From positions 744,001 through 808,000 of the forward strand of contig OX639973.1 of assembly GCA_951828385.1 (NCBI GenBank): a DNA stretch of 64,000 bases, written 5' to 3'. Source of the stretch: an uncultured Poribacteria bacterium (GTDB taxonomy: Bacteria; Poribacteria; WGA-4E; WGA-3G). The position numbers and the translations under genes were made by a program. This document shows, piece after piece, positions 1 through 64,000 of the stretch (its first letter is position 1; each line of letters opens with the position of its first letter). A model generated the notes under the pieces. That model did no database searches, had not been told where the DNA came from, and saw nothing but the letters and a program-made list of their open reading frames with translations.

Positions 1-901
1 ACTGACTGTTGTTTTCGTTGAATTGCTACAACGGACGAAACTCGTGAAAGAGGATGCGGCAATCGGGTTGACGTTCCCAGCACTTTTCAGCATCGGTGTA
101 ATCTTAATTTCTCGGTTCGCAGAGAATGTGCATCTTGATATGGATGCTGTCCTCCTTGGTGAACTCGCTTATGCATCGTTCAACCGATTAGAGATTTTCG
201 GTTATAATCTCGGTCCAGTTTCCCTGTATGTGATGGGTACAATTCTTGTACTGAACCTCGCCTTTATTCTCGTATTTTACAAAGAATTGAAGTTGGTGAC
301 ATTTGATGCCAGTTTAGCCACCGCGTTAGGATTTACACCGACACTTATCCACTACGGATTGATGACACTGGTATCTGTAACGACAGTCGGAGCATTTGAA
401 GCAGTGGGATCTATCTTAGTCGTTGCGCTCATCGCTGGACCGCCTGCTACGGCTTATCTCATGACAGATAAACTCTCGCGCATGCTTATCCTCAGCGCGA
501 TCATCGGGAGTGTAAACGCTGTCAGTGGCTATTGGCTCGCGTCCATTTTTGATGTCTCTATTGCAGGCGCGATTGCAACGACGATGCTCCTCATTTTCGG
601 GTTGGTCTTTCTGACAGTCCCGAACCGGGGACTCATCGCTATTGCGCGTCGGCACGCCCGCCAAAAATGGGAGTTTGCGCAGACGATGTTGGTTATCCAC
701 CTCTTTAATCACGAAGGGCTCCCTGAAGCAGAAGCGGAGTCCGCGGTCGCACACCTTCATGAACATCTGAGTTGGAACCCCGATTTTACAACCCAAGTCG
801 TGAAATACGCGCTGAATAACCGATGTGTCTCCCAAGATGAAACGCTACTGACCTTAACGGAACACGGACGTACTATCGCACAGCAGGCACTTGTGCAATA
901 G
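1..901 (+). CDS. Metal ABC transporter permease (ABC-3/TroC type) with C-terminal winged-helix domain, 5' partial
   Basis: The reading frame is open to the window edge, so the N-terminus is missing; a TTG at 23 is in frame but falls inside the coding sequence. The first ~205 residues seen are several hydrophobic membrane segments of an ABC-3 permease, the membrane part of Zn/Mn/Fe uptake systems (ZnuB, MntB, TroC); the GAFEAVGSILVVALIAGPPA region is typical of the family. The last ~80 residues are soluble, rich in His and charged residues, and resemble the DtxR-like winged-helix tail found on some TroC-type permeases. The ATPase and binding protein should lie upstream, outside the window. Family is fairly sure; metal specificity and the role of the tail are not visible. 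Confidence 0.85.
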   Translation, partial: LTVVFVELLQRTKLVKEDAAIGLTFPALFSIGVILISRFAENVHLDMDAVLLGELAYASFNRLEIFGYNLGPVSLYVMGTILVLNLAFILVFYKELKLVTFDASLATALGFTPTLIHYGLMTLVSVTTVGAFEAVGSILVVALIAGPPATAYLMTDKLSRMLILSAIIGSVNAVSGYWLASIFDVSIAGAIATTMLLIFGLVFLTVPNRGLIAIARRHARQKWEFAQTMLVIHLFNHEGLPEAEAESAVAHLHEHLSWNPDFTTQVVKYALNNRCVSQDETLLTLTEHGRTIAQQALVQ

Positions 902-968
902 TGGTGGATCAGCGTTCCAAATCAGGAATCGTTTTCTTTAGGCCTCTTATATCCGACTGAAAATAAAC

Positions 969-998
969 CTGACAAATATCCTCTCTTTGTGGTATTCT
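969..998 (+). promoter_or_regulatory. Candidate sigma-70 promoter for hicAB
   Basis: CTGACA (969-974), 18-base spacer, TATTCT (993-998), about 80 bases before the hicA start. A second TTGACA at 1051 has no good -10 partner. Confidence 0.45.
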
Positions 999-1078
999 AT
1001 ATAAGTGTCGGATTTGTAATTTCAGACGCACCTTACCTCATGAAAAAGATTTGACAACTCCAAGAATTCGGGCATTCT

Positions 1079-1333
1079 GTGAACAAACGACATCAAAGAA
1101 CATTGCGCGCCATTTTTAACACACCGGTGCCCACTAATTTAGAGTGGAGACGTATTGAAACTCTTTTCATATCACTTGGTGCCAAAGTTAGCGAGAGAGG
1201 TGGGTCGCGAGTGCGCTTTGAATTACGAGGCGTTATTACTACTTTTCACAGACCACACCCTCAAAAGGAAGCAAAACCATACCAAGTACGGCGGGCACGG
1301 CGTTTTCTACAAGAGGCAGGAGTAACACCATGA
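1079..1333 (+). CDS. hicA: HicA-type mRNA interferase toxin
   Basis: 84 residues, the usual HicA size, with the double-stranded-RNA-binding-like fold pattern: an N-terminal helix, GAKVSERGGSRVRFEL strands, then the conserved FHRPHPQKEAKPYQVRRA segment whose His is the expected catalytic residue of HicA. HicA toxins cleave mRNA and tmRNA in the cytoplasm and are neutralised by HicB. The start is GTG at 1079; no in-frame ATG exists upstream (the ATG at 1040 runs into a stop). It overlaps hicB by four bases (ATGA at 1330-1333), so the pair is translationally coupled. Confidence 0.9.
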   Translation: MNKRHQRTLRAIFNTPVPTNLEWRRIETLFISLGAKVSERGGSRVRFELRGVITTFHRPHPQKEAKPYQVRRARRFLQEAGVTP

Positions 1334-1563
1334 TTACAATGACGTATAAAGAATACACCGCTCAAATTGTCTATAGCGAAGAAGATAGTTGTTTCATCGG
1401 GGATCTTGTCGGTATTCGTGATATAGTCAGTTTTCACGGTGATTCTTTGGAAGAGATTCGTGTAGCTTTTGAAGAATCTGTTGATGACTATCTCCTAACC
1501 TGTCAAGAATTCAACCGCTTGCCGCAAAAGCCTGTTGCTTCAAAAGAAGCAGTAGCAAGCTGA
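1330..1563 (+). CDS. hicB: HicB-type antitoxin
   Basis: 77 residues with the HicB N-terminal RNase H-like fold signature: a YSEEDSCFIGDLVGI strand pair followed by GDSLEEIRVAFEESVDDYL. HicB binds and masks HicA and usually represses the operon. The C-terminus is short (ends PVASKEAVAS), with no obvious separate HTH or ribbon-helix-helix domain, so DNA binding is uncertain. Translation is coupled to hicA through a 4-base overlap. Confidence 0.9.
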   Translation: MITMTYKEYTAQIVYSEEDSCFIGDLVGIRDIVSFHGDSLEEIRVAFEESVDDYLLTCQEFNRLPQKPVASKEAVAS

Positions 1564-1612
1564 TAGAGAAATTAGAATATCCGCCTTCATACTGGGCGTG
1601 AAATGAGACACC

Positions 1613-3931
1613 ATGAAACAAATTAGTCGGCAATTGTTTTTAGGATGTATTCTCCTGCTTAATATGGGGTGGATAGCAGGTGCTGATGAAGCAACACTTA
1701 AAAACCCAGACGGTTCATGGAAGTGGACGAATCGGCTTGTCCATGAAACGAGTCCGTATCTGCTTCTGCATGCACACAATCCGGTAGATTGGTATCCGTG
1801 GAACGATGAGGCGTTGGCACTCGCGAAAAAAGAGAACAAGATAATTTTTCTCTCTGTCGGTTATTCCACGTGCTATTGGTGCCATGTGATGGAGCGGGAG
1901 GTATTCTCGAATCCTGAAATTGCCAAAATGATGAACGCGAACTTTATCAACATCAAGATTGATAGAGAAGAACGCCCAGACCTTGACGAAATCTATATGA
2001 CCGCGACGCAACTGCTGGTTCAACGCGGCGGCTGGCCTAACTCCGTTTTCCTTACGCCCGATTTAAAGCCGTTTTACGCTGGCACCTATTTCCCACCTGC
2101 AGATATGCCGGGCAGACCGGGGTTCCCAACGATCCTTGATGCGGTACATGAAGCGTGGGTAACGCGCGAGGCAGAGGTCATCGAATCCGCAAACCAAATC
2201 TCAAATACCATTGAGATGGCAACGAGCCGCGGGTTCACTGCACTCAACGCAAGAGCACTGGATAGTTCCCTTACGACTTCAGCGTTAGATTATCTCCGAA
2301 CTGCCTATAGCCACGCATACGGTGGCTTTGGTACCGCTCCGAAATTCCCAAGTCCTGCGAATCTCGAATTTCTGTTGAGTGCGTATCAGAAAGAAACGGA
2401 GTTACAAACCGCTCCCACAAAAGATGAACCGTTATTGAAGATGATAACGCATACATTGGATATGATGGCTTATGGTGGCATGTATGACCAGATTGGGGGC
2501 GGATTCCATCGATATTCTGTTGACGCAAAATGGCGGATTCCACACTTTGAGAAGATGCTTTACGACAACGCGCAACTTGCGAAAGTATATCTTCGTGCCT
2601 ATCAGTTGACGCAAAAACCGCGCTACCGACGCATTGCTGAAGAGATCTTCAGTTACATTTTCCGAGAGATGACTGCCCCGGAAGGTGGCTTCTATTCGGC
2701 GTTGGATGCTGAAACGGATGCCGAAGAAGGGAAATATTACGTCTGGACTGCTGATGAGATCCAGAAGATTCTCGGAAACCAAAAAGATACTTCACGTTTC
2801 AATGAAGTTTATGGCGTGGATAAGGGCCCCAATTTTGAAGGTAAGAGCGTTCTTTATGTCCCCGATGGCTCAGAAGTAGAGGGTTCTGTGAAAGGTTTGT
2901 CAACAGCACGCGAAAAACTTTTGACAGCACGCTTTGAACGTGAATATCCGTTATTAGACACAAAAATCATTGTGAACTGGAACGGTTTGATGATAGACGC
3001 GCTCGCTTACGGTTATCAAGTACTCGGTGAGGAACGTTATCTTGCCGCGGCATCGAAAGCCGCTGCGTTTATCCTTGACACCTTGAAAAAACCAGACGGT
3101 GAATTGTGGCATACCTATACGGCTGGTGTTGTCAAGCAGGATGCGTACCTTGATGACTACGCCTTTCTTGTCCGTGGTCTGTTAGGATTGTATGAGGCTA
3201 CGGGTGAAAATCAGTGGTTAGATTCAGCACGAACACTTACCGATAAGATGATCCAACTTTTCTGGGACGATAAAAACGGTGGATTTTATTATACGAAAGC
3301 GGATGCGAAACATCTCATTGTGCGTACCAAGAAACCTTATGACTCCGCGATTCCGTCTGGTAACGCTGTCGCTGTTAAAAACTTGTTGGCATTTGGGACA
3401 GACTATCGGGATTATGCTGAGAAGACGTTGCGCACCTTTGCTGAATCCATGGCACAAAGCCCATCATCTTTCATGTATATGCACTTTGCCCTTAACGACT
3501 ACCTAACGCCGGAAGCGGATCAAGATGCCTCCAAACCCTCAATAGTGACCGCAACTGCTAAAGTTAAGGAGAAAGCCGATGCAGTTTTCAACGTGGAACT
3601 TCAGCTTAAAATCGCTGCCGGTTGGCACATTAACGCCAACCCCGCGGGTCAAGATAATCTGATTCCGACAACCGTTGCTGTGGATGCAAATGCCTCGGTA
3701 GAGATTGTTGATATAACGTACCCGAAAGGTAAAACCACGCGTTTTGAATTTAGTAGTGCGTCCCTGAACGTTTATGAAAAGAGCCTTACGATTTCGATGC
3801 GAGTAAAAAAGCAACCGAATATAACGCGCGAGAAGAACGTCCCAATTACATTGAAACTCACCTACCAACCTTGTAATGATACCGAGTGTTTATTTCCAGA
3901 AACATTGGACATTTCGTTAGAATTACCTTAG
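1613..3931 (+). CDS. Exported DUF255 (YyaL/SSP411-like) thioredoxin-fold protein with C-terminal DsbD-alpha-like domain
   Basis: 772 residues. A signal peptide covers residues 1-24 (cleavage near WIAGADE). Next comes the DUF255 thioredoxin-like domain with the family opening [20 protein letters not shown] and the redox motif CYWC, then an (alpha/alpha)6-barrel-like region ([37 protein letters not shown]) related to N-acylglucosamine 2-epimerases. The last ~125 residues resemble the immunoglobulin-like N-terminal domain of DsbD, including a late Cys pair (CNDTEC). Cytoplasmic YyaL proteins lack both the signal and this tail, so this version probably acts outside the cytoplasm in thiol chemistry. 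The biochemical role of DUF255 proteins is not established. It starts 49 bases after hicB. Confidence 0.85.
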
Positions 3932-3986
3932 TTTTGAAGGTCGCTCCTACAAAAGAACTAAACAACCCTACCTTCCCATAATTTCT

Positions 3987-4015
3987 TTGACAGATAGGCT
4001 CTTCTGTGCTATACT
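3987..4015 (+). promoter_or_regulatory. Near-consensus sigma-70 promoter for the LamG gene
   Basis: TTGACA (3987-3992), 17-base spacer, TATACT (4010-4015), 54 bases before the ATG at 4070, which is preceded by TAGGAGG. Confidence 0.8.
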
Positions 4016-4069
4016 AATATCTGATCATCTATTCTACAACCCGTATCCAAATCTTAGGAGGAACTTAAA

Positions 4070-4897
4070 ATGAAAGCTGCTATTTCAATTTGCGTCACGC
4101 TGTTTTTCGTATCAATGGCGTGCTCCATTGCACTTGCGAATGTTGTTGCTGATCCTGTCCTGTATCTTGATGCCGCTGACAACCCTGCCCATCCAACAGC
4201 TTGGGAAAATCTGGGCACTGAAGGTGGTGAATTGCTTGAGGCGGATAAAGCACCGGAACTCGAAGAAGGCCCAATAAAAATTCCGGCACTCGGTATCAAT
4301 CAAGAGAACGTAAAATATTACACAACTAAGGAATCCCTTCAAACCTTTGGCGGGCCGCCAGCCAAAAACACACCGCTGTTTTTTGAGGACTGGACGTTGG
4401 AATTCCTTTGTAGACGCAACGGCGATTTCTTTGTTGAGGAACATCATTTCGCCGGTTTCCAGAACAGCCCAAGGGAAGGCAAGCAGGGGATTCGTCTCTG
4501 GATCGTTGGTGGTCAAAATCTCGACACTTCTATCCATGCCAAGGGCGGGAAGCAAGGTGTTCAACCTCTTAACCTCAAACTTGAAGAAGGTGTGTGGACC
4601 TGGTTAGCCATCGTCGGAACGAGCGGTAAGTCGATTGTCGCGTATCAAGACGGTAAAAAGGTCAGTGAACAAGCCGGTTTTGAATTCGACAAGAAGTTGC
4701 CGATAAACGACATTTCAATCGGTGCGAATTCTTACGATGAACGCCGTCGAACTTTTAATGGATCCTTTGCAATCGTTCGGGCCTATGACAAAGCACTCAG
4801 CGAAGCAGAAATTAACCAAAACATTGGCGGTACATTTGCTGTTGATCCAGCAGACAAACTCTCAACAACTTGGGCAAAAGTAAAACGTGGCTATTGA
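4070..4897 (+). CDS. Exported LamG/concanavalin-like domain protein
   Basis: 275 residues with a clear signal peptide (residues 1-23, MKAAISICVTLFFVSMACSI...ALA). The mature part starts VVADPVLYLDAADNPAHPTA and shows the LamG/laminin-G_3 sandwich pattern: FFEDWTLEFLCRRNG, GVWTWLAIVGTSGKSIVAYQ and the late RRTFNGSFAIVRAYDKALSE strand-and-turn. The C-terminal ~20 residues (PADKLSTTWAKVKRGY) resemble the end of the second LamG protein in this window (35407-36282, ...HLSVTWGHIKARRR), so both may share an origin or sorting feature. Such domains bind carbohydrate or protein; the ligand is unknown. A strong RBS (AGGAGG) and consensus promoter suggest good expression. Confidence 0.8.
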   Translation: MKAAISICVTLFFVSMACSIALANVVADPVLYLDAADNPAHPTAWENLGTEGGELLEADKAPELEEGPIKIPALGINQENVKYYTTKESLQTFGGPPAKNTPLFFEDWTLEFLCRRNGDFFVEEHHFAGFQNSPREGKQGIRLWIVGGQNLDTSIHAKGGKQGVQPLNLKLEEGVWTWLAIVGTSGKSIVAYQDGKKVSEQAGFEFDKKLPINDISIGANSYDERRRTFNGSFAIVRAYDKALSEAEINQNIGGTFAVDPADKLSTTWAKVKRGY

Positions 4898-5130
4898 TAA
4901 AATCGCACGTACACGTCATTTCTTTCGCTGGCGAGGTTTTGCGGCGTACTCGCCCAAATGCGATCTGCATTTTAACCTCGCCACACCTAACTGTCACAGA
5001 TACCATTTCCTAATTGCACACTTAACACTTTCCGGTATCGCCCCCTAAAGAAATAGAGATGTCTCTACATCACACTATTCCCACCCGACTTCAAGAAGCC
5101 CACTATCTTGTTCTGGATGATCGCATCATT

Positions 5131-5260
5131 TATAGTAAAGTTTAGAATTAATTGGGCACTCTCAAACAGTCTGAATACCTATAACAGGCATTCAGACTGG
5201 AAACCCAAACTAAAAGTTTGTGGTACGAATGTGTCTATTTATTTTTAGGATTCACTATAA
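5131..5260. repeat. MITE-like element, copy 1
   Basis: About 130 bases. The ends are imperfect inverted repeats (TATAGTAAA at 5131; TTCACTATA at 5251-5259). Inside are a perfect hairpin with arms CAGTCTGAAT (5167-5176) and ATTCAGACTG (5190-5199) and a smaller one, CAAACT-AAA-AGTTTG (5206-5220). A second copy lies at 55885-56011. Confidence 0.75.
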
Positions 5261-5267
5261 TATAATA

Positions 5268-5345
5268 AGGGCGATTTAGAGGGTTTCTTCGCCATTTCTA
5301 AACACTTGCGAGAAGTGTTATTTTCAATCCTGATTGTTGGACTTG
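5268..5345. repeat. Two-hairpin dispersed repeat, copy 1
   Basis: Shares order and words with 10196-10268: a GATTTA(G)GAGGGTTTC-like stretch, TTCTAA, then AACACTT-GCGAG-AAGTGTT (5301-5319) and CAAT-CCTG-ATTG (5325-5336). The second copy has a different stem sequence at the last hairpin that still pairs, which hints at a structured element. Only two copies are seen. Confidence 0.5.
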
Positions 5346-5612
5346 TAAATTTTTTTTCGTATTATGCAAGCATTCCGCTCAAAAACGCGTCTTTAACGAT
5401 CATCGGTATTTCTGTTGAATACAGAGCCATTTCGTTTTCGGTTTCCCGCCTTTTTTGTCGAAGCAGTGGCGATTCGGGGATCGCTGTCGCTCCTATAGAG
5501 AAAAGACTTACGCGAAAAATCGAAATTATCAGACAGTTGAACGGCTCTGTTGTTGAATAGGGTGGATATTTATTGGATTTTATAATGCGTTCTACAAGCT
5601 GGAGGTGCTATA

Positions 5613-7040
5613 ATGTTAATTACTCTGATTCGGAAAGAGATGATGCATCATATTCTGAGTGCTCGGTTTATAGCATTGCTTCTGATGTGCGTACTGCTCA
5701 TCCCGCTGAACTTCCATATCAATTACCATCGTTATCTCCAACGTCAAGTTGATTATCAAGAAACTGTCAAAGATGAAAACAATAAGGACCCGGCAGAGCA
5801 ACCCTGGTTACAAAAACAGAGGACAGATCCGAATCTTGAAGTTTCCAAATTGATTCTTAAGCCGACACCTTTAAGCGTGTTTGGGACGGGCTTAGAATCT
5901 GCCCTACCGAGTTATCTCGGTATGACGCGTAACGGTATACAGCGCGGGGAAACGGCCCTGTCTACCGCGCCGATCGCCTTTCTTTTGGGGCATCTCGACT
6001 TTGTATTCGTTGTCAGCACTGTCTTTAGCCTGCTTTCACTTTTGTTTACCTTTGATGCCGTTACAGGAGAAAAAGAAGCAGGTACACTTCGGATAACCCT
6101 TGCGAATACGCTGCCCCGCGATATCTTTTTGTGGAGCAAACTCATCGGCGGATATCTGGTATTCATCGTTCCGTTTTTAGTCTCGTTAATCATCGGTTTA
6201 CTTGTGCTCGTTTGGCAAGGCTTTCCACTATCTGAATCGGATATTTTTCCGCGCATCCTCTGTCTCATCGGCATCTCACTGCTCTACATTGCAGTCTTTT
6301 TTGCGATGGGGGCGGTGATCTCAATTTATTTCGACAGTTCCAAGACAGCACTCATCGTCGCCTTTACCTTCTGGGTGTTCGCTGTCCTGATTTTACCCCG
6401 GGTTGGATTTCTCGTGGCGCAAACCGTCGCGCCGACTTCAACAGCGGAGAACGTCTATAGGGAAAAGACAGCGAGGCGAACAGAATTGCATGCCACTCTC
6501 GAAGCGGAAAGAAGCAAAATCATGGGTAGAATGATACAGGAATCTAATCAAGGAGAGGCAACGACCGGCTTTTTCAGATTAGATGAAGCGTTTGTCGCGA
6601 AAATGAATGAGCGGATGCGTCCTCTTGAAGAGACGGCGCGGTTAAAATACCGAGACCTCGCAACACAACTCGACAGGCGTTATGCGCAAGAAAGGAAACG
6701 GCAAGATAAAATCGGCATAAACTTTTCCCGAATCACGCCGACATCCTCCTTCATTTTTTTAGCAACGGATGCCACACAAACCGGTCAGGTGAAAAGAGAT
6801 ACCTACTTTCAAACAGGCACTCGCTATTATGAGGTGCTGGATGCGGAAATGTTCAGCAAAATGTCAGACGCGGCTCTCATCGAAACAGCAGAAATTCCGT
6901 CCCCGCCGGCTCCGCCGCTGGTGGCGTTGACTTTGGAAGAGACGCTCCAGCACGGTGCTCTGGATTTGCTGTTGCTCTGTTTCTTCACAGGTGGGTTTAC
7001 AAGTGTGGCGTTCCTGAAATTCTTCAGATCGGATATTTGA
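5613..7040 (+). CDS. ABC-2 type transporter permease
   Basis: 475 residues. One membrane segment sits near the N-terminus (residues ~15-32), followed by a long extracytoplasmic loop (~40-125), a cluster of four or five segments (~125-275), a second charged loop (~280-430) and a last segment near the C-terminus. TFDAVTGEKEAGTLRITLAN is the ABC-2 signature after the second segment, as in ABC permeases of the YhaP/NosY type. No ATP-binding partner lies in the window, so the ATPase must be elsewhere. RBS GGAGGTG precedes the ATG. The ECF sigma gene follows 106 bases downstream. Substrate unknown. Confidence 0.8.
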   Translation: MLITLIRKEMMHHILSARFIALLLMCVLLIPLNFHINYHRYLQRQVDYQETVKDENNKDPAEQPWLQKQRTDPNLEVSKLILKPTPLSVFGTGLESALPSYLGMTRNGIQRGETALSTAPIAFLLGHLDFVFVVSTVFSLLSLLFTFDAVTGEKEAGTLRITLANTLPRDIFLWSKLIGGYLVFIVPFLVSLIIGLLVLVWQGFPLSESDIFPRILCLIGISLLYIAVFFAMGAVISIYFDSSKTALIVAFTFWVFAVLILPRVGFLVAQTVAPTSTAENVYREKTARRTELHATLEAERSKIMGRMIQESNQGEATTGFFRLDEAFVAKMNERMRPLEETARLKYRDLATQLDRRYAQERKRQDKIGINFSRITPTSSFIFLATDATQTGQVKRDTYFQTGTRYYEVLDAEMFSKMSDAALIETAEIPSPPAPPLVALTLEETLQHGALDLLLLCFFTGGFTSVAFLKFFRSDI

Positions 7041-7146
7041 AGGGAGAATGTTCTGGTGCTGGCGAGGTTACTCATATCGCTTGTGCATTGTGTTTCGACA
7101 ATTCTAAGATTTATTACAAACCTTTGATTAATCACGGAGTATCCTG

Positions 7147-7938
7147 ATGGAAAAAGATGATGTACAACTCATTCGCCGTATTTTAGCAGGCGACGATACA
7201 GCATTTACGACCTTAGTTGAAAAATACCATAGAAGCGTTCACGCCCTTGCATGGCGGACGATCGGCGATTTTCATCACGCGGAAGAAATCACACAAGATA
7301 CCTTCCTCCAAGCCTACAAAAAGCTCTCGACGCTTAGAAATCCGAGTCAGTTTGCCAGATGGCTGTATGTCATCGCTGACCGGCTTTGCATCGGTTGGCT
7401 GCGAAAGCAAAAACCAGCGATGCCATCGCTGGAGGATACACGGACGGATATAGTGGAGAGACTCTCTTATACACGTTATATATCAGAGCAGCGCGAAACA
7501 GAAGCGATTGAGCATCATGATGAAATCATCAAGAATCTTTTGGAAAGACTTCCGGAACAGGAACGTACCGTTGTGACACTCTACTATCTTGATGAAATGA
7601 CGACCAAAGAGATTGGCGAATTCTTAAATGTGCCCGTGAAGACGGTTCATAGTCGGCTCCATCGGGCGCGAAAACGTTTACAAGGAGAAGCATTTCCCAT
7701 GACACAAGAAGGTAGACAGGAACTTAATCAAGCGGCTGAAGAATTAATCCTCTCCATAGAGAAAAAGATTCACGCCGAACTTCAAGCACAACTGGGGAAA
7801 AGTATCCCCGACACACAAATGAGCGCAGATATACTCGAACAAGCATTAGAAAAGATGATGGGTGATATTAAGGAAAAAATACTGGCACAACTGCAAGCAC
7901 AATTCGGAGAAGGATTTTTAAGAAAGAGGGAGGTGTAA
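7147..7938 (+). CDS. ECF-family RNA polymerase sigma factor with long C-terminal tail
   Basis: 263 residues. Region 2 is residues ~10-85 (DDTAFTTLVEKYHR, then DAEE-like HHAEEITQDTFLQAY). Region 4 is residues ~128-185 (LLERLPEQERTVVTLYYLDE; helix-turn-helix TTKEIGEFLNVPVKTVHSRL). After region 4 comes a ~75-residue tail of charged amphipathic helix containing two related stretches (HAELQAQLGK and LAQLQAQFGE). Ordinary ECF factors end soon after region 4, so the tail may mediate self-association or regulation. No anti-sigma factor is adjacent. Confidence 0.9.
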   Translation: MEKDDVQLIRRILAGDDTAFTTLVEKYHRSVHALAWRTIGDFHHAEEITQDTFLQAYKKLSTLRNPSQFARWLYVIADRLCIGWLRKQKPAMPSLEDTRTDIVERLSYTRYISEQRETEAIEHHDEIIKNLLERLPEQERTVVTLYYLDEMTTKEIGEFLNVPVKTVHSRLHRARKRLQGEAFPMTQEGRQELNQAAEELILSIEKKIHAELQAQLGKSIPDTQMSADILEQALEKMMGDIKEKILAQLQAQFGEGFLRKREV

Positions 7939-8043
7939 TCGTAATCTATCATGATGTTTTCCTTATTTTCTCGCGTGCTGCCTGCCTGAGATGATAGTAG
8001 CGTGGGCAGTGCATGACATGTTGTCCAAACATCGCTGATTAGG

Positions 8044-8072
8044 TTGAAAAAGACGGCGTGTTGTGATAAAAT
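8044..8072 (+). promoter_or_regulatory. Candidate sigma-70 promoter for the octaheme cytochrome
   Basis: TTGAAA (8044-8049), 17-base spacer, TAAAAT (8067-8072), about 60 bases before the chosen ATG at 8133. Confidence 0.55.
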
Positions 8073-8132
8073 AGTCAAAGACGTTTGCAGCTTGATATTT
8101 CACTAAACATAATTGGAATCTATACACTTAAT

Positions 8133-9371
8133 ATGACATCATTTAAATCTATCTTCATTTCGGTATTTCTTGGGGCAGCCCTAATTACGGTTGTGCTCAT
8201 CCTGAATGCGAGACGTCCTGCAATGGAAGTAGATCAGCCGAGTGCTGATTTTGTGCGGGCGACGGGGAAGTGCGCGGAGTGCCATCGCCGGGAAACGTCT
8301 GCGATTGTCCATCAATATGAACGGAGCGAGCATGCAAAGCACGGCGTAAGTTGCTTGGATTGCCACAGAGCTGTCGAAAATCAGGAGACACAGGCACATC
8401 GGAGTTTCACAATCGCGAAGCATCTCACGGCAAAAAATTGTAGCCAGTGCCATACAACCGAGTATACACAGTTTCTCCGAAGCCGACACGCGGCACCGGC
8501 TTGGGCAGCAGTATTGGGTGCGAAGGACTTTACAGCGGAACAGATCGCCTTCGCTGAAAAATATCACAAGGGTGCGGTGGAGCGTCCTGCGAATCCTTTA
8601 GCCATAGCAGAGGGTGAAAGTGCTATTAACGTTGGATGTTTGGGGTGCCACGACATAGGTAAGCCGAATCCGGATGGCTCTATCGGGACGTGTACCGACT
8701 GCCATGCGCGGCATTCAAGCTCGGTTGCGCTGGCGCGGGAGCCGGAAACCTGTGGGCAGTGCCACATGGGACCCGACCATTCACAGATTGAAATCTACCA
8801 TGAATCGAAGCACGGCGTGCTTTACAATGCGCAAAAATCGGAGATGAATCTCAAAGCACCACCGAAAGCACTCACGACAGCAGATATGACGGTGCCGACA
8901 TGTGTGACGTGCCATTTGAGCGGGTTGGATGGCTTGAATGTGACGCACGATACTACCGAGCGACTCTCGTATTGGCTATTTGCGGCGGTCTCTGAGAAGC
9001 GTCCGACCTACCAGCAAGGTCAAGATGCGATGAAAGAGACGTGCTTAAAATGCCATGCGAGTTCACAGGTAGAGGTTTACTATCAGGAGGCTGAAGGTGT
9101 TGTCGCCGATACCAACCGTAAAATTTCGGAAGCAGTGGCACTGATGAAATCGCTTCGTGAAGACGGGTTGCTGACAGAAACGCCTTTTGATGAACCTATC
9201 GAATTTCTTTACTTTGATTTGTGGCACTATTACGGTCGGACAGCAAAACATGGCGCGTTCATGGGGGGTGCGGATTTCGTCCAGTGGCACGGAAATTATG
9301 AGCTTTTGTTGAAGATGACGGAGTTGAAAAGAATTGCCCAAGAACTCAGAGAAGATGCTGCAAAACCGTAA
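8133..9371 (+). CDS. Octaheme c-type cytochrome of the hydroxylamine oxidoreductase family
   Basis: 412 residues. Residues ~3-25 are a signal anchor (SFKSIFISVFLGAALITVVL). Eight CXXCH heme motifs follow: CAECH, CLDCH, CSQCH, CLGCH, CTDCH, CGQCH, CVTCH, CLKCH. The helical tail (IEFLYFDLWHYYGRTAKHGA...FVQWHGNYELL) is the HAO-like C-terminal helix bundle. HAO-family enzymes interconvert hydroxylamine, NO, nitrite or hydrazine, and many heterotrophs use them reductively; the direction cannot be told here. I start at the ATG that opens the signal anchor; an in-frame TTG at 8085 would add 16 residues. The stop overlaps the next gene by 17 bases, implying coupling. Confidence 0.85.
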   Translation: MTSFKSIFISVFLGAALITVVLILNARRPAMEVDQPSADFVRATGKCAECHRRETSAIVHQYERSEHAKHGVSCLDCHRAVENQETQAHRSFTIAKHLTAKNCSQCHTTEYTQFLRSRHAAPAWAAVLGAKDFTAEQIAFAEKYHKGAVERPANPLAIAEGESAINVGCLGCHDIGKPNPDGSIGTCTDCHARHSSSVALAREPETCGQCHMGPDHSQIEIYHESKHGVLYNAQKSEMNLKAPPKALTTADMTVPTCVTCHLSGLDGLNVTHDTTERLSYWLFAAVSEKRPTYQQGQDAMKETCLKCHASSQVEVYYQEAEGVVADTNRKISEAVALMKSLREDGLLTETPFDEPIEFLYFDLWHYYGRTAKHGAFMGGADFVQWHGNYELLLKMTELKRIAQELREDAAKP

Positions 9372-10158
9372 GGGGCTGGCTACCAGACTCCTCGACTTTT
9401 TTATTCTTGCGAATCTTGCGTTTTTGGCACTGGATGTGTTTTTAGCGCACTCCGTCAACGCATTTGCACATCCCGCGGAATGGATTCCGTTCTACTTCTC
9501 GTTAGGTGCGTCCGTACTGCTCGCGCTCATACTTTTTAGGAAAAAAGGGCGGTGGACAGAGTGGTGTCGGTTTGGCGTTGGGTGGGGTGCTATCTGTATC
9601 GGCATCTCTGGCATGTTTTTTCATCTCGGTAGCGAATTCTTCTCTGATTTAACGCTCAAGCACATTGTCTACACGGCTCCATTTGTAGCACCGCTGGCTT
9701 TCACAGGCGTAGGGCTGCTTTTAATCATGAACGGCATGATCCGCGATACGGATTTAGAATGGGCACAATGGGTCGTGTTTATGGCGGGCTTCGGGTGGTG
9801 CGGTAATTTTATTCTCTCGGTTTTCGACCACGCGCAAAACGGGTTTTTCAATCCGTCTGAATGGTTGCCCGTGTTTACGAGTGCTATTGCTGTCGGATGT
9901 TTGGCAACGCTATTTTTTGTTCCTCACCGCCCCACTTTCCTTAGGTTCTGTGTCACCGTTTTAGGAATCAACTTCATCGTTGGGATCGCGGGGTTCTTCT
10001 TCCATTTGACGGTGGATCTGCAAGCTCCAGGCGTTACGCAGATGGATAAATTTCTCTATGGCGCGCCTCTGTTTGCGCCACTTCTCTTTCCAAATCTATC
10101 GCTCCTCGCGCTCTTAGGTATCTGGAAAATGTTCCCAGAACCTGAGTCAGCGACTTAG
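9355..10158 (+). CDS. Polytopic membrane protein with internal duplication, partner of the octaheme cytochrome
   Basis: 267 residues from the ATG at 9355, preceded by AGAGAAG; about eight membrane segments. The two halves are homologous to each other: AHPAEWIPFYFSLGA / FNPSEWLPVFTSAIA, GISGMFFHLGSE / GIAGFFFHLTVD, and YTAPFVAPLAFTGVG / YGAPLFAPLLFPNLS. The repeated FFHL histidines and the His before each EW(I/L)P motif could bind heme b or metal. I do not recognise the family. The 17-base overlap with the cytochrome gene suggests that the two proteins form one membrane complex, possibly passing electrons between quinol and the cytochrome; that role is inference. Confidence 0.75.
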   Translation: MLQNRKGLATRLLDFFILANLAFLALDVFLAHSVNAFAHPAEWIPFYFSLGASVLLALILFRKKGRWTEWCRFGVGWGAICIGISGMFFHLGSEFFSDLTLKHIVYTAPFVAPLAFTGVGLLLIMNGMIRDTDLEWAQWVVFMAGFGWCGNFILSVFDHAQNGFFNPSEWLPVFTSAIAVGCLATLFFVPHRPTFLRFCVTVLGINFIVGIAGFFFHLTVDLQAPGVTQMDKFLYGAPLFAPLLFPNLSLLALLGIWKMFPEPESAT

Positions 10159-10176
10159 AATAGGCGCGTGAGATAA

Positions 10177-10268
10177 GGAGAAACTCCCTGATAAAAGAGA
10201 TTTAGGAGGTTTCTCCCTGTTTTCTAAGTGTGCTTTCGAGAAGTATTTCCAGCCCGATTTTTCGGACG
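10177..10268. repeat. Two-hairpin dispersed repeat, copy 2, with terminator-like stem
   Basis: Follows the membrane protein gene. GGAGAAAC (10177-10184) pairs with GTTTCTCC (10209-10216). Then comes the same word order as at 5268-5345, ending in CCGA-TTTT-TCGG (10254-10265). It may end transcription of both converging genes. Confidence 0.5.
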
Positions 10269-10279
10269 ACGATCACAAG

Positions 10280-11470
10280 TTACAGTTCATCAACATGCGT
10301 TCTAATTTTCTGAAATGCATCTAAAATCAGTTGCATATCGTCTGTATCACCTAAAAACATAGCATGTCCGAAACTGCAGACCTCATCGCGGTAAACGCGT
10401 TCTGCCTCCGGGCAATTGAGCGTACTGTAGTCAATCGCATGCTCTCCAAGATACCTGCGCGGTAACCCCAACTGATCAAACAACTCTGGATTACCGAAGG
10501 GTCCTTCGTTATAGATCGGCTCACCGTGTGCACCGACACCACATGAAATCCCCTCTGCATGGAGTGCCTCCATAAACCGACCGCGTGAAATACCCCCGAA
10601 TGCCTCAGAGACGAACCGGAAATCCCAATAGTAAAAACACCAGCGTGTGACACGCGCGTCGCGCGGAATCGGATGGAGTCCTTCTATCGCTTCCATACCT
10701 TTAGAAAGGTAGGCTATGTTTCGTTCGCGCGTCTCGACCTGTTCGCCAAACCGTTCGAGTTGACACAACAGAAGCGTCGCTTGGAAGTTTGTCATCCGCA
10801 TATTCAGCTGTGCGATGCTACCTGCCTTCCCAGCGAGTTCTTCGTCGTTTGTTATCACCATCCCACCTTCGCCGCAGGTGAGTGTTTTCCCCATCTGGAA
10901 ACTGAATGCCCCAAGATGTCCTATGGAACCCATCCCTTTTCCGCGCCATTGTGAACCGTGTGCATGTGCGCAATCCTCAATCACCTTGAGATTGTGTTTT
11001 TCGGCGATCTCCATAATCGCGTCCATATCTGCTGGGTAACCACCGTTATGTACCGGGATAATTGCCCGTGTTCGTGGCGTGATGGCTTTCTCAATTGCAT
11101 CAGGCGCGATGTTGTAGGTGAGTGGGTCTATGTCAACTATTACTGGCACGGCGTTGACGCAGACGACCGATGTCCCTGTCGCTACAAATGTAAGGGCAGG
11201 GACGATGACTTCATCACCTGCGGTGATGCCAGCAGCTTTCAGCGCGCACTGTAACGCCACTGTGCCGTTTGCGAGTGGAATCCCGTATTTTGCGTCCTGA
11301 AACGCGGCGAATTTTTCACCGACTTCATCGACTTTCTCGCGCCGGTTCCACGCGCCGCTCCGTAAGGTTTCTAAAAGTGCGTTTTCTTCGGCTGCGTCGA
11401 AGATGGGCCAACTTTTACCTAAACCGCTTTTAACAACGGGGTCGCCACCATTAAGTGCCAATTTTGCCAT
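10280..11470 (-). CDS. DegT/DnrJ/EryC1/StrS family PLP-dependent aminotransferase
   Basis: 396 residues, a normal length. The N-terminal GGDPVVKSGLGKSWPIF opening, the VIEDCAHAHGSQWRGKGMGS segment and the PLP-lysine motif SFQMGKTLTCGEGGM (Lys in GKT) are typical of the AHBA synthase/sugar aminotransferase superfamily. These enzymes transfer amino groups to keto-sugars or related substrates. The start is the ATG at 11470, behind GGAGGATAT; a longer in-frame start at 11494 lacks an RBS. There are no sugar-nucleotide genes beside it, so the substrate is unknown. Confidence 0.88.
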   Translation of the reverse strand: MAKLALNGGDPVVKSGLGKSWPIFDAAEENALLETLRSGAWNRREKVDEVGEKFAAFQDAKYGIPLANGTVALQCALKAAGITAGDEVIVPALTFVATGTSVVCVNAVPVIVDIDPLTYNIAPDAIEKAITPRTRAIIPVHNGGYPADMDAIMEIAEKHNLKVIEDCAHAHGSQWRGKGMGSIGHLGAFSFQMGKTLTCGEGGMVITNDEELAGKAGSIAQLNMRMTNFQATLLLCQLERFGEQVETRERNIAYLSKGMEAIEGLHPIPRDARVTRWCFYYWDFRFVSEAFGGISRGRFMEALHAEGISCGVGAHGEPIYNEGPFGNPELFDQLGLPRRYLGEHAIDYSTLNCPEAERVYRDEVCSFGHAMFLGDTDDMQLILDAFQKIRTHVDEL

Positions 11471-11575
11471 ACCTATATCCTCCTTCTTTGCCAATACCTT
11501 GATAAGCGATTAATTTCTGTGTCCAGTTTCAAGTTCGGAATCTATTCGTGAAGTCCGTGGGTCGGTCCAATATCT

Positions 11576-12592
11576 TCAGTTGGGGTACCCACTTCTACGT
11601 AAAAGTTCTCCCTGGTTCTGTTCAATCCACACATTAGTGGATTGTGGAAGTTTCGCAAGAGGTGTGGTGTCCACAATTTTATTACCCGAGAGATTTAAGA
11701 ACTCTAATTTCGTCAATCCAACAAGAGGTGTAATGTCGTTGAGTTGATTCTCTTGGAGATTTAAGAGTCTCAACCGCATCAACGCAATAGATTTAGGGAT
11801 GTGCCTGATTTGGTTACGCGCAAGGTATAGTTCTTTAAGTTGTGTCAATCCTGTGAGTGGTGTAATGTCTGCAATTTCGTTATCATCAAGTGATAGCATT
11901 TTGAGCCTTTCTAATCTTGATAGTGGTGTCGTATCACGGATTTCATTTTTGTTAAGCCTTAACTCCGTAAGTTGTGTTAGTCCAGCAAGTGGTGTGATAT
12001 CTATGATTTCGTTACTGCCAAGCCCGAAATGTGTAAGTTGTGTCAGACCTGTGAGCGGTGTGATGTTCACAATTTGATTATTATTGATGAATAGTCTCTT
12101 CAACTGTTTTAATTCAGCGAGTGGCTTGATGTTACTAATTTGGTTGAAAGAGAGCCCTAAGAAGTCAAGCTGCTTTAATTGGGTGAGAGGTGCGATGTCG
12201 CGGATCTGATTACTATGAAGTCGTAGCCACTTAAGTTGCTTTAATTCCAAAAGTGGCGTAATGTCCGAAATTTGATTGCCATAAAGGTCTAACCTCCTTA
12301 ATTTTGTTAACTCTGTGATTGGTGTAATGTCTACAATTTGATTCTTGTAAAGACTTAAATGTATTAAACCTGTCGCTTTTTCGAGTCCTGTTAAGTTTTT
12401 TATATCTCTTGAGCCAGTATACAGAAATTCTAATTCTTTCAAATCCTTTTCCATGATAGGTGCATTTGGGGCTAAGCCTAATGTCTCCCGCACGGCAGCG
12501 GCTAAGTTGGGATCAGGGACCTCTACCGGTTCCGGCAGTGAACAACTTAATAAAACAATGAGAAATGCAAAAAGCACGCAAATATGTTTCAT
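11576..12592 (-). CDS. Leucine-rich repeat lipoprotein (internalin-like), shorter paralogue
   Basis: 338 residues. Signal peptide with lipobox-like LLSC (FAFLIVLLSCSLPEP), then a cap PDPNLAAAVRETLGLAPNAP shared with the next protein and common at the start of bacterial LRR proteins. About eleven 22-residue repeats follow, of the form L..L.L..N.I.DITPL..L..L, the SDS22/internalin type. One unit differs (ARNQIRHIPKSIALMRLRLL), replacing DITPL by HIPKSI. It is probably a surface-anchored protein-binding scaffold. It sits downstream of a longer paralogue in the same orientation. Confidence 0.85.
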   Translation of the reverse strand: MKHICVLFAFLIVLLSCSLPEPVEVPDPNLAAAVRETLGLAPNAPIMEKDLKELEFLYTGSRDIKNLTGLEKATGLIHLSLYKNQIVDITPITELTKLRRLDLYGNQISDITPLLELKQLKWLRLHSNQIRDIAPLTQLKQLDFLGLSFNQISNIKPLAELKQLKRLFINNNQIVNITPLTGLTQLTHFGLGSNEIIDITPLAGLTQLTELRLNKNEIRDTTPLSRLERLKMLSLDDNEIADITPLTGLTQLKELYLARNQIRHIPKSIALMRLRLLNLQENQLNDITPLVGLTKLEFLNLSGNKIVDTTPLAKLPQSTNVWIEQNQGELLRRSGYPN

Positions 12593-12619
12593 AATACTAA
12601 CCTCTTTTTAATGCCTTGA

Positions 12620-14017
12620 TTAGTGGTTAGATTCCATAATTTGCAAATTTGGGATCTGTTTGCGGAGTTCACGGATTGATCTCATATTTTGAATCGGATT
12701 CTTTTGGATATCTAAATGTGTCAGATTCTCAAGATTTTTAAGGACGCTGATATCGCTGATTTGATTATTCCGAAGTGATAGCATCTCAAGTTTTGCCATC
12801 CCAGTAAGCGGCGAAATATCGCTGATTTGATTATTCCGAAGTGATAGCATCTCAAGTTCTGTCAGTCCAGTAAGTGATGAAATATCGTTAATTTGATTAT
12901 CTTCAAGAGACAAAAAACTTAGATGCTTTAGTCCACCGAGAAATTTTATGTCGCTGATATGACCGTTAACAAGTGATAGATATCTCAATTGCTTTAATTC
13001 ACTGAAAAATTTTAGATCTTTGATCTGATGATCACCGAGGTATAAGAATTCCAAGTGCGTCAGTTTTGCAATCGGGGTAGTATCACGAATATCATTACGC
13101 GCAAGCGATAAAGTTTTAAGCTGCGTTAATTTAGCGATAGGGGTGATGGCACTAATTTGATTACCCACCAGCGACAAACTTGTGAGTTGGGTCATCTCAG
13201 CAATCGGCGTGAGGTCTGTAATTTGGCAGTTATGGAGCGACAAACTCGCGAGTTGTGTCATTTCAGTGAATGGAGTCATATCCACAATTTGCTTGCTATC
13301 AAGTGATAAACTCGTCAGCTGCGGTAATCTCGTGAGTTGCGTAATATCGCTGATGTGGCTTAGTTCAAGCTTTAACTCTGTAAGCTCGGGCAATTCTGTG
13401 AGTACTCTAAAGATACGCGTTGTATCACTCATCTGATGCTGTTGGAGTTCCAAGTTTGTGAGTTGTCTTAACGCTGCGATGGGTGTAATATCATCTATTT
13501 TATTATTTGAAAGGCTTAATATCTTAAGTTCAGTCAAATCAGTGATCGGTGTGATGTTCCTGATTTCATTGTCGTCGAGTTCCAAGTTTGTGAGTTGTTT
13601 CAATCCTGCGATGGGTGTAATGTCATCTATTTTGTTGTTGGAAAGGCTTAATATCTTAAGTTCAGTCAAATCAGTGATCGGTGTGATGTTCCTGATTTCA
13701 TTGCCGCTAAGTCCTAAGTGTTTAAGTTGTGTTAGGCTTGCAAGGGGAGCGATGTTCGTAATTTTGTTATTATCAAGCCATAAACTCCGTAAATTTGCTG
13801 CTTTTTGTAAGCCGGTCAGATTTTTTATTCCTCCATATACTGCCACTAAACGTTTTAATCCTCTCAGATCTTCTTCTAAAATAGGTTCGTTTGGGTCTAA
13901 ACCGAGTTCTGCTCGCACAGCAGCGGCTAAGTTTTTATCAGGTATTATTGTCGGTTTTATAAGTGAACAACTGAGAAAAACGGTAAGAATCAAGAATAGA
14001 AGGGAAAAATGTTTCAT
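12620..14017 (-). CDS. Leucine-rich repeat lipoprotein (internalin-like), longer paralogue
   Basis: 465 residues from the ATG at 14017 (GGAG 8 bases upstream); an upstream in-frame start would add 18 unlikely residues before the signal peptide. Lipobox-like VFLSC, the same cap (PDKNLAAAVRAELGLDPNEP) as the neighbour, then about sixteen to seventeen 22-residue LRRs. Two parts carry recent DNA-level duplications: a 132-base unit repeated near 13480-13700 (SLSNNKIDDITPIA twice) and a 66-base unit near 12760-12890 (MLSLRNNQISDIS twice). It likely acts at the cell surface as a binding scaffold; partner unknown. Confidence 0.85.
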   Translation of the reverse strand: MKHFSLLFLILTVFLSCSLIKPTIIPDKNLAAAVRAELGLDPNEPILEEDLRGLKRLVAVYGGIKNLTGLQKAANLRSLWLDNNKITNIAPLASLTQLKHLGLSGNEIRNITPITDLTELKILSLSNNKIDDITPIAGLKQLTNLELDDNEIRNITPITDLTELKILSLSNNKIDDITPIAALRQLTNLELQQHQMSDTTRIFRVLTELPELTELKLELSHISDITQLTRLPQLTSLSLDSKQIVDMTPFTEMTQLASLSLHNCQITDLTPIAEMTQLTSLSLVGNQISAITPIAKLTQLKTLSLARNDIRDTTPIAKLTHLEFLYLGDHQIKDLKFFSELKQLRYLSLVNGHISDIKFLGGLKHLSFLSLEDNQINDISSLTGLTELEMLSLRNNQISDISPLTGMAKLEMLSLRNNQISDISVLKNLENLTHLDIQKNPIQNMRSIRELRKQIPNLQIMESNH

Positions 14018-14127
14018 AATATTAATCTCCTCTTTGATTGACGTTAGTTGGATTATAGCATCTTGTGTCAAAAATTGTCAATATCCGTCTGAGGTTGGGT
14101 TGTGTAACCATTTTGTCAGTAGTTTTC

Positions 14128-14262
14128 TGGATCGCGAATTTTCACGGATTTGGCGGATTGGAAAATACGTTGCACAGGCTAACAGCCTATGCTACAGGCG
14201 GATTGGGAAATACGTTGCCCAGGAAACTAACGGTCTCCTATGCTACAGGTGAAGTTGGTTTT
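14128..14262. repeat. Degenerate repeat words upstream of the P1 peptidase
   Basis: A diverged copy of the GAATCGCGGATT-type word (GGATCGCGAATT at 14129) followed by two short stretches with a GCTACAGG(C/T)G-type end, the first containing AGGCT-AAC-AGCCT (14176-14188). These are dispersed-repeat debris; no gene is seen. Confidence 0.45.
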
Positions 14263-14300
14263 CACTTGCAGATTATATCTGAATCCGCTATAGTTATGAT

Positions 14301-15233
14301 ATGATATCAATGAACCAAACGCTCACTGCAATAGATGGAATCAAGGTGGGCCATGCCACTGACGCGACCGCTCGGACGGGATGTACGGTTGTTCTCTGTC
14401 CAGCAGGCGCAACTGCGGGTGTCGATGTGCGGGGTGCTGCACCGGGGACACGTGAGACAGATGCCCTCCGTCCGGGACGCTTAGTTCAAAAAGCGCACGC
14501 AGTGCTACTGACCGGCGGAAGTGCCTTCGGTTTGGATGCTGCGGGTGGGGTTGTTCAATATCTTGAAGAACAGAACGTCGGTTTTCCGGCGGGTCCTGTT
14601 CGTGTTCCAATTGTTCCCGCCGCTGTTATTTTTGATCTGGGAGTTGGTGATGCAAAGGTACGTCCGGATCGAGAGATGGGGTATCAGGCGTGTCTGAATG
14701 CGACAGATGAACCGGTGGCGATGGGTGCTATCGGTGCAGGCGCGGGTGCTACTGTCGGCAAAGCTCCTGGCGTTACGTCTTCTTCAGGCGGTGTCGGTTC
14801 GGCGTGTAAATATCTTGATTCAGGATTGATTGTCGCTGCTATTGTGGTTGTCAATGCGCTTGGGAACGTTGTGGATCCGAGGACAGGTGAAATTGTTGCT
14901 GGTGGAAAAGAAAACGGCAGTTTCGTGGACATTACGGAACGGCTTTTAGGTGCCAATATCATTCATGGAACCAACACGACGATCGGTGTTGTCGCTACAA
15001 ACGCCACACTCTCCGTCACAGAAGTAAATAGGGTTGCAGAGATGGCGCACGACGGCATGGCGCGTGCGGTCCGACCGTCGCATACGATGTCTGATGGAGA
15101 TACGCTTTTTTCGCTCGCTACAGGGGCACACACTGGCAGCAGTGTGAATGCTGTCGGTATTCTTGCTGCGGAAGTTGTTGCTGAGGCGATTGTTAATGCT
15201 GTACCCGTCCAAGTCGTTGAAAGAAAAAGGTAA
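14301..15233 (+). CDS. P1 family (DmpA/NylC-like) self-processing peptidase
   Basis: 310 residues. IDGIKVGHATD and the TGCTVVLCPAGATAGVDVRG opening are the family's N-terminal signature; LTGGSAFGLDAAGGVVQYLE follows. Autoproteolysis should occur before the Thr in GTN-TTIGVVATNA (residue ~230), making it the catalytic nucleophile as in DmpA and nylon oligomer hydrolase. These enzymes hydrolyse small peptides or amides, often L-aminopeptidase/D-esterase type; the true substrate is not visible. An in-frame ATG four codons in is an alternative start. No RBS is obvious. Confidence 0.9.
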   Translation: MISMNQTLTAIDGIKVGHATDATARTGCTVVLCPAGATAGVDVRGAAPGTRETDALRPGRLVQKAHAVLLTGGSAFGLDAAGGVVQYLEEQNVGFPAGPVRVPIVPAAVIFDLGVGDAKVRPDREMGYQACLNATDEPVAMGAIGAGAGATVGKAPGVTSSSGGVGSACKYLDSGLIVAAIVVVNALGNVVDPRTGEIVAGGKENGSFVDITERLLGANIIHGTNTTIGVVATNATLSVTEVNRVAEMAHDGMARAVRPSHTMSDGDTLFSLATGAHTGSSVNAVGILAAEVVAEAIVNAVPVQVVERKR

Positions 15234-15283
15234 GAGAATAAAGGCAATTTTTTCGGAAGTCACTGCTATACATTTGAATTGTC

Positions 15284-17062
15284 TTATCTGGAATCCGTTG
15301 CAGAATTCGTGTGAGAGGTAAGCACCCGATATATCCAGACATAATCTACTCCGTCTAGCTGAACGACGTGTTCAAGTTCCCTGGTTAGAACATTTCTGAG
15401 CTGTAAAGTTGTAGCGGGTATGGCTCCTGTGGGCAAACCATCAATAGGAACACCTTGAATTTGCCGTACGCGGATATACTCAACATCGTAATTAAAAGTA
15501 ACATTGTGAGATAATATTTCTTCTGTACGCCGCCTGGAAGTTTCTCCAACGAAGTATTTATCCAAACCCGTGGCAAACGGACTTACCCGGACCCTTAGAT
15601 TTCGCGCATCGGGTTTATCATTGAGATAGGCTGCTGCGATATCTAAACCTACACCTCCACCGAGACTGGTATTTTTTGAGATCCACTCGCCGGACAAAAG
15701 CGGAAAGTGATAGGTGATATAATAGGGGTGTAACCGCAACACGGGTGCGATTTGTAAAATAACAACCACAGCGAACACTAAATAACGGATGCGGGTTTTT
15801 GAGAAATATTGTGTAAGGTGGATAGTCCCGATCGCAGTGAGGATGCTGATAGCGGGTAGGAAAATCACGAGATAGCGGGCAATTTTTTTAGCGACGAAAC
15901 TCAGTCCAATTAGGTAAAATAGACTGAAGCAGATTAATACGATAGTGATGCGAAAGAGTTTCGGATTCTGATGTCTTTGCTGCCACGCGCCATATATCGC
16001 TAAACCTGTGAGTGGCAACGCTAAAAGTGTGCTCCAAACAAACAGCATCACTGGATAGTAGAGGGGTCCGGGATTGTAACGGATGTCCCCTAAAAACAGT
16101 GTTGGCAATTCGTGTGCGGTTGTCAAAGCCGTATACATTCCTGCAAGAATATATTTAGCTGCTGCGGCTGCGATCACAAGAATAAGCAGCAAACTGCCTC
16201 CAAGCATAGAGAGTTCTATTCGCGAAAGCGATGCCTGCGTTGAAAGTTTTTTCCAACTCCACAGCAGTACACTACCACATCCGATAAGAATTAAAGGAGT
16301 TATGGGTAGGTTGCGGAATGTGAGTGTCCATAGGTAGGGCAAGGTGATAAGGATTGTCATTAACATTACTGAAGAAAATAGAAAGACACTCACCAGCATT
16401 TTCGTGCCGGATAAACCTTTTTGTTTAACGTACCAAAATAGCATGAACGGTAGAAATATAAGAAACGCGCCGGCGTGGCTCTTCGTCAGGCATGCTAACC
16501 CGAAGCAGATTCCCGAGAAAACGAGATCGCGCCGCCGTGGAATTTTCGCTTCGAGATAACATAACCATAGTAGCAGTGTCAGTAACAGGAATTCGGCTGT
16601 TAAAACGTCTGTGTGGATTCGTCGACTCTCGGCAAGCAAAGCGGGTTCAATGGCTAAGAACAGGGTGCCAATTACTGCATAACGAGCACTGAATAAACGA
16701 TATAATAACTCACCTGCTAACAAAATGAGGAGACCTGTAAGAAGCGCGATCGGAAATCGTATACGGGCAAGCATCGTCGTCGAGAAAAAGTCAATAGACT
16801 TCAGCCACTCTGAAACTGACTGCTTGCCCGAAGCCACCCAGATTGTGGCACCGCCGATCCAAGTCGTTGTCACTCCGGGATGATGCGTGGTGAGGGTGTC
16901 AGCGAAGTCGCCGCGTTCTAATGCTAAGATAAAAGTGCGAGAACGCGCCATCCATTGACTCTCATCACTTGACCAATGGCTTGAAGGCGATAACAAGCGC
17001 GGCAGGAATATAAGCGTCAGGAGCGTTATGAGAAAGAGGGTTATAGCGATTTGTTTTTGCAT
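15284..17062 (-). CDS. GT39/PMT-like polyprenyl-phosphate-sugar glycosyltransferase
   Basis: 592 residues, multi-spanning (about ten segments). The first outside loop begins with SSHWSSDESQWMARSR; the acidic SSDE pair is in the place of the catalytic acid of GT39/ArnT proteins, and THHPGVTTTWIGG follows. The last ~140 residues are a soluble domain ending HVVQLDGVDYVWIYRV. Such enzymes transfer a sugar from a polyprenyl carrier to protein or lipid on the outer face of the membrane. It starts three bases after the methyltransferase stop and is the last gene of a six-gene operon that opens with a paralogue (21108-22826). Confidence 0.85.
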   Translation of the reverse strand: MQKQIAITLFLITLLTLIFLPRLLSPSSHWSSDESQWMARSRTFILALERGDFADTLTTHHPGVTTTWIGGATIWVASGKQSVSEWLKSIDFFSTTMLARIRFPIALLTGLLILLAGELLYRLFSARYAVIGTLFLAIEPALLAESRRIHTDVLTAEFLLLTLLLWLCYLEAKIPRRRDLVFSGICFGLACLTKSHAGAFLIFLPFMLFWYVKQKGLSGTKMLVSVFLFSSVMLMTILITLPYLWTLTFRNLPITPLILIGCGSVLLWSWKKLSTQASLSRIELSMLGGSLLLILVIAAAAAKYILAGMYTALTTAHELPTLFLGDIRYNPGPLYYPVMLFVWSTLLALPLTGLAIYGAWQQRHQNPKLFRITIVLICFSLFYLIGLSFVAKKIARYLVIFLPAISILTAIGTIHLTQYFSKTRIRYLVFAVVVILQIAPVLRLHPYYITYHFPLLSGEWISKNTSLGGGVGLDIAAAYLNDKPDARNLRVRVSPFATGLDKYFVGETSRRRTEEILSHNVTFNYDVEYIRVRQIQGVPIDGLPTGAIPATTLQLRNVLTRELEHVVQLDGVDYVWIYRVLTSHTNSATDSR

Positions 17063-17065
17063 TGG

Positions 17066-17878
17066 CTATTTCTCCACAGTGTTCCATGGGGTTCGACAAA
17101 CCGCGATTAAGTCTAAACCTTCGTGAAGTTGTTTCTCCGTGACGTGAAAATCAGCGGTAGTGATGCTGTGTATCAAGTCGCTATGGGTGGCACCTATGAA
17201 TAATTTTAATAACGTTCCGCCGACATTAAAACTAAATCGTAAGAGTCGATTGGGGAGCCAATGGCGCATTTTTAGGATATCCCATCTGAAAATCTGTTGG
17301 ATGTGCTGTGCCCGTATATTTTGGAATTGATGTACTGTTGAACTCGCTTGGAGTGTGTAAAGCGTCAAATCTTTAAAACTCGTCGAAAGGAGGTCTCGGA
17401 ATCCGTTGGTAGTATATTCGCGCTCGTGGTAGGGCCAGTGCAGACCGGTAGACAGCCGAAACTGAGAATGTCGATTCGGTGTGGAAATTAGAAGCACTCC
17501 TGAAGGGTTTGATAAGCGTTTTGCGACTTTCGCCAAGAATTGTTCCGGGTTTTCCAGATGTTCAATGACATGAAAACAACAAACGACATCAAAAGAATGG
17601 AGAAAATGTCCGCGAAGTTCCGAAATATCGTGGACGTGGAAATTGAGATTGGAGAGATCGTATCTTCGCTTTGCCTGTTGGATAGTCTTTCTGTCTTTGT
17701 CAATGGCGACAACTTCTTTTGCGTGTTGTGCCAATAGGTGCGCTCCGTATCCTTCACCGCACCCAATGTCCAATACGCGCTGCTCTTGTGTGAATTGTGT
17801 CGCGTATTCATAGACAGCGCGATATTGACAATAAAATGGATGATTCGTTTTTTGGGTTGGATCTGTTCTTTCTGCCAT
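17066..17878 (-). CDS. Class I SAM-dependent methyltransferase
   Basis: 270 residues from the ATG at 17878, which has GGAG eleven bases upstream; a TTG further up lies inside the previous gene. The SAM-binding Rossmann signature is RVLDIGCGEGYGAHLLAQ with acidic VVAIDKD, then FDVVCCFHVIEHLENPEQFL and LISTPNRHS, typical of the Methyltransf_11/23 groups seen in surface-glycan clusters. It probably methylates a sugar or lipid intermediate of the surrounding glycosyltransferase operon. The substrate is inference. Confidence 0.85.
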   Translation of the reverse strand: MAERTDPTQKTNHPFYCQYRAVYEYATQFTQEQRVLDIGCGEGYGAHLLAQHAKEVVAIDKDRKTIQQAKRRYDLSNLNFHVHDISELRGHFLHSFDVVCCFHVIEHLENPEQFLAKVAKRLSNPSGVLLISTPNRHSQFRLSTGLHWPYHEREYTTNGFRDLLSTSFKDLTLYTLQASSTVHQFQNIRAQHIQQIFRWDILKMRHWLPNRLLRFSFNVGGTLLKLFIGATHSDLIHSITTADFHVTEKQLHEGLDLIAVCRTPWNTVEK

Positions 17879-17901
17879 GAGAGAAGGTCTCCTGATGCCG
17901 T

Positions 17902-18894
17902 TTAATCTCTGAGTTTCCACCAATAAAGTCCAGAAGCGATGCCTGTCATTGCGAGTTCAGCACTGATGGTCCAGAGTCGTGAAAGAAGGGCAATAAGCGT
18001 TGCTGTCGCGGGTGGTAAGACACTTGTGAGCAGCAGACTTAAGATACCTTCTCGAACCCCTAAGCCTCCCGGTGTGATAACACTGAGAATTCCGATGCTC
18101 CACGCGACTGCATAGGTGCCTGTTACGACGAGGAGTTGCGAAGCAGAAACGGGAGCAAGACTCTTAATAAAAAGAAAAAAAGCGGTGCCTAAAATCCCCC
18201 AAAGCAAGAGGTAGCCGCTGATAAGACGCAATATTCCAGAAGTCAAAAACATGGCACGGAAATCTTGTTGCATGAGGTAAATGAATGTTTCTCTGATGTG
18301 TCTCCTATAGAAAAAAATGATACTGGCACCGAGTGTGACGATCACAATGCTTCCGATGAGGAGCGTGGTTTTACCAGATATTTGTAAATCCGCAAGCAAG
18401 TCGTGTAAAATTGGGGCAACCTCCGTGTTTCGCAGGACCAGAAATCCAATGGAGCATCCCACACCACACTGAAAAGCGAGTTGGAAGCAGGTGGCGAGGA
18501 CAGCCCCTTTTTTCTGTATTCCGAACTTTTTTGATAAGGAAAACATCACTACAAATTGCCCGACTTTCCCCGGCAGATACCGTCCGAGTTGCGAGAGTTG
18601 AAAAAATGCCCACCCAGATAAGAGAGGGTTCTGCTCTTTGTTAGTGAGGTTCGTAACCTCACTTGTTTTTTTTGATTTTTCGATTCCTACCCGGTAGAGA
18701 AAAAACCATGGAATACCGAGTGTTCCCAAATAGACGAGCAACAGCGTTAGGGATACTAATAACCATAAAGGTTTGAATGTTATTGATTCCATTTCAACGA
18801 CAGTGAGAAGATTGTGTAATCGCTTGACGAGGAAAAAGAGAATCGCGAGTGCGGGTAGTATTCTTGCCCACTGCAGCAGCCGAGAGTGGATCAT
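17902..18894 (-). CDS. Lysylphosphatidylglycerol synthase TM region / UPF0104-like membrane protein
   Basis: 330 residues with about eight membrane segments. The pattern GWAFFQLSQLGRYLPGKVGQFV, then VTPGGLGVREGILSLLL near the end, is that of the LPG_synthase_TM family (AglD/MprF N-terminal half), proteins often encoded next to DPM1-like GT2 enzymes and suspected to flip polyprenyl-linked lipids. The start overlaps the GT2 stop by four bases (ATGA), so translation is coupled. A flippase role for the operon's glycolipid is inference. Confidence 0.85.
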   Translation of the reverse strand: MIHSRLLQWARILPALAILFFLVKRLHNLLTVVEMESITFKPLWLLVSLTLLLVYLGTLGIPWFFLYRVGIEKSKKTSEVTNLTNKEQNPLLSGWAFFQLSQLGRYLPGKVGQFVVMFSLSKKFGIQKKGAVLATCFQLAFQCGVGCSIGFLVLRNTEVAPILHDLLADLQISGKTTLLIGSIVIVTLGASIIFFYRRHIRETFIYLMQQDFRAMFLTSGILRLISGYLLLWGILGTAFFLFIKSLAPVSASQLLVVTGTYAVAWSIGILSVITPGGLGVREGILSLLLTSVLPPATATLIALLSRLWTISAELAMTGIASGLYWWKLRD

Positions 18895-19895
18895 GTGTGA
18901 GGTGTTCCTTTGCTCTTAGCAGGTGTGTGTTCGGATGTTTTCTTTGACGTTATTCGTCGTTCGAGTCGGGAGATCAATCCAATAACGAGTTCTCCGAGTA
19001 ACCCGATCGAGAAGAATTGGATACCTAAAATTATCATCAAAACAGACAGCATAAGGAGCGGACGGAAACCGACCCCGCCTTTCACGACCCATAAAACAGC
19101 GAGATAAAGCCCGATGAGGATGCCGATGAAAGCGACAGCGGCGCCGATGGTGCCGAAAACATGTAGGGGTCGTTTAAGGTATTTCGTTAAGAATAGGACG
19201 GTGAAGAGGTCAAAGAATCCTTTCGGTATCCGCTTGAACCCATATTTAGAAACTCCGAACCGCCGGGGATGATGACGGACTTTTACTTCGCCGACTTTAT
19301 AGCCTGCTTGGTGTGCTAATATCGGGATATATCGATGTAGGTCGCCGTAGATATGTAGTTCTTTAACAACCTCAGCGCGGTAAGCCTTGAATCCACAATT
19401 CATGTCGTGGAGTTTCACGCCTGTGGAAAACGCGGTGACACGATTGAAAACGAAAGAGAACGCCCGTTTTTCAATCGGATCTTTGCGCGGGTATTTCCAT
19501 CCTGAGACGACATCATAGTTTTCGTTATTAAGGGTTGCTATGAGTTTCGGTATTTCGCTGGGGTCGTCTTGGAGGTCCGCGTCCATAGTAATGACGGTGT
19601 CGGCTGTTGCGGCGGTGAAGCCTGCCATAAGTGCTTCCGCCTTGCCTTGATTGCGTTTGAAATGGATAACATGCACGAGGCACAGCTGTGTTTGTTGGGG
19701 TTGCGATAGCGCGTCTAAAACCGATGCTGTTGCGTCTGTGCTGCCATCGTTGATGAAGATAACCTCGGCGCGGTGGTAGGCGTGCGTCTTCAGGACCGCC
19801 TGAATCTGCGCTAACAAAATAGGGAGCGATTCCGCTTCGTTGTATGCCGGTATCACTATGGAAAGTTGGGGGGCGTTATGTGTTTCTGTTGGCAT
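18891..19895 (-). CDS. GT2 family (DPM1/ArnC-like) polyprenyl-phosphate glycosyltransferase
   Basis: 334 residues from the ATG at 19895. The cytoplasmic GT-A domain has SIVIPAYNEAESLPILLAQ, the nucleotide/metal motif TMDADLQDDPSEI and HDMNCGFKAYRAEV. RIPKGFFDLFTVLFLTKYLK leads into two C-terminal membrane segments. This is the layout of enzymes that load a sugar onto polyprenyl phosphate, the donor for GT39 enzymes, two of which flank this operon. It overlaps the GT4 gene by 20 bases; a TTG at 19913 is a weaker alternative start. Confidence 0.9.
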   Translation of the reverse strand: MPTETHNAPQLSIVIPAYNEAESLPILLAQIQAVLKTHAYHRAEVIFINDGSTDATASVLDALSQPQQTQLCLVHVIHFKRNQGKAEALMAGFTAATADTVITMDADLQDDPSEIPKLIATLNNENYDVVSGWKYPRKDPIEKRAFSFVFNRVTAFSTGVKLHDMNCGFKAYRAEVVKELHIYGDLHRYIPILAHQAGYKVGEVKVRHHPRRFGVSKYGFKRIPKGFFDLFTVLFLTKYLKRPLHVFGTIGAAVAFIGILIGLYLAVLWVVKGGVGFRPLLMLSVLMIILGIQFFSIGLLGELVIGLISRLERRITSKKTSEHTPAKSKGTPHT

Positions 19896-21111
19896 GTTGC
19901 TGATAAATATCAATAAATTGTTCTATGGTTTTCGCCCATGTTAATTCGTGTCGGATACGCTGTTGTCCGGCTCTACCAAACTGTTCCCGTTTTTCGGGGT
20001 TTTTTAGCAATGAGATGATCGCTGCGGCGAGGGGGTCAGGGTCCTTTTCTTCGACCAGAAGTCCGGTTTTGTCGTTCTGCACGACGATAGGTATACCGGA
20101 AATTGCTGAGGAAACAACGGGTTTTCCGCATGCCATCGCCTCCAGAATGACGATTGGACACCCATCCATATTTCCCTTTGGATCTACTACGGCTGGTAAT
20201 ACAAATAGGTCGGATAAATAGAAATATATTGGCACTTCTAATCGGTCTATGGTTCCGGGGAATCGGATAATATCCGAAACGCCTTTCTCTTTTGCGAGTG
20301 CTTTTAGCCGCTCTAAATCGCTACCATCACCGCCGATGATGACTGTTGTCTGTGGGCATTTCTCTCGGACAGGGGGTAACGCCCGAATGAGGATGTCAAA
20401 TCCTTTTTTCAAGACGATGCGCCCTAAGGCAAAAACAACGTGTTGTCCTTCTGGAATTGAGAGTTTATTTTGGAGTTCTGTTAGTTGTTTGGGGGTCGGT
20501 GGCGGGAATACCTCTGGGTCTACGCCGTTGGGGATGAGGCATCGCCTTTCTTCAGGAACGCCTAACGCTGTGAGTTCAGGCAGAAATGCGGGTGTCACGC
20601 TCGTGACCATCGCAGTGTGTTTAAGTGTCCATTTCGCTATCGCTTTGAAGATAGGGTTTAGTTTTGAGACGAAGATGTCGGAGCCGTGCAGCGTAATGAC
20701 GACTGGAATTTTACACAATTTGGAGACAATAGCTCCAATGAATCCGTTAGGCAGCAGCCAGTGGGCGTGAATCACATCAAAGCGATGCTTGCGGTGTAGA
20801 TAGAGCAGATGGAAAATAGCAGATAAGCACATGAAGGGCGCGAGCAGATAAACGTATTTTTTTAACTCACAATCGTTGATAAGCGTGTTGGCGTAGCCGA
20901 GCAGCTGCAACCGCCGCGGAAAGAAGTAGCGATATGTCTTCAGGTTGACGCTATGATCCGCCGTGGTGCGTGCGAACTTGGGGGTATCGGGTGTTATCAC
21001 AGTGACACGCATCCCGTGTTTTTGGAGCGTCTCGGCGATGGATTCAATGAACGGTGCGGTGGTGTCCGAAGGGAAACGGGGATAGCCGTGCGTGATTAGG
21101 CAGACATTCAT
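19876..21111 (-). CDS. GT4 family glycosyltransferase
   Basis: 411 residues. N-terminal domain with HGYPRFPSDTTAPFIESIAE and HAHWLLPNGFIGAIVSKLCK; C-terminal GT-B domain with VFALGRIVLKKGFDILIRAL, IGGDGSDLERLKALAKEKG and the donor-site motif PIVILEAMACGKPVVSS followed by an acidic stretch. A retaining, nucleotide-sugar-dependent enzyme that probably extends a glycan chain on the cytoplasmic side. It overlaps the upstream GT39 gene by four bases (ATGA). Confidence 0.92.
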   Translation of the reverse strand: MNVCLITHGYPRFPSDTTAPFIESIAETLQKHGMRVTVITPDTPKFARTTADHSVNLKTYRYFFPRRLQLLGYANTLINDCELKKYVYLLAPFMCLSAIFHLLYLHRKHRFDVIHAHWLLPNGFIGAIVSKLCKIPVVITLHGSDIFVSKLNPIFKAIAKWTLKHTAMVTSVTPAFLPELTALGVPEERRCLIPNGVDPEVFPPPTPKQLTELQNKLSIPEGQHVVFALGRIVLKKGFDILIRALPPVREKCPQTTVIIGGDGSDLERLKALAKEKGVSDIIRFPGTIDRLEVPIYFYLSDLFVLPAVVDPKGNMDGCPIVILEAMACGKPVVSSAISGIPIVVQNDKTGLLVEEKDPDPLAAAIISLLKNPEKREQFGRAGQQRIRHELTWAKTIEQFIDIYQQHANRNT

Positions 21112-22826
21112 TGGGTTTCCTCCTGTTGTTGCACTCGGTATATCCAGACGTGGTCGATGCCATTGAGTGTAATGCGTTTCTCGAGTTTTCCGTTTCGGGT
21201 GCCTGTCTGTGGAACGCGTCCTATCTGTGAATCTCGGATGTAGACGACTTCGTAGTCTGGAGCGGGCTCATTTTCACTATCTGCGCGGTACACGTAGCCT
21301 CGGAAGTAGTAATCCACGAATTCGGTAGCGAGGGGTGAGACTTGGACGACGAGTTTTTGAGGATTGGGTTTCTGATTGAGGTAGTTTGCGGCGAGGTCCA
21401 AGCCAGAGGCTTCGCCGATGGTGATTATCTTCGTGATGTCTGTGAGTCTCCAACAGAGGTTATAGTAAGTGCCGTAGTAGGGATGGAGTGCAAGGACAGG
21501 GAACAGTTGAATGAAGAACAGTCCGATACTTATCATGAGAAGGAGCGCGTTTTTGTATACGGGAATTTTCAGTATTTGAAAACGTGCGCGAAGTGCGATA
21601 TAAATCCATTTGAATCCTTCAACAAGCCCGATGGCTGCGAGTATCTCCAGCATCGGGAACGCGGGTAAGAGATAGCGGCTGAACTTTTTGCTTGTTACTG
21701 AGAGGCAGATTGTGAAAAGGAGAACACCGGCAATCAGTGCAAGTGCCATTCGGAGCTGATAGGCGGTCTCGTCTAAGTGTTTCCGTGATTTCCAAAGTAG
21801 GATGCATCCGATGAGTGCGAGGGGTAGCATCAAGGGTGTGCTTTTGATGGTAAGCACGAAAGGATAGAAGAGCCAACCTGGGTCGTAGACAACTTTTCCT
21901 AAAAAGAAGTGTTCCACCTCGTGTGCGGTGGTGACTGCCCAATTGACTCTATCAAGAACGTATTGGCCGGTTTGTAGGACGCGTACACAAGTGACACCGA
22001 GTGCAGCGATGGCTGCCCAGAGTGAAAGGCTTGTTAAAGTGATTGTTCCCTTTTTCAGGACTTTGGCTAATACGTAGGTGGTGCCTAATAGATAGACAAA
22101 AAGAACACCGAAAGGAAGCGACCAGAAGATGGGCCAGCTTATGATTGTGATGATAGCGGCGCAATTGAGGAAACAGAGTCCCTCAGCGACGTATGTCAAA
22201 AGACCTCCGGCATGATTTTTCTCATTCCTGAAGAAAAAGAGACAGATCGGTATCCAGAGTAAGAGAATGACAGCGTAACTCTTGGAAAGTACCGCCAGCC
22301 CGAAAGCGGCACCGGAGAGGATAAGGTAACGGCGGTTTTGTCGGTCCTGCGCGTATAGTAGGAATAGCAACACGGTTAAGAGAATAAAGATCGTGGCGAG
22401 TGCATCGGTGTGTGCGCGGCGTGTCTGTGCTAAAAAGAGGGGTGAGTAGGCGAGGCACGCGAAACTTGCAAGTGACACCCACTTTCCGAAAAGTCGGTAG
22501 AGTAGGAGGCAAGCGATACCGATACCTGCCCAGATGATGACACCGATGAACCATCGGGCGCGTGCAAGGTTCAAGACATCTATGCTGGGTTCGGTAAAAA
22601 AGGTGCGAAGCCCCGCAATCCACATTGTTGTCACACCCGGATGATAGGCGATGAGGGTTTCCGCAAACCGTCCGTGTTTGACAGCGGACATGAAATCTGC
22701 GCTACGGTTGAGCCACCGGACTTCGTCACTGGACCAGTGTGCGTCTAAAGAAAGAAAACGTGGTATTCCGGCGATGACGAAAAGAGAGAGTATTAAGAGT
22801 ACTAAGAGAAAAATGCGTATTTTCAT
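21108..22826 (-). CDS. GT39/PMT-like glycosyltransferase, first gene of the glycan operon
   Basis: 572 residues, about ten membrane segments, paralogous to 15284-17062. The first loop reads DAHWSSDEVRWLNRSADFMS with the acidic SDE, then AYHPGVTTMWIAGLRTFF; the C-terminal soluble tail again ends GIDHVWIYRV. Having two related GT39 enzymes at the first and last positions of one operon suggests two successive or alternative transfers from the same polyprenyl donor. The start is the only ATG near the signal-like N-terminus. No clear promoter was picked out upstream. Confidence 0.85.
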   Translation of the reverse strand: MKIRIFLLVLLILSLFVIAGIPRFLSLDAHWSSDEVRWLNRSADFMSAVKHGRFAETLIAYHPGVTTMWIAGLRTFFTEPSIDVLNLARARWFIGVIIWAGIGIACLLLYRLFGKWVSLASFACLAYSPLFLAQTRRAHTDALATIFILLTVLLFLLYAQDRQNRRYLILSGAAFGLAVLSKSYAVILLLWIPICLFFFRNEKNHAGGLLTYVAEGLCFLNCAAIITIISWPIFWSLPFGVLFVYLLGTTYVLAKVLKKGTITLTSLSLWAAIAALGVTCVRVLQTGQYVLDRVNWAVTTAHEVEHFFLGKVVYDPGWLFYPFVLTIKSTPLMLPLALIGCILLWKSRKHLDETAYQLRMALALIAGVLLFTICLSVTSKKFSRYLLPAFPMLEILAAIGLVEGFKWIYIALRARFQILKIPVYKNALLLMISIGLFFIQLFPVLALHPYYGTYYNLCWRLTDITKIITIGEASGLDLAANYLNQKPNPQKLVVQVSPLATEFVDYYFRGYVYRADSENEPAPDYEVVYIRDSQIGRVPQTGTRNGKLEKRITLNGIDHVWIYRVQQQEETQ

Positions 22827-22919
22827 AAGTTAAAAGGATCCTGGACATCTACAAATGGAAGGCGTATTGCCATCCGAGAGTGAGCCGCCATGAAGAAAGG
22901 TAATTTCAAAAAGTTCTCC

Positions 22920-24185
22920 TTATATTTCGGTTCGGAGTGCGTCAATAGGTGCGAGTCGTGCGGCGAGCATTGCAGGGTAGACACCGAAACTAACACCCAT
23001 AAAGACGGAAAAGATAATAGAAGTGAGGATCCAAGGTAAGGATAGAACAACGGGCCATTCTGGCACGATCTGCACGATGCGCACCGCAACCCGCGCCATG
23101 CCGTGTGCGGCGAGCCACCCACCAATGATACCGAGAATCCCGCCACAGAAACAGAGTGCTATGGATTCTGTCAAGAATTGCCAGAAAATGTGTATCCGTT
23201 TGGCACCTACCGATTTCCGCAAGCCTATCTCGCGCGTCTTTTCGCCAACGGAGACGAGACAGATGTTCATGATGCCGATGCCGCTGACAAATAGCGAGAA
23301 CCCTGCGATGCTGCCCAGCGCGATCTGGATGACCTTTTGGATATGCTCCAGTCGCTCGAGGTTCGTTTTCGGTATCCAATAGATGATAAAATCATCTTTG
23401 CCTCGGTGTCTTTTCCGTAGGACATATTTAACGGAGTTAATGACATTGTGAACATCTGCGTCTTTTTTAAAGAAGACGATAATTCCTTCAATATAGCGAG
23501 TTCCAGAGAAACGTTGTTGGTGTGTTGTTAACGGCAGACAGATGATGTCATCCAGTGACATGCTGATGCGAAGGCTTCTGCCTTTAGGGTGCATGACACC
23601 GATGACACGGTATCGGACAGCCGGGTGCCTCCAATAATACCGAATCTTTACCTCTTGTCCTAATGGCGAAGCATCGTTAAACAGTTCCGTGGCGATGTCT
23701 GAACCGAGGACACAGACCTGTCTGGCGGTGTCAATATCATCTTGGGAGAAGAAGCGACCGTGTTGCACTTGCCAGTGCATACCTTGGGCATAGTCCGCTG
23801 TCACACCTTCTACGATTGCTCGAACGCGGCTCCCCTGGCGGTTGCTGACAGATCCGGTGTACGTCTCCGTTTTCGGTAAGGCGAAGAGCACACCGGGGCA
23901 TTCTGCTTCAATGGCATAGATATCTTCAAGTGTGTAGCGTTCGGTGGTACGTCTTACGAATCTTCCGCGTTCCCAAACGGCGGTGAGTGTCCAGAATTGG
24001 ACTTGGTTTGCGCCACCGAGTTTTTCAATGTCCTTGATGACGATCTCTTTTGCGCCACCGCCGATTGCGATCATGCACAGCACGCTCGCAATCCCGATAA
24101 AGATGCCTAGGAGAGACAATGCGGCACGTAGTTTGTTTTGCTGTACGGAAGTGATACCGACAATAATGGGGTCATACAGTTTCAT
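22920..24185 (-). CDS. MacB/FtsX-type ABC transporter permease
   Basis: 421 residues. One N-terminal membrane segment (LRAALSLLGIFIGIASVLCM), a MacB periplasmic core domain (~70-290), then three segments holding the FtsX domain: FVSGIGIMNICLVSVGEKTR, REIGLRKSVGAKR and PAMLAARLAPIDALRTE at the very end. In this family the permease works with a separate ATPase, which is not in the window, so it cannot be assigned to export, lipoprotein release or resistance. An ATG 33 bases further upstream is an alternative start; neither has a strong RBS. Confidence 0.88.
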   Translation of the reverse strand: MKLYDPIIVGITSVQQNKLRAALSLLGIFIGIASVLCMIAIGGGAKEIVIKDIEKLGGANQVQFWTLTAVWERGRFVRRTTERYTLEDIYAIEAECPGVLFALPKTETYTGSVSNRQGSRVRAIVEGVTADYAQGMHWQVQHGRFFSQDDIDTARQVCVLGSDIATELFNDASPLGQEVKIRYYWRHPAVRYRVIGVMHPKGRSLRISMSLDDIICLPLTTHQQRFSGTRYIEGIIVFFKKDADVHNVINSVKYVLRKRHRGKDDFIIYWIPKTNLERLEHIQKVIQIALGSIAGFSLFVSGIGIMNICLVSVGEKTREIGLRKSVGAKRIHIFWQFLTESIALCFCGGILGIIGGWLAAHGMARVAVRIVQIVPEWPVVLSLPWILTSIIFSVFMGVSFGVYPAMLAARLAPIDALRTEI

Positions 24186-24379
24186 GCTATATAAAGTTTC
24201 ACAACTACAGCCTCTCATAAATAGTTTAAGAGTATTACAAATAGGAATTTCTCATCAAAGAAACCCCTAAAACCCCTAATCCTCCATATCGCCCCTATCA
24301 GGGACTGGGGACTTGCAATGTATCTTTGAATCCAAAAGTTTCTTTAGATACATGCGGGCTGGTATTTATGAGAAAGGTG

Positions 24380-26359
24380 CTATAAATAAGGTTTCAGATC
24401 CCACAGGAGGATGGTGCCGTCATAACTTGCACTTGCTAAAAGTTTGCTATTCTCGGAAAACGTTAGAGCGGTAATACTGCTTGTGTGTCCCTCAAAGGTA
24501 GCGATATTTTTGCCATTGACAATCTCCCATAACAACACCAGAGAGTTTTCCATACCTCGTACCCAACACGATCCTGAAGCCAGATACCGTCCACAAGGTG
24601 AATAGGCGAGTATCTCATGCCAAAATCCTTGATAGGTCCATCTTTCTGGCTTCGGGATGACGAGTTGTATTTGTCGTTGTGTGAGATCCCATAATAGAAT
24701 TTCCTCTTGGGTGTTAGCTGCCATCAGAGTGCCGCAGGGTGAAAAGGCGATCGCACGTTGAATGCGATCGTTTAGGGGACCGCTGATGTCTTCCTTGCGT
24801 TTAATATCTCGCAGTCGGAAGTCGGGTACGAGTGCACCGGTACTCGCGAGGAGCTGCTCATCAGGACTAAACTTCACAGTGACAACGGCACACCGATGGA
24901 GTCTGTCTGTATAAATCTCTTTCCCAGATTGCAGATCCAATACGTGTAGTCTGCCCTTATCATCCCCATACGATAGCAAGTGGTTTTCTGGGGCAAATGC
25001 CAGAGCACGATATGTTGGGGATTCCTTGAGCTCGCACTCAGCAATGAGGCTATCGGGGGTACCAACTTCCCATACATTAATAGTCTTTTTACCTTCACCT
25101 ATTAGGCTAAGCGTGTAGATTTTTCCCTCGGTGGACGCGTAAACATAATATTTGATACCGCCAGGCTTAAAAACAATAGGGGCATGTGAAGGGGCAGCAA
25201 TATCCCAATGCCAGATGCTATCATACCAATGTGCAGCCGTCACGGTTTTCCCAGCATTAGAGAAGACAAGCGATGAAAGAATATTACCCGATGCATGTGA
25301 ATGGCTGGACGCTACCCTTTGTTGGGTATCAGGAGACAGGACGCTAATTTCGTGTGAACTCACCAACGCCAACTGTTTCCCGTTCCTGAGTTGGAAGGAT
25401 ACGGGCTCCGCGATATTTTCTGATGTATAAATTTTTTTGTTGTGTTCGATGTCCCAAACGGTGATAGTGTTGATACTATCATACACCGCAGCGGCATGCA
25501 GAACACCCTCGGCGGAGTAAGAGGGTACCATCCGATCCGCACCATAATCTGGATAGGTCCTGATTTTTTTCCAACTGTTTGTGTCCCATGCTTGTAATTT
25601 GTCGTCTACATCACCGCTGGCAACAAAGGATTCCCCGCAGGGCGAAAAGCAGAAGGACTCCCACAGATAACCGGATGGATATTTTGTCAAGGACGCGACC
25701 CTCGTCCCGCTTGAAACATCCCACACGGAAATAGATTCCGCTTCAGGCCCATCAGGGGTATTTTCACCGTGCGGACTCAAACAAGCGAGCAGTTGACCAT
25801 CAGGCGAAAAAGTAATCGGGTGAACAAGCGCACAATACTGCCACAGTTCTACTTGATGATCCGCATTGATTTTGGCAAGGTGTTCGCCGGTTTCCGGGTG
25901 CCATACATCAACGATATAGTCGTTCATACCCGACACAGCGAGTTGTTGACTATCCGGTGAAAAGGCGATACGTGAAATCCTATCTTGACGTGTCAATTGA
26001 TTGTTTTTCACCCACCTTTCTATCTGCGTAATGCATGCGCGGCGTGAAACATCCCAGACTTTGACACAACCATCATTTCCAGCGGTAGCAAGCCATTTAC
26101 CATCATCAGAAAAGGATAAAACAGAAATCCCTCCGTGTCCCGTGTTCCATAGATCTACCGGAGACATTGTGGCGAGTTTATACCACCAAACCCCAATACC
26201 TGTTGCAACCACGAGATATTCATTGTCTGGTGACAGCGCGAGGTCATAAAGCATTCCTTGCCCCAATCGGGCAATGGCTCCTACTGGCAGTTCCCGCGTG
26301 GGGAAAGGATTGCCACCACGCAAGAACCGATTTTGTGTCTGCTTTGGGTTTTGTATCAT
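24380..26359 (-). CDS. Long WD40 repeat protein
   Basis: 659 residues, built almost entirely of WD40 blades, about fourteen by eye, enough for two propellers. Blades end in the usual VWD/LWD/AWD triplets: LSFSDDGKWLATAGNDGCVK-VWD near the start, LTFSENSKLLASASYDGTIL-LWD at the end. No signal peptide, membrane segment or catalytic domain is seen; the N-terminal ~30 residues (NPFPTRELPVGAIARLG) are a linker. It is probably a cytoplasmic interaction scaffold; many similar free-standing WD40 proteins occur in this kind of genome. A large hairpin lies 20 bases upstream of the start. Confidence 0.88.
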   Translation of the reverse strand: MIQNPKQTQNRFLRGGNPFPTRELPVGAIARLGQGMLYDLALSPDNEYLVVATGIGVWWYKLATMSPVDLWNTGHGGISVLSFSDDGKWLATAGNDGCVKVWDVSRRACITQIERWVKNNQLTRQDRISRIAFSPDSQQLAVSGMNDYIVDVWHPETGEHLAKINADHQVELWQYCALVHPITFSPDGQLLACLSPHGENTPDGPEAESISVWDVSSGTRVASLTKYPSGYLWESFCFSPCGESFVASGDVDDKLQAWDTNSWKKIRTYPDYGADRMVPSYSAEGVLHAAAVYDSINTITVWDIEHNKKIYTSENIAEPVSFQLRNGKQLALVSSHEISVLSPDTQQRVASSHSHASGNILSSLVFSNAGKTVTAAHWYDSIWHWDIAAPSHAPIVFKPGGIKYYVYASTEGKIYTLSLIGEGKKTINVWEVGTPDSLIAECELKESPTYRALAFAPENHLLSYGDDKGRLHVLDLQSGKEIYTDRLHRCAVVTVKFSPDEQLLASTGALVPDFRLRDIKRKEDISGPLNDRIQRAIAFSPCGTLMAANTQEEILLWDLTQRQIQLVIPKPERWTYQGFWHEILAYSPCGRYLASGSCWVRGMENSLVLLWEIVNGKNIATFEGHTSSITALTFSENSKLLASASYDGTILLWDLKPYL

Positions 26360-26378
26360 AAAACACCTCTGATTTTAT

Positions 26379-26428
26379 CGAAGTTGCCACCTATACGGAT
26401 TTAGTAGTTTGTATAGGTAGCAACTTCG
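26379..26428. promoter_or_regulatory. Large inverted repeat in the WD40 leader
   Basis: 18-base arms with one mismatch: 26379-26396 (CGAAGTTGCCACCTATAC) and 26411-26428 (GTATAGGTAGCAACTTCG), 14-base loop. It starts 20 bases upstream of the WD40 ATG. No T-run follows, so a simple terminator is unlikely; it could be an operator, an mRNA structure or a tiny mobile element. Confidence 0.7.
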
Positions 26429-26553
26429 GTATGCTTTCTCAAATTGGTTCCATTCTATTGCAGCTGCGAGAAGTTGCCCTATAATGAGGTCTTATCTGCA
26501 GCAGTTAACTCCTGACTGCAAACCTGGACCAATTTTGAAACAAGACACGCCTA

Positions 26554-27036
26554 CTACGAGGAGGAGACTTTAACTTTCGTACACCTAGAAACACATGACC
26601 CGTGACTGCTACAGAAGTCACCAGAACCCTTACATTGTGACCCTTGACAGTTACATTTATTGCACCTTGGACTGCCCCCGCATCCATTAGTACAACCACT
26701 GCCGAAACAAACGGTCGTAACACATCCAGCGTAGCTGCAGATCTTTGCCGGAGTAGGCATAGGTTTTTCAAAACTGGCACTTATTTTTGATTGTGCGGCA
26801 GCTCCATCCGCGAGGAGTGTATCTGTCCCACCACCACAGCAGCCACTAACTTCTGTTTGTGCGACAGGCTCCTCTGTAGGAACGGCATCTGTTCCGCCAC
26901 AGCAGCTACTATTCTCGGCTTGGATTTTCGGGGAAAATCCATCATACGTCGCGGCGAAAACCAGTCCACCAGCAAAAACGAGGACAACGAGCAACCGTAA
27001 CAAAACGTTTGGACGGCTAAAAAAACTTTTCAACAT
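26554..27036 (-). CDS. Exported cysteine-rich protein with CCGG motifs
   Basis: 160 residues from the ATG at 27036, behind AAGGAG. A signal peptide or anchor covers residues ~8-30 (VLLRLLVVLVFAGGLVFAAT). The mature region has sixteen cysteines: two repeated ..CCGGtD.. units (SSCCGGTDA, SGCCGGGTD) in a loose repeat with Pro/Glu/Ala linkers, then a dense C-terminal ~55-residue domain of twelve cysteines (CTNGCGGSPRCNKCNCQGSQ and following). I do not recognise the family. It could be a metal-binding or disulfide-knotted exported protein, or a precursor of a modified peptide. A smaller exported peptide gene lies just upstream in the same direction. Confidence 0.7.
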   Translation of the reverse strand: MLKSFFSRPNVLLRLLVVLVFAGGLVFAATYDGFSPKIQAENSSCCGGTDAVPTEEPVAQTEVSGCCGGGTDTLLADGAAAQSKISASFEKPMPTPAKICSYAGCVTTVCFGSGCTNGCGGSPRCNKCNCQGSQCKGSGDFCSSHGSCVSRCTKVKVSSS

Positions 27037-27158
27037 TATCAAATCTCCTTCTAAAGGCGACGTGCATCATTCTAACACGCCGCTTGGTTATATGCAAACA
27101 TAATTGAATCATAAGCGGTTGAAGCATAATTGCTGTCAACCTACAAGGTATCGGCTTT

Positions 27159-27290
27159 TCACCGCACATACGGGCAGACAGGCGGTGGTTTGCACTCGGT
27201 TGGCGGTGCGTTCCGTGCCTCAATGAACATCACAAACAAGAGACTCAAGATTGCGAATACTACCACGAATGCCTTTTTGATACGATTCAT
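27159..27290 (-). CDS. Small exported peptide (43 residues)
   Basis: The ATG at 27290 is preceded by GAGGTGG with good spacing. The peptide starts MNRIKKAFVVVFAILSLLFV, a strong signal anchor, and ends with a short Pro/Cys tail (NAPPTECKPPPVCPYVR) holding two cysteines. The frame extends further upstream without a better start. It lies 122 bases upstream of the cysteine-rich protein and could be co-transcribed. Function unknown. Confidence 0.55.
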   Translation of the reverse strand: MNRIKKAFVVVFAILSLLFVMFIEARNAPPTECKPPPVCPYVR

Positions 27291-28074
27291 AAATAACCAC
27301 CTCGATCCGGTCTGAGTGTTTGTAACATAGCGGAAATCCACCCGTTGTGGACTTCCACACGACTAAACAGATTCCACCGCTGGGAGTCTGAACGCAAGAA
27401 GCGCGCAGCGGCAGAATAGAAATAACCTCTGAAGTGACAGCACAAGGTGCCTGATGACAACAGGTGCCAGGCCACAAAGGAGTTCGTTGAGTTGTATGAA
27501 AATGGAATGTTGTGTAAACAGGTTCGCGATGTGAAGTCCGGAACCACATCGGAAGCGACGCGAATACACTTAACGCTTGAAAAGTGATGGGGGGGGGGCG
27601 GTGTTGCTAACCCTTGAGAACATAGCTTGAGATTGCGACGCGTCAACACGCGCGTCATATAAACCAGCTGCTAAAATGCTTAACATTTGGCTTGATACAT
27701 TGCAAATGGAAATGTTCGCACTGCCTCGTAGATCCACTGTTCTCATGTCCCCTTACGTTACCCGCGGAAGAAAAGTGAAATTCAACGCGAGATATATTCG
27801 CCCTTGAAATCTAAAAAACCGTCCTTTTAAGGTAAGAACTATTTTAGATAATTTTAATTATACAGCTTGAAAACTTTTTGTCAAATTAATTCGACCGCAA
27901 TTCTCAAAAATTGATAGTTTTTTTAAGGAATGCTGTCCTTTTTGCCCAAAAAAGGTCTTTTTTATTTTTTTTGAGGCGCGGGTGTGATTTTGGAACGATT
28001 CCGCGCGATTGAATTCGCCGAGGTGCAGGGCCCCCGGTTAGCAGACGCAGCAATGTATTTGGAAACTGCACTCC
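27291..28074. other. Gene-free stretch
   Basis: No gene with recognisable features. Several overlapping frames without homology-like patterns cross 27300-27660. A run of ten G lies at 27589-27598. The part nearest the next gene (27830-27970) is very AT-rich with T-runs. Confidence 0.5.
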
Positions 28075-29478
28075 CTAAATCGGCTTTCCCTGCATCGCTT
28101 CCGGAATGTCAAGACCGAATTCTTTTAGGACGGTTGGTGCGATGTCGTATATGCTTTTAGCAGACACACTTCCGATCTGTCGCGATCTCGATGTCGCTCC
28201 TACATGCGCACTGGAAGCGGATTTGAGAATAAAAATACCGTTCTCTGCGTGGTTACAATCATCGGGCCCCGTATCGTTTTCATAGGTATAGATGCTGTTG
28301 TATCCGACACTTCCAACGGAACGCCAAAAAAGGTTTCCAAAATAGACGATGAGATCGGGGGCGATGTTTCGGCATTCTCGGTAGACCTCTTCGGGTTTGA
28401 AGACGCGCGTCTTGATGTCATTTCCGTCCTCGTCTACGATGGCTTCAAGTTGTGCTTTCAATTCATCACGGACGTTTTCATAGTCTTCCGCGCTCACAAT
28501 TCCATGCGGTTCTCTGCCTTCAACGTTAATAAAGATTCGCCCGTAATATCCGCCTTCACCCCACGCTTTTGTTTTTTCCCAATCTACCATATCCGGTGTC
28601 CATCGTGTAATTTCTTGCGGTTCGGTTTTGAGTGTCAGGTAACCGTGTTTTTGGAGCCATTCGTTGACGCAGATGCCGCCATCCATTCGTTTTGCACCGT
28701 GGTCGGAGACAATTATAACAGTGGTATCCTCATCAACGCACGCTAACGTCTCTCCGAGTTCAGCATCAAGTGCGCGATAATAGTTTCGCATCGTCTCCGA
28801 GAACGGTGAATTCGGTTCATATTTCCGATGTGTCTTATCCCAAAACCGCCAGAAAGCGTGATGGAGTCGGTCGGAGCCCATCTCAACCATTGTAAAGAAG
28901 TCCCAATCCTTTGTTTCAAGCAGATAGCGGGCAAGTTTGAAACGTTCAGTGGTCATCTTAAGGAGTTGTTGTTCCAGTTCAGCGCGCCGATCCGTTCGGA
29001 AGTTTGGGATATCTATCATGTAATCGCTTGCGACCTGATCAATTTCACGCGACAGTCGCCGCGGAAAAGTCCACTGTGGATTGCGGTCAGGCGTGAGGAA
29101 ACTGGTGACCATCCACCCCGGAAACGGTTTGGCGGGATAGGTGAGCGGTACGCCCAAAACGACCGATTTTTTTTGCGCTTGCCCTAACAGATCCCAAAGT
29201 GTTGGCACCTTCACAGCGTGTGCATTGGCAATCGTCAAGGCATCGTAGGCGTAATCCTTGCGGTTGCGAAAGCCGTAGATGCCGAGTTCGCCGGGATCTC
29301 GACTGGTCATCATGCACATCCACGCGGGGACGGTGATAGGTGGGATTGTGCTTTCTAATTCACCGTAGATGCCTTCATCCATTAAGCGATGTGTATTAGG
29401 CATATCGTCTCTGAATGCGTCAAAGACGAGTTCCGGCGCGGCACAATCCCAACCGATAATGAGTACTCGCTTTTTCAT
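28075..29478 (-). CDS. Type I phosphodiesterase / nucleotide pyrophosphatase family protein
   Basis: 467 residues of the alkaline phosphatase superfamily. Metal-site patterns: KKRVLIIGWDCAAPELVFDA (first Asp), TIPPITVPAWMCMMTSRDPG around the nucleophile Thr, MVEMGSDRLHHAFWRFWD (Asp and His) and TVIIVSDHGAKRMDGGICVN (Asp-His). No signal peptide is seen, so it is probably cytoplasmic. Members hydrolyse phosphodiesters, nucleotides or phosphonates; the large C-terminal part (EEVYRECRNIAPDLIVYFGN) is typical of uncharacterised AP-superfamily proteins of marine bacteria. It lies at the head of a region rich in sulfatase, uronate and sugar genes. Confidence 0.87.
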   Translation of the reverse strand: MKKRVLIIGWDCAAPELVFDAFRDDMPNTHRLMDEGIYGELESTIPPITVPAWMCMMTSRDPGELGIYGFRNRKDYAYDALTIANAHAVKVPTLWDLLGQAQKKSVVLGVPLTYPAKPFPGWMVTSFLTPDRNPQWTFPRRLSREIDQVASDYMIDIPNFRTDRRAELEQQLLKMTTERFKLARYLLETKDWDFFTMVEMGSDRLHHAFWRFWDKTHRKYEPNSPFSETMRNYYRALDAELGETLACVDEDTTVIIVSDHGAKRMDGGICVNEWLQKHGYLTLKTEPQEITRWTPDMVDWEKTKAWGEGGYYGRIFINVEGREPHGIVSAEDYENVRDELKAQLEAIVDEDGNDIKTRVFKPEEVYRECRNIAPDLIVYFGNLFWRSVGSVGYNSIYTYENDTGPDDCNHAENGIFILKSASSAHVGATSRSRQIGSVSAKSIYDIAPTVLKEFGLDIPEAMQGKPI

Positions 29479-29530
29479 TTTTCAATTTTAGGTTGGTTTG
29501 TAGTAGAGAGATTTATCGCATGCCATGGCT

Positions 29531-29748
29531 CAATAACGGGCAATGAATTGCCCTACTACAAACAGGAATAACCTGCTTAAATCACGGCTTGTGATCCGTA
29601 TTCACAGGGGGTTCGTCGTTGTTGAGGAACCATTCAATTCAATAACGGGCAATGAATTGCCCTACTACAAACAGGGGTGATCTTCTTAAATCACGGCTTG
29701 TGATCGGTATTAACAGGCGGTTCGTCGTTGTCAAGGAACCGCTCAATT
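29531..29748. repeat. Tandem 109-base duplication across the phyH 3' end
   Basis: 29531-29639 and 29640-29748 are near-identical direct repeats. The second contains the end of the phyH-type gene (stop at 29691); the first is a non-coding extra copy of that end. Each begins with the hairpin GGGCAAT-GA-ATTGCCC and CTACTACAAAC. Confidence 0.85.
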
Positions 29749-30491
29749 GTGTTTCGCGTTGCTGGTCGCGTGCGGAAGTCTGCGATCCACGGTTCACGGA
29801 AGTACGCTTGCTTTTCACGCGGTAAGGCGGACATCACTGCAGGCGGAATCCGTAGACGGTGCCAATGCGTTGCGAGATGTGCATAAGCGTTTAGCACTGC
29901 CACACGCGGTGTCTCCCGTTGCCAGATGGGACCGGCGTGACACAGGTTTTCTGTAAAGAAGATTGCACTGCCAGCAGGACATTCGTAGTTCATCAGGAAC
30001 GGACTCCGTTTCCCATCTTCTAACGACATGTGGTCAGGATGCATCGGGAAGTTGGATTTGTGACTACCAGCGATGAAATGCGTTGCGCCATCGTTTTTGG
30101 AAATATCTGTCAGTTCAAAGACAACGCGCACCATTCCAGCGTGGATCTGTCCGTTGTTGACGCGATACCCGAAGATCGGATCTGCTTGTCTCGGTCCACC
30201 ACCGTGGAGTTCACCGTGCCGCTGTCCTTTTTCGCGCCAGACAGAGAAGCAGCTTTCTAACCGGACTTCGGGTCCGATGATTTCGTGTAGGACATCGAGG
30301 ACTTTAGGGTGATCAATCAGGGTGCTTGCGGGACCCCCCGGGACGGCACGGTGTTCCGGCGGTAAGGATTCTTTGTCATGATGTATCCGGTCAATCTGAT
30401 CAACGATTGCATCTACTTCATCGCGTTCGAGGATCGCGGGACGCACGAGGAATCCGCTCAAGTCAAATCGAAATTTTTCTTCATCAGTCAT
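29691..30491 (-). CDS. Phytanoyl-CoA dioxygenase (PhyH) family protein
   Basis: 266 residues with the double-stranded beta-helix pattern of Fe(II)/2-oxoglutarate enzymes: RHGELHGGGPRQADPIFGYR, then VFELTDISKNDGATHFIAGS-HKSNF and the distal histidine ENLCHAGPIW, with the Arg of ETPRVAVLNAY as 2-oxoglutarate ligand candidate. The usual HxD metal motif reads H-G-G here, so the Asp ligand appears to be Gly. These proteins hydroxylate, or sometimes halogenate, small molecules; the substrate is unknown. The 3' end has been duplicated downstream. Confidence 0.85.
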   Translation of the reverse strand: MTDEEKFRFDLSGFLVRPAILERDEVDAIVDQIDRIHHDKESLPPEHRAVPGGPASTLIDHPKVLDVLHEIIGPEVRLESCFSVWREKGQRHGELHGGGPRQADPIFGYRVNNGQIHAGMVRVVFELTDISKNDGATHFIAGSHKSNFPMHPDHMSLEDGKRSPFLMNYECPAGSAIFFTENLCHAGPIWQRETPRVAVLNAYAHLATHWHRLRIPPAVMSALPREKQAYFREPWIADFRTRPATRNTIERFLDNDEPPVNTDHKP

Positions 30492-30574
30492 AGGTTAATA
30501 TCTCCTATGTTATACCATCTTTAAACAGTGTTGTCTCATTACTTAATGTTATGACATACAGTGGAATACAGGAA

Positions 30575-30593
30575 CACAAACTAAAAGTTTGTG
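30575..30593. repeat. Short hairpin shared with the MITE-like element
   Basis: CACAAACT-AAA-AGTTTGTG followed by GTAC, the same small hairpin as inside the element at 5131-5260, but here without the rest. It lies between the sulfatase and PhyH genes. Confidence 0.55.
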
Positions 30594-30672
30594 GTACATA
30601 AGAGGAAACCAATAGAATCAGAAATGGTATTAACTTCGTGGTAAAGCATAAAATAAGTCCTAAATTAGAAAA

Positions 30673-32025
30673 TTATGCCCAGCGGGGTTTTCCGCCGCCG
30701 AACCGTTGCTCGCTGATGTTCCAGAGTTCAGATAGACCGAGTTGTCGGATGTGTTCAATTCCGGGTAGGAATGGATCGTTGACTCGGTTTAACCACGCTT
30801 GGAGTTCGGTCTCTAATTCTGCTCGAAGTCCCTGTGAATCTGCGCCGTCGATGAGATTGTTCAATTGATACGGGTCGTTATCGTTGTCGTAAAGGAGCCA
30901 CCCTGTGCCGTCGTAATGGCGTGCATAAGTGTGGCGATGCGTTCGGACACCGCGCCACTCTCGGATACCGAAGTGGAAACCTTCACTGCCGTGTAAGGGT
31001 ACGCCAAGGAAGACAGATTGCGGCTCGTCAATTGCCTTGCCGAGCATCGCTTCTGAAAGGTCAATACCTTCGACCCCTTCAGGGATAGGTAGGTCGCATA
31101 AGGATAGCATTGAGGGCATAAAATCGACGAGGCTTAGTAAAGTATCGCGGGGAACGCCAGCGGGTATTCTCTGGGGCCAGCGGATCATGAAAGGGATACG
31201 GCTCGATTCTTCCCACGGACGCTCTTTTCGGTTATGTCCGTGGCTACCGAGCATGTCCCCGTGGTCGGATGTGTAGACGAGAATCGTGTCGTCTGCGATA
31301 CCGAGTTCGTCAAGTGCGTTCATCAACCGTCCAAGGTTTTCATCCAACGCTGTGATATGGGCGTAGTAGCCGGAGAGGTCTTTCCGTGTTGCGGGTGTGT
31401 CTACGGCATTCGGACGTAACTGAATCTCCTCCGGCGGGTACATCTCCTTGTAGCGTTCAGGGACATGTTCATAAGGATTGTGCGGTGGTCCCCAACTCAT
31501 ATAGAGGCAGAAGGGTTCATCAACGTGCTCGCGGCAGTATTGAATCGCTTGATCGGTTTGAAAGTCTGGTTCGTAACCTTCAATCTGCATCTGATTTCCG
31601 TCAGAGTCGTGGTAAGGTGCATTGAAATAGTTATGATGACAATTCCATCCGACCCAATGATCGAAACCGAAACGCATTTCAGGTGTAATGAACTTGTCTC
31701 TCGGCATACCGCCGAGGTGCCATTTGCCGATGTAACCGGTTGCATATCCAGCGTCCTTAAAGACCTCCGCAACCCCTGTTTCAGACAGTGGAAGCGGTAG
31801 ATCGTTAGAGACGGCTTTATGGTTCAACGGATATTTGCCTGTCATGAGGCATCCACGCGCAGGCACGCATATTGGGACATTGGTAAAGGTGTTCGGAAAG
31901 AACATCCCTTCCTGTGCAAGTTGATCCATAAACGGCGTTTGTACTTGCGGGTTGCCTGCACATCCGACATCACATTGGCGATGCTGGTCGCCGAAAACAA
32001 AGATTAGATTGGGTTTACGTTCCAT
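30673..32025 (-). CDS. Formylglycine-dependent sulfatase
   Basis: 450 residues. N-terminal metal site PNLIFVFGDQHRQCDVGCAG, then the sulfatase signature C-V-P-A-R in NVPICVPARGCLMTGKYPLN, whose Cys is converted to formylglycine; later YTSDHGDMLGSHGHNRKERP completes the metal site. No signal peptide is visible, which fits cytoplasmic or otherwise exported sulfatases of this lineage. It hydrolyses sulfate esters, most likely on a glycan given the uronate and sugar genes downstream. No maturation enzyme (anSME or FGE) is in the window. Confidence 0.92.
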   Translation of the reverse strand: MERKPNLIFVFGDQHRQCDVGCAGNPQVQTPFMDQLAQEGMFFPNTFTNVPICVPARGCLMTGKYPLNHKAVSNDLPLPLSETGVAEVFKDAGYATGYIGKWHLGGMPRDKFITPEMRFGFDHWVGWNCHHNYFNAPYHDSDGNQMQIEGYEPDFQTDQAIQYCREHVDEPFCLYMSWGPPHNPYEHVPERYKEMYPPEEIQLRPNAVDTPATRKDLSGYYAHITALDENLGRLMNALDELGIADDTILVYTSDHGDMLGSHGHNRKERPWEESSRIPFMIRWPQRIPAGVPRDTLLSLVDFMPSMLSLCDLPIPEGVEGIDLSEAMLGKAIDEPQSVFLGVPLHGSEGFHFGIREWRGVRTHRHTYARHYDGTGWLLYDNDNDPYQLNNLIDGADSQGLRAELETELQAWLNRVNDPFLPGIEHIRQLGLSELWNISEQRFGGGKPRWA

Positions 32026-32100
32026 TTACTATCCTATCTGCATTGTAGCATTGGCAAAGCACGGAGCCTTGCTCTACAGCTGGGTTGGAAACAATTTTCG

Positions 32101-33108
32101 CTACTGCATCCACGTATAAATTTGGCGGAGTGCGCCTTCACTTCGGGTCCACAAGTTCCGTTTCAGCGGTGAAACGACCTTTGTGTAACTGGCGAAATCT
32201 GTTTGGGTTGCGCGGTACTGCTCTTTGTGTGCGATTAACCCTGCGTTTTCCGGCGGTGACGCACCAAAATCGACCCATTCGTCCCCTTCACGACACGCTT
32301 GTGTAATGAGATAATGAAAAATAGCGTTGTTGGGACGGTATTTCAAGAATGCTGGCACAGATGCCTCACACCACAGCGTTACAGTCCGATTGAAACGCAG
32401 ATAGAGCAGTCCTGCGATGATTGTGTCACGATAGGTTGCGATGGCAAGTTTGGCTATTTTTCGTTGGAGGAGCGTCTGCATGAGTACACGCGGTTTCGGC
32501 GTACCCCCTAACCGTTTTACCGTCATAAGATACATGTCGTAGAATGTGGATAACGCCGCTTCACTGTCCGTGTCTGTGATTTCCACGCCCGATTTTTCTG
32601 CCTTCCGAACTGCCCCTCGGACGCGTTTGTTATAGGCGTGCCAGAGTGTATCAACATCTCCATCCGTTTTCAAAAGATGTGTGAAATGGTGCGTCCTTTC
32701 GTAGCCCGATTTGGTGAAAGCATCGCCATAGGTTGTAGTGTGCTCTGGGGATAAGGTCCAACAGATTTCACACCATCCTTTCTCTGCTGCCTCGGTTTCA
32801 ACGGATGTTATCAGTACTTCCGGATTTACATGTGAAGTATCCATAAGATGGACCCCGCCGTACAGGTTCCACGGCATGGAGTGCCATAAACGGATACCCG
32901 GTATCGGTTGAAAGACGAAAGCGGGCAGTCCACCTACGATTGAATCTTCCTGCTTAATGAGCGAATAGACAGGGGTGAGCTGCCTGAACGCACTCGCTAA
33001 GGCATCCTGCCACGCGAGGCTTTGGAAAGCAGTCGTGTTTGGGCATTGCTGAATGACAACGTCCCACTTGTCTTGATTTTGAGGGGTGAGGGGCTCTGCC
33101 GTGTACAC
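32101..33108 (-). CDS. FemAB/GNAT-like acyltransferase
   Basis: 335 residues. The N-terminal PLTPQNQDKWDVVIQQCPNT-TAFQSLAWQDAL pattern and the second-half GNAT fold (IAGLLYLRFNRTVTLWCEAS, then YRPNNAIFHYLITQACREGD) match the FemAB-like Acetyltransf_6 group, which adds amino acids or acyl groups to peptidoglycan or exopolysaccharide. DFGASPPENAGLIAHKEQYR is the usual end motif. The gap to the next gene upstream is only 14 bases, so it is probably co-transcribed with the UxuA-like gene. Substrate unknown. Confidence 0.8.
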   Translation of the reverse strand: MYTAEPLTPQNQDKWDVVIQQCPNTTAFQSLAWQDALASAFRQLTPVYSLIKQEDSIVGGLPAFVFQPIPGIRLWHSMPWNLYGGVHLMDTSHVNPEVLITSVETEAAEKGWCEICWTLSPEHTTTYGDAFTKSGYERTHHFTHLLKTDGDVDTLWHAYNKRVRGAVRKAEKSGVEITDTDSEAALSTFYDMYLMTVKRLGGTPKPRVLMQTLLQRKIAKLAIATYRDTIIAGLLYLRFNRTVTLWCEASVPAFLKYRPNNAIFHYLITQACREGDEWVDFGASPPENAGLIAHKEQYRATQTDFASYTKVVSPLKRNLWTRSEGALRQIYTWMQ

Positions 33109-33122
33109 GTGTAGATTACAGA

Positions 33123-34061
33123 TTATCCGACCAACGCCGCAAACAGTGCCTTGATGTAACCGACCGAATAGGCTAACCCGACATTACCTTCTAATCTCGG
33201 AATATGATCGGCGTTGATGCATCCATTAAATCCGACCTTTTGTAATTCTCGGACAATTTTGAAGACGTTCATATCACCGTCGTCGAGGAGGGTCTCCTCA
33301 AACGCACCCGCAGTTGCGAGACTGCCACGCACGTTCCGCAGGTGCACCATGAAGATACGTCCTTTGCGTCCATAGTTATTGATTTCGTCAAGGACGATAG
33401 TGCTGCCGCCCGCTTCAGCACGGGTGCCGCAGCAGTAAAGATAGCCGACATTCTTGCTCGGAAAAGCATCAATAACCCGGTGGAAACCGAGGCTCCCAAG
33501 TGGGGTGTCTGGGTTCGGCACATCTGACGGATGGATAGCGAGTTTGATGTCGTGTTCATCAGCGATAGGCACAAGCGCGCCGTAGACTTCGGTGAAACGT
33601 TTCCACCATTCGTCAAGTGTCTCCATCGTCGGTGTGTCTGGCGGATTCTTAGTTGCGGCACGGCTTTCACCGCGTGAGGTATATCCCCCTCTATGCACAG
33701 CGGAATAACGCGTCATGAGATAGTCAAAGGTATCACCCCAGAACCGTTGGCGCGCGATCGGCACACCGGCTTCAGCGAAGACGCGCAATGCGTTGCACGT
33801 GTTCTCCAGTTCCTGTTCACCATCGGGTTGCCCCATCATAAACTTCTCTGTGATGTTCGGGAGCGTTACGCGGTTGATGTCGAGTCCCCAAGAACGGATC
33901 CGTTTTTTGATTTTTAGCAACTCGTCCAAGTCGGGGTACCCTTGTTCGTTAACGCCGGGGAAAGAGCCACCGTTTCCAAAATCGATGCAGTCTGCACCGA
34001 GTTGTGTAACCTGTTTAAGATAGCTATCTGAAAGTCCACCATCCCAGACTGAAATCTGCAT
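33123..34061 (-). CDS. UxuA-like mannonate dehydratase / TIM-barrel sugar enzyme
   Basis: 312 residues, somewhat shorter than E. coli UxuA. The C-terminal half is clearly UxuA-like: MVHLRNVRGSLATAGAFEET, then FNGCINADHIPRLEGN. Metal ligands are expected in IHPSDVPNPDTPLGSL, YLYCCGTRAEAGG (Cys) and the HLRN and DH positions. Mannonate dehydratase makes 2-keto-3-deoxygluconate from D-mannonate in glucuronate breakdown. The leader AAAAGGAAAATTAAAAATATG is nearly the same as that of the next upstream gene (start 35196). Confidence 0.82.
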   Translation of the reverse strand: MQISVWDGGLSDSYLKQVTQLGADCIDFGNGGSFPGVNEQGYPDLDELLKIKKRIRSWGLDINRVTLPNITEKFMMGQPDGEQELENTCNALRVFAEAGVPIARQRFWGDTFDYLMTRYSAVHRGGYTSRGESRAATKNPPDTPTMETLDEWWKRFTEVYGALVPIADEHDIKLAIHPSDVPNPDTPLGSLGFHRVIDAFPSKNVGYLYCCGTRAEAGGSTIVLDEINNYGRKGRIFMVHLRNVRGSLATAGAFEETLLDDGDMNVFKIVRELQKVGFNGCINADHIPRLEGNVGLAYSVGYIKALFAALVG

Positions 34062-34176
34062 ATTTTTAATTTTCCTTTTAATGGTTCATAGTTATTGGTT
34101 AATGGTTATTGGTTAAGAGAAAGACTTTATGATAGGAGTTTTCTTTTTTACCAACAACTAATAACTAACAACCACT
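34061..34176. repeat. AT-rich dispersed repeat, copy A
   Basis: Begins at the UxuA-like start codon and runs TTTTAATGG...GGTTATTGGTTAAGAGAAAGAC...TTTACCAACAACTA...AACCACT. The ends are loosely inverted (TGGTTATTGGTT versus AACCAACAACCA in copy C). Copies B and C lie at 35197-35396. Confidence 0.7.
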
Positions 34177-34188
34177 CTCCACTTGCCA

Positions 34189-35196
34189 TTAAAGCGGTAG
34201 TGGAACGGGTTGCCTGCTCTCAACGGATTGATATGCGGCGAGCGCGATTTCGACCGCTGCGCGACCGTCTAACCCTGTGATTGGAGGTGGTGTATCGTTG
34301 CGGATTGCATCTACGAAGACGCGAATCTCCTCTTGCACGGGTGGTGGCACTTCAATGTCTGAAATTTTGATCTGCCGTCCGTCACCTTCAAAGGGTTTGA
34401 TCTGAATAGTCGCGTCTCCGCCCCAAATCTGTGGAAAATAGATAGACCCGCCTTCACAATCAACACGTCCGCCATATCCACCGACAGCAGAGACGTGACT
34501 GGAATGGAGCAAACCGATTGCGCCGTTTGCGAACTGTAAGGAAGCGAGTACCACATCCGGATAGTCGCTCTTGTCTGGTCCATATTGTCCACCGGCACCA
34601 TAGACAGCAGTGACATCGCCGCATGTCCAGCGCATAAAGTCTATTTCGTGTGCGTTGATTTCCATGAGGCTTCCACCAGATTTTGCGCGTTCTAATCGCC
34701 ACGGAGTGTGGCTATACCCGCTGCGCCAGGGTCCACCGATCCGATGTACCATCATACAGGCAGGCGCGCCGAGTTCACCACTCTGCACAATTTCACGAAC
34801 TTTGGAATGCGTTGCGTGGTACCGACACACCAATCCGATAGTGAGTTTAACGCCGTTTTCCTCAGCGGCGGCGATCATTGCGTCGCAATCTTCCAGCGTT
34901 GGCGCCATCGGTTTTTCGGAGAAGACGTGTTTACCGGCATTTGCGGCATCAACTGCCATCTGTGAATGCATAAATGGCGGTGATGCGATCAGTACCGCCC
35001 GAATCCGATCATCGGCGAGTAGTTCGTGGTAATCCAATACGTAGGACGCATTGAGGTCTGTAGATAGTTTTTCTGCCAGTACTTCTTGCACGTCGCTGAC
35101 GCAGATGACTTCTATCCCTTCGACGGCGTGTGCGCTCGTAGCGAGACTTCTGCCCATACCCCCGCACCCGATAACGCCAATCCCAATCGTTTCCAT
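34189..35196 (-). CDS. Gfo/Idh/MocA family NAD(P)-dependent oxidoreductase
   Basis: 335 residues. Rossmann fold GIGVIGCGGMGRSLATSAHA, the EKP motif in HVFSEKPMAPTLEDCDAMIA and the catalytic-region histidine in MEINAHEIDFMRWTCGDV. These enzymes oxidise sugars, inositols or uronates. A second member (41058-42230) and a sugar isomerase suggest a shared catabolic route for unusual sugars. The start ATG at 35196 is preceded by the same AAGGAAAATTAAAAAT leader as the UxuA-like gene. Confidence 0.9.
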   Translation of the reverse strand: METIGIGVIGCGGMGRSLATSAHAVEGIEVICVSDVQEVLAEKLSTDLNASYVLDYHELLADDRIRAVLIASPPFMHSQMAVDAANAGKHVFSEKPMAPTLEDCDAMIAAAEENGVKLTIGLVCRYHATHSKVREIVQSGELGAPACMMVHRIGGPWRSGYSHTPWRLERAKSGGSLMEINAHEIDFMRWTCGDVTAVYGAGGQYGPDKSDYPDVVLASLQFANGAIGLLHSSHVSAVGGYGGRVDCEGGSIYFPQIWGGDATIQIKPFEGDGRQIKISDIEVPPPVQEEIRVFVDAIRNDTPPPITGLDGRAAVEIALAAYQSVESRQPVPLPL

Positions 35197-35396
35197 ATTT
35201 TTAATTTTCCTTTTAAGGGTTAATAGTTATTGGTTAAGAAAAAGACTTTATGATGAGCGTTTTCTGCTTTACCAACAACTAAGAACTAACAACCACTTAA
35301 TGGTTCATAGTTATTGGTTAATGGTTATTGGTTAAGAGAAAGACTTTATGATGAGCGTTTTCTGCTTTACCAACAACTAACAACCAACAACCAACC
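35197..35396. repeat. AT-rich dispersed repeat, copies B and C in tandem
   Basis: Copy B (35197-35297) and copy C (35298-35396) are direct tandem copies of the element at 34061-34176, sharing the words AAAGACTTTATGAT and CTTTACCAACAACTAA. Confidence 0.75.
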
Positions 35397-35406
35397 GATT
35401 GGTTAT

Positions 35407-36282
35407 CTATCTCCGCCTTGCTTTGATGTGTCCCCATGTGACGCTGAGATGGTTCGCAGAGGGGCTAACATCAAGCCCTGTGGCATCCATATTGTTCTGA
35501 ACTTCTGCCGCGCTGAGGACTCGGTCGTAAATTCGGAATTCGTCAATATACCCCTGAATTGTATCGCAATCGCATCCATCGGACCGGTCGCCAATACCGA
35601 GGAGGAGTCCGCCTTTAGGGATTTTACCGCCCTTCATGGCGTACCTTTTCTCCTGTTTGCCGTTGACATAATAGTGAACCGTTGCCCCGTCGTAGGTGCC
35701 GACGAGATGCAGCCACTGTTCAAGCGGAATATCTTCGAGTACATTGTCTTTCGCTGCCTGCGTAGATTGTCCACCGGCTCTAACGAAAAAGCCGTGTTGG
35801 TTGTCATCATCATCGTAATAGAGACTGACGACTGCGCTGTTTGTCGGCATATCGTCGAGCGAGATAATCCGGTTCCAACTATCATCCAAGGCAGTGATAT
35901 AGACCCAACATTCAAGCGTAATCTCATCCCAATCCCTATCGATTTTCGGTGGGTTTGAATCTTCGACAAGGAGCCGATCAACACTGCCGTCGAAAAGAAT
36001 ACACTCGCCGACTTTGCAATCAGAAGCGGGGGCGAGTTCTGGGTCACCGTGAACATTAGCAACGAGGCCTGACAAGACATCCGCTGCCTCTGATTTAATT
36101 TTTACCGTGTCTTTGTTGAAGGACCAGTAAGCAACCAAGCCGTTTTCAACCGCACCGACGAGAGCATCGGCAGGTTGCGCGTTCCATACGAGCAACGCGA
36201 GCATCAGAAAAGTTATTGTGAAGATTTGCGCATTTTTCGCAAAATATCTTCGCTGTGAACGGACGCTGTTTTTTACGCACAT
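35407..36282 (-). CDS. Exported LamG-domain protein
   Basis: 291 residues from the ATG at 36282, chosen because AAGGAGG stands 5 bases upstream and a signal peptide follows (FTITFLMLALLVWNAQPADA, residues ~20-40). The mature protein is one LamG/concanavalin A-like sandwich: NGLVAYWSFNKDTVKI, DEITLECWVYITALDDSWNR, LEQWLHLVGTYDGATVHYYV and GYIDEFRIYDRVLSAAEVQN, the textbook LamG end. A DDDD run (SLYYDDDDNQ) may bind calcium. It likely binds carbohydrate outside the cell. The C-terminal tail resembles that of the LamG protein at 4070-4897. Confidence 0.88.
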   Translation of the reverse strand: MCVKNSVRSQRRYFAKNAQIFTITFLMLALLVWNAQPADALVGAVENGLVAYWSFNKDTVKIKSEAADVLSGLVANVHGDPELAPASDCKVGECILFDGSVDRLLVEDSNPPKIDRDWDEITLECWVYITALDDSWNRIISLDDMPTNSAVVSLYYDDDDNQHGFFVRAGGQSTQAAKDNVLEDIPLEQWLHLVGTYDGATVHYYVNGKQEKRYAMKGGKIPKGGLLLGIGDRSDGCDCDTIQGYIDEFRIYDRVLSAAEVQNNMDATGLDVSPSANHLSVTWGHIKARRR

Positions 36283-36418
36283 GATGTCCTCCTTGTATCT
36301 GATAATACGGTGTAGGGAAACTGAAGCACAAAGGCTCCGGTTTCCGAATTGTAACTTCAGTTCATGCGGATACGAAAAACGATTAAATCGCCACTGCAGC
36401 GGAAAAAATGTGATGCGT

Positions 36419-37810
36419 TTAGAACATATCGCGCATAGCACGTTCACGTCTGTCAGCGTCTTGACGTTCACGTTCCTCATCCGACATCTGGCCGGTCTGT
36501 TCAGCAATAACAGGACGGTATTCGGCGACTTCGCTTCTGCGTTTGAATACTCGGAAGTAGTCGAAACGGGTTAGGGTCGGCGGGATATTTCCGGGACACA
36601 GTGCATGTAAGCCGACATCCGTTGCCTCTCCCATACCAACATTGGTTTGCCCGCAGCTTTTCCACTGGATGCCGTCACTACTTGCGAAAGAGGAGAATTG
36701 ATTTCCGCGCCGTTCCAGCCGTAGGAAAAGTTCGCGTACATTTCTAAGTCCGGCACCGCGTCCGCGTAGGTTAAACGAACGTCCAACGTGTCGTTCAAAT
36801 CGGACATCGCCTCTGAATGCGTGCGGTCCTGAGGTTTTCTCAAGCCGTAGGAATCGGTTGGCGTTTTTCCAGACCAATAGACCACCGTGTTCCCTGAGTT
36901 GTGGTGTGATGCGCATGCGGGTTTCAATAGCGAAATCTCCGGGTACTCTCATGAGGAGGCGTGGTGCGCTCATATCGCCGCCACTCCCGTTGCCGTGCCA
37001 AAGGTCTTGTCCGGGTTCAGTTCGCATTTCCAAGTAGCCTTGCCGTTCTGCCCAAGAACCGCCGCCTTGCGGGTCGTCCCATCGCCATTCTGGACGCATG
37101 CGGTTGCCGATGAACTCATCTTCAAACACGAGTTCGGTGAATTCACCAGAGGATGCCCAGCCTTCAATCTTTATAGCGGAGATAGAGTCTCCAAAGTTTT
37201 GGGGGAGTAGATGGAGGTTCGGCAATTCTTTTTTATATTCGCTTGGTTCCATACGGATGGGTATGCTTCCGCCTTCAAACTCAGGGTGTTCATAAAAGAC
37301 TACCTCCGCGCCATCTCGTGGGAAATCGGGTCCTTTAAAGATACGAATTGAAGAAATCCGATCTTCAAACCATGTTCCGCCTTGGGGGTCGCGTAGGTTC
37401 GCTATATCCCGTAGAATAGTGATTTTTTTGCCGCGGAATTCGACGTGTTCATAGCAGTCAACAATCAGTGGAATCGTTCCCCATTCAGGGCCAGCGACAT
37501 CTAACGATGACCCGAAGTTGATTGATGAGATTCTGTCTGCGAAGTTGAAAGCGGTATCATGCAGGTTCGGATAAAACCCGGGACCGAGTGCCAACTTTTT
37601 GCCGCGGAAGTCCCGATGTTGGTAAAGGATTACCTTATAGTTCGGATTTGATGAGAAATTTGGCCCCTTATAGACCCGAAGCGAAGAGATATTGTCTTGA
37701 AATCCGATGTGTGCCGTAAATGGAACAGGTTCCACAACATATCCCATTCTGCCTCGGAAGTTTGTATGTTGGAATATCTCAACAATGAGACGCGGTACGA
37801 CGACTGGCAT
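36419..37810 (-). CDS. Beta/gamma-crystallin fold protein with C-terminal DUF1349-like domain
   Basis: 463 residues. Residues ~9-217 hold four Greek-key motifs in two pairs: VEIFQHTNFRGRMGY...DNISSLRVYKG, VILYQHRDFRGKKLA...DRISSINFG, VDCYEHVEFRGKKIT...DRISSIRIFKG and VVFYEHPEFEGGSIP...DSISAIKIEG. Each ends with a D-x-I-S-(S/A) calcium-site-like motif, though the first acidic position of the classic N/D-N/D-x-x-S/T-S signature is not conserved. Residues ~226-430 are a concanavalin-like domain (FAIETRMRITPQLREHGGLL; ELFLRLERRGNQFSSFASSD) close to DUF1349. No signal peptide is seen. A strong RBS (GGAG) precedes the ATG. Function unknown. Confidence 0.8.
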   Translation of the reverse strand: MPVVVPRLIVEIFQHTNFRGRMGYVVEPVPFTAHIGFQDNISSLRVYKGPNFSSNPNYKVILYQHRDFRGKKLALGPGFYPNLHDTAFNFADRISSINFGSSLDVAGPEWGTIPLIVDCYEHVEFRGKKITILRDIANLRDPQGGTWFEDRISSIRIFKGPDFPRDGAEVVFYEHPEFEGGSIPIRMEPSEYKKELPNLHLLPQNFGDSISAIKIEGWASSGEFTELVFEDEFIGNRMRPEWRWDDPQGGGSWAERQGYLEMRTEPGQDLWHGNGSGGDMSAPRLLMRVPGDFAIETRMRITPQLREHGGLLVWKNANRFLRLEKTSGPHAFRGDVRFERHVGRSFNLRGRGAGLRNVRELFLRLERRGNQFSSFASSDGIQWKSCGQTNVGMGEATDVGLHALCPGNIPPTLTRFDYFRVFKRRSEVAEYRPVIAEQTGQMSDEERERQDADRRERAMRDMF

Positions 37811-37917
37811 GTTTTTCTCCTTTTTTCTTAGTTATCAGTTATCGGTTTTCAGTTTTCAGTAAAAGAGAGTTTTCATTTTAATAATGTTCTTTGCTATCAA
37901 GGTTTCCGAAGTCCTAT

Positions 37918-39051
37918 CTATGTGTTACTGATGGTTGCCTCATAAATTTGGGCATATCCGCTTCGATCTGATGTAAAAACGATATGTTGGCCGTCTGGAC
38001 TGAAAGAAGGGTGCGGATGTGTATGTTGCGGTGCATACACCTGAATCGGACCTTTTGCATAAGGGAAGGGTCCGTTCCAATGTTCTCCGATAGAGGAAGC
38101 ATTAGGGTAACATAATGTCCGTGGTTCGCCAATACCGTCGCGCGGATCGAAAGTCTGGATACCGATGTCCGGGAAGTTGGTATCGGCGACCATACGTGTG
38201 CCGGCGGGATTGCTAATGGCGTGCCATGCGTTAAAGGATGTCACTTGTCGCTCTGCCCCCGTGTCAACGTTGATACATCGGACACCTCGGGGCCAATCAA
38301 CAAAAGCGAGTTCCCGCGTTCTGGGGATCCATGTTTCGTGCGTAATCCATTCGTTCTTTTCGACATTTTGCGTATAGAGACGACGATTCCCACTGCCGTC
38401 GCGATGAATTACCCACACACGGTCTGTAAGCGGTCCTGCGTAATAGAGCAAATTAGCATCATCAGGGCAGAATTGAAGGTGCGCAATACTATCGCGTTGT
38501 AGGATGATGTCGTGCTTACCGGTATCTGTATCTACAATCGCAAGTGCGGCTTCCTTGCCGATGTTGAATTTGACTGCCCACCATTTGTCGTCATGGCTGA
38601 GAGCTGTTGTTCCCATCGCGGCAGCGACCATGCCTTCTTCTTTCATTGCTGTGGCAGCACTTTTACCAGCAAGTTTTGACTTGCAAGCTACGTCAAAATT
38701 AACAAGTTCTCGTTCTTCCAACGTCTCCAGATCGAGTCGCCATCCGCTTGTCCCAGCGGTGAAGAAGACTGCCTCACCGTTGTGCGATGGGTGCACCGAC
38801 CATTCTCCAAGGTCAAGTCTGTCTGTCAATTGGCGAAGTTCGCCTGTGGCACGTTCCTCTGCGAATATCTGCGGTGTGCCTGTTCGGTAAGAGACGAAAA
38901 TCAACCGCTGCATCGCGTCGTCATACGCGGGTATGATAAAGAACGGATGGTGGTGCAATGCGGACGCGGCCGTGACCTGCCGGATACACGTTCCTGTGCA
39001 TCGGTCATAAAAGGTTCGAGATTCAGGTCCGTGGACTGTGCCTTTCGCCAT
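37918..39051 (-). CDS. Oligogalacturonate lyase-like (PL22) beta-propeller protein
   Basis: 377 residues without signal peptide. The propeller carries PD40/TolB-like strands (QRLIFVSYRTGTPQIFAEER; PDGQHIVFTSDRSGYAQIYE) and the PL22-type metal histidine regions EWITHETWIPRTRELAFVDW, AWHAISNPAGTRMVADTNF and THPHPSFSPDG. PL22 enzymes cleave unsaturated or saturated oligogalacturonides in the cytoplasm, which fits the UxuA-like and sugar genes nearby. A non-enzymatic propeller is the main alternative. Confidence 0.75.
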   Translation of the reverse strand: MAKGTVHGPESRTFYDRCTGTCIRQVTAASALHHHPFFIIPAYDDAMQRLIFVSYRTGTPQIFAEERATGELRQLTDRLDLGEWSVHPSHNGEAVFFTAGTSGWRLDLETLEERELVNFDVACKSKLAGKSAATAMKEEGMVAAAMGTTALSHDDKWWAVKFNIGKEAALAIVDTDTGKHDIILQRDSIAHLQFCPDDANLLYYAGPLTDRVWVIHRDGSGNRRLYTQNVEKNEWITHETWIPRTRELAFVDWPRGVRCINVDTGAERQVTSFNAWHAISNPAGTRMVADTNFPDIGIQTFDPRDGIGEPRTLCYPNASSIGEHWNGPFPYAKGPIQVYAPQHTHPHPSFSPDGQHIVFTSDRSGYAQIYEATISNT

Positions 39052-39109
39052 GCTTATATCCTATAAAGTCGGCGGGCATCTATACCCGCCGAAACAGTGT
39101 TTGCGCTTC

Positions 39110-40108
39110 TTATTCTTCAAAAGCGGCGTCAAACGCTACAGCAGAGGGTTCAAAATCGTAGCCCTTGACAGCAGCACAAGATTCACTGGCACCGTGTTCG
39201 CGGTCCATACCGCTGTCTTCCCACTCGATGGAAAGCGGTCCGTCGTATCCCATGTTGTTCAGTGCCCGGATAATCTCTTCAAAGTTGATATTACCGCGAC
39301 CGATGGATCGGAAATCCCAGTATCTTTGCGCATCGCCGAAGTTCAGATGTCCGCCGAACACACCTGCTAACCTCGGTGTATCTGACCACCAGACATCCTT
39401 CATGTGGACGTGATAAATCCGGTTGCTCAACCGTTCAAGAAACGCGACGTAGTCAACGCCTTGATAACCGAGGTGGCTCGGATCGTAGTTAAATCCGAAT
39501 GCCTCTCTGCCGTTGACTGCCTCGATTGCGCGTTCCGCAGTGACGATGTCGAAAGCGATTTCAGTCGGATGAACTTCGAGTCCGAACTTGACACCAACTT
39601 CATCAAAGACATCGAAAATCGGGTTCCAACGGTTGGCAAAATCTTCAAATCCGGCATCAATTTGTCCCGGATCGTTCGGTGGGAAAGAGTAGAGGAGATG
39701 CCATATTGAACTGCCAGTGAAACCGTTGACGACGCTCACGCCGAGTTTAGCGGCAGCGCGCGCGGTGTTCTTCATCTCTTCAGCGGCGCGTTCTTGAACG
39801 CCTGCGGGATCTCCATCGCCCCAAATGGTCTCTGACACAATACCCTGATGTCGGCTGTCAATATTATCACAGACGGCTTGTCCAACGAGGTGATTACTGA
39901 TTGACCAGACCTTTAGTCCGTATTTCGCGAGTAGATCGTGTCTGCCTTGGCAGTAACTGTCGTCTGCGAGTGCTTTATCGACTTCAAAGTGGTCGCCCCA
40001 GCAGGCGAGTTCTAAGCCGTCGTAGCCCCATCCGCTCGCTTTTTCTGCTAATTCTTCCAGTGTTAAATCTGCCCATTGGCCTGTAAAGAGTGTTACAGGT
40101 CTTGCCAT
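39110..40108 (-). CDS. Sugar phosphate isomerase/epimerase family TIM-barrel protein
   Basis: 332 residues of the AP_endonuc_2/xylose isomerase-like fold. Candidate metal ligands: Glu in [16 protein letters not shown], Asp and His in [20 protein letters not shown], His in [16 protein letters not shown] and Glu in [19 protein letters not shown]. These proteins isomerise or epimerise keto-sugars and inositols and are common partners of Gfo/Idh/MocA dehydrogenases, as here. Exact substrate unknown. Confidence 0.88.
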
Positions 40109-40216
40109 AATAGTGTTGCTCCTTCATGATTTCCCCGTCTTAGGGGAATGCTTTGCCTGGTGCTGTGCTGGTGATTCCGAGAAATAGAGAGACAGCAGCG
40201 TTTTTATCAATTGAAA

Positions 40217-41005
40217 TTAGGTTTGTGCTTTCAAACGTTCGAGTTCTTCTCGAAGTTCCGCGAGTTCTGCCTCGGCTCTCTGGCGTGCACCGGCTTCTTG
40301 ATCAGCGCGTGCAGCTTCTTCATCAGCGCGTGATTCAGCCATGTCGGCGCGTATCGTTTGCAGCTCAGCACGCGTGGCTTCTCGGTCCGCGCGTGCGGTT
40401 GCTGATTCCGCGGGTGTCTGCAACCAGGCCCCTGCAACCGGATCATAAATACCTAAACCGACTTCGCCAACAGAGAAATCTAAATCGAGAGCGGCGGAGT
40501 GCAGACCGCCATCTGGACCTGCCGAAATTGGGACATACACACCATCAACCAAGGTAAAACCCATTATAGGCGATGATAGATATAGACCTTCGGCATCATA
40601 TAAGAAATAGTCTTGGATTCCGAGTGAAGCGTAGAGTTCCATCTTGCTTCCTAAGTCGTTGCGATAGGTGCCTTTGCTCGAAAACTCCATCACGAAATCA
40701 GGGATTTTTCCCTCTTCCCAGACGAGATACGTCCGTCGATTTTTCTTGCCCATCCCGAAAGTGACCAGCACGTCTGGCGAAACCGATTTACGTGGATCAC
40801 CCTCTACGTAATACATGAGTATATCACCGGAGACGTAGACTTCCGGTCTCTCTGCAAAATGGGTGTCAAGGACTTCCAAAGTTCGCGTAAGAATACGTCT
40901 GTGAAGGTCACTAACTGCCATAGGTTGTCCATCCGAGTCAGGGTAGAGTTCTGCCGTTTCCGTAGGTGCGTAAGGGATGTGGCGTTGGTCTCCATAGGTT
41001 CCCAT
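40217..41005 (-). CDS. Uma2 family endonuclease-like protein with coiled-coil tail
   Basis: 262 residues from the ATG at 41005, behind AGGAGGGG; longer frames upstream lack an RBS. The N-terminal ~190 residues are the Uma2 (DUF820) PD-(D/E)XK fold: SPDVLVTFGMGKKNRR, then DFVMEFSSKGTYRNDLGSKM with the E-x-S-S/K active-site pattern, ELYASLGIQDYFLYD. The last ~65 residues are an Ala/Arg/Glu-rich coiled coil (RADREATRAELQTIRADMAE...). Uma2 proteins are abundant in cyanobacteria and a few environmental phyla; their biological role is unclear. Confidence 0.88.
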   Translation of the reverse strand: MGTYGDQRHIPYAPTETAELYPDSDGQPMAVSDLHRRILTRTLEVLDTHFAERPEVYVSGDILMYYVEGDPRKSVSPDVLVTFGMGKKNRRTYLVWEEGKIPDFVMEFSSKGTYRNDLGSKMELYASLGIQDYFLYDAEGLYLSSPIMGFTLVDGVYVPISAGPDGGLHSAALDLDFSVGEVGLGIYDPVAGAWLQTPAESATARADREATRAELQTIRADMAESRADEEAARADQEAGARQRAEAELAELREELERLKAQT

Positions 41006-41057
41006 TAGTCCCCTCCTTTTCCGTTTTAATAGATCCTCCACACAAAACAGAATTTGA

Positions 41058-42230
41058 CTACGTAGGTGGCGTATACCTCGCATCGATCCAGGCACGCTGT
41101 TTTCCACTGTCTACAGCCGCGTTGATAAAATGCACACCGCGTGCTCCGTCTTGGACGGTGGGGAAATCTGTGTCAAACTCCGCCGGGGTTTCGCCTGCAA
41201 TTTTTGCGGCGATTGTACGTGCGGCGTTCACATAGATATTTGCGAATGCCTCAATAAATGCCTCTGGATGCCCGAAAGGTATCCGTGAGTTGTGTTGGGC
41301 AACCTCCGATAGATAGTCGTTCCCGCGCTTGTAAACCTGTTCGGGACCGTCCGGGAAACGGACGGAGAGGTAATTCGGGTTCTCTTGGTGCCATTCCAGT
41401 GAAGCGTCAGTGCCGTAGACGCGGATGCGTAGATTATTCTCTTCGCCTACCGAGATTTGCGATGCGTACAGGACACCCCGGACCCCGTTTTCATAATGCA
41501 CCAGCAGATTCCCGTCGTCTTCTAACAACCGTCCCTCTACAAAGGTGGTCATGTCTGCACAGATTTCTTCGATGTGCAGTCCTGTGATATAGTGCGCCAA
41601 GTTCTCGGCATGGGATCCGATGTCTCCGATACACGAGGATGCGCCAGCTTGCTTAGGGTCTGTACGCCAGACGGCTTGCTTCGCTCCTTCGTCTTCCAGA
41701 AATGTGGCGAGCCAGCCTTGCGGGTATTCTACAACGATTTTGCGAAGCACTCCGAGCTTCCCTTCTTTCACGAGTTCGCGTGCCTGCTTGACCATCGGGT
41801 AACCGGTGTAGTTGTGTGTGAGCGCGAAGACGACATCGTGCTGTTCGACGAGATTACAGAGTGCCTCAGCATCGGCAACTGTTGTTGTCATCGGTTTATC
41901 GCAGACGACGTGGAACCCGGCTTCAATAAAGGTTTTGGCGACATCGAAATGGACGTGATTCGGTGTCACGATTGAGACGAAATCAATGCGTTCGCCTTCG
42001 GGCAGTTGGCTCTCTTTTTCTGCCATTTCTTTGTAAGAGTCGTAGACCCGGTTTGCGTCGAGAAAGAGTTCGCTCCCTTGTTGACGCGATTTTTCGGGTG
42101 ATGATGAGAACGCACCCGCGACGAGATCAATTTCGCCGTCAAGTGCCGCGGCTTTCCGATGGACGGCACCGATAAAGGCATCCGGTCCACCACCTACCAT
42201 GCCATAACGTATTTTCCTATCCAGTGGCAT
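41058..42230 (-). CDS. Gfo/Idh/MocA family NAD(P)-dependent oxidoreductase
   Basis: 390 residues. Rossmann start YGMVGGGPDAFIGAVHRKAA (the GGGP variant seen in a large-subunit subgroup), the DKP motif VVCDKPMTTTVADAEALCNL and the histidine in SCIGDIGSHAENLAHYITGL. The second half carries the usual alpha/beta dimer domain (GVRGVLYASQISVGEENNLR). AAGGAG lies 13 bases upstream of the ATG. It likely oxidises a sugar or uronate together with the neighbouring isomerase. It is the last ordinary gene before the repeat-rich accessory island. Confidence 0.9.
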   Translation of the reverse strand: MPLDRKIRYGMVGGGPDAFIGAVHRKAAALDGEIDLVAGAFSSSPEKSRQQGSELFLDANRVYDSYKEMAEKESQLPEGERIDFVSIVTPNHVHFDVAKTFIEAGFHVVCDKPMTTTVADAEALCNLVEQHDVVFALTHNYTGYPMVKQARELVKEGKLGVLRKIVVEYPQGWLATFLEDEGAKQAVWRTDPKQAGASSCIGDIGSHAENLAHYITGLHIEEICADMTTFVEGRLLEDDGNLLVHYENGVRGVLYASQISVGEENNLRIRVYGTDASLEWHQENPNYLSVRFPDGPEQVYKRGNDYLSEVAQHNSRIPFGHPEAFIEAFANIYVNAARTIAAKIAGETPAEFDTDFPTVQDGARGVHFINAAVDSGKQRAWIDARYTPPT

Positions 42231-42438
42231 CTTGCGTATTTTCTCCTTTGCTGTGTAATATGGGCTTGCGAGTTTTGCCCTATAAGGATATTTTAATTCT
42301 ACTTTATATTATTCCACATTTGATGATTTTTTTCAAGCGTTTGTTTTCGTTTCAAGAACCGTTCCGTTTTCTGATTTCTGTCGGTTGTATGGAATAAATC
42401 CTCCACGGATCTCTTCAGCGATGCCGAAAAATGGTGTA

Positions 42439-42481
42439 AAATTTCACAGTTTTCATAGCAAATCGGGGTGCTGTGAAATTT
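42439..42481. repeat. Inverted repeat AAATTTCACAG / CTGTGAAATTT
   Basis: Perfect 11-base arms (42439-42449 and 42471-42481) with a 21-base loop. Direct copies of GCTATGAAATTT follow around 42549-42572. The surrounding stretch (42231-42985) has no gene. Confidence 0.65.
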
Positions 42482-42629
42482 GTGAAATGCTTTGAACCTA
42501 AGCGACAAGTGGGTTTTGACGGTTTTAGTGGAGCGTGCTATAAAAGTTGCTATGAAATTTGCTATGAAATTTTCGACAAAGTGGGAAATATGGAAGGAAA
42601 CGATGGGTGTGCCAATATTTTGTCTCTTG

Positions 42630-42884
42630 TCTGAATCACGGATTTTCGCGGATTACGCAGATGACGCGGATTCTAAGAGTGTCCCTGTTCGTGGTTGCGT
42701 GATTGATTGTGCCTTTTTCTCAATCGCGGATTGGCGCGGATTACTTCTTGTCTGAATCGCGGATTCTCACGGATTACACAGATGACGCGGATTCTAAGAG
42801 TAGTTCTGTTCGTAGTTGCGTGATTGTGCCCTTTTCTGAATCGCGGATTGGCGCGGATGACGCAGATGACGCGGATTTTAAGAC
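42630..42884. repeat. Composite repeat array 1 (GAATCGCGGATT family)
   Basis: Two to three units made of GAATCGCGGATT, CGCGGATGACGCAGATGACG, GCGGATTYTAAGAG and TCTGTTCGTNGTTG words followed by TGCGTGATTG. It lies directly downstream of the GxxExxY gene. Confidence 0.85.
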
Positions 42885-42985
42885 ATCCTACTGTTAAATT
42901 ATCGCTCATACATCGGGGTTGAAAACCCCTCCTACAAAAGAGTGGCGGTCGTTAATGCCAAAAATTTTACACACCCAAAGTGGTT

Positions 42986-43393
42986 TCAATTGTGTGTCGG
43001 GCGGTTGGGTTGTGATAGAATCAGTCTTTTGTGTCTTAAACTTTTCTCACCGAAATTGATTAATAAACCGACTTCCAGACGATACGCTTTCAAGTAATTT
43101 AGGAGTTGTGCCTCATGCATGGCTTCTAATACTGTGATGGCTTTCAATTCGACTAATACTTTTCCGGCTACTACAAAATCTGCTCTACGTGTGCCGATAG
43201 GTTCGGGGAAATCTTTGTAGAAAATATCTTGCTCAATTTCGCGGGCGAATTCGAGTCCTGCTTTTCTTATTTCTATGGCTAACGCTCGTTGATAAATGCG
43301 TTCTTGGAAACCGTTTCCTAAAAACTTATGCACCTCAAAGGCTGCTCCGATGATCTTTCCTGTTATGTCTTTATGTTTCAGGTTGGTGTTCAT
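42986..43393 (-). CDS. GxxExxY protein (PD-(D/E)XK-like)
   Basis: 135 residues, the usual family size. The defining motif is G-F-Q-E-R-I-Y in FLGNGFQERIYQRALAIEI. Next are nuclease-like positions: an Asp in GTRRADFVVAGKVLVELKAI, then the E-L-K of VLVELKAI, and Gln in MHEAQLLNYLKAYRLEVGLL; the end LINFGEKSLRHKRLI is typical. The fold is that of PD-(D/E)XK nucleases, but activity has not been established. It is flanked on both sides by repeat arrays (array 2 begins about 25 bases upstream of its ATG at 43393, array 1 ends about 100 bases downstream), so it may be linked to the repeats. Confidence 0.9.
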   Translation of the reverse strand: MNTNLKHKDITGKIIGAAFEVHKFLGNGFQERIYQRALAIEIRKAGLEFAREIEQDIFYKDFPEPIGTRRADFVVAGKVLVELKAITVLEAMHEAQLLNYLKAYRLEVGLLINFGEKSLRHKRLILSQPNRPTHN

Positions 43394-43418
43394 TGATTTT
43401 CGGTATCCTTTTATTTTT

Positions 43419-43994
43419 CTGAATCGCGGATTGGCGCGGATGACACGGATGACGCGGATTTTAAGAGGGTCTCTGTTCGTGGTTGTGTAATTGATTGCTG
43501 CTCTTTTTGAATCGCGGATTATTGCGGATTACTTCTTTTCTGAATGCACTTCGCATTTGGTCGAGTACGCCGCAAATCGCGGATTGGCGCGGATGACGCA
43601 GATGACGCGGATTTTAAGAGTGTCTCTGTTCGTGGTTGTGTGATTGATTGCTGCTCTGTCTGAATTACGGATTATCTCTCTTTTCTGAATGCACTTCGCA
43701 TTTGGTCGAGTACGCCGCAAATCGCGGATTGGCGCGGATGACACGGATGACGCGGATTTTAAGAGGGGTTCTGTTCGTGGCTGCGTGATTGATTGCGGCT
43801 CTTTCTGAATCGCGGATTATCTCTCTTTTCTGAATCGCGGATTCTCGCGGATGACACAGATGACGCGGATTTTAAGAGGGTTTCTGTTCGTAGTTGCGCA
43901 ATTCATTGCGCCTTTTTCTGAATCGCGGATTGGCGCGGATGACGCAGATGACGCGGATTAGCACTCTGTAACATCAAGTTATTTGCTAAGCGGA
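43419..43994. repeat. Composite repeat array 2 (GAATCGCGGATT family)
   Basis: Four to five units; the TTAAGAG word recurs at about 43461, 43614, 43759 and 43872 (steps of 153, 145 and 113 bases). The two longer steps carry an insert containing GAATGCACTTCGCATTTGG and CGAGTACGCCGCAAATCGCG. The array ends ACTCTGTAACATCAAGTT (43963-43980) and TGCTAAGCGGA. Confidence 0.9.
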
Positions 43995-44027
43995 GAACTG
44001 AATGACGCTGTTTGTAGGTATAGCGGT

Positions 44028-44309
44028 TTAATTTGCTATATCACACGCTTGTAGCGTTATTTGAGATACAACGGAGTCTACTTCTCGAATGGCATTCCAA
44101 TCAATTATTGCTGTCCACAACTTTTCTTCTTCTGAGTAGTGAACGATGCCTTCAACCTCTAACTCTTCGCTATAGATGATTAAGGGTTGTCCATCTCGTA
44201 GCACAGTTCCGTGACGTTTGAGATCTGCTGTCGTACCAGCGCAGCTCAACCGCACCCTGTCTTGGACATCTGCGTTGTGGAAGTCTGCGAAAACTCTGAG
44301 TTTGTTCAT
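44028..44309 (-). CDS. Unknown 93-residue protein
   Basis: From the ATG at 44309 the protein begins MNKLRVFADFHNADVQDRVR and has short beta-rich segments (TADLKRHGTVLRDGQPLIIY; VEGIVHYSEEEKLWTAIIDW) and a helix-like tail. No signal peptide, Cys pairs or catalytic motif are seen. I do not recognise a named family. The RBS is weak. The gene lies between repeat array 2 and an AT-rich stretch of palindromes. Confidence 0.6.
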   Translation of the reverse strand: MNKLRVFADFHNADVQDRVRLSCAGTTADLKRHGTVLRDGQPLIIYSEELEVEGIVHYSEEEKLWTAIIDWNAIREVDSVVSQITLQACDIAN

Positions 44310-44377
44310 CTTACCGAAAAAAATTAACGCATTGTTAATTTTTCCCCGTTTCGTGGACGATGGGTTTCTCGGACGGA

Positions 44378-44775
44378 AATTATGAACATTTCGTGAACAT
44401 GGCACGGATTTTCATGAACATTCATGAACATTGGCGATTTGTTCAATTTTCATATTCGCAGTATACGCGGTTGTAAACCCAATCAAAGCGTGGGTCTGTG
44501 AGCGTAATGGATTCTGAGCACGATAATTTTTTTGCCAAGATGTTCATAAATGTTCATGAAATTGTTCACGATTCTTTTTTGTCCTTTGTAAACAGAGCGA
44601 ACACAGTCAGAACATGGGCTGATGACGTTTTTAAATTCTATGTCTCTGGAATTTTCGTGAACAATTGGGCAATTTTAATTTTCGTCTATCTCTTTTCAAA
44701 GTGCCACAAGTGTAGTGTTTGATTGGCTTGATGGCACTTGATGCATTAGGTTTGTTTTCAAGTTGTTCATGAAAT
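44378..44775. promoter_or_regulatory. Cluster of TTCATGAA palindromes
   Basis: GTTCATGAAC-type words recur in about 400 gene-free bases, with seven or more full or partial copies: ATGAACATT and GTGAACATGG near 44378-44402, TTCATGAACATTCATGAACA near 44412-44431, GTTCATAAATGTTCATGAAA near 44541-44560, GTGAACAATT near 44660 and GTTCATGAAA near 44764. The density suggests binding sites; the factor is unknown. Confidence 0.55.
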
Positions 44776-44862
44776 GCGAATTCTATAGGTTAACGTTCGT
44801 TAATTTAGTTGGTGGACAACTCATCTTATAGGTAAGGTTGCTTCGGTTTTTTTATAAGATTT

Positions 44863-44910
44863 TACATTATATACGATAACTTATTTATGTATGATAGCAT
44901 ATATAATGTA
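44863..44910. repeat. AT-rich inverted repeat TACATTATATA / TATATAATGTA
   Basis: Perfect 11-base arms (44863-44873 and 44900-44910), 26-base spacer, just before a single composite repeat copy at 44931. It might be a recombination or protein-binding site. Confidence 0.6.
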
Positions 44911-44930
44911 GAAAGTCAAATTTATTTAGG

Positions 44931-44984
44931 ATTGCGGATGACGCGGATTGATACTCTGTAACATCAAGTTGTCTGCTAAGCGGA
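44931..44984. repeat. Single end copy of the composite repeat
   Basis: ATTGCGGATGACGCGGATT, then ACTCTGTAACATCAAGTT (44953-44970) and TGCTAAGCGGA, the same right-hand end as array 2. Confidence 0.8.
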
Positions 44985-45008
44985 CGGTTTTTTGTTTTGC
45001 TGCTATGT

Positions 45009-45677
45009 CTACGAGGGAGTTAGCAGTGCGGCGATGTCTGCTGGCATCTCAACACTGTACCTTTCTTCAAAGTCCTCAATGCTTGAAAATGAGTTGCGAA
45101 ATAAAGTAATGATATCCTCCCCCATGTTTCGGGCAATTGTCAAGTCCGATTTGGCTTTTTCCCACTCCTTGAGGTGTAATAATGATATAGCGCGATTGTT
45201 GTAAAACAGAACGTTATCTGATTTGATCTGTATAGCTCGGTCATAATCTTCAATGGCACGTTCAAACTCACCCTTTTTCCAGTAAGCATAACCACGATTG
45301 TTATACGCAGCGGCGGAATTTGGATTCAGTCGTATGTTTTCGTTATAGTCTGTGATAGCACGGTCAACTTCACCGTTTCGGTGGTGAGCATAACCCCGAT
45401 GGTAATACGCTGCGGAAACAATGGAAGAGTCTGGCGGATCCAACCGAATGACTTCGGTGTAGTAGTCGATGGCGTCATCTATATTATCATTCTGGGCGGC
45501 TTCAATACCGCGCCGCAGATAGTCTTGAGCATCGAGTTCAATGTAAGGTTTATTGTGGGCATGGAGTCGTGAAAATCCGTCAAAATCTGGGTAAATAGTG
45601 GCTTCCGTGATACCTGATATCTTATCCAGAGCGATTAGAATGTCTTGTTTGCTATTTTTATCAATGACACATTCAGC
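45009..45677 (-). pseudogene. Truncated FRG-TPR protein gene
   Basis: The frame reads from an upstream stop (45678-45680) with no start codon before a TTG at 45443. Its first part, DKNSKQDILIALDKISGITE-ATIYPDFDGFSR, matches the end of an FRG domain (the usual ending is ..GI.E.TLFPDLDG..). About four TPR units follow (NSAAAYNNRGYAYWKKGEFE and similar), then a short tail. The rest of the FRG domain is missing or broken by stops between 45680 and 45780, just after the TIR gene. It is most likely a decayed member of the FRG family, seen in anti-phage and abortive-infection proteins. A short TPR-only product from the TTG is possible but has no RBS. Confidence 0.7.
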
Positions 45678-45776
45678 TCAGGTTTGCTTTTGTTTGAATT
45701 TAGATGAAACGGGCCAGTGGGTTCAGATCAATATCCCACTAAAACAGCAGGACATCTTGAGTTTTCAAAAGGCGGG

Positions 45777-46985
45777 TTATTCAGAGAGTTGGCAGGTGCC
45801 ATTAATTTCAAAAATATAGGGTTCAACGTTTGTAAACCGTTGGTGTCGCCGTCCTTTAAACTTGACTTCTACTTGATTAGAATTCAGAAGTTTCAAATTA
45901 AATTGAAGTATCTCCTCAACTGCGTTTGAAAGTTTCAGTTGGAGCACTGATGTTAAACGAGCAAATTTCTCAAATCGCTCTCCTGTTTGTCCAACAGAAC
46001 GGTATACAGATGGAATGGGTGAGGCAGAAATTTGAAATCCGTTCCGTCCACGAACAAACATTTCCAACGTGGCTTCATTGAATAGACCCGCGGGCCCTGT
46101 TCGGTTCTGGAAATCTGGTGGGAGTTCGCCTAATTTCTCGTCAAGCAGGATACGCCTTGCGCGCATTTCAGCCATCTTGTCCGGTGAAAGACTGCCAAAT
46201 GTCATTTCGCCAAGGGGATTCGCATTCTGTCTGTGTCTCTCTTCTTTCAAAACAACTTTCCAGACGATCTGAGAATCGGATGCGGTTTCTACAATTTCCT
46301 GGGGTTTTACCCACGCGGCATCTTCTCTGAGTGCTAGGGCAATATGAGCACCCCTTGCAAATGCATCGTTGATATGCCTTCTTAATGTGCGGAGAAAAGC
46401 GGTTTCTTCGGGAGATTCTGGAAGCAGTTCAAGTGAAATTTCTGTTGAATCCCAACGCGCATTTTGAACTGGAATGAAATACGACTTTCCATCTTCAGAA
46501 ACTAACAAGACATATTCGGTTGTGTCTGTCTCAACGACACTGGAAGCCGTTCTATCCGTTGCAGCGGTTTTTGGTATTGTGCCCGATAACTTCATTACTA
46601 AGGCTTCATAAACTTCTTCAATCGTTATTGAACGTAAATCCAGATATCCGACTGTGGGAGGAATGCCCGGAATTTCTGTATCATCAAGACGAACTGGCAA
46701 AATGTACTCACGGTTTTCCTTAAATGCCCTCGCCTGAGCCATCTGGCGTTCATGGTTTGTCCATAACTTTTGTTCGTAGTATTTAGACAAGAACATCACA
46801 CAATAGCGCGCTCGGTCTTTGTAAACCGATGATAAGTAGTCATAGAGATTCTTGCCCCACAGCTGCGCTAACTCATTTTCATCGTAAAAACACCAATATC
46901 CACCCGCTTTAAGAAGGTCTGCTAATGCCTTAGCGTGTTGTCGATCTTCGCCAGCAAATGACAGTGCGACATCATATTTTTGCAT
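45777..46985 (-). CDS. TIR-domain protein with unknown C-terminal domain
   Basis: 402 residues from the ATG at 46985, behind AGAGGTG. Residues 1-130 form a TIR domain: YDVALSFAGEDRQHAKALAD, a BB-loop-like YDENELAQLWGKNLYDYL and FLSKYYEQKLWTNHERQMAQ, where Glu79 is the expected NAD-hydrolysis residue. Residues ~165-402 are an unrecognised, mainly soluble domain (TEYVLLVSEDGKSYFIPVQN ... EVKFKGRRHQRFTNVEPYIF). TIR proteins of this layout are typical immune effectors that deplete NAD when the attached domain senses infection. That role is inference; the FRG-TPR remnant downstream supports a defence context. Confidence 0.85.
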   Translation of the reverse strand: MQKYDVALSFAGEDRQHAKALADLLKAGGYWCFYDENELAQLWGKNLYDYLSSVYKDRARYCVMFLSKYYEQKLWTNHERQMAQARAFKENREYILPVRLDDTEIPGIPPTVGYLDLRSITIEEVYEALVMKLSGTIPKTAATDRTASSVVETDTTEYVLLVSEDGKSYFIPVQNARWDSTEISLELLPESPEETAFLRTLRRHINDAFARGAHIALALREDAAWVKPQEIVETASDSQIVWKVVLKEERHRQNANPLGEMTFGSLSPDKMAEMRARRILLDEKLGELPPDFQNRTGPAGLFNEATLEMFVRGRNGFQISASPIPSVYRSVGQTGERFEKFARLTSVLQLKLSNAVEEILQFNLKLLNSNQVEVKFKGRRHQRFTNVEPYIFEINGTCQLSE

Positions 46986-47026
46986 TTTTGGCACCTCTTA
47001 AATCCTTGCAAACTGGGTTCCCACAC

Positions 47027-47187
47027 AATCCGCGATTCAGACACTTTATTCTATTCTTCACTCCTACAATGTGCTTCTCCTACATGTTAAATCATATCAT
47101 GTTCGCGCTCGCTTGTCAATTTCAATTTTGCGGGACTGCCTGAATCGCGAATTGTCGCGGATGACACAGATTTCGCGGATGATACAG
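47027..47187. repeat. Two composite repeat fragments between the TIR and PIN genes
   Basis: An inverted copy AATCCGCGATTCAGAC (47027-47042) upstream of the TIR gene and a direct copy from TGAATCGCGAATT (47141) to GCGGATGATACAGG (47187) just past the PIN stop. Confidence 0.75.
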
Positions 47188-47198
47188 GTGCTGTTCTG

Positions 47199-47789
47199 TT
47201 AAGGTAAGTGGCTTCCACCGCCGGTTTGCGACCAGAAATCTTCGGCAGCCTGCTGATGGTTTTGATGCAACCAGTGATGAATTTGCCTAAGGATGCGTGG
47301 CAACCCTTTTTGCGGCAAGTTTTCTGCTTCCCAACTCGCCATCTGCCTCCGTAGAGAAACATCAATTGGGTTTTCAACCGCAATATCTACTTGATGGCAG
47401 GCTTGTATTAGTTTACGGTCATCTGTTGCAAGGATGTTAGCATTACGAGTGCGCGCTGCTTGCACCAAAATTGCATCAGTGATGTCGATTTCTAAGGTGT
47501 CGGCAATCTGCATCGCAGCGAGGGTTATCGGCAAATCTACTCCAACAATCTCAATAGGTCCTGCGGAAAATTGGGAAAGTTGTTGTGAGGTAAGGTTGAC
47601 ATCTACAGCATAAACCTTTGTGAGAATCGCCTTTGCTTCAAGCAGCGTAAGCGTCGTTGTGAACCAATTTGTGTGGTCTCGGATAAACGATTCACACGCG
47701 GCAGATGCGGGATGGTCGTCAAGCAAGGAGTAGACAATCAGCATCGCGTCTAACCCACGGGACACGAATTGATCAGAAGATAAGGTCAT
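47199..47789 (-). CDS. PIN-domain toxin (VapC-like)
   Basis: 196 residues from the ATG at 47789 (GAGGTG upstream). Acidic PIN residues are visible: Asp in SRGLDAMLIVYSLLDDH, Glu in TTTLTLLEAKAILTKVYAVD, Asp in LEIDITDAILVQAARTRNAN and the final ILATDDRKL. The ~60-residue extension after the PIN core (DVSLRRQMASWEAENLPQKG ...) is unusual and may bind the target or antitoxin. PIN toxins are Mg-dependent RNases. It overlaps the antitoxin gene by 17 bases. Confidence 0.88.
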   Translation of the reverse strand: MTLSSDQFVSRGLDAMLIVYSLLDDHPASAACESFIRDHTNWFTTTLTLLEAKAILTKVYAVDVNLTSQQLSQFSAGPIEIVGVDLPITLAAMQIADTLEIDITDAILVQAARTRNANILATDDRKLIQACHQVDIAVENPIDVSLRRQMASWEAENLPQKGLPRILRQIHHWLHQNHQQAAEDFWSQTGGGSHLP

Positions 47790-48000
47790 CACCGCTCACC
47801 TCGGACAAGTCTAATGCCGCAGGATTCCCCATTTTGAGTTTCTCGGCGTAAACCTCATCCCATGTCTGTGCAAGGGATGGCCGGATTAGGATGCCATCGT
47901 CTGTCCTTTCAAGCACGACACCCGATTCTAACCCCAATTCTTTTACCCAGTCAAGGGGCAATTTGATTTTATAATCAGTTTCCAACGATAGCGTTTTCAT
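47773..48000 (-). CDS. AbrB/MazE-type antitoxin
   Basis: 75 residues from the ATG at 48000 (GAGGTGG with good spacing). The swapped-hairpin DNA-binding fold is seen in KTLSLETDYKIKLPLDWVKE-LGLESGVVLERTDDGILIRP; the acidic tail (LKMGNPAALDLSEVSGDDLI) should block the PIN toxin. It precedes and overlaps the toxin gene, the usual order. Confidence 0.87.
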   Translation of the reverse strand: MKTLSLETDYKIKLPLDWVKELGLESGVVLERTDDGILIRPSLAQTWDEVYAEKLKMGNPAALDLSEVSGDDLIF

Positions 48001-48119
48001 GGTATCCACCTCTTCCTACAAATAGTTGAGAAAAGTATACCACAACTCGTGGCGGTTATCAACGGTTTTAGTGGGAAATTTCTAATTGGCGGGGTTAAAG
48101 GTTGGTGTTTTCTTATGAT

Positions 48120-48672
48120 CTGAATCGCGGATTCTCACGGATTACACAGATGACGCGGATTTTAAGAGGGTCTCTGTTCGTGGTTGTGTGATTGATTGCT
48201 GCTCTTTCTGAATTACGGATTATCTCTCTTTTCTGAATCGCGGATTTTCGCGGATGACACGGATGACGCAGATTTTAAGAGGGTTTCTGTTCGTGGTTGC
48301 GTGATTGCGCCTTTTTCTGAATCGCGGATGAAGCGGATTATTTTCTGAATCGCGGATTGGCGCGGATGACACGGATGACGCAGATTTTAAGAGGGCTTCT
48401 GTTCGTGGTTGTGTGATTGATTGCGGCTCTTTCTCAATCGCGGATTATCTCTCTTTTCTGAATCGCGGATTTTCGCGGATGACACAGATGACGCAGATTT
48501 TAAGAGGGTCTCTGTTCGTAGTCGCGCAATTCATTGCGCCTTTTTCTGAATCGCGGATTGGTGCTGATGACACGGATTATTTTCTGAATCTCGGATTTTC
48601 GCAGATGACGCGGATGACGCGGATTGGGAATCTGTAACATCAGCGTCCTCTGCTTAATTCGCGATTCTGACC
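48120..48672. repeat. Composite repeat array 3 (GAATCGCGGATT family)
   Basis: Four full units with a step of roughly 112-113 bases (TTAAGAG near 48162, 48275, 48387 and 48500) plus partial ones. It ends TCTGTAACATCA (48631-48642) and a GCGATTCTGA remnant, 40 bases past the cyclase stop. This fills the gap between the PIN/AbrB and Pycsar modules; no gene is in it. Confidence 0.9.
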
Positions 48673-48711
48673 TCTCCCAATAGCTTCCAAGCGGACAATG
48701 ACGCAACTCAC

Positions 48712-49407
48712 CTATAGTGACCACCACCAAGTTGAGCGATAAATTGTCATACGATTCATATCGTGCCATGTGAACGCTTCCCATATAGACCTTCCATCGT
48801 TTGAATATTTAACTGATTCATCCATATCGCTGTATACCGATGAAGTTACTCCTGAAGGATAATTAGGTGAAAGTGAACATAGTTTGGCTGCATAGTTCGC
48901 TGCACGTCCAACCCAGACGAGGTCATTTGATTTTCGTATACCAGTGCGTGCGATAAATAATTTGCTGGTGTCAATTCCTACAACCTGTCTAACGCTGTAA
49001 TTTGCCTTAGGGTAACATTCTTTTAGTATAGGGTTGATAATATGAGTAACTGCGTAATTTATTTTTAATGCAGAACGAGCGGCGGAGGTATTTTTTGAGT
49101 CACCAATATACACCGCCATGATACGATCACCGTCGTAAGAAGTTATAACACCGCCCTCAGACCGTATGACTTTAGCAGCACAACTGAGATATGCTTTATA
49201 TATTTCAGCCGCGAATTCTGGTTTGTAGCGATCAACAAGGTTTGTAGAGTCATCAAGGTCGGCATATAACACCGTTCCATCTAACTCTACGGCATCATTA
49301 CCCAATCCTAGATCTTCCGGTTCTGGGACTTTTCTCCCTTTCTGCGTAGTCCATGTTTCCCGAAATATTTTCCGAACTTCTTTCGCAAAGTCTTCACCTA
49401 AACTCAT
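48712..49407 (-). CDS. pycC: Pycsar-type pyrimidine cyclase (class III nucleotidyl cyclase fold)
   Basis: 231 residues, RBS GGAGG. A lone cyclase domain: metal-binding Asp50 in TVLYADLDDSTNLVDRYKPE, then SEGGVITSYDGDRIMAVYIG with Asp92/Asp94, and later LVWVGRAANYAAKLCSLSPN. The size, the opening D-L-D-D-S-T and the partner gene match PycC, which makes cCMP or cUMP on phage infection to switch on an effector. The base preference cannot be read safely from sequence. The effector gene stops 24 bases upstream, in the same direction, so both share a transcript. Confidence 0.85.
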   Translation of the reverse strand: MSLGEDFAKEVRKIFRETWTTQKGRKVPEPEDLGLGNDAVELDGTVLYADLDDSTNLVDRYKPEFAAEIYKAYLSCAAKVIRSEGGVITSYDGDRIMAVYIGDSKNTSAARSALKINYAVTHIINPILKECYPKANYSVRQVVGIDTSKLFIARTGIRKSNDLVWVGRAANYAAKLCSLSPNYPSGVTSSVYSDMDESVKYSNDGRSIWEAFTWHDMNRMTIYRSTWWWSL

Positions 49408-49431
49408 TAGAATAATCCTCCTTATATGAAA

Positions 49432-50346
49432 TTACTTAACGCCCACCTTGTTAATGATATGCCGAAGTTGATTGCAAACTGTTGCCAGCAATGCGGCAAG
49501 GTCATTAGAATCACCTGATTGATACTTTAGGGGAATCAGGCCGAGCAAATCAGTGGGAATCTTAATCTCAGACTCGTAAGGAATAACCATAAAGGTACGT
49601 TCGTGTGATAATGCCCCCATAAATAGTCCCAACTCAAAAATTACGTTATCACGAGGGGCATCAGATATTTCGTCACGACTTTCTACTACATCGTCAGGTC
49701 CAAGTACCAACACCGCGAAGTCGGATTCTCGAACCTGTCTTTCAAGTTCGGTTAAAATAAATTGCGATGCCCCAAAAACGCCATCTGTCCATAATTTGAC
49801 GATTAAATCCTTATTCTCCAAATTAGATTTAATTGCTTCTGCAATAGGAAGTGATTCTTTTGAGGAGCCTATAAACATCACAGGACGTGGATTTGTAGCA
49901 GCAACCAATCTATTTCTTTGCCGTAACCTATCGGCCAATTCTACTGCGATTAGTTGCCAGATTCTTGGATATTTTTCTGCTAATGAACGGAAGAAGGTTT
50001 CACTAATTTTCGCAATAACCGTTTGCTCAATAGCGATAACTGATGCTGAACGTCTTGCGGATGGATCAATTAACACCATTTCACCAACATGTTGTCCAGA
50101 ATTTCTGATTGCTACTTCCCGCCCATTAACAACGATAGAAAGTCGTCCCGCTAGAATAAAATAGATGTCGTTGTCCGCGCCATCCTGAATTATTAGCTCC
50201 TCGCCAGACTCAAACTGGAGAAGTTCAGCTTGGTCAGCCAGTTCGTTAGATAAAGTTTCGTTGTCGTGAAGAATAGGTTGTTTACGTAACGCCCAAATAA
50301 GCCGATTACGACTTGCTTCTCCACGAAATCTGTTAATCATTTCCAT
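49432..50346 (-). CDS. pycTIR: Pycsar effector: cyclic nucleotide-binding domain fused to TIR
   Basis: 304 residues. Residues ~27-145 are a cyclic nucleotide-binding domain: FESGEELIIQDGADNDIYFI and the phosphate-binding cassette HVGEMVLIDPSARRSASVIA. Residues ~153-300 are a TIR-like domain of the CAP12/PF10137 type: RPVMFIGSSKESLPIAEAIK, DFAVLVLGPDDVVESRDEIS and DNVIFELGLFMGALSHERTF, with Glu238 the likely catalytic NADase residue. In Pycsar the cyclase product binds the first domain and unleashes NAD loss. Two starts six bases apart are possible. Confidence 0.88.
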   Translation of the reverse strand: MEMINRFRGEASRNRLIWALRKQPILHDNETLSNELADQAELLQFESGEELIIQDGADNDIYFILAGRLSIVVNGREVAIRNSGQHVGEMVLIDPSARRSASVIAIEQTVIAKISETFFRSLAEKYPRIWQLIAVELADRLRQRNRLVAATNPRPVMFIGSSKESLPIAEAIKSNLENKDLIVKLWTDGVFGASQFILTELERQVRESDFAVLVLGPDDVVESRDEISDAPRDNVIFELGLFMGALSHERTFMVIPYESEIKIPTDLLGLIPLKYQSGDSNDLAALLATVCNQLRHIINKVGVK

Positions 50347-50490
50347 CTCTCATTAACTTCTAATCGAATTTCCACAAATAGCACAGATGATGCGACTCTC
50401 AAAAATCAACGAAGTCTGTGTCACCTATCTCATCAGTGATTCAGGGATTTATTGTTGCCCTCGCTCCACAGTGTTTTAGACAAAAAGGTT

Positions 50491-50988
50491 CTACAAAGCA
50501 GTAACAGCCTTGTGAAAACCCTTCACAAAATCTCTCAGTTTCTCAAAGCGGTAATTTTCCCAAGAGGAGGGAGCAGAGAAAGAGAACATCGCTTTTTCCG
50601 ATTTCTCTTCAGGAACAGAAAAAGAAAATTCTATTGTGTAAGAGGACACGCCATTTTTTCCATGAGGAAAATAAACTGAGTTCTTAAAAGCATCCGGCTC
50701 GTTTCTATAAGGAATAACTTTCTCCGTAAAACCGTTAAGATCCTTCAGGAAATAAGATTTGTAACTGAACGAATCAGATTCCACACGAATCTCAAAGAAT
50801 CTTTTGTTTGTCACAATATAATAAAGCATCTTCAATTTAGTGTCATCGGAAGCACCTTCTTCGTTCCTCCAAGATGCAAGGATTTTTTCTTCGTTCACGT
50901 CCTGTATTAACTCACCGACAAGTTTGCGAACTACTACGGAACACCAATCTCCACCTGGGAGTTCCTTGTAAAACTCTTCTAATGTCAT
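50491..50988 (-). CDS. Unknown protein next to the Pycsar pair
   Basis: 165 residues from the ATG at 50988, behind GGAGGA; a longer TTG start overlaps the RBS. N-terminal helix (TLEEFYKELPGGDWCSVVVR), then mixed beta strands: MLYYIVTNKRFFEIRVESDS, SYKSYFLKDLNGFTEK and VSSYTIEFSFSVPEEKSEKA. The strand pattern resembles a PH-like domain, though I cannot assign a family. No signal, membrane or catalytic motif is seen. It lies 144 bases upstream of pycTIR in the same direction, so it might be a third member of that module or an independent gene. Confidence 0.65.
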   Translation of the reverse strand: MTLEEFYKELPGGDWCSVVVRKLVGELIQDVNEEKILASWRNEEGASDDTKLKMLYYIVTNKRFFEIRVESDSFSYKSYFLKDLNGFTEKVIPYRNEPDAFKNSVYFPHGKNGVSSYTIEFSFSVPEEKSEKAMFSFSAPSSWENYRFEKLRDFVKGFHKAVTAL

Positions 50989-51388
50989 ATCAAATTCCTC
51001 CAAAAATAATTTTACTTAGCGAACAGATTTTATACGAGCGGTAGCAAAATTTGTATTGCTTTGCGCAAAACTAATTCTCCCTGAGGAGAACAGGTCGGTT
51101 ACCTATTGTTTGCAATTTTTATGCCAATGAAAAACTGCAAAATTGCGGTCTTTAAGCCCTTTTTTCCTATGTCAAGTTGGGATGCTGTGCCGAATTGGCA
51201 GACTTAAGAGAACACGACGCATTTAATGGCAGAGTTCTTGTCTGAATGATCTCTACTCGAGAGATACAGATTAGGTTTACGTCATCCGAGATTCTGACAA
51301 TAGAAAGTTCATAAGTAGGTCAAGCGCGAAGCATGAACACGAAAACTTGAAGATCCGTGAAATCTGTGTAATCCGCCTAATCCGCGAT
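50989..51388. other. Gene-free stretch between the 165-residue protein and the methylase
   Basis: AT-rich, no gene seen. The end nearest the methylase is an inverted composite repeat fragment (51348-51394: GATCCGTGAAATCTGTGTAA, then AATCCGCGATTCAGAC) that runs into the methylase stop codon. Confidence 0.6.
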
Positions 51389-54300
51389 TCAGACACTCCC
51401 CTCCACAATCGCAATCTCATCTTCCGTTAAATTATACAAGGCATACACCAGTTTATCAATTTCATCTTCAAGGTTGGAAGTGTCTGCTTCGGGGTCGGTG
51501 TGTTTAGTGTCAAGGATTTCGTCAACTTGCATTTCAATCTGTTCGACAATGGGTTGGTTTGCTTCTGTGATAGGTGGGACGAGAAGCGGTTCTAATGCTT
51601 GCACGCTTACAATCAAGTCTCCAGTTCCTGTTTTCGGAGCGAGACCAAACAATTGATAGTGAGAAACACGAGAATTTAACACAGCAGTCAGAAACTTAAC
51701 CTTTTTACCTGTAGCAATACATGTGCTGTCAAGACAATACATTGGATGTTGAATATATGCGAAACGCAATATTGAACCTATCCGTTTCCATACTATCTTC
51801 TCTTTATCAAATTCTGAGTAGTAAGCACAAGCTCTGAGATTCCACCAATTTTCACCTTGATCGTCCCTATGGAAAACTCCTTTACCTCTCACTTTTATTT
51901 CCCCCAATTCTATCTGTTCCGCTATAGTCTCAAGGTGCGCATAGATAGCAGGATACCTTTTTGGGATATTGAGATCATAATTAGTTGCTAATAAATAAGA
52001 TTTCACTGATTGGGCATGATAGCGTTCAATATCACGTCCGCGCAGGAGTGGTTTGATGATTTCTGCTGATTTTGGGTCTTGCTTTATAAGTTGCTCGCGT
52101 TTTGCTTCGTCTATGATGAATGCTTCATTACAGCCTGTGATAATTCCACGATAGATGTTTATATCCCAATCTTTAAGCGGTTTACCGACATCCTCTATTT
52201 TGCGTTTCAAGTCCAGTTCGGCAGATGAGAGTATCGCCCACGGTTCACCTTTAGCGGGCATCTCCATCGTTGCGCCATTATTCATCAGATATTGGGCAAT
52301 GTTACTGGTTTGTTTGTCAAAGTCTGTTCCGATAGATACGGCTCTAAAGTCGGTAGAATCATCAACAATAGTATTTTGAAAAAGCAAGATGTTTGTGTCC
52401 ACAGTAGCATCAAACACGTCTGGTCCCATATCCAGCAGTTGAATCGGTTGGGTAAGGGTTCCGAAGTAATCCCTCAACTTTTTACCGTAGCCAGCACGCA
52501 TCCATTTATTAGAAGTGATAAAACAGACATATCCGTTACTTTTCAAAAGTTGATTCGCTTTTTCATAGAACAAACAGTAAACATCACCGGTGCGGATGAA
52601 GGTTTTAAATCCTACGTTTTGATAAAGATTTCCAAGTCTACCACCTTCCTTTTGCAATTGAATATATGGCGGATTGCCAATCACTATATCAAACCCTTCT
52701 GTGATGCCGAACATCCATTCTGAGTCGAACCAATCGGCGGTGGCGTTTTGGTCGTACGGGTCCCATCGGGCAATCCTTTCAGCGTCATCTGCGGGCATGC
52801 CGAAACGCTTTAGTTCGGTTGCTAATTCTGATCGCAATTTTTCGTCTTTTTGCTTGCAGGCACGTTTGCGTTGGCGGGTGGTGGCGTGGAAATGTTGCTC
52901 GCGGTTGTCGCGCAGTGCTTGTTCTAAGTCTTGTGCGGTGTTGCTCGTCAATGTGCCTTGTGCCTTGAGACCGATCAGTGTGTTTGCTGCGATGAAGCGC
53001 GTCTCCAAGTTTGGGAGCGGTTTGATACCGAAATTCTCTGCGTTTTGTTCCGATTCTTGCTCAATTGCGAGGGAGATAAAAAAGCGGAGTTTGGCGATTT
53101 GGCACGCGACAGGTTGGATGTCTACACCGAAGATGCTGTTTTGGATCAGGTATAACTTCCGTCCGAAATCTGAATCTCGGTAGCGTTTGAAGGTTTCGTC
53201 AATTTCAACGAGTTCTTCACGGCGTGCCTCGTCATCCTGTGTATCAAAAGCGACTTCTGCGCGTTGGATCGCGCGTTCCTTCTGTAATTGTTCCCATCGG
53301 CTGTTATCTGGATCAAGTCGGCGGAGTGCGAGCGTCAGTTTGTGGAGCATCCCCATCGGGAACGCGCCAGAACCGACAGCGGGATCCAGTATCTTGAGTT
53401 CAGAAATTGCTCGGACGATGCCATCTGTCTCGGTATCATCAAACCATTCGTTGGCATCGTCAAAGGCTTGGGCATAGTCGAGGAGATAATGTAAGCGTTC
53501 ATCCCAGAGTTCTGTGTCGCCGTCGGTTGGGTTGCATTTTTGGGATAGCGTGGCGACTAACGCTTCTTCCACCATATAGTCCACAATTGGACGTGGGGTG
53601 TAGTAGGAGCCTGTCTGTTTGCGTACCGTTGCGCCGGTTTCGGGGTTGTAGGCGGCGAGTAGGTTTTCAAACACTCTGCCGAGCAGTTCGGGGTCCAGCG
53701 CAACTTCTTGCTCTATCGGTGTGTTCTCCTCAACGGTGAATTTGTAATGCTCAAGTAGCGGGATCAAGCCTTGCTGTGCATCAAAAAAGAGGCGGTTTGG
53801 GATGGATAATTTCTTATACTGATTATCAGAAAAACAGTCTATGCGGTAACTCTCTTCACCCGTCGCTTCCCAGCTATCCAGACAATCGAACAATCCGCCG
53901 TTGATGAACGGGGTTTCGCCGAACATTTCCAATAGTTTATCGGGGTCGTGCATCTGATTCTTATAGCGGTAGCGTGAGAAATCGCGATGTGTGGTGTAGC
54001 CAACGGTGCTGAACTTTCGTTTGTCTATTTCGGTGTTTAGTGTGGCGAAGAAGAGGTTTTGTAGCACGGCGCGGTAATAGGCATCGCCGTTATGAAAGTC
54101 ATCCTCTTTGAGTAGGTCTTGGATTTGTGCTTTGCTGAACAGTGCCTCGGTGATCAATCCCTTTTCCTTGATAAACCAGATAAAGAGCAGGCGTGTGATG
54201 AGGCGTATGACATGCTCCGCCGGTTTTAAGATGCGGTTTTCGTCTGTGGGGAATGTTGCGACCTCTATTGCCCATTCATACCATGCGAACAGTTTTCGGT

Positions 54301-54982
54301 AGAACTGCTTGTTGAGTGCTTCGGTATCCAGTTTGGCGAGCCATGCTGATAGTAGTCCGTCGAAGTTTTTCGGTTCATTATTGGCATCCATCCAATCCGC
54401 GCATGCCTCCAGTGAGAGTTCGGACAGGATGTCGAGATGTGCGCGATGCGGGTTGTTGAGACGGATGTCTTTGATGAGGGTGACTTGCCCGAGCACATCG
54501 CGGTCCTCGTCAGTTTTGTCTGGACGGCGATCGGCGAAAGCAACCGTCAAACGATCGCCCGCGCGGAATAAGATCACAGTGGGTGCGAACAGACGTTTGT
54601 TGATTTCTCGTGTGAACTCGGCGTATTTGGTGCGTGAGTAGGTGTTATCTTTTAGTTCAACTGCACAGAACAGGAAACTTTTTATGTTTCCTTTGTCGAA
54701 ACCGTCTGCCTCGAAGAGTCTTTGCTGAATATCATCCGTGATTTCATCGCTTGTGAACTGGAAAATGAGTTTCACGGATTCGGCGTGTTTGCGGAATTCC
54801 TGTTCGGTTTTGGTGTTCGGGTTGAGCGGTGGGAATTCTTGAAAAAAGTCGTGGACGGTGCCGGAGAGTTCAAGTGTGCGTTCGCTGTGGTAGCCTATCG
54901 TTGCCAAGAGGTTTTTCGATTTTTCTAAGAAATTATCGGTGGGGATTGCTGATAGTGCGGATTTGATTGTTTCTTTCTTCAT
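51389..54982 (-). CDS. Eco57I-type adenine DNA methylase / type IIG-like restriction-modification protein
   Basis: 1197 residues. SAM motif I is ISELKILDPAVGSGAFPMGM (residues ~528-547); catalytic motif IV is NPPY in FDIVIGNPPYIQLQKEGG (~768), so it makes N6-methyladenine. An N-terminal stretch with FCAVELKDNTYSRTKYAEF (E-L-K at ~107) could be a PD-(D/E)XK nuclease site, as in type IIG enzymes, but this is weak. The C-terminal third resembles a TaqI-like specificity domain (GSILRFAYIQHPMYCLDSTC). The stop codon lies inside a composite repeat word. HigBA and a PLD-SNF2 helicase lie upstream in the same direction and probably form one system. Confidence 0.88.
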   Translation of the reverse strand: MKKETIKSALSAIPTDNFLEKSKNLLATIGYHSERTLELSGTVHDFFQEFPPLNPNTKTEQEFRKHAESVKLIFQFTSDEITDDIQQRLFEADGFDKGNIKSFLFCAVELKDNTYSRTKYAEFTREINKRLFAPTVILFRAGDRLTVAFADRRPDKTDEDRDVLGQVTLIKDIRLNNPHRAHLDILSELSLEACADWMDANNEPKNFDGLLSAWLAKLDTEALNKQFYRKLFAWYEWAIEVATFPTDENRILKPAEHVIRLITRLLFIWFIKEKGLITEALFSKAQIQDLLKEDDFHNGDAYYRAVLQNLFFATLNTEIDKRKFSTVGYTTHRDFSRYRYKNQMHDPDKLLEMFGETPFINGGLFDCLDSWEATGEESYRIDCFSDNQYKKLSIPNRLFFDAQQGLIPLLEHYKFTVEENTPIEQEVALDPELLGRVFENLLAAYNPETGATVRKQTGSYYTPRPIVDYMVEEALVATLSQKCNPTDGDTELWDERLHYLLDYAQAFDDANEWFDDTETDGIVRAISELKILDPAVGSGAFPMGMLHKLTLALRRLDPDNSRWEQLQKERAIQRAEVAFDTQDDEARREELVEIDETFKRYRDSDFGRKLYLIQNSIFGVDIQPVACQIAKLRFFISLAIEQESEQNAENFGIKPLPNLETRFIAANTLIGLKAQGTLTSNTAQDLEQALRDNREQHFHATTRQRKRACKQKDEKLRSELATELKRFGMPADDAERIARWDPYDQNATADWFDSEWMFGITEGFDIVIGNPPYIQLQKEGGRLGNLYQNVGFKTFIRTGDVYCLFYEKANQLLKSNGYVCFITSNKWMRAGYGKKLRDYFGTLTQPIQLLDMGPDVFDATVDTNILLFQNTIVDDSTDFRAVSIGTDFDKQTSNIAQYLMNNGATMEMPAKGEPWAILSSAELDLKRKIEDVGKPLKDWDINIYRGIITGCNEAFIIDEAKREQLIKQDPKSAEIIKPLLRGRDIERYHAQSVKSYLLATNYDLNIPKRYPAIYAHLETIAEQIELGEIKVRGKGVFHRDDQGENWWNLRACAYYSEFDKEKIVWKRIGSILRFAYIQHPMYCLDSTCIATGKKVKFLTAVLNSRVSHYQLFGLAPKTGTGDLIVSVQALEPLLVPPITEANQPIVEQIEMQVDEILDTKHTDPEADTSNLEDEIDKLVYALYNLTEDEIAIVEGSV

Positions 54983-55083
54983 GTTTTATCTGATTTCTTT
55001 TTTGAAACCTACACAACCCAACTATGAAAATAGATGATTCATAAGGTGTCGGAGTCGGTGATGTTTATTCATCCTATTTGTAG

Positions 55084-55497
55084 TTACCCTTCCTCTGTTG
55101 AAATGTGGTGTTCATCAAGTTTGGAATTGGCGGTTGCTAACTTTAGTGCGGCTCCTGAAGAATCTTCAGTAGTATCTTCAAGATGTAGATTTGTAGTTGA
55201 TAGTAGTGCCGATAGTTGACATCCAAGCGCGTTAAGAACGGTCCTGAGCGTGTCAATTTTTGGTGTTTTGGTACTATCTAACACTTCCGGTAGGAGATGT
55301 GGTTCAATGTCTATTTTCTTGGCGAGTTCAGCACTTCCGCCTTGTGCTTCAACGACATACTGAAGTGCCAACTGAATTGTGGCGAGATTCCCGTGGATCT
55401 GATATTCTTCTATAACAGCATCGAGAAAACCTCCCACACTTTCTTCTTCAGCGAGTTGTTCAACGAGGAAAGCATGCCATGTTCCGTAAATTTTCAT
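55084..55497 (-). CDS. higA: HigA-like antitoxin
   Basis: 137 residues from the ATG at 55497. The helix-turn-helix region is GGSAELAKKIDIEPHLLPEV-LDSTKTPKIDTLRTVL; the preceding part (FLDAVIEEYQIHGNLATIQL) is the helical lead seen in antidotes of the putative addiction module family. The C-terminal ~35 residues are acidic and probably disordered. It overlaps the toxin by four bases (ATGA), so translation is coupled. It binds the toxin and likely the operator. Confidence 0.85.
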   Translation of the reverse strand: MKIYGTWHAFLVEQLAEEESVGGFLDAVIEEYQIHGNLATIQLALQYVVEAQGGSAELAKKIDIEPHLLPEVLDSTKTPKIDTLRTVLNALGCQLSALLSTTNLHLEDTTEDSSGAALKLATANSKLDEHHISTEEG

Positions 55498-55835
55498 CGT
55501 TTGTGCCTCTCTTTGTATTCTTTCCAATAATTTTTTGCGCGTTCAATATCCCGTCTCTGTGAGGATTTATCGCCTCCACAGAGGAGCAGAACAACTGTGT
55601 TATCTACTTCACCATAATAGATACGATAGCCTGGCCCGAAGTCAAGTCGTAGTTCCCAAACCCCATCACCGAAGGATTTTCGGTCTCCAAGGTTGCCGGT
55701 TTCAATAGCAATAAGTCGTGCCTGAATCCGTCGTCGCATGCTTGTGTCCCGAACTGAACGGAACCATCTTGTAAAAGGTTCGTGACCGTTTGGAATCTGG
55801 TAAAAATTTATTGTCCGCGGGCGCACATCACGCAT
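55494..55835 (-). CDS. higB: HigB/RelE-type (Gp49-like) toxin
   Basis: 113 residues. RelE-fold pattern of the addiction-module killer group: NGHEPFTRWFRSVRDTSMRR-RIQARLIAIETGNLGDRKSF, then GVWELRLDFGPGYRIYYGEV and the strand VVLLLCGGDKSSQRRDIERA ending in YWKEYKERHK. A ribosome-dependent or free mRNA endonuclease. It lies between the helicase and methylase, with a MITE-like element just upstream. Confidence 0.9.
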   Translation of the reverse strand: MRDVRPRTINFYQIPNGHEPFTRWFRSVRDTSMRRRIQARLIAIETGNLGDRKSFGDGVWELRLDFGPGYRIYYGEVDNTVVLLLCGGDKSSQRRDIERAKNYWKEYKERHKR

Positions 55836-55884
55836 TGACGATCTTTCGTTTGTGAGTAAGTGACAAGTGACTACAAAATTAAAC

Positions 55885-56011
55885 TATAGTAAAACCTATA
55901 GTTAATTGGGCACTCTCAAACAGTCTGAATACCTATAACAGGCATTCAGACTGGCACAAACTAACAGTTTATGCTACAAAGATGTCCACTTATTTATTGG
56001 ATTCCCTATAA
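55885..56011. repeat. MITE-like element, copy 2
   Basis: Ends TATAGTAAAA (55885) and ATTCCCTATA (56001-56010). Hairpin arms CAGTCTGAAT (55921-55930) and ATTCAGACTG (55944-55953) are identical to copy 1, including the 13-base loop. It sits between the helicase and higB. Confidence 0.8.
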
Positions 56012-56063
56012 TCAAGATCTGTACAAAACTTTGAAATATGATACCATGCGTCATTATAAAAAG

Positions 56064-59000
56064 TCAAGATTGTTGGTTTGTGATAATCAACCATGTTACC
56101 AATTTGAAATCGCCAGTGTCTTTAGGTGCTTTGGATGTTGGTGTCAATTTTGCCTCGCGAGGACTTCCACTCTTCAAGAGTTGGCTCTGTGTCTTGGTAT
56201 GCGACCGTGTGATATGCGAAATGACGGTGTCCAAAAGTTTGTTGTAATGTGTCATGTTATCACCGTATTCCGTCTCTTGGTCGAACCAGAGACACAGATC
56301 ATCTATGGCGTTCTCCTTGCCAACGGTAGATGCTTCAAATAGGTCTAACACCTGTTTCGCGTTGGGACATCCGTAACGGATGTCCCCACTGTTTCGGATA
56401 TAAACGGCATAGTACGGATGGATGGGACTGGCGGTTTTTTGCAGTTTCTCTGTGCTTGCGTTTGTTTGTTGAAGAAAGAAGATGACACCGTTTTCCGTTG
56501 GGTTGTTTTCGTTGTCGGTAACGGCATAAGCACCATCAGGTGTTGCCTCAAGTTTCGCTCTGTTTCTTTCGAGATACTTCAGGAGCTGGGCGAAGAAATA
56601 ATCTAACGTAAAGTCGCTCATTACCACACTGTCCGAGAGGTCATCTAAATCAATCACCTCTTCACGGAGCCGTTCTAACTGCTGATCCCGGAAGTTGAGT
56701 TCCATCTGTGCTTGTTCATAAGCCGATTCATTCAATGGGTCGTCATCACCGCTTGCGGTAGCGTCAGCGAGTGCCATGCGGGATTCAACGCGATTTCGTA
56801 AACGGAGATAGACCTCCATATCGTCTGTGGGCCAGTAGTTAATCATCTTCACCGTTTTATTTTTAGTACCGATGCGGTCAATCCGTCCGAACCGTTGAAT
56901 GATACGGACGGGATTCCAATGTATATCGTAGTTTAGGACTGTATCGCAATCCTGAAGATTTTGCCCCTCTGAGATACAGTCTGTGGCAATGAGCAGATCA
57001 ATGTTGTCGCTTGTTTCCTGAGTACGTATCCGTCCCCATGGTGCGAAGTTTGTGAGAATAGCGTTGAAATTATTTTGTCCGCAAGTGGTTCGAGTTATAT
57101 CTCCCGAAACCATCGCCATCTCCAGTCCTAATTCCGATATGAGTTCAGATAAGTTTTCATAGAGATATTCTGCTGTATCCTTGAAGGTTGTGAAGATGAG
57201 CAACTTGCGATTCGGGTTTCCGTCCCTATCTTCTGTAGGGTTTAGCACCTTGTCTCGAATGTGCTTTTTAATCTGTTTCAGTTTTCCATCTCTTTCTGGT
57301 GTGATGGATTGCACTTTTTTCAACGCATCGGTTAAGGTCTGTTTATCTTGGATGATGTCCTGTTTCCAGCGGTTGCAATCCAATTCCTTTAGATGATAGG
57401 GATTTCTGGCACGATTGATTAGAAATTCCTCATCGTCTTCATCGTCATCGGGGAGGATATCTGCTGCGTCCGCTATATTGCTGTTTTTCCGAAAGCGTTC
57501 AATCTTCTCCAGCATTACATCGTGTTTGTTGATGGTGCGTTCAAGTGTTTTGGAGAGGGAGTCAGCAGAACTTTCCAACCGTTTGAGGAAGTTGGTCTGC
57601 ATCATGCCGATAAGGAATTTCTCACGGTCTGCCTGATTAAAACGGAGTCGCTTTCTCTCATCAGCCAACCGCTGTTTTGCTGTTTCGTCTATAACATAAC
57701 TGGAGGGTCTATAGATGGATAGTTCAAAATCGCCTATCTGATCTGCTAACGCTTTATATGACAGTTCACCTGACAGGTCGGTAGGTGGATGACAATTGAC
57801 GGGATCCAGTTGTGTGGGGAATTCACCAATTTTTTCTATTTCTTCGGCATAGTATTTTATGATATGCCTTCGGGAACGCGCGATAGAAACGCCGCCGAGC
57901 AGTTGGAAAAATTCTGCGCCTAAAGTATCAAATAATTCTGTTTTATCTCTTGTGCCGCCTTTCGTTGCATTTTCTTCCCACGCTTTGAAGGCTTTTTGCG
58001 CCTGTCGTATTAAATTGCCGATATTGCTAACCCCTAAACTGTTTCTAAAGACATCCTCGCGTTTTTCAGTCATGAGATATATCTGATTGCGGAGGTCGGT
58101 GAGCGAGGTATTCACCGGTGTCGCGGAAAGCATCAGTACTTTGGTTTTTGTGCCTTCTTTGATGACCTCCTCTAATAGGCGGGAGTAACGACTGTGGCGG
58201 AAGTTGCCATCTTTGTCCTCACGGGGTTTGCTGTCGTTTCGGAAGTTGTGGGATTCGTCAATAACAATCAGGTCAAAATTCTGCCAGTTGAAATTACTGA
58301 GATCAATGTCCCCAGATTTACCTGTATAACGAGAAAGGTCGGTGTGTGATAGTAAGGTGTATCCAAATTTATCATCGAGGAACTCATTGGATATTTGATT
58401 ATGAATGGCTTGATAGCGTGCCCAATTGTCGCGGAGTTTTTTGGGGCAAAGAACAAGGACGCGTTCGTTTCGCAATTCAAAGAATTTTATCACCGCGAGT
58501 GCGGTGTATGTTTTGCCTAACCCGACACTGTCTGCTAAAATACAACCGTTGTGTCGCAACAACCGAGCAATAACACTTTTTGTCCCCTCTTTTTGGAAGT
58601 CGTATAACTTGTTCCAGATTTTTGTGTCGTATAGATGTATATCCTCAAGAGTTTGTTCGTCTGTTTTTCGGGTTTCAATTTCTTCACGGAAAAGTTCGTA
58701 CAGGGTTTTGTAGTAGATGAGTTCTGGTGGGTGATCTTGTCCGATCTGCTTGAGTTTTGCGAGTACTTTATTTTTCACGTCTTCAACGAGCTCATCGTTA
58801 TTCCAGAGTTCGTCAAACCACGCCTTGAGGTCAGTTCGGTCGCGGTCGCTATCCACCTCAAGATTAAGTTCAATGTTACTGTTATTTGAGCTGAGTCCGA
58901 GTCCGCGTACCGTAAAGTTGGAGCTGCCGAGAATTGCTTTGTCAACGCCGTTGTTGGCAATATGGTACATTTTCCCGTGTATCAGATTTGAGCCGCGGGT

Positions 59001-59360
59001 TGTGCGGATTTCTACCTTCTCTTTTATCCATTCGGCACAGGCTTTGGCAATCGGTTTCTGTCGCAGTTGCTGGTTGAGTGCTAAACCTGTGTCCGTTATG
59101 TCAAACGCTTTTTTATCTGTGTTATTTGGGTCCATACGTTTGACAAAATCGGGGTCACCGAAAAGAAAACGAAGTTCCTCTATTTCGTTGAGGGCGTGTT
59201 GCATCTTTTCGTATGCATAGATAGTGAAGTAGGCGGATACGATGGAGAGTGCGGAGCCGTTTTTAATTTCTTGTTGTAGAAAATCGTGAACTGTTTCACG
59301 CAGGAGGTTATCTCGGATGCTGGATTTTAGGGATGCGTTTTTATGCAAGATATTTTCCAA
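56064..59360 (-). CDS. SNF2-family helicase with N-terminal phospholipase D-like nuclease domain
   Basis: 1098 residues. Residues ~25-190 are a PLD-like domain with half an HKD motif, H128-G-K130 in LIHGKMYHIANNGVDKAILG, then SSNFTVRG. The SF2/SNF2 helicase follows: Walker A SVGLGKTYTALAVI (~277), DESH in DLIVIDESHNFRND (~368), motif III LSATPVNTS, and the C-terminal lobe ending VRIIQRFGRIDRIGTKNKTV (~820). The start is a TTG at 59360; a perfect promoter leaves a leader of only ~14 bases and no better start exists nearby. It pairs with the Eco57I-type methylase downstream, the usual makeup of a helicase-nuclease plus methylase defence system. Confidence 0.87.
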   Translation of the reverse strand: MENILHKNASLKSSIRDNLLRETVHDFLQQEIKNGSALSIVSAYFTIYAYEKMQHALNEIEELRFLFGDPDFVKRMDPNNTDKKAFDITDTGLALNQQLRQKPIAKACAEWIKEKVEIRTTRGSNLIHGKMYHIANNGVDKAILGSSNFTVRGLGLSSNNSNIELNLEVDSDRDRTDLKAWFDELWNNDELVEDVKNKVLAKLKQIGQDHPPELIYYKTLYELFREEIETRKTDEQTLEDIHLYDTKIWNKLYDFQKEGTKSVIARLLRHNGCILADSVGLGKTYTALAVIKFFELRNERVLVLCPKKLRDNWARYQAIHNQISNEFLDDKFGYTLLSHTDLSRYTGKSGDIDLSNFNWQNFDLIVIDESHNFRNDSKPREDKDGNFRHSRYSRLLEEVIKEGTKTKVLMLSATPVNTSLTDLRNQIYLMTEKREDVFRNSLGVSNIGNLIRQAQKAFKAWEENATKGGTRDKTELFDTLGAEFFQLLGGVSIARSRRHIIKYYAEEIEKIGEFPTQLDPVNCHPPTDLSGELSYKALADQIGDFELSIYRPSSYVIDETAKQRLADERKRLRFNQADREKFLIGMMQTNFLKRLESSADSLSKTLERTINKHDVMLEKIERFRKNSNIADAADILPDDDEDDEEFLINRARNPYHLKELDCNRWKQDIIQDKQTLTDALKKVQSITPERDGKLKQIKKHIRDKVLNPTEDRDGNPNRKLLIFTTFKDTAEYLYENLSELISELGLEMAMVSGDITRTTCGQNNFNAILTNFAPWGRIRTQETSDNIDLLIATDCISEGQNLQDCDTVLNYDIHWNPVRIIQRFGRIDRIGTKNKTVKMINYWPTDDMEVYLRLRNRVESRMALADATASGDDDPLNESAYEQAQMELNFRDQQLERLREEVIDLDDLSDSVVMSDFTLDYFFAQLLKYLERNRAKLEATPDGAYAVTDNENNPTENGVIFFLQQTNASTEKLQKTASPIHPYYAVYIRNSGDIRYGCPNAKQVLDLFEASTVGKENAIDDLCLWFDQETEYGDNMTHYNKLLDTVISHITRSHTKTQSQLLKSGSPREAKLTPTSKAPKDTGDFKLVTWLIITNQQS

Positions 59361-59380
59361 CTTGTTTTTAGTATAGTATA

Positions 59381-59409
59381 ATTATACTGTGTTTTTATGC
59401 GGGTGTCAA
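59381..59409 (-). promoter_or_regulatory. Perfect consensus sigma-70 promoter for the helicase gene
   Basis: On the minus strand: TTGACA (59409-59404), 17-base spacer, TATAAT (59386-59381). A 14-base perfect palindrome, AGTATAATTATACT (59375-59388), covers the -10 box and could be an operator. Confidence 0.85.
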
Positions 59410-59474
59410 ATTTTTTTAGTGCGCAAGTAGTGCTATTTAGGTTTAGGCGTTTTAGATGTTTGGGCCGGAAGATC

Positions 59475-59489
59475 GCGAGCAAAACTCGC
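59475..59489. repeat. Short hairpin GCGAG-CAAAA-CTCGC with CTCCTACAA tail
   Basis: One of several small hairpin or half-hairpin elements ending in (C)TCCTACAA found between genes (for example GTCGCTCCTACAAAAG near 3940 and GGGGTTGAAAACCCCTCCTA near 42914). Confidence 0.5.
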
Positions 59490-59516
59490 TCCTACAATCC
59501 GGGATGTGTCAAGATT

Positions 59517-59545
59517 TTGCGTAAAATAGGGATTTGTGGTATACT
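59517..59545 (+). promoter_or_regulatory. Candidate sigma-70 promoter for the SMP-30 gene
   Basis: TTGCGT (59517-59522), 17-base spacer, TATACT (59540-59545), 53 bases before the ATG at 59599. Confidence 0.6.
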
Positions 59546-59598
59546 ATTGCAGAACTGAAAGCATTTTTCTATTTGCAGTGAACTTGGAGGAAAACTGT

Positions 59599-60573
59599 AT
59601 GCATACACCACCAGAAAGAAGTTGGGACGGGTCCGTTGTCCGCTATCCAGATCCGGCGATTGAGGTCATAGATGACCGTTTTGGAAAATATAAGATTGGC
59701 AACTCCGTTGTTGAACGTCTGTGGACAGGGTCGCGCTGGGCAGAGGGGCCTGTGTGGTTCGGTGATGGCGGGTATCTGCTTTGGAGCGATATTCCGAACA
59801 ACCGGATCCTGAAATGGGAGGAATCTACCGGTCAGGTAAGCACCTATCGAAAACCGTCAAACTATAGCAACGGGCATACCCGCGATCGACAGGGAAGGCT
59901 TATCAGCTGCGAGCACGGGGCACGGCGTGTCACACGCACAGAATATGACGGCACGATTACTGTGCTGATGGACAATTTTGACGGTAAACCGCTCAACGCC
60001 CCGAACGATGTCGCGGTGCATCCTGATGGTGGTATCTGGTTTACCGATCCTGGGTATGGGATTATGCTCAACTACGAAGGGCATATCGCCGAATTTGAAT
60101 TGCCGACCTGCGTTTATCGTCTCAACCCTGATACTGGAGAGGCAACCGTCGCGACGGATGAACTTGAGAAACCGAACGGTATCTGCTTTTCGCCGAATTA
60201 TGATAAACTCTATATCGTTGATACCGGCGTTACACATACAGACGGAACGCCGCGGTATATCTATGTTTACGATGTGATAGACGGCAAGCGATTGGGCAAA
60301 CAAGAGGTATTCTGCGATATGGCTCCCGGCATTGCTGACGGTATTCGATGCGATGTTGATGGAAATCTGTGGGCGAGTGCAGGATGGGTGGGTGATGGCT
60401 ACGACGGCGTGCATGTCTTTGCCCCTGACGGCACAATTATTGGGAAAATCCATCTTCCCGAAATCTGTGCGAACCTCTGCTTCGGTGGCGTAAAACGGAA
60501 CAGGCTGTTTATGATGGGTAGTCAATCGCTCTATTCGGTTTATGTGGAAGCGCAAGGTGTGCCGGTGTTTTAA
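59599..60573 (+). CDS. SMP-30/gluconolactonase/LRE family hydrolase
   Basis: 324 residues from the ATG at 59599, behind TTGGAGG; a frame start 63 bases upstream lacks an RBS. Six-bladed propeller with family metal ligands: Glu in WAEGPVWFGDGGYLLWSDIP, Asn in LNAPNDVAVHPDGGIWFTDP, Asn in EKPNGICFSPNYDKLYIVDT and Asp in GIADGIRCDVDGNLWASAG. It hydrolyses sugar lactones or related esters. The family often feeds the same sugar-acid pathways as the uronate genes at 28-42 kb, but it is far from them. Confidence 0.92.
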   Translation: MHTPPERSWDGSVVRYPDPAIEVIDDRFGKYKIGNSVVERLWTGSRWAEGPVWFGDGGYLLWSDIPNNRILKWEESTGQVSTYRKPSNYSNGHTRDRQGRLISCEHGARRVTRTEYDGTITVLMDNFDGKPLNAPNDVAVHPDGGIWFTDPGYGIMLNYEGHIAEFELPTCVYRLNPDTGEATVATDELEKPNGICFSPNYDKLYIVDTGVTHTDGTPRYIYVYDVIDGKRLGKQEVFCDMAPGIADGIRCDVDGNLWASAGWVGDGYDGVHVFAPDGTIIGKIHLPEICANLCFGGVKRNRLFMMGSQSLYSVYVEAQGVPVF

Positions 60574-60597
60574 TTCGTTAGTGGAGTGGTGGCGTTG

Positions 60598-61416
60598 ATG
60601 AACACAAACGACCTTGAACATATTGACTGCCCCATCTGTGAGCAGGACATGGCAGAACCGCTTTTTGATAAAGACTCCTTGTCGGTGGTTATCTGCAAGC
60701 GTTGCCGGTTGCGGTATGTGAATCCGCGAGTGAACCGTCAGACACTTGAGACGGCGTACACTGAGACTTATTATCCGCCTGATAAAGTGGAACGCATCCG
60801 GACAGATAATATGGAGTGGTTGCAGATGAGCGAACGTCTCACAGAGTTGGAGAAGCAGCACCGAAGTAGAGGGCGGTTGTTGGATGTCGGATGTGGCATT
60901 GGCACTTTTCTCCATCTGGCTCGTGAACAGGGATGGGAACCGCACGGGATTGATCCGTCGAAGAGTGGCAGTGCGTTTGCGCAGGAAAAGTATAAACTTG
61001 ATGTCCAGTGCGCAGATATCTTTGCGGCAGCCTTCCCGACTGCGTATTTCGACGCGATTGTGCTTTACCACGTGTTAGAACATATTTTCGAATTGAATCC
61101 GTTCCTTAGTGAGTTGCGTCGCGTTCTGAAACCGGAAACTGGCACCTTGGTTATTGAAGTACCGAATGGTGAGAGTCTACAGAGTCGGCTTCAGAAAGCG
61201 GATTGGCCGTACGTCCATCCACGCGATCATCTCTACTATTTTTCTCCACGTTCCTTGCCGAAGTTGCTTCGGAAGCACGGGTTTGATGTCGTTACGTTGG
61301 GTAAGCCGAAGCGCGTGAGTCCAACAGTAGGTCTCCGTTTTGTACTCCGTCAAGCGGCGACTGCTGCGTTAGTTCGGTTTCATTTAGGTACAGTGATTCG
61401 GGTGTATGCGAGTTAG
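60598..61416 (+). CDS. Class I methyltransferase with N-terminal zinc ribbon
   Basis: 272 residues from the ATG at 60598; GTG starts 9-12 bases earlier are possible. The zinc ribbon is CPICEQDMAEPLF...VICKRCRLRYVN. SAM motifs: RLLDVGCGIGTFLHLAREQG, HGIDPSK and FDAIVLYHVLEHIFELNPFL, then TLVIEVPNGESLQSRL. This ribbon-plus-Methyltransf_23 layout is common in proteins modifying sugars, lipids or natural products. It starts 25 bases after the SMP-30 gene and may be co-transcribed. Substrate unknown. Confidence 0.85.
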   Translation: MNTNDLEHIDCPICEQDMAEPLFDKDSLSVVICKRCRLRYVNPRVNRQTLETAYTETYYPPDKVERIRTDNMEWLQMSERLTELEKQHRSRGRLLDVGCGIGTFLHLAREQGWEPHGIDPSKSGSAFAQEKYKLDVQCADIFAAAFPTAYFDAIVLYHVLEHIFELNPFLSELRRVLKPETGTLVIEVPNGESLQSRLQKADWPYVHPRDHLYYFSPRSLPKLLRKHGFDVVTLGKPKRVSPTVGLRFVLRQAATAALVRFHLGTVIRVYAS

Positions 61417-61426
61417 TATATGTTCC

Positions 61427-61894
61427 CTACGATGCTGGTGCTTGATAAGTGAATGTTTGAATGACATCGTTCATGAGGAGACGCTGTGCGATGGTCTCAA
61501 TAACTCCAGCGTTTAAGTCGCCAGCCAGCCAGTATTTATGTCCGGTACGGACAGCGGTGACACCGGTGATGCCTAAATCGTTGATGCCTTTGACGGTGCT
61601 ATCGCCAACTGCATCGGTAACGCCGGGTTTGAATTGTACTTCAAGCGTCCAACCTTTTGCAGCGTCATTTTGCGTAGCAAAGGTGTATGCTTGTGTGATT
61701 GGGTCGGCGAGGAGTTCTGCACCAATTCGGTCAATACTCTGTGTGTCAAGGGAGCCTTCAATCCAATAGATCGTGGCTGTCCGGACAGAATCAACATCGC
61801 TAATACCGAGGTCAGCAATATCTTCAAGGATGCCCTGCCCAACGGTATCGGGGACTTCAGGCTTATAGTAGACTTCAACTTTCCAGTTTTTCAT
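61427..61894 (-). CDS. Tandem PurS-like protein
   Basis: 155 residues forming two PurS-like domains: residues ~1-75 (WKVEVYYKPEVPDTVGQGIL ... DLGISDVDSVRTATIYWIEG) and ~80-155 (WTLEVQFKPGVTDAVGDSTV ... DLGITGVTAVRTGHKYWLAG). Normal PurS is ~80 residues and dimerises in the FGAM synthetase complex of purine synthesis. A fused double copy would mimic the dimer. No purL or purQ is adjacent, so a link to purine synthesis is inferred from fold only. Confidence 0.8.
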   Translation of the reverse strand: MKNWKVEVYYKPEVPDTVGQGILEDIADLGISDVDSVRTATIYWIEGSLDTQSIDRIGAELLADPITQAYTFATQNDAAKGWTLEVQFKPGVTDAVGDSTVKGINDLGITGVTAVRTGHKYWLAGDLNAGVIETIAQRLLMNDVIQTFTYQAPAS

Positions 61895-62038
61895 GTTTTT
61901 AATTTGGGTTCTATCTGAACACTTTTTCTCCGTTGTCGAAAAAGTGGTTTTAGGTTAAGTTAGGAATATTCCTTAACCGAAGATCGTCAAGGACAACGGA
62001 CTTGACATCCATAAGCAATAGCTAAAAAGTGATAAAAA

Positions 62039-62866
62039 ATGTCAAAAAAACAGATAAATGTTTTAGTTTTTGGGGCACACCCCGATGATTGTGATATTAA
62101 AGCGGGTGGCGTCGCTGCTTTGTATGGACGACAGGGACACTGTGTTAAGTTTGTCTCCGTTACAAACGGTGATGCTGGACACCACGAAATGGGTGGCGGT
62201 CCTTTAGCACAGCGACGCTACGCAGAAGCACAAGCCGCTGCTGAAGTTATCGGAAACCTTGAATATGAACTGCTTGATAATCACGACGGCGAACTGATGC
62301 CGACGTTGGAAAACCGTTATCAGATTATCCGCGCCATTCGCGAGTTCCGTCCAGATTTGATTATGACGCACCGTCCTAACGATTACCATCCGGACCATCG
62401 GTATACGTCAACGTTGGTACAAGACGCGGCGTATATGGTGACCGTCCCGAATATCTGTGCACTCACGCCACATCTGGAGAAAAATCCTGTTATTGTGTAT
62501 TTGAGTGACGGTTTCATGAAGCCCTACCCGTTCACACCAGATGTCGTTGTCGGTATCGACGCTGTTATTGAACAAAAGATTGACATGCTTCACTGTCACG
62601 TATCACAGTTCTATGAATGGCTTCCTTACAATAGTGGCACCTTGGACGCTGTTCCTACTGATGCTTCGGCACGGCGCGCATGGCTCAGTGAACGGCTCTT
62701 AAATCGTTTTCGCGCGACAGCCGAAAAGTATCGTGATTTGCTCATAGCACTCTATGGCGAAGAAGTAGGGGCGCACATCGAATATGCTGAAGCGTTTGAA
62801 GGATGCGAATACGGGGCATCACTGACAGCAGAAAATATACCGACTCTCTTTCCATTTTTCCAATAA
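62039..62866 (+). CDS. PIG-L/LmbE family deacetylase
   Basis: 275 residues. The zinc motif AHPDD is in VLVFGAHPDDCDIKAGGVAA, followed by VKFVSVTNGDAGHHEMGGGP and the HPDHRYTSTLVQDA histidines. These Zn-dependent enzymes remove acetyl or acyl groups from N-acylated sugars, bacillithiol/mycothiol precursors or diacetylchitobiose. The ~275-residue length is normal. RBS weak. No clear pathway partner is nearby. Confidence 0.9.
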   Translation: MSKKQINVLVFGAHPDDCDIKAGGVAALYGRQGHCVKFVSVTNGDAGHHEMGGGPLAQRRYAEAQAAAEVIGNLEYELLDNHDGELMPTLENRYQIIRAIREFRPDLIMTHRPNDYHPDHRYTSTLVQDAAYMVTVPNICALTPHLEKNPVIVYLSDGFMKPYPFTPDVVVGIDAVIEQKIDMLHCHVSQFYEWLPYNSGTLDAVPTDASARRAWLSERLLNRFRATAEKYRDLLIALYGEEVGAHIEYAEAFEGCEYGASLTAENIPTLFPFFQ

Positions 62867-62885
62867 GGAGTTTTGTCTTACATAC

Positions 62886-63149
62886 ATGCCAACAGAACAA
62901 GCCAGTGCCAAGACGCTTATGTATATTGTCTGCGTTATTGGTCTCATCTTTGCGATTGTTATGGTTATCCTCTTCTTCAACGCTGCGCCTGCGCGTTCTA
63001 ATATTGAGGTGCATCGCGGCTCAGAGGAAGCGGTTGAGTGTTTGAAATGTCATTTAAGAGGCGATGAAAAATCACCGACGATGCCACATCTGAATCTCGG
63101 TAGGTGCAACCTCTGCCACGGATTATCGAAGGAGACGAAACAAGAGTAG
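62886..63149 (+). CDS. Small membrane-anchored diheme cytochrome c
   Basis: 87 residues. One membrane anchor (TLMYIVCVIGLIFAIVMVIL), then two CXXCH heme sites (CLKCH and CNLCH) in a short soluble tail. It is too small for NrfH or NapC, so it may be a dedicated electron carrier or a subunit of a larger complex. It follows the PIG-L gene by 19 bases and has AAGGAG upstream. It is far from the octaheme cytochrome. Confidence 0.75.
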   Translation: MPTEQASAKTLMYIVCVIGLIFAIVMVILFFNAAPARSNIEVHRGSEEAVECLKCHLRGDEKSPTMPHLNLGRCNLCHGLSKETKQE

Positions 63150-63153
63150 GTGA

Positions 63154-63975
63154 TTAATTGGTTTGAGATTGGAGTCTCGCCTTAATTCCTACCCAAGTGA
63201 TGTTGTCTTCTGCTTCGGTTATGACCTGAAGACATTCAAATCGATTCGCCTCTAAAACCGATTGAACTTGTGTGAGTTCAGTCTCCAGAATACCAGAAAA
63301 GATGACGATTCCTGCGGGGTGTAGTCTCGGTGCGCACTCTGGAATAATCGGAAGGATCGCCTTTGTTAAGATATTGCCGATGATGAGATGGTATTTACTG
63401 TCTACCTCTTTGAGTCCGTTGCCTTGAGATAAGCACACCTGTGATGTCACGGTATTTGTTTGGAAATTCGCTGCTGCGATAGGGATTGCCGTCGGATCGA
63501 TTTCAATTGCGTCAACCCGTTTCGCCCCTAACTTGATCGCGGCAATTGTTAAGATACCGGAACCCGTTCCAATGTCCGCGATGTGGTGGAAGGGTTCGAC
63601 AGTGTGTTCTAACAATTCGAGGGAGAGTCGGGTGGTAGGGTGGTACCCCGTGCCGAACGCCATGCCCGGGTCAAGTTGGATTAAAACGTCTGTTTCGTTG
63701 TGAAGGGCATCGTGCCACGAGGGTACGATGAAAATCCGTTCTCCGACACGTTGCGGTGGGAAGGCTGCTTTCCAAGCTTCCGCCCATTCCTCAGATTTGA
63801 CGTGTTTTAAGTCAATCGTAGCAGGTCCTGTCTGAATCTCCCACGTTGGAAGTTCTGCGAGAAAGTTTTGGAGCTTTTGCATTCGCGCCCCGACTCTATC
63901 ATCTAATGGATAGTAGGCAATGAGCTGTACGTTCTGCGTATCGCGCTCCTTGAATTCGACACCGGTTGCGCTCAT
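63154..63975 (-). CDS. prmA: Ribosomal protein L11 methyltransferase
   Basis: 273 residues. PrmA signatures: AWKAAFPPQRVGERIFIVPS, LDPGMAFGTGYHPTTRLSLE (conserved GMAFGTG), the SAM motif IADIGTGSGILTIAAIKLGA and YHLIIGNILTKAILPIIPEC (NxL motif). PrmA trimethylates ribosomal protein L11. The N-terminal domain is complete and the ATG at 63975 is inside the window. It converges on the diheme cytochrome gene. Confidence 0.9.
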   Translation of the reverse strand: MSATGVEFKERDTQNVQLIAYYPLDDRVGARMQKLQNFLAELPTWEIQTGPATIDLKHVKSEEWAEAWKAAFPPQRVGERIFIVPSWHDALHNETDVLIQLDPGMAFGTGYHPTTRLSLELLEHTVEPFHHIADIGTGSGILTIAAIKLGAKRVDAIEIDPTAIPIAAANFQTNTVTSQVCLSQGNGLKEVDSKYHLIIGNILTKAILPIIPECAPRLHPAGIVIFSGILETELTQVQSVLEANRFECLQVITEAEDNITWVGIKARLQSQTN

Positions 63976-64000
63976 CTCAAAGAGACAGTTCGCGACAGCC

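Follow-up and report, generated by a model that had tools for sequence, protein, structure and literature searches.

A restriction-modification operon was proposed in 2018 for orf33/orf34 of the Lactococcus FM03P plasmid pLd8, in which a PLD-SNF2 helicase, suggested to be the cutter, is encoded beside a Type IIG-like methylase with pfam12950 and without a nuclease domain of its own, and whose likeness to Class I DISARM was remarked upon (PMC6098607). The locus analysed here, from an uncultured member of the Poribacteria, is homologous to that operon, and systems of this kind are therefore already known; its sequence is distant, however, and the DUF4391 link, the family-wide survey and the toxin-antitoxin (TA) slot reported below are not described for pLd8 (PMC6098607). 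A locus with the same architecture, from a Lactococcus plasmid, is also present in our own collection (L063; helicase 27-30% identical). The breadth of the family, the DUF4391 link and the pattern of HKD loss are absent from the open-licence papers that we searched.

Several other systems are partly similar. BREX-related Type-2 (DUF499) systems also combine an HKD-Swi2/Snf2 helicase with an N6-methylase and have been proposed to act as restriction-modification, but a DUF499 ATPase and DUF3780 belong to them (PMC12839542), whereas inspection of the ORFs around our pair and of its recurrent neighbours showed none recognisable as either. DISARM comprises the functions of a PLD nuclease, an SNF2-like helicase and an adenine methylase, and the PADLOC profiles DrmD and DrmMI match in part, the former to our helicase domains and the latter at the locus; DrmA and DrmB are nevertheless absent here, and the PLD nuclease is fused to the helicase instead of forming a separate DrmC. 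The Type ISP enzymes LlaGI and LlaBIII share the logic of motor, nuclease and methylase, and their methylase part, including the target recognition domain (TRD), superposes on ours, but they are single chains with an Mrr nuclease (PMC4666363), while here there are two chains and an HKD nuclease. Precedents for restriction by a PLD-family nuclease driven by an SF2 ATPase are SauUSI (PMC7913695) and CglI/NgoAVII (PMC5737866); unlike our system, SauUSI targets modified DNA and has no methylase (PMC7913695), and in CglI the PLD nuclease and the motor reside on separate chains (PMC5737866).

Organization of the locus

The window (the whole 64-kb stretch of DNA that was analysed) corresponds to positions 744,001-808,000 of a single 6.66-Mb contig, and the named relatives of its proteins belong to Candidatus Poribacteria. 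The minus strand was confirmed to carry all four ORFs reported in the initial annotation, at the positions given there or close to them, and the TA pair indeed lies between the two large genes, all in one direction. Along that strand the order is HKD-SNF2 helicase, HigB-like toxin, HigA-like antitoxin and gamma-class N6-adenine methylase, with the following features:

56064..59360 (-): HKD(PLD)-SNF2 helicase, 1098 aa (Pfam, PADLOC, AF2 model), predicted restriction (R-like) subunit with nuclease and DNA motor
58917..58979 (-): HKD nuclease motif HGKMYHIANNGVDKAILGSSN, helicase residues 128-148, with invariant residues in 33 relatives
55494..55835 (-): HigB/RelE-family toxin (TIGR02683), accessory cargo
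55084..55497 (-): HigA-like antitoxin (weak TIGR02684 match), accessory cargo
51389..54982 (-): fusion of DUF4391-like domain, gamma N6-adenine methylase and TRD, 1197 aa (Eco57I, TaqI_C), predicted modification and specificity subunit
54332..54982 (-): DUF4391-like domain, methylase residues 1-217 (profile matches), possible helicase-docking domain
51653..52282 (-): TaqI-like TRD, methylase residues about 901-1110 (TaqI_C)

The methylase gene is followed on its 3' side by a small ORF and then by a Pycsar pair (PycTIR effector and PycC cyclase, 48712-50346, minus strand, assigned by PADLOC) directly downstream of the system, and because of this pair the surroundings can be regarded as a defence neighbourhood. 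A TIR-domain protein (Pfam) and an apparent PIN/AbrB TA pair are encoded at 45777-48009, also on the minus strand. A scan for promoters and terminators yielded no more candidates than were obtained from shuffled sequences.

Domains of the helicase and the methylase

The interpretation of the first gene as a helicase with an N-terminal PLD-like nuclease is borne out by Pfam matches to PLDc_2 (E 6e-9), RE_NgoFVII PLD (1e-5), SNF2/ResIII and Helicase_C, and by PADLOC, in which the top match is the candidate family C3a139 'HKD+Snf2' (E 8e-108, residues 45-1058, nearly the whole length of the profile). The PLD part possesses a single HKD motif, which makes its earlier description as a "half-site" a fair one. 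An alignment of 33 helicases shows no variation at H128, K130, GSSN 145-148 or E164, nor at the Walker A and DExH residues or the motif VI arginines. Among the full-length helicases linked to gamma-methylases, 59 of 60 retain the HKD motif. Pfam detected no recognition domain for modified bases in the helicase. In the AF2 model (mean pLDDT 81.5) residues 226-922 align to SNF2 motors, including ZorD of Zorya; whole-model structure searches barely covered residues 1-225 of the helicase and 1-217 of the methylase.

The large N6-adenine methylase is of the Eco57I type, as had been proposed: matches to Eco57I (3e-35) and TaqI_C reveal the architecture of a Type IIG methylase with a TRD, and PADLOC assigns the protein to REase_MTase_IIG. 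Its motif I (DPAVGSG) and NPPY motif are intact, motif I and NPP being invariant in 37 methylases. Residues 220-1190 of the AF2 model (mean pLDDT 82.5) align to BrxX/PglX, LlaBIII, LlaGI, DrdV, MmeI and CamA, with a Z-score of 26.8 for BrxX/PglX and of 25.0 for the methylase-TRD part of LlaGI/LlaBIII. The TRD is only 19-27% identical to those of the related loci L010 and L144, although the catalytic core is 79-85% identical; such an abrupt change between close relatives is the pattern to be expected of exchanged specificity, which is typical of restriction-modification. Compared with the window copy, the second methylase of the genome (L046:3657-7412) has 94% identity in residues 901-980 and 36% in residues 1-200; it looks mosaic, which suggests recombination between copies.

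Conservation of the helicase-methylase pair

Within the phylum, homologs of the helicase are present in 56 and those of the methylase in 63 of 85 genomes, and the joined coordinates place the methylase, on long enough contigs and with few exceptions, downstream of the helicase on the same strand. The gap between them is mostly 17-50 bp in one sister clade and ranges from 28 bp to 2 kb in the clade of the window. Four diverged helicase-methylase pairs occur in the host genome alone; the third and fourth are no more than distant relatives.

A further, independent scan, for which the methylase was the only seed, covered 84,980 species genomes and retrieved 80 loci from at least 15 phyla, six of which end at a contig edge, leaving 74 that could be evaluated. 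An HKD-SNF2 helicase was found at 72 of these 74 loci, on the same strand in 71 cases and directly upstream on that strand in 68; the gap in the latter group is at most 100 bp at 40 loci and more than 300 bp at 25. Since the 6.66-Mb genome has about a dozen SNF2-type matches, repeated same-strand adjacency by chance is, by an informal estimate, negligible. The helicase and the methylase form a conserved operon across at least 15 bacterial phyla, and the conserved adjacency that the initial annotation had named as its check is indeed observed. What began as a local oddity would thus be one member of a widespread two-gene restriction-modification family, whose two genes are treated separately by annotation pipelines, one as an unnamed helicase and the other as a "Type IIG" enzyme.

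The DUF4391-like domain and the relatives linked to Type III systems

The initial annotation had noted neither that the N-terminus of the methylase is DUF4391-like nor that there is a connection with Type III systems. Pfam DUF4391 matches 22 of 23 methylase N-termini weakly (best 5.8e-6, window 0.0028). A profile of stand-alone DUF4391 (seven proteins), compared with the 2,033 ORFs of the collected loci, ranked DUF4391 itself first and, without interruption after it, 37 methylases matched at the N-terminus; a protein of another kind followed only at E 0.42. Profile-profile comparison of stand-alone DUF4391 with the methylase N-termini gave a P-value of 7e-6 and, over 140 columns, a probability of 84%; two controls reached 0.2% and 1.5%. 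Pfam DUF4391 produced 31 matches across the 85 whole genomes of the phylum, every one either within the N-terminal portion of these methylases or immediately ahead of the portion that had been matched; 14 control genomes gave zero matches. Single matches are weak, but jointly they make a strong sequence-based case that the methylase N-terminus is DUF4391-like. At the profile level the N-termini of Bacteroidota-type methylases do not resemble DUF4391 (hhalign probability 0.2%), and the adaptor role discussed below is therefore confined to the window-type clade. That the N-terminus of the methylase is a nuclease in its own right is considered unlikely, since no conserved D/E-x-K triad exists across 37 relatives and a profile search of this domain against the PDB sequences returned no matches.

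In plasmid relatives a stand-alone DUF4391 gene is located directly after a gene of the same helicase family (37-39% identical). These were found on plasmids of Acinetobacter, E. coli, lactic acid bacteria, Raoultella, Methylotuvimicrobium and a methanogen, and the DUF4391 gene nearly always precedes genes for a Type III-like methyltransferase (Mod) and a DEAD/DEAH helicase (Res); the Res tested has an endonuclease domain of its own. Such operons share with our locus the helicase family and the adaptor-type domain, but differ in that DUF4391 is a separate gene, the partners are Type III Mod and a nuclease-bearing Res, and the HKD motif has been lost, in 12 of 12 Type III-linked helicases, so that it is kept only beside gamma-methylases. 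The seven of these 12 that were included in the tree form one clade nested among the other helicases, with support 100.

Helicase and DUF4391 look like a constant module, with the methylase as the exchangeable part, and the reading that we offer for the HKD nuclease is a single loss where Res supplies the cutting. Tentatively, and at somewhat less than even odds, we regard HKD-SNF2 and DUF4391 as a portable motor-adaptor module mounted on exchangeable methylases, with DUF4391 as the docking domain: with a gamma-methylase the module would provide both translocation and cutting, and with Type III Mod/Res it would have lost the nuclease once and kept the motor, giving rise to a two-motor system. 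DUF4391 thereby gains a testable role, and the retention of HKD beside gamma-methylases and its loss beside Type III Res offer a natural experiment from which to learn under what conditions a restriction motor requires a nuclease of its own.

HigBA and the intergenic slot

The HigB-like toxin (55835-55494) matches TIGR02683 with E 3e-35. The antitoxin has a weak match, below the cutoff, to the HI1420 family (TIGR02684, E 1e-6), and it probably starts with the ATG at 55497, which overlaps the stop codon of the toxin. Analysis of the gaps of 23 relatives revealed both HigB and HigA in three (in addition to the window), HigA without a matching HigB in six, and neither in the rest; in the clade of the window the slot may hold HigBA, HigA alone, another small ORF or nothing. 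In other phyla the long gaps often contain one variable accessory gene, e.g. for a YhcG/DUF1016 nuclease, RhuM, Schlafen-AlbA_2, Bro-N or a Y1 transposase. YhcG, RhuM, AlbA_2, Bro-N and TA genes are also carried as cargo by Type I restriction operons, a likeness that favours restriction-modification for the pair. Because the content of the slot varies among relatives, HigBA is best read as cargo, and on account of its patchy presence we do not count it among the core parts.

The median dN/dS of HigA is about 0.38 without a matching HigB and 0.29 with it (few loci), and to judge from these values HigA without a matching HigB is still under purifying selection. Intact HigA without a matching HigB occurs in the gap regions of L017, L018, L019, L021, L029 and L032, where it is perhaps a solitary regulator.

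Proposed mechanism and alternative explanations

Motor, nuclease, methylase and recognition domain are encoded together with intact motifs, a gene complement like that of Type I, Type III and Type ISP systems. We consider it likely, with a probability of roughly two in three, that the locus encodes a two-gene, ATP-dependent restriction-modification system that would serve in phage defence. The methylase would read its DNA site through the TaqI-like TRD, methylate adenine and so mark the host DNA, and the HKD-SNF2 protein would associate with it, probably through the DUF4391-like N-terminal domain. An unmodified site would switch on the SNF2 motor, leading to translocation along the DNA and cutting by the HKD nuclease, which is probably dimeric because each chain has one half-site. 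HigBA would be a passenger in the insertion slot between both genes.

Two counterpoints to a two-gene system are that two Poribacteria loci (L094 and L096) carry a related methylase alone, from which it follows that the methylase can stand without the helicase, and that the N-terminal domain lies at the position of the nuclease in Type IIG enzymes such as DrdV and MmeI. Together with the REase_MTase_IIG assignment by PADLOC, the latter would suit an ordinary Type IIG enzyme cutting with its own N-terminal domain, beside a helicase that is a separate defence protein; this is quite unlikely, as the domain is DUF4391-like and has no conserved D/E-x-K triad in the 37 relatives, and the helicase is almost always present, in operon. 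SauUSI shares the PLD-motor core (PMC7913695), and the helicase-nuclease might by analogy be a Type IV-like enzyme acting on modified foreign DNA, with the methylase employed otherwise, e.g. in regulation, but the helicase has no modified-base recognition domain by Pfam and the methylase contributes a TRD and is inherited together with the helicase, which renders this explanation very improbable.

A BREX- or DISARM-like block of phage without cutting at sites, with the other parts supplied from elsewhere in the genome, is unlikely. It would agree with the similarity of the methylase fold to BrxX/PglX, with the partial DrmD match and with the PglZ domains of this genome, but the HKD site, invariant and so widely kept, points to a nuclease that is needed, and no recurrent BREX or DISARM core gene lies beside the pair. 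The only DrmB-type (MZB, DUF1998/MZB) domain of the genome is at 2,558,799, about 1.75 Mb from the window; PglZ domains are at 4.63 and 6.35 Mb, with a weak one at 0.60 Mb, and none in or near the window; and the NCBIfam PglX models give the methylase 74 of 500 bits, far below the cutoff. The locus thus has neither DrmA with DrmB, as in DISARM, nor PglZ, BrxC and PglX together, as in BREX. The absence of these core genes had been noted from the start; the possibility, raised at the same time, that relatives would reveal the pair as a fragment of a full DISARM or BREX locus was ruled out by the distance of the MZB and PglZ domains and the lack of any such recurrent neighbour. Of the original proposal of a minimal two-protein restriction system guarded by an addiction module, the helicase-nuclease and methylase part is supported, while the guard is not, given its patchiness in the 23 gaps. 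That HigBA is nonetheless functional, stabilising the locus or killing the cell when the restriction system is disabled, would fit the position of the pair within the operon, seen in the window and in several congeners, and the purifying selection on HigA; we find it improbable, given that the pair is absent from most relatives, that six keep HigA without a matching HigB, and that unrelated genes fill the same slot in other phyla. The two-gene restriction-modification system remains our preferred interpretation.

Variants of the locus

Related methylases without a helicase are located in Poribacteria at L094:9269-13066, L096:9278-13066 and G000:4116656-4120306, and are possibly orphan or regulatory. 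No RecF-like ATPase follows the methylase at the window locus; in 11 others (L083, L084, L085, L092, L108, L114, L117, L122, L140, L141 and L145) a RecF/SMC-like ATPase of about 550 aa is encoded directly after the methylase, one of them matching PADLOC mad3 weakly, and these may represent a three-gene variant. In the third pair of the host genome an extra ORF (L047:10099-10893) is inserted between helicase and methylase; by eye it resembles the methylase N-terminal domain, of which it is possibly a free-standing second copy.
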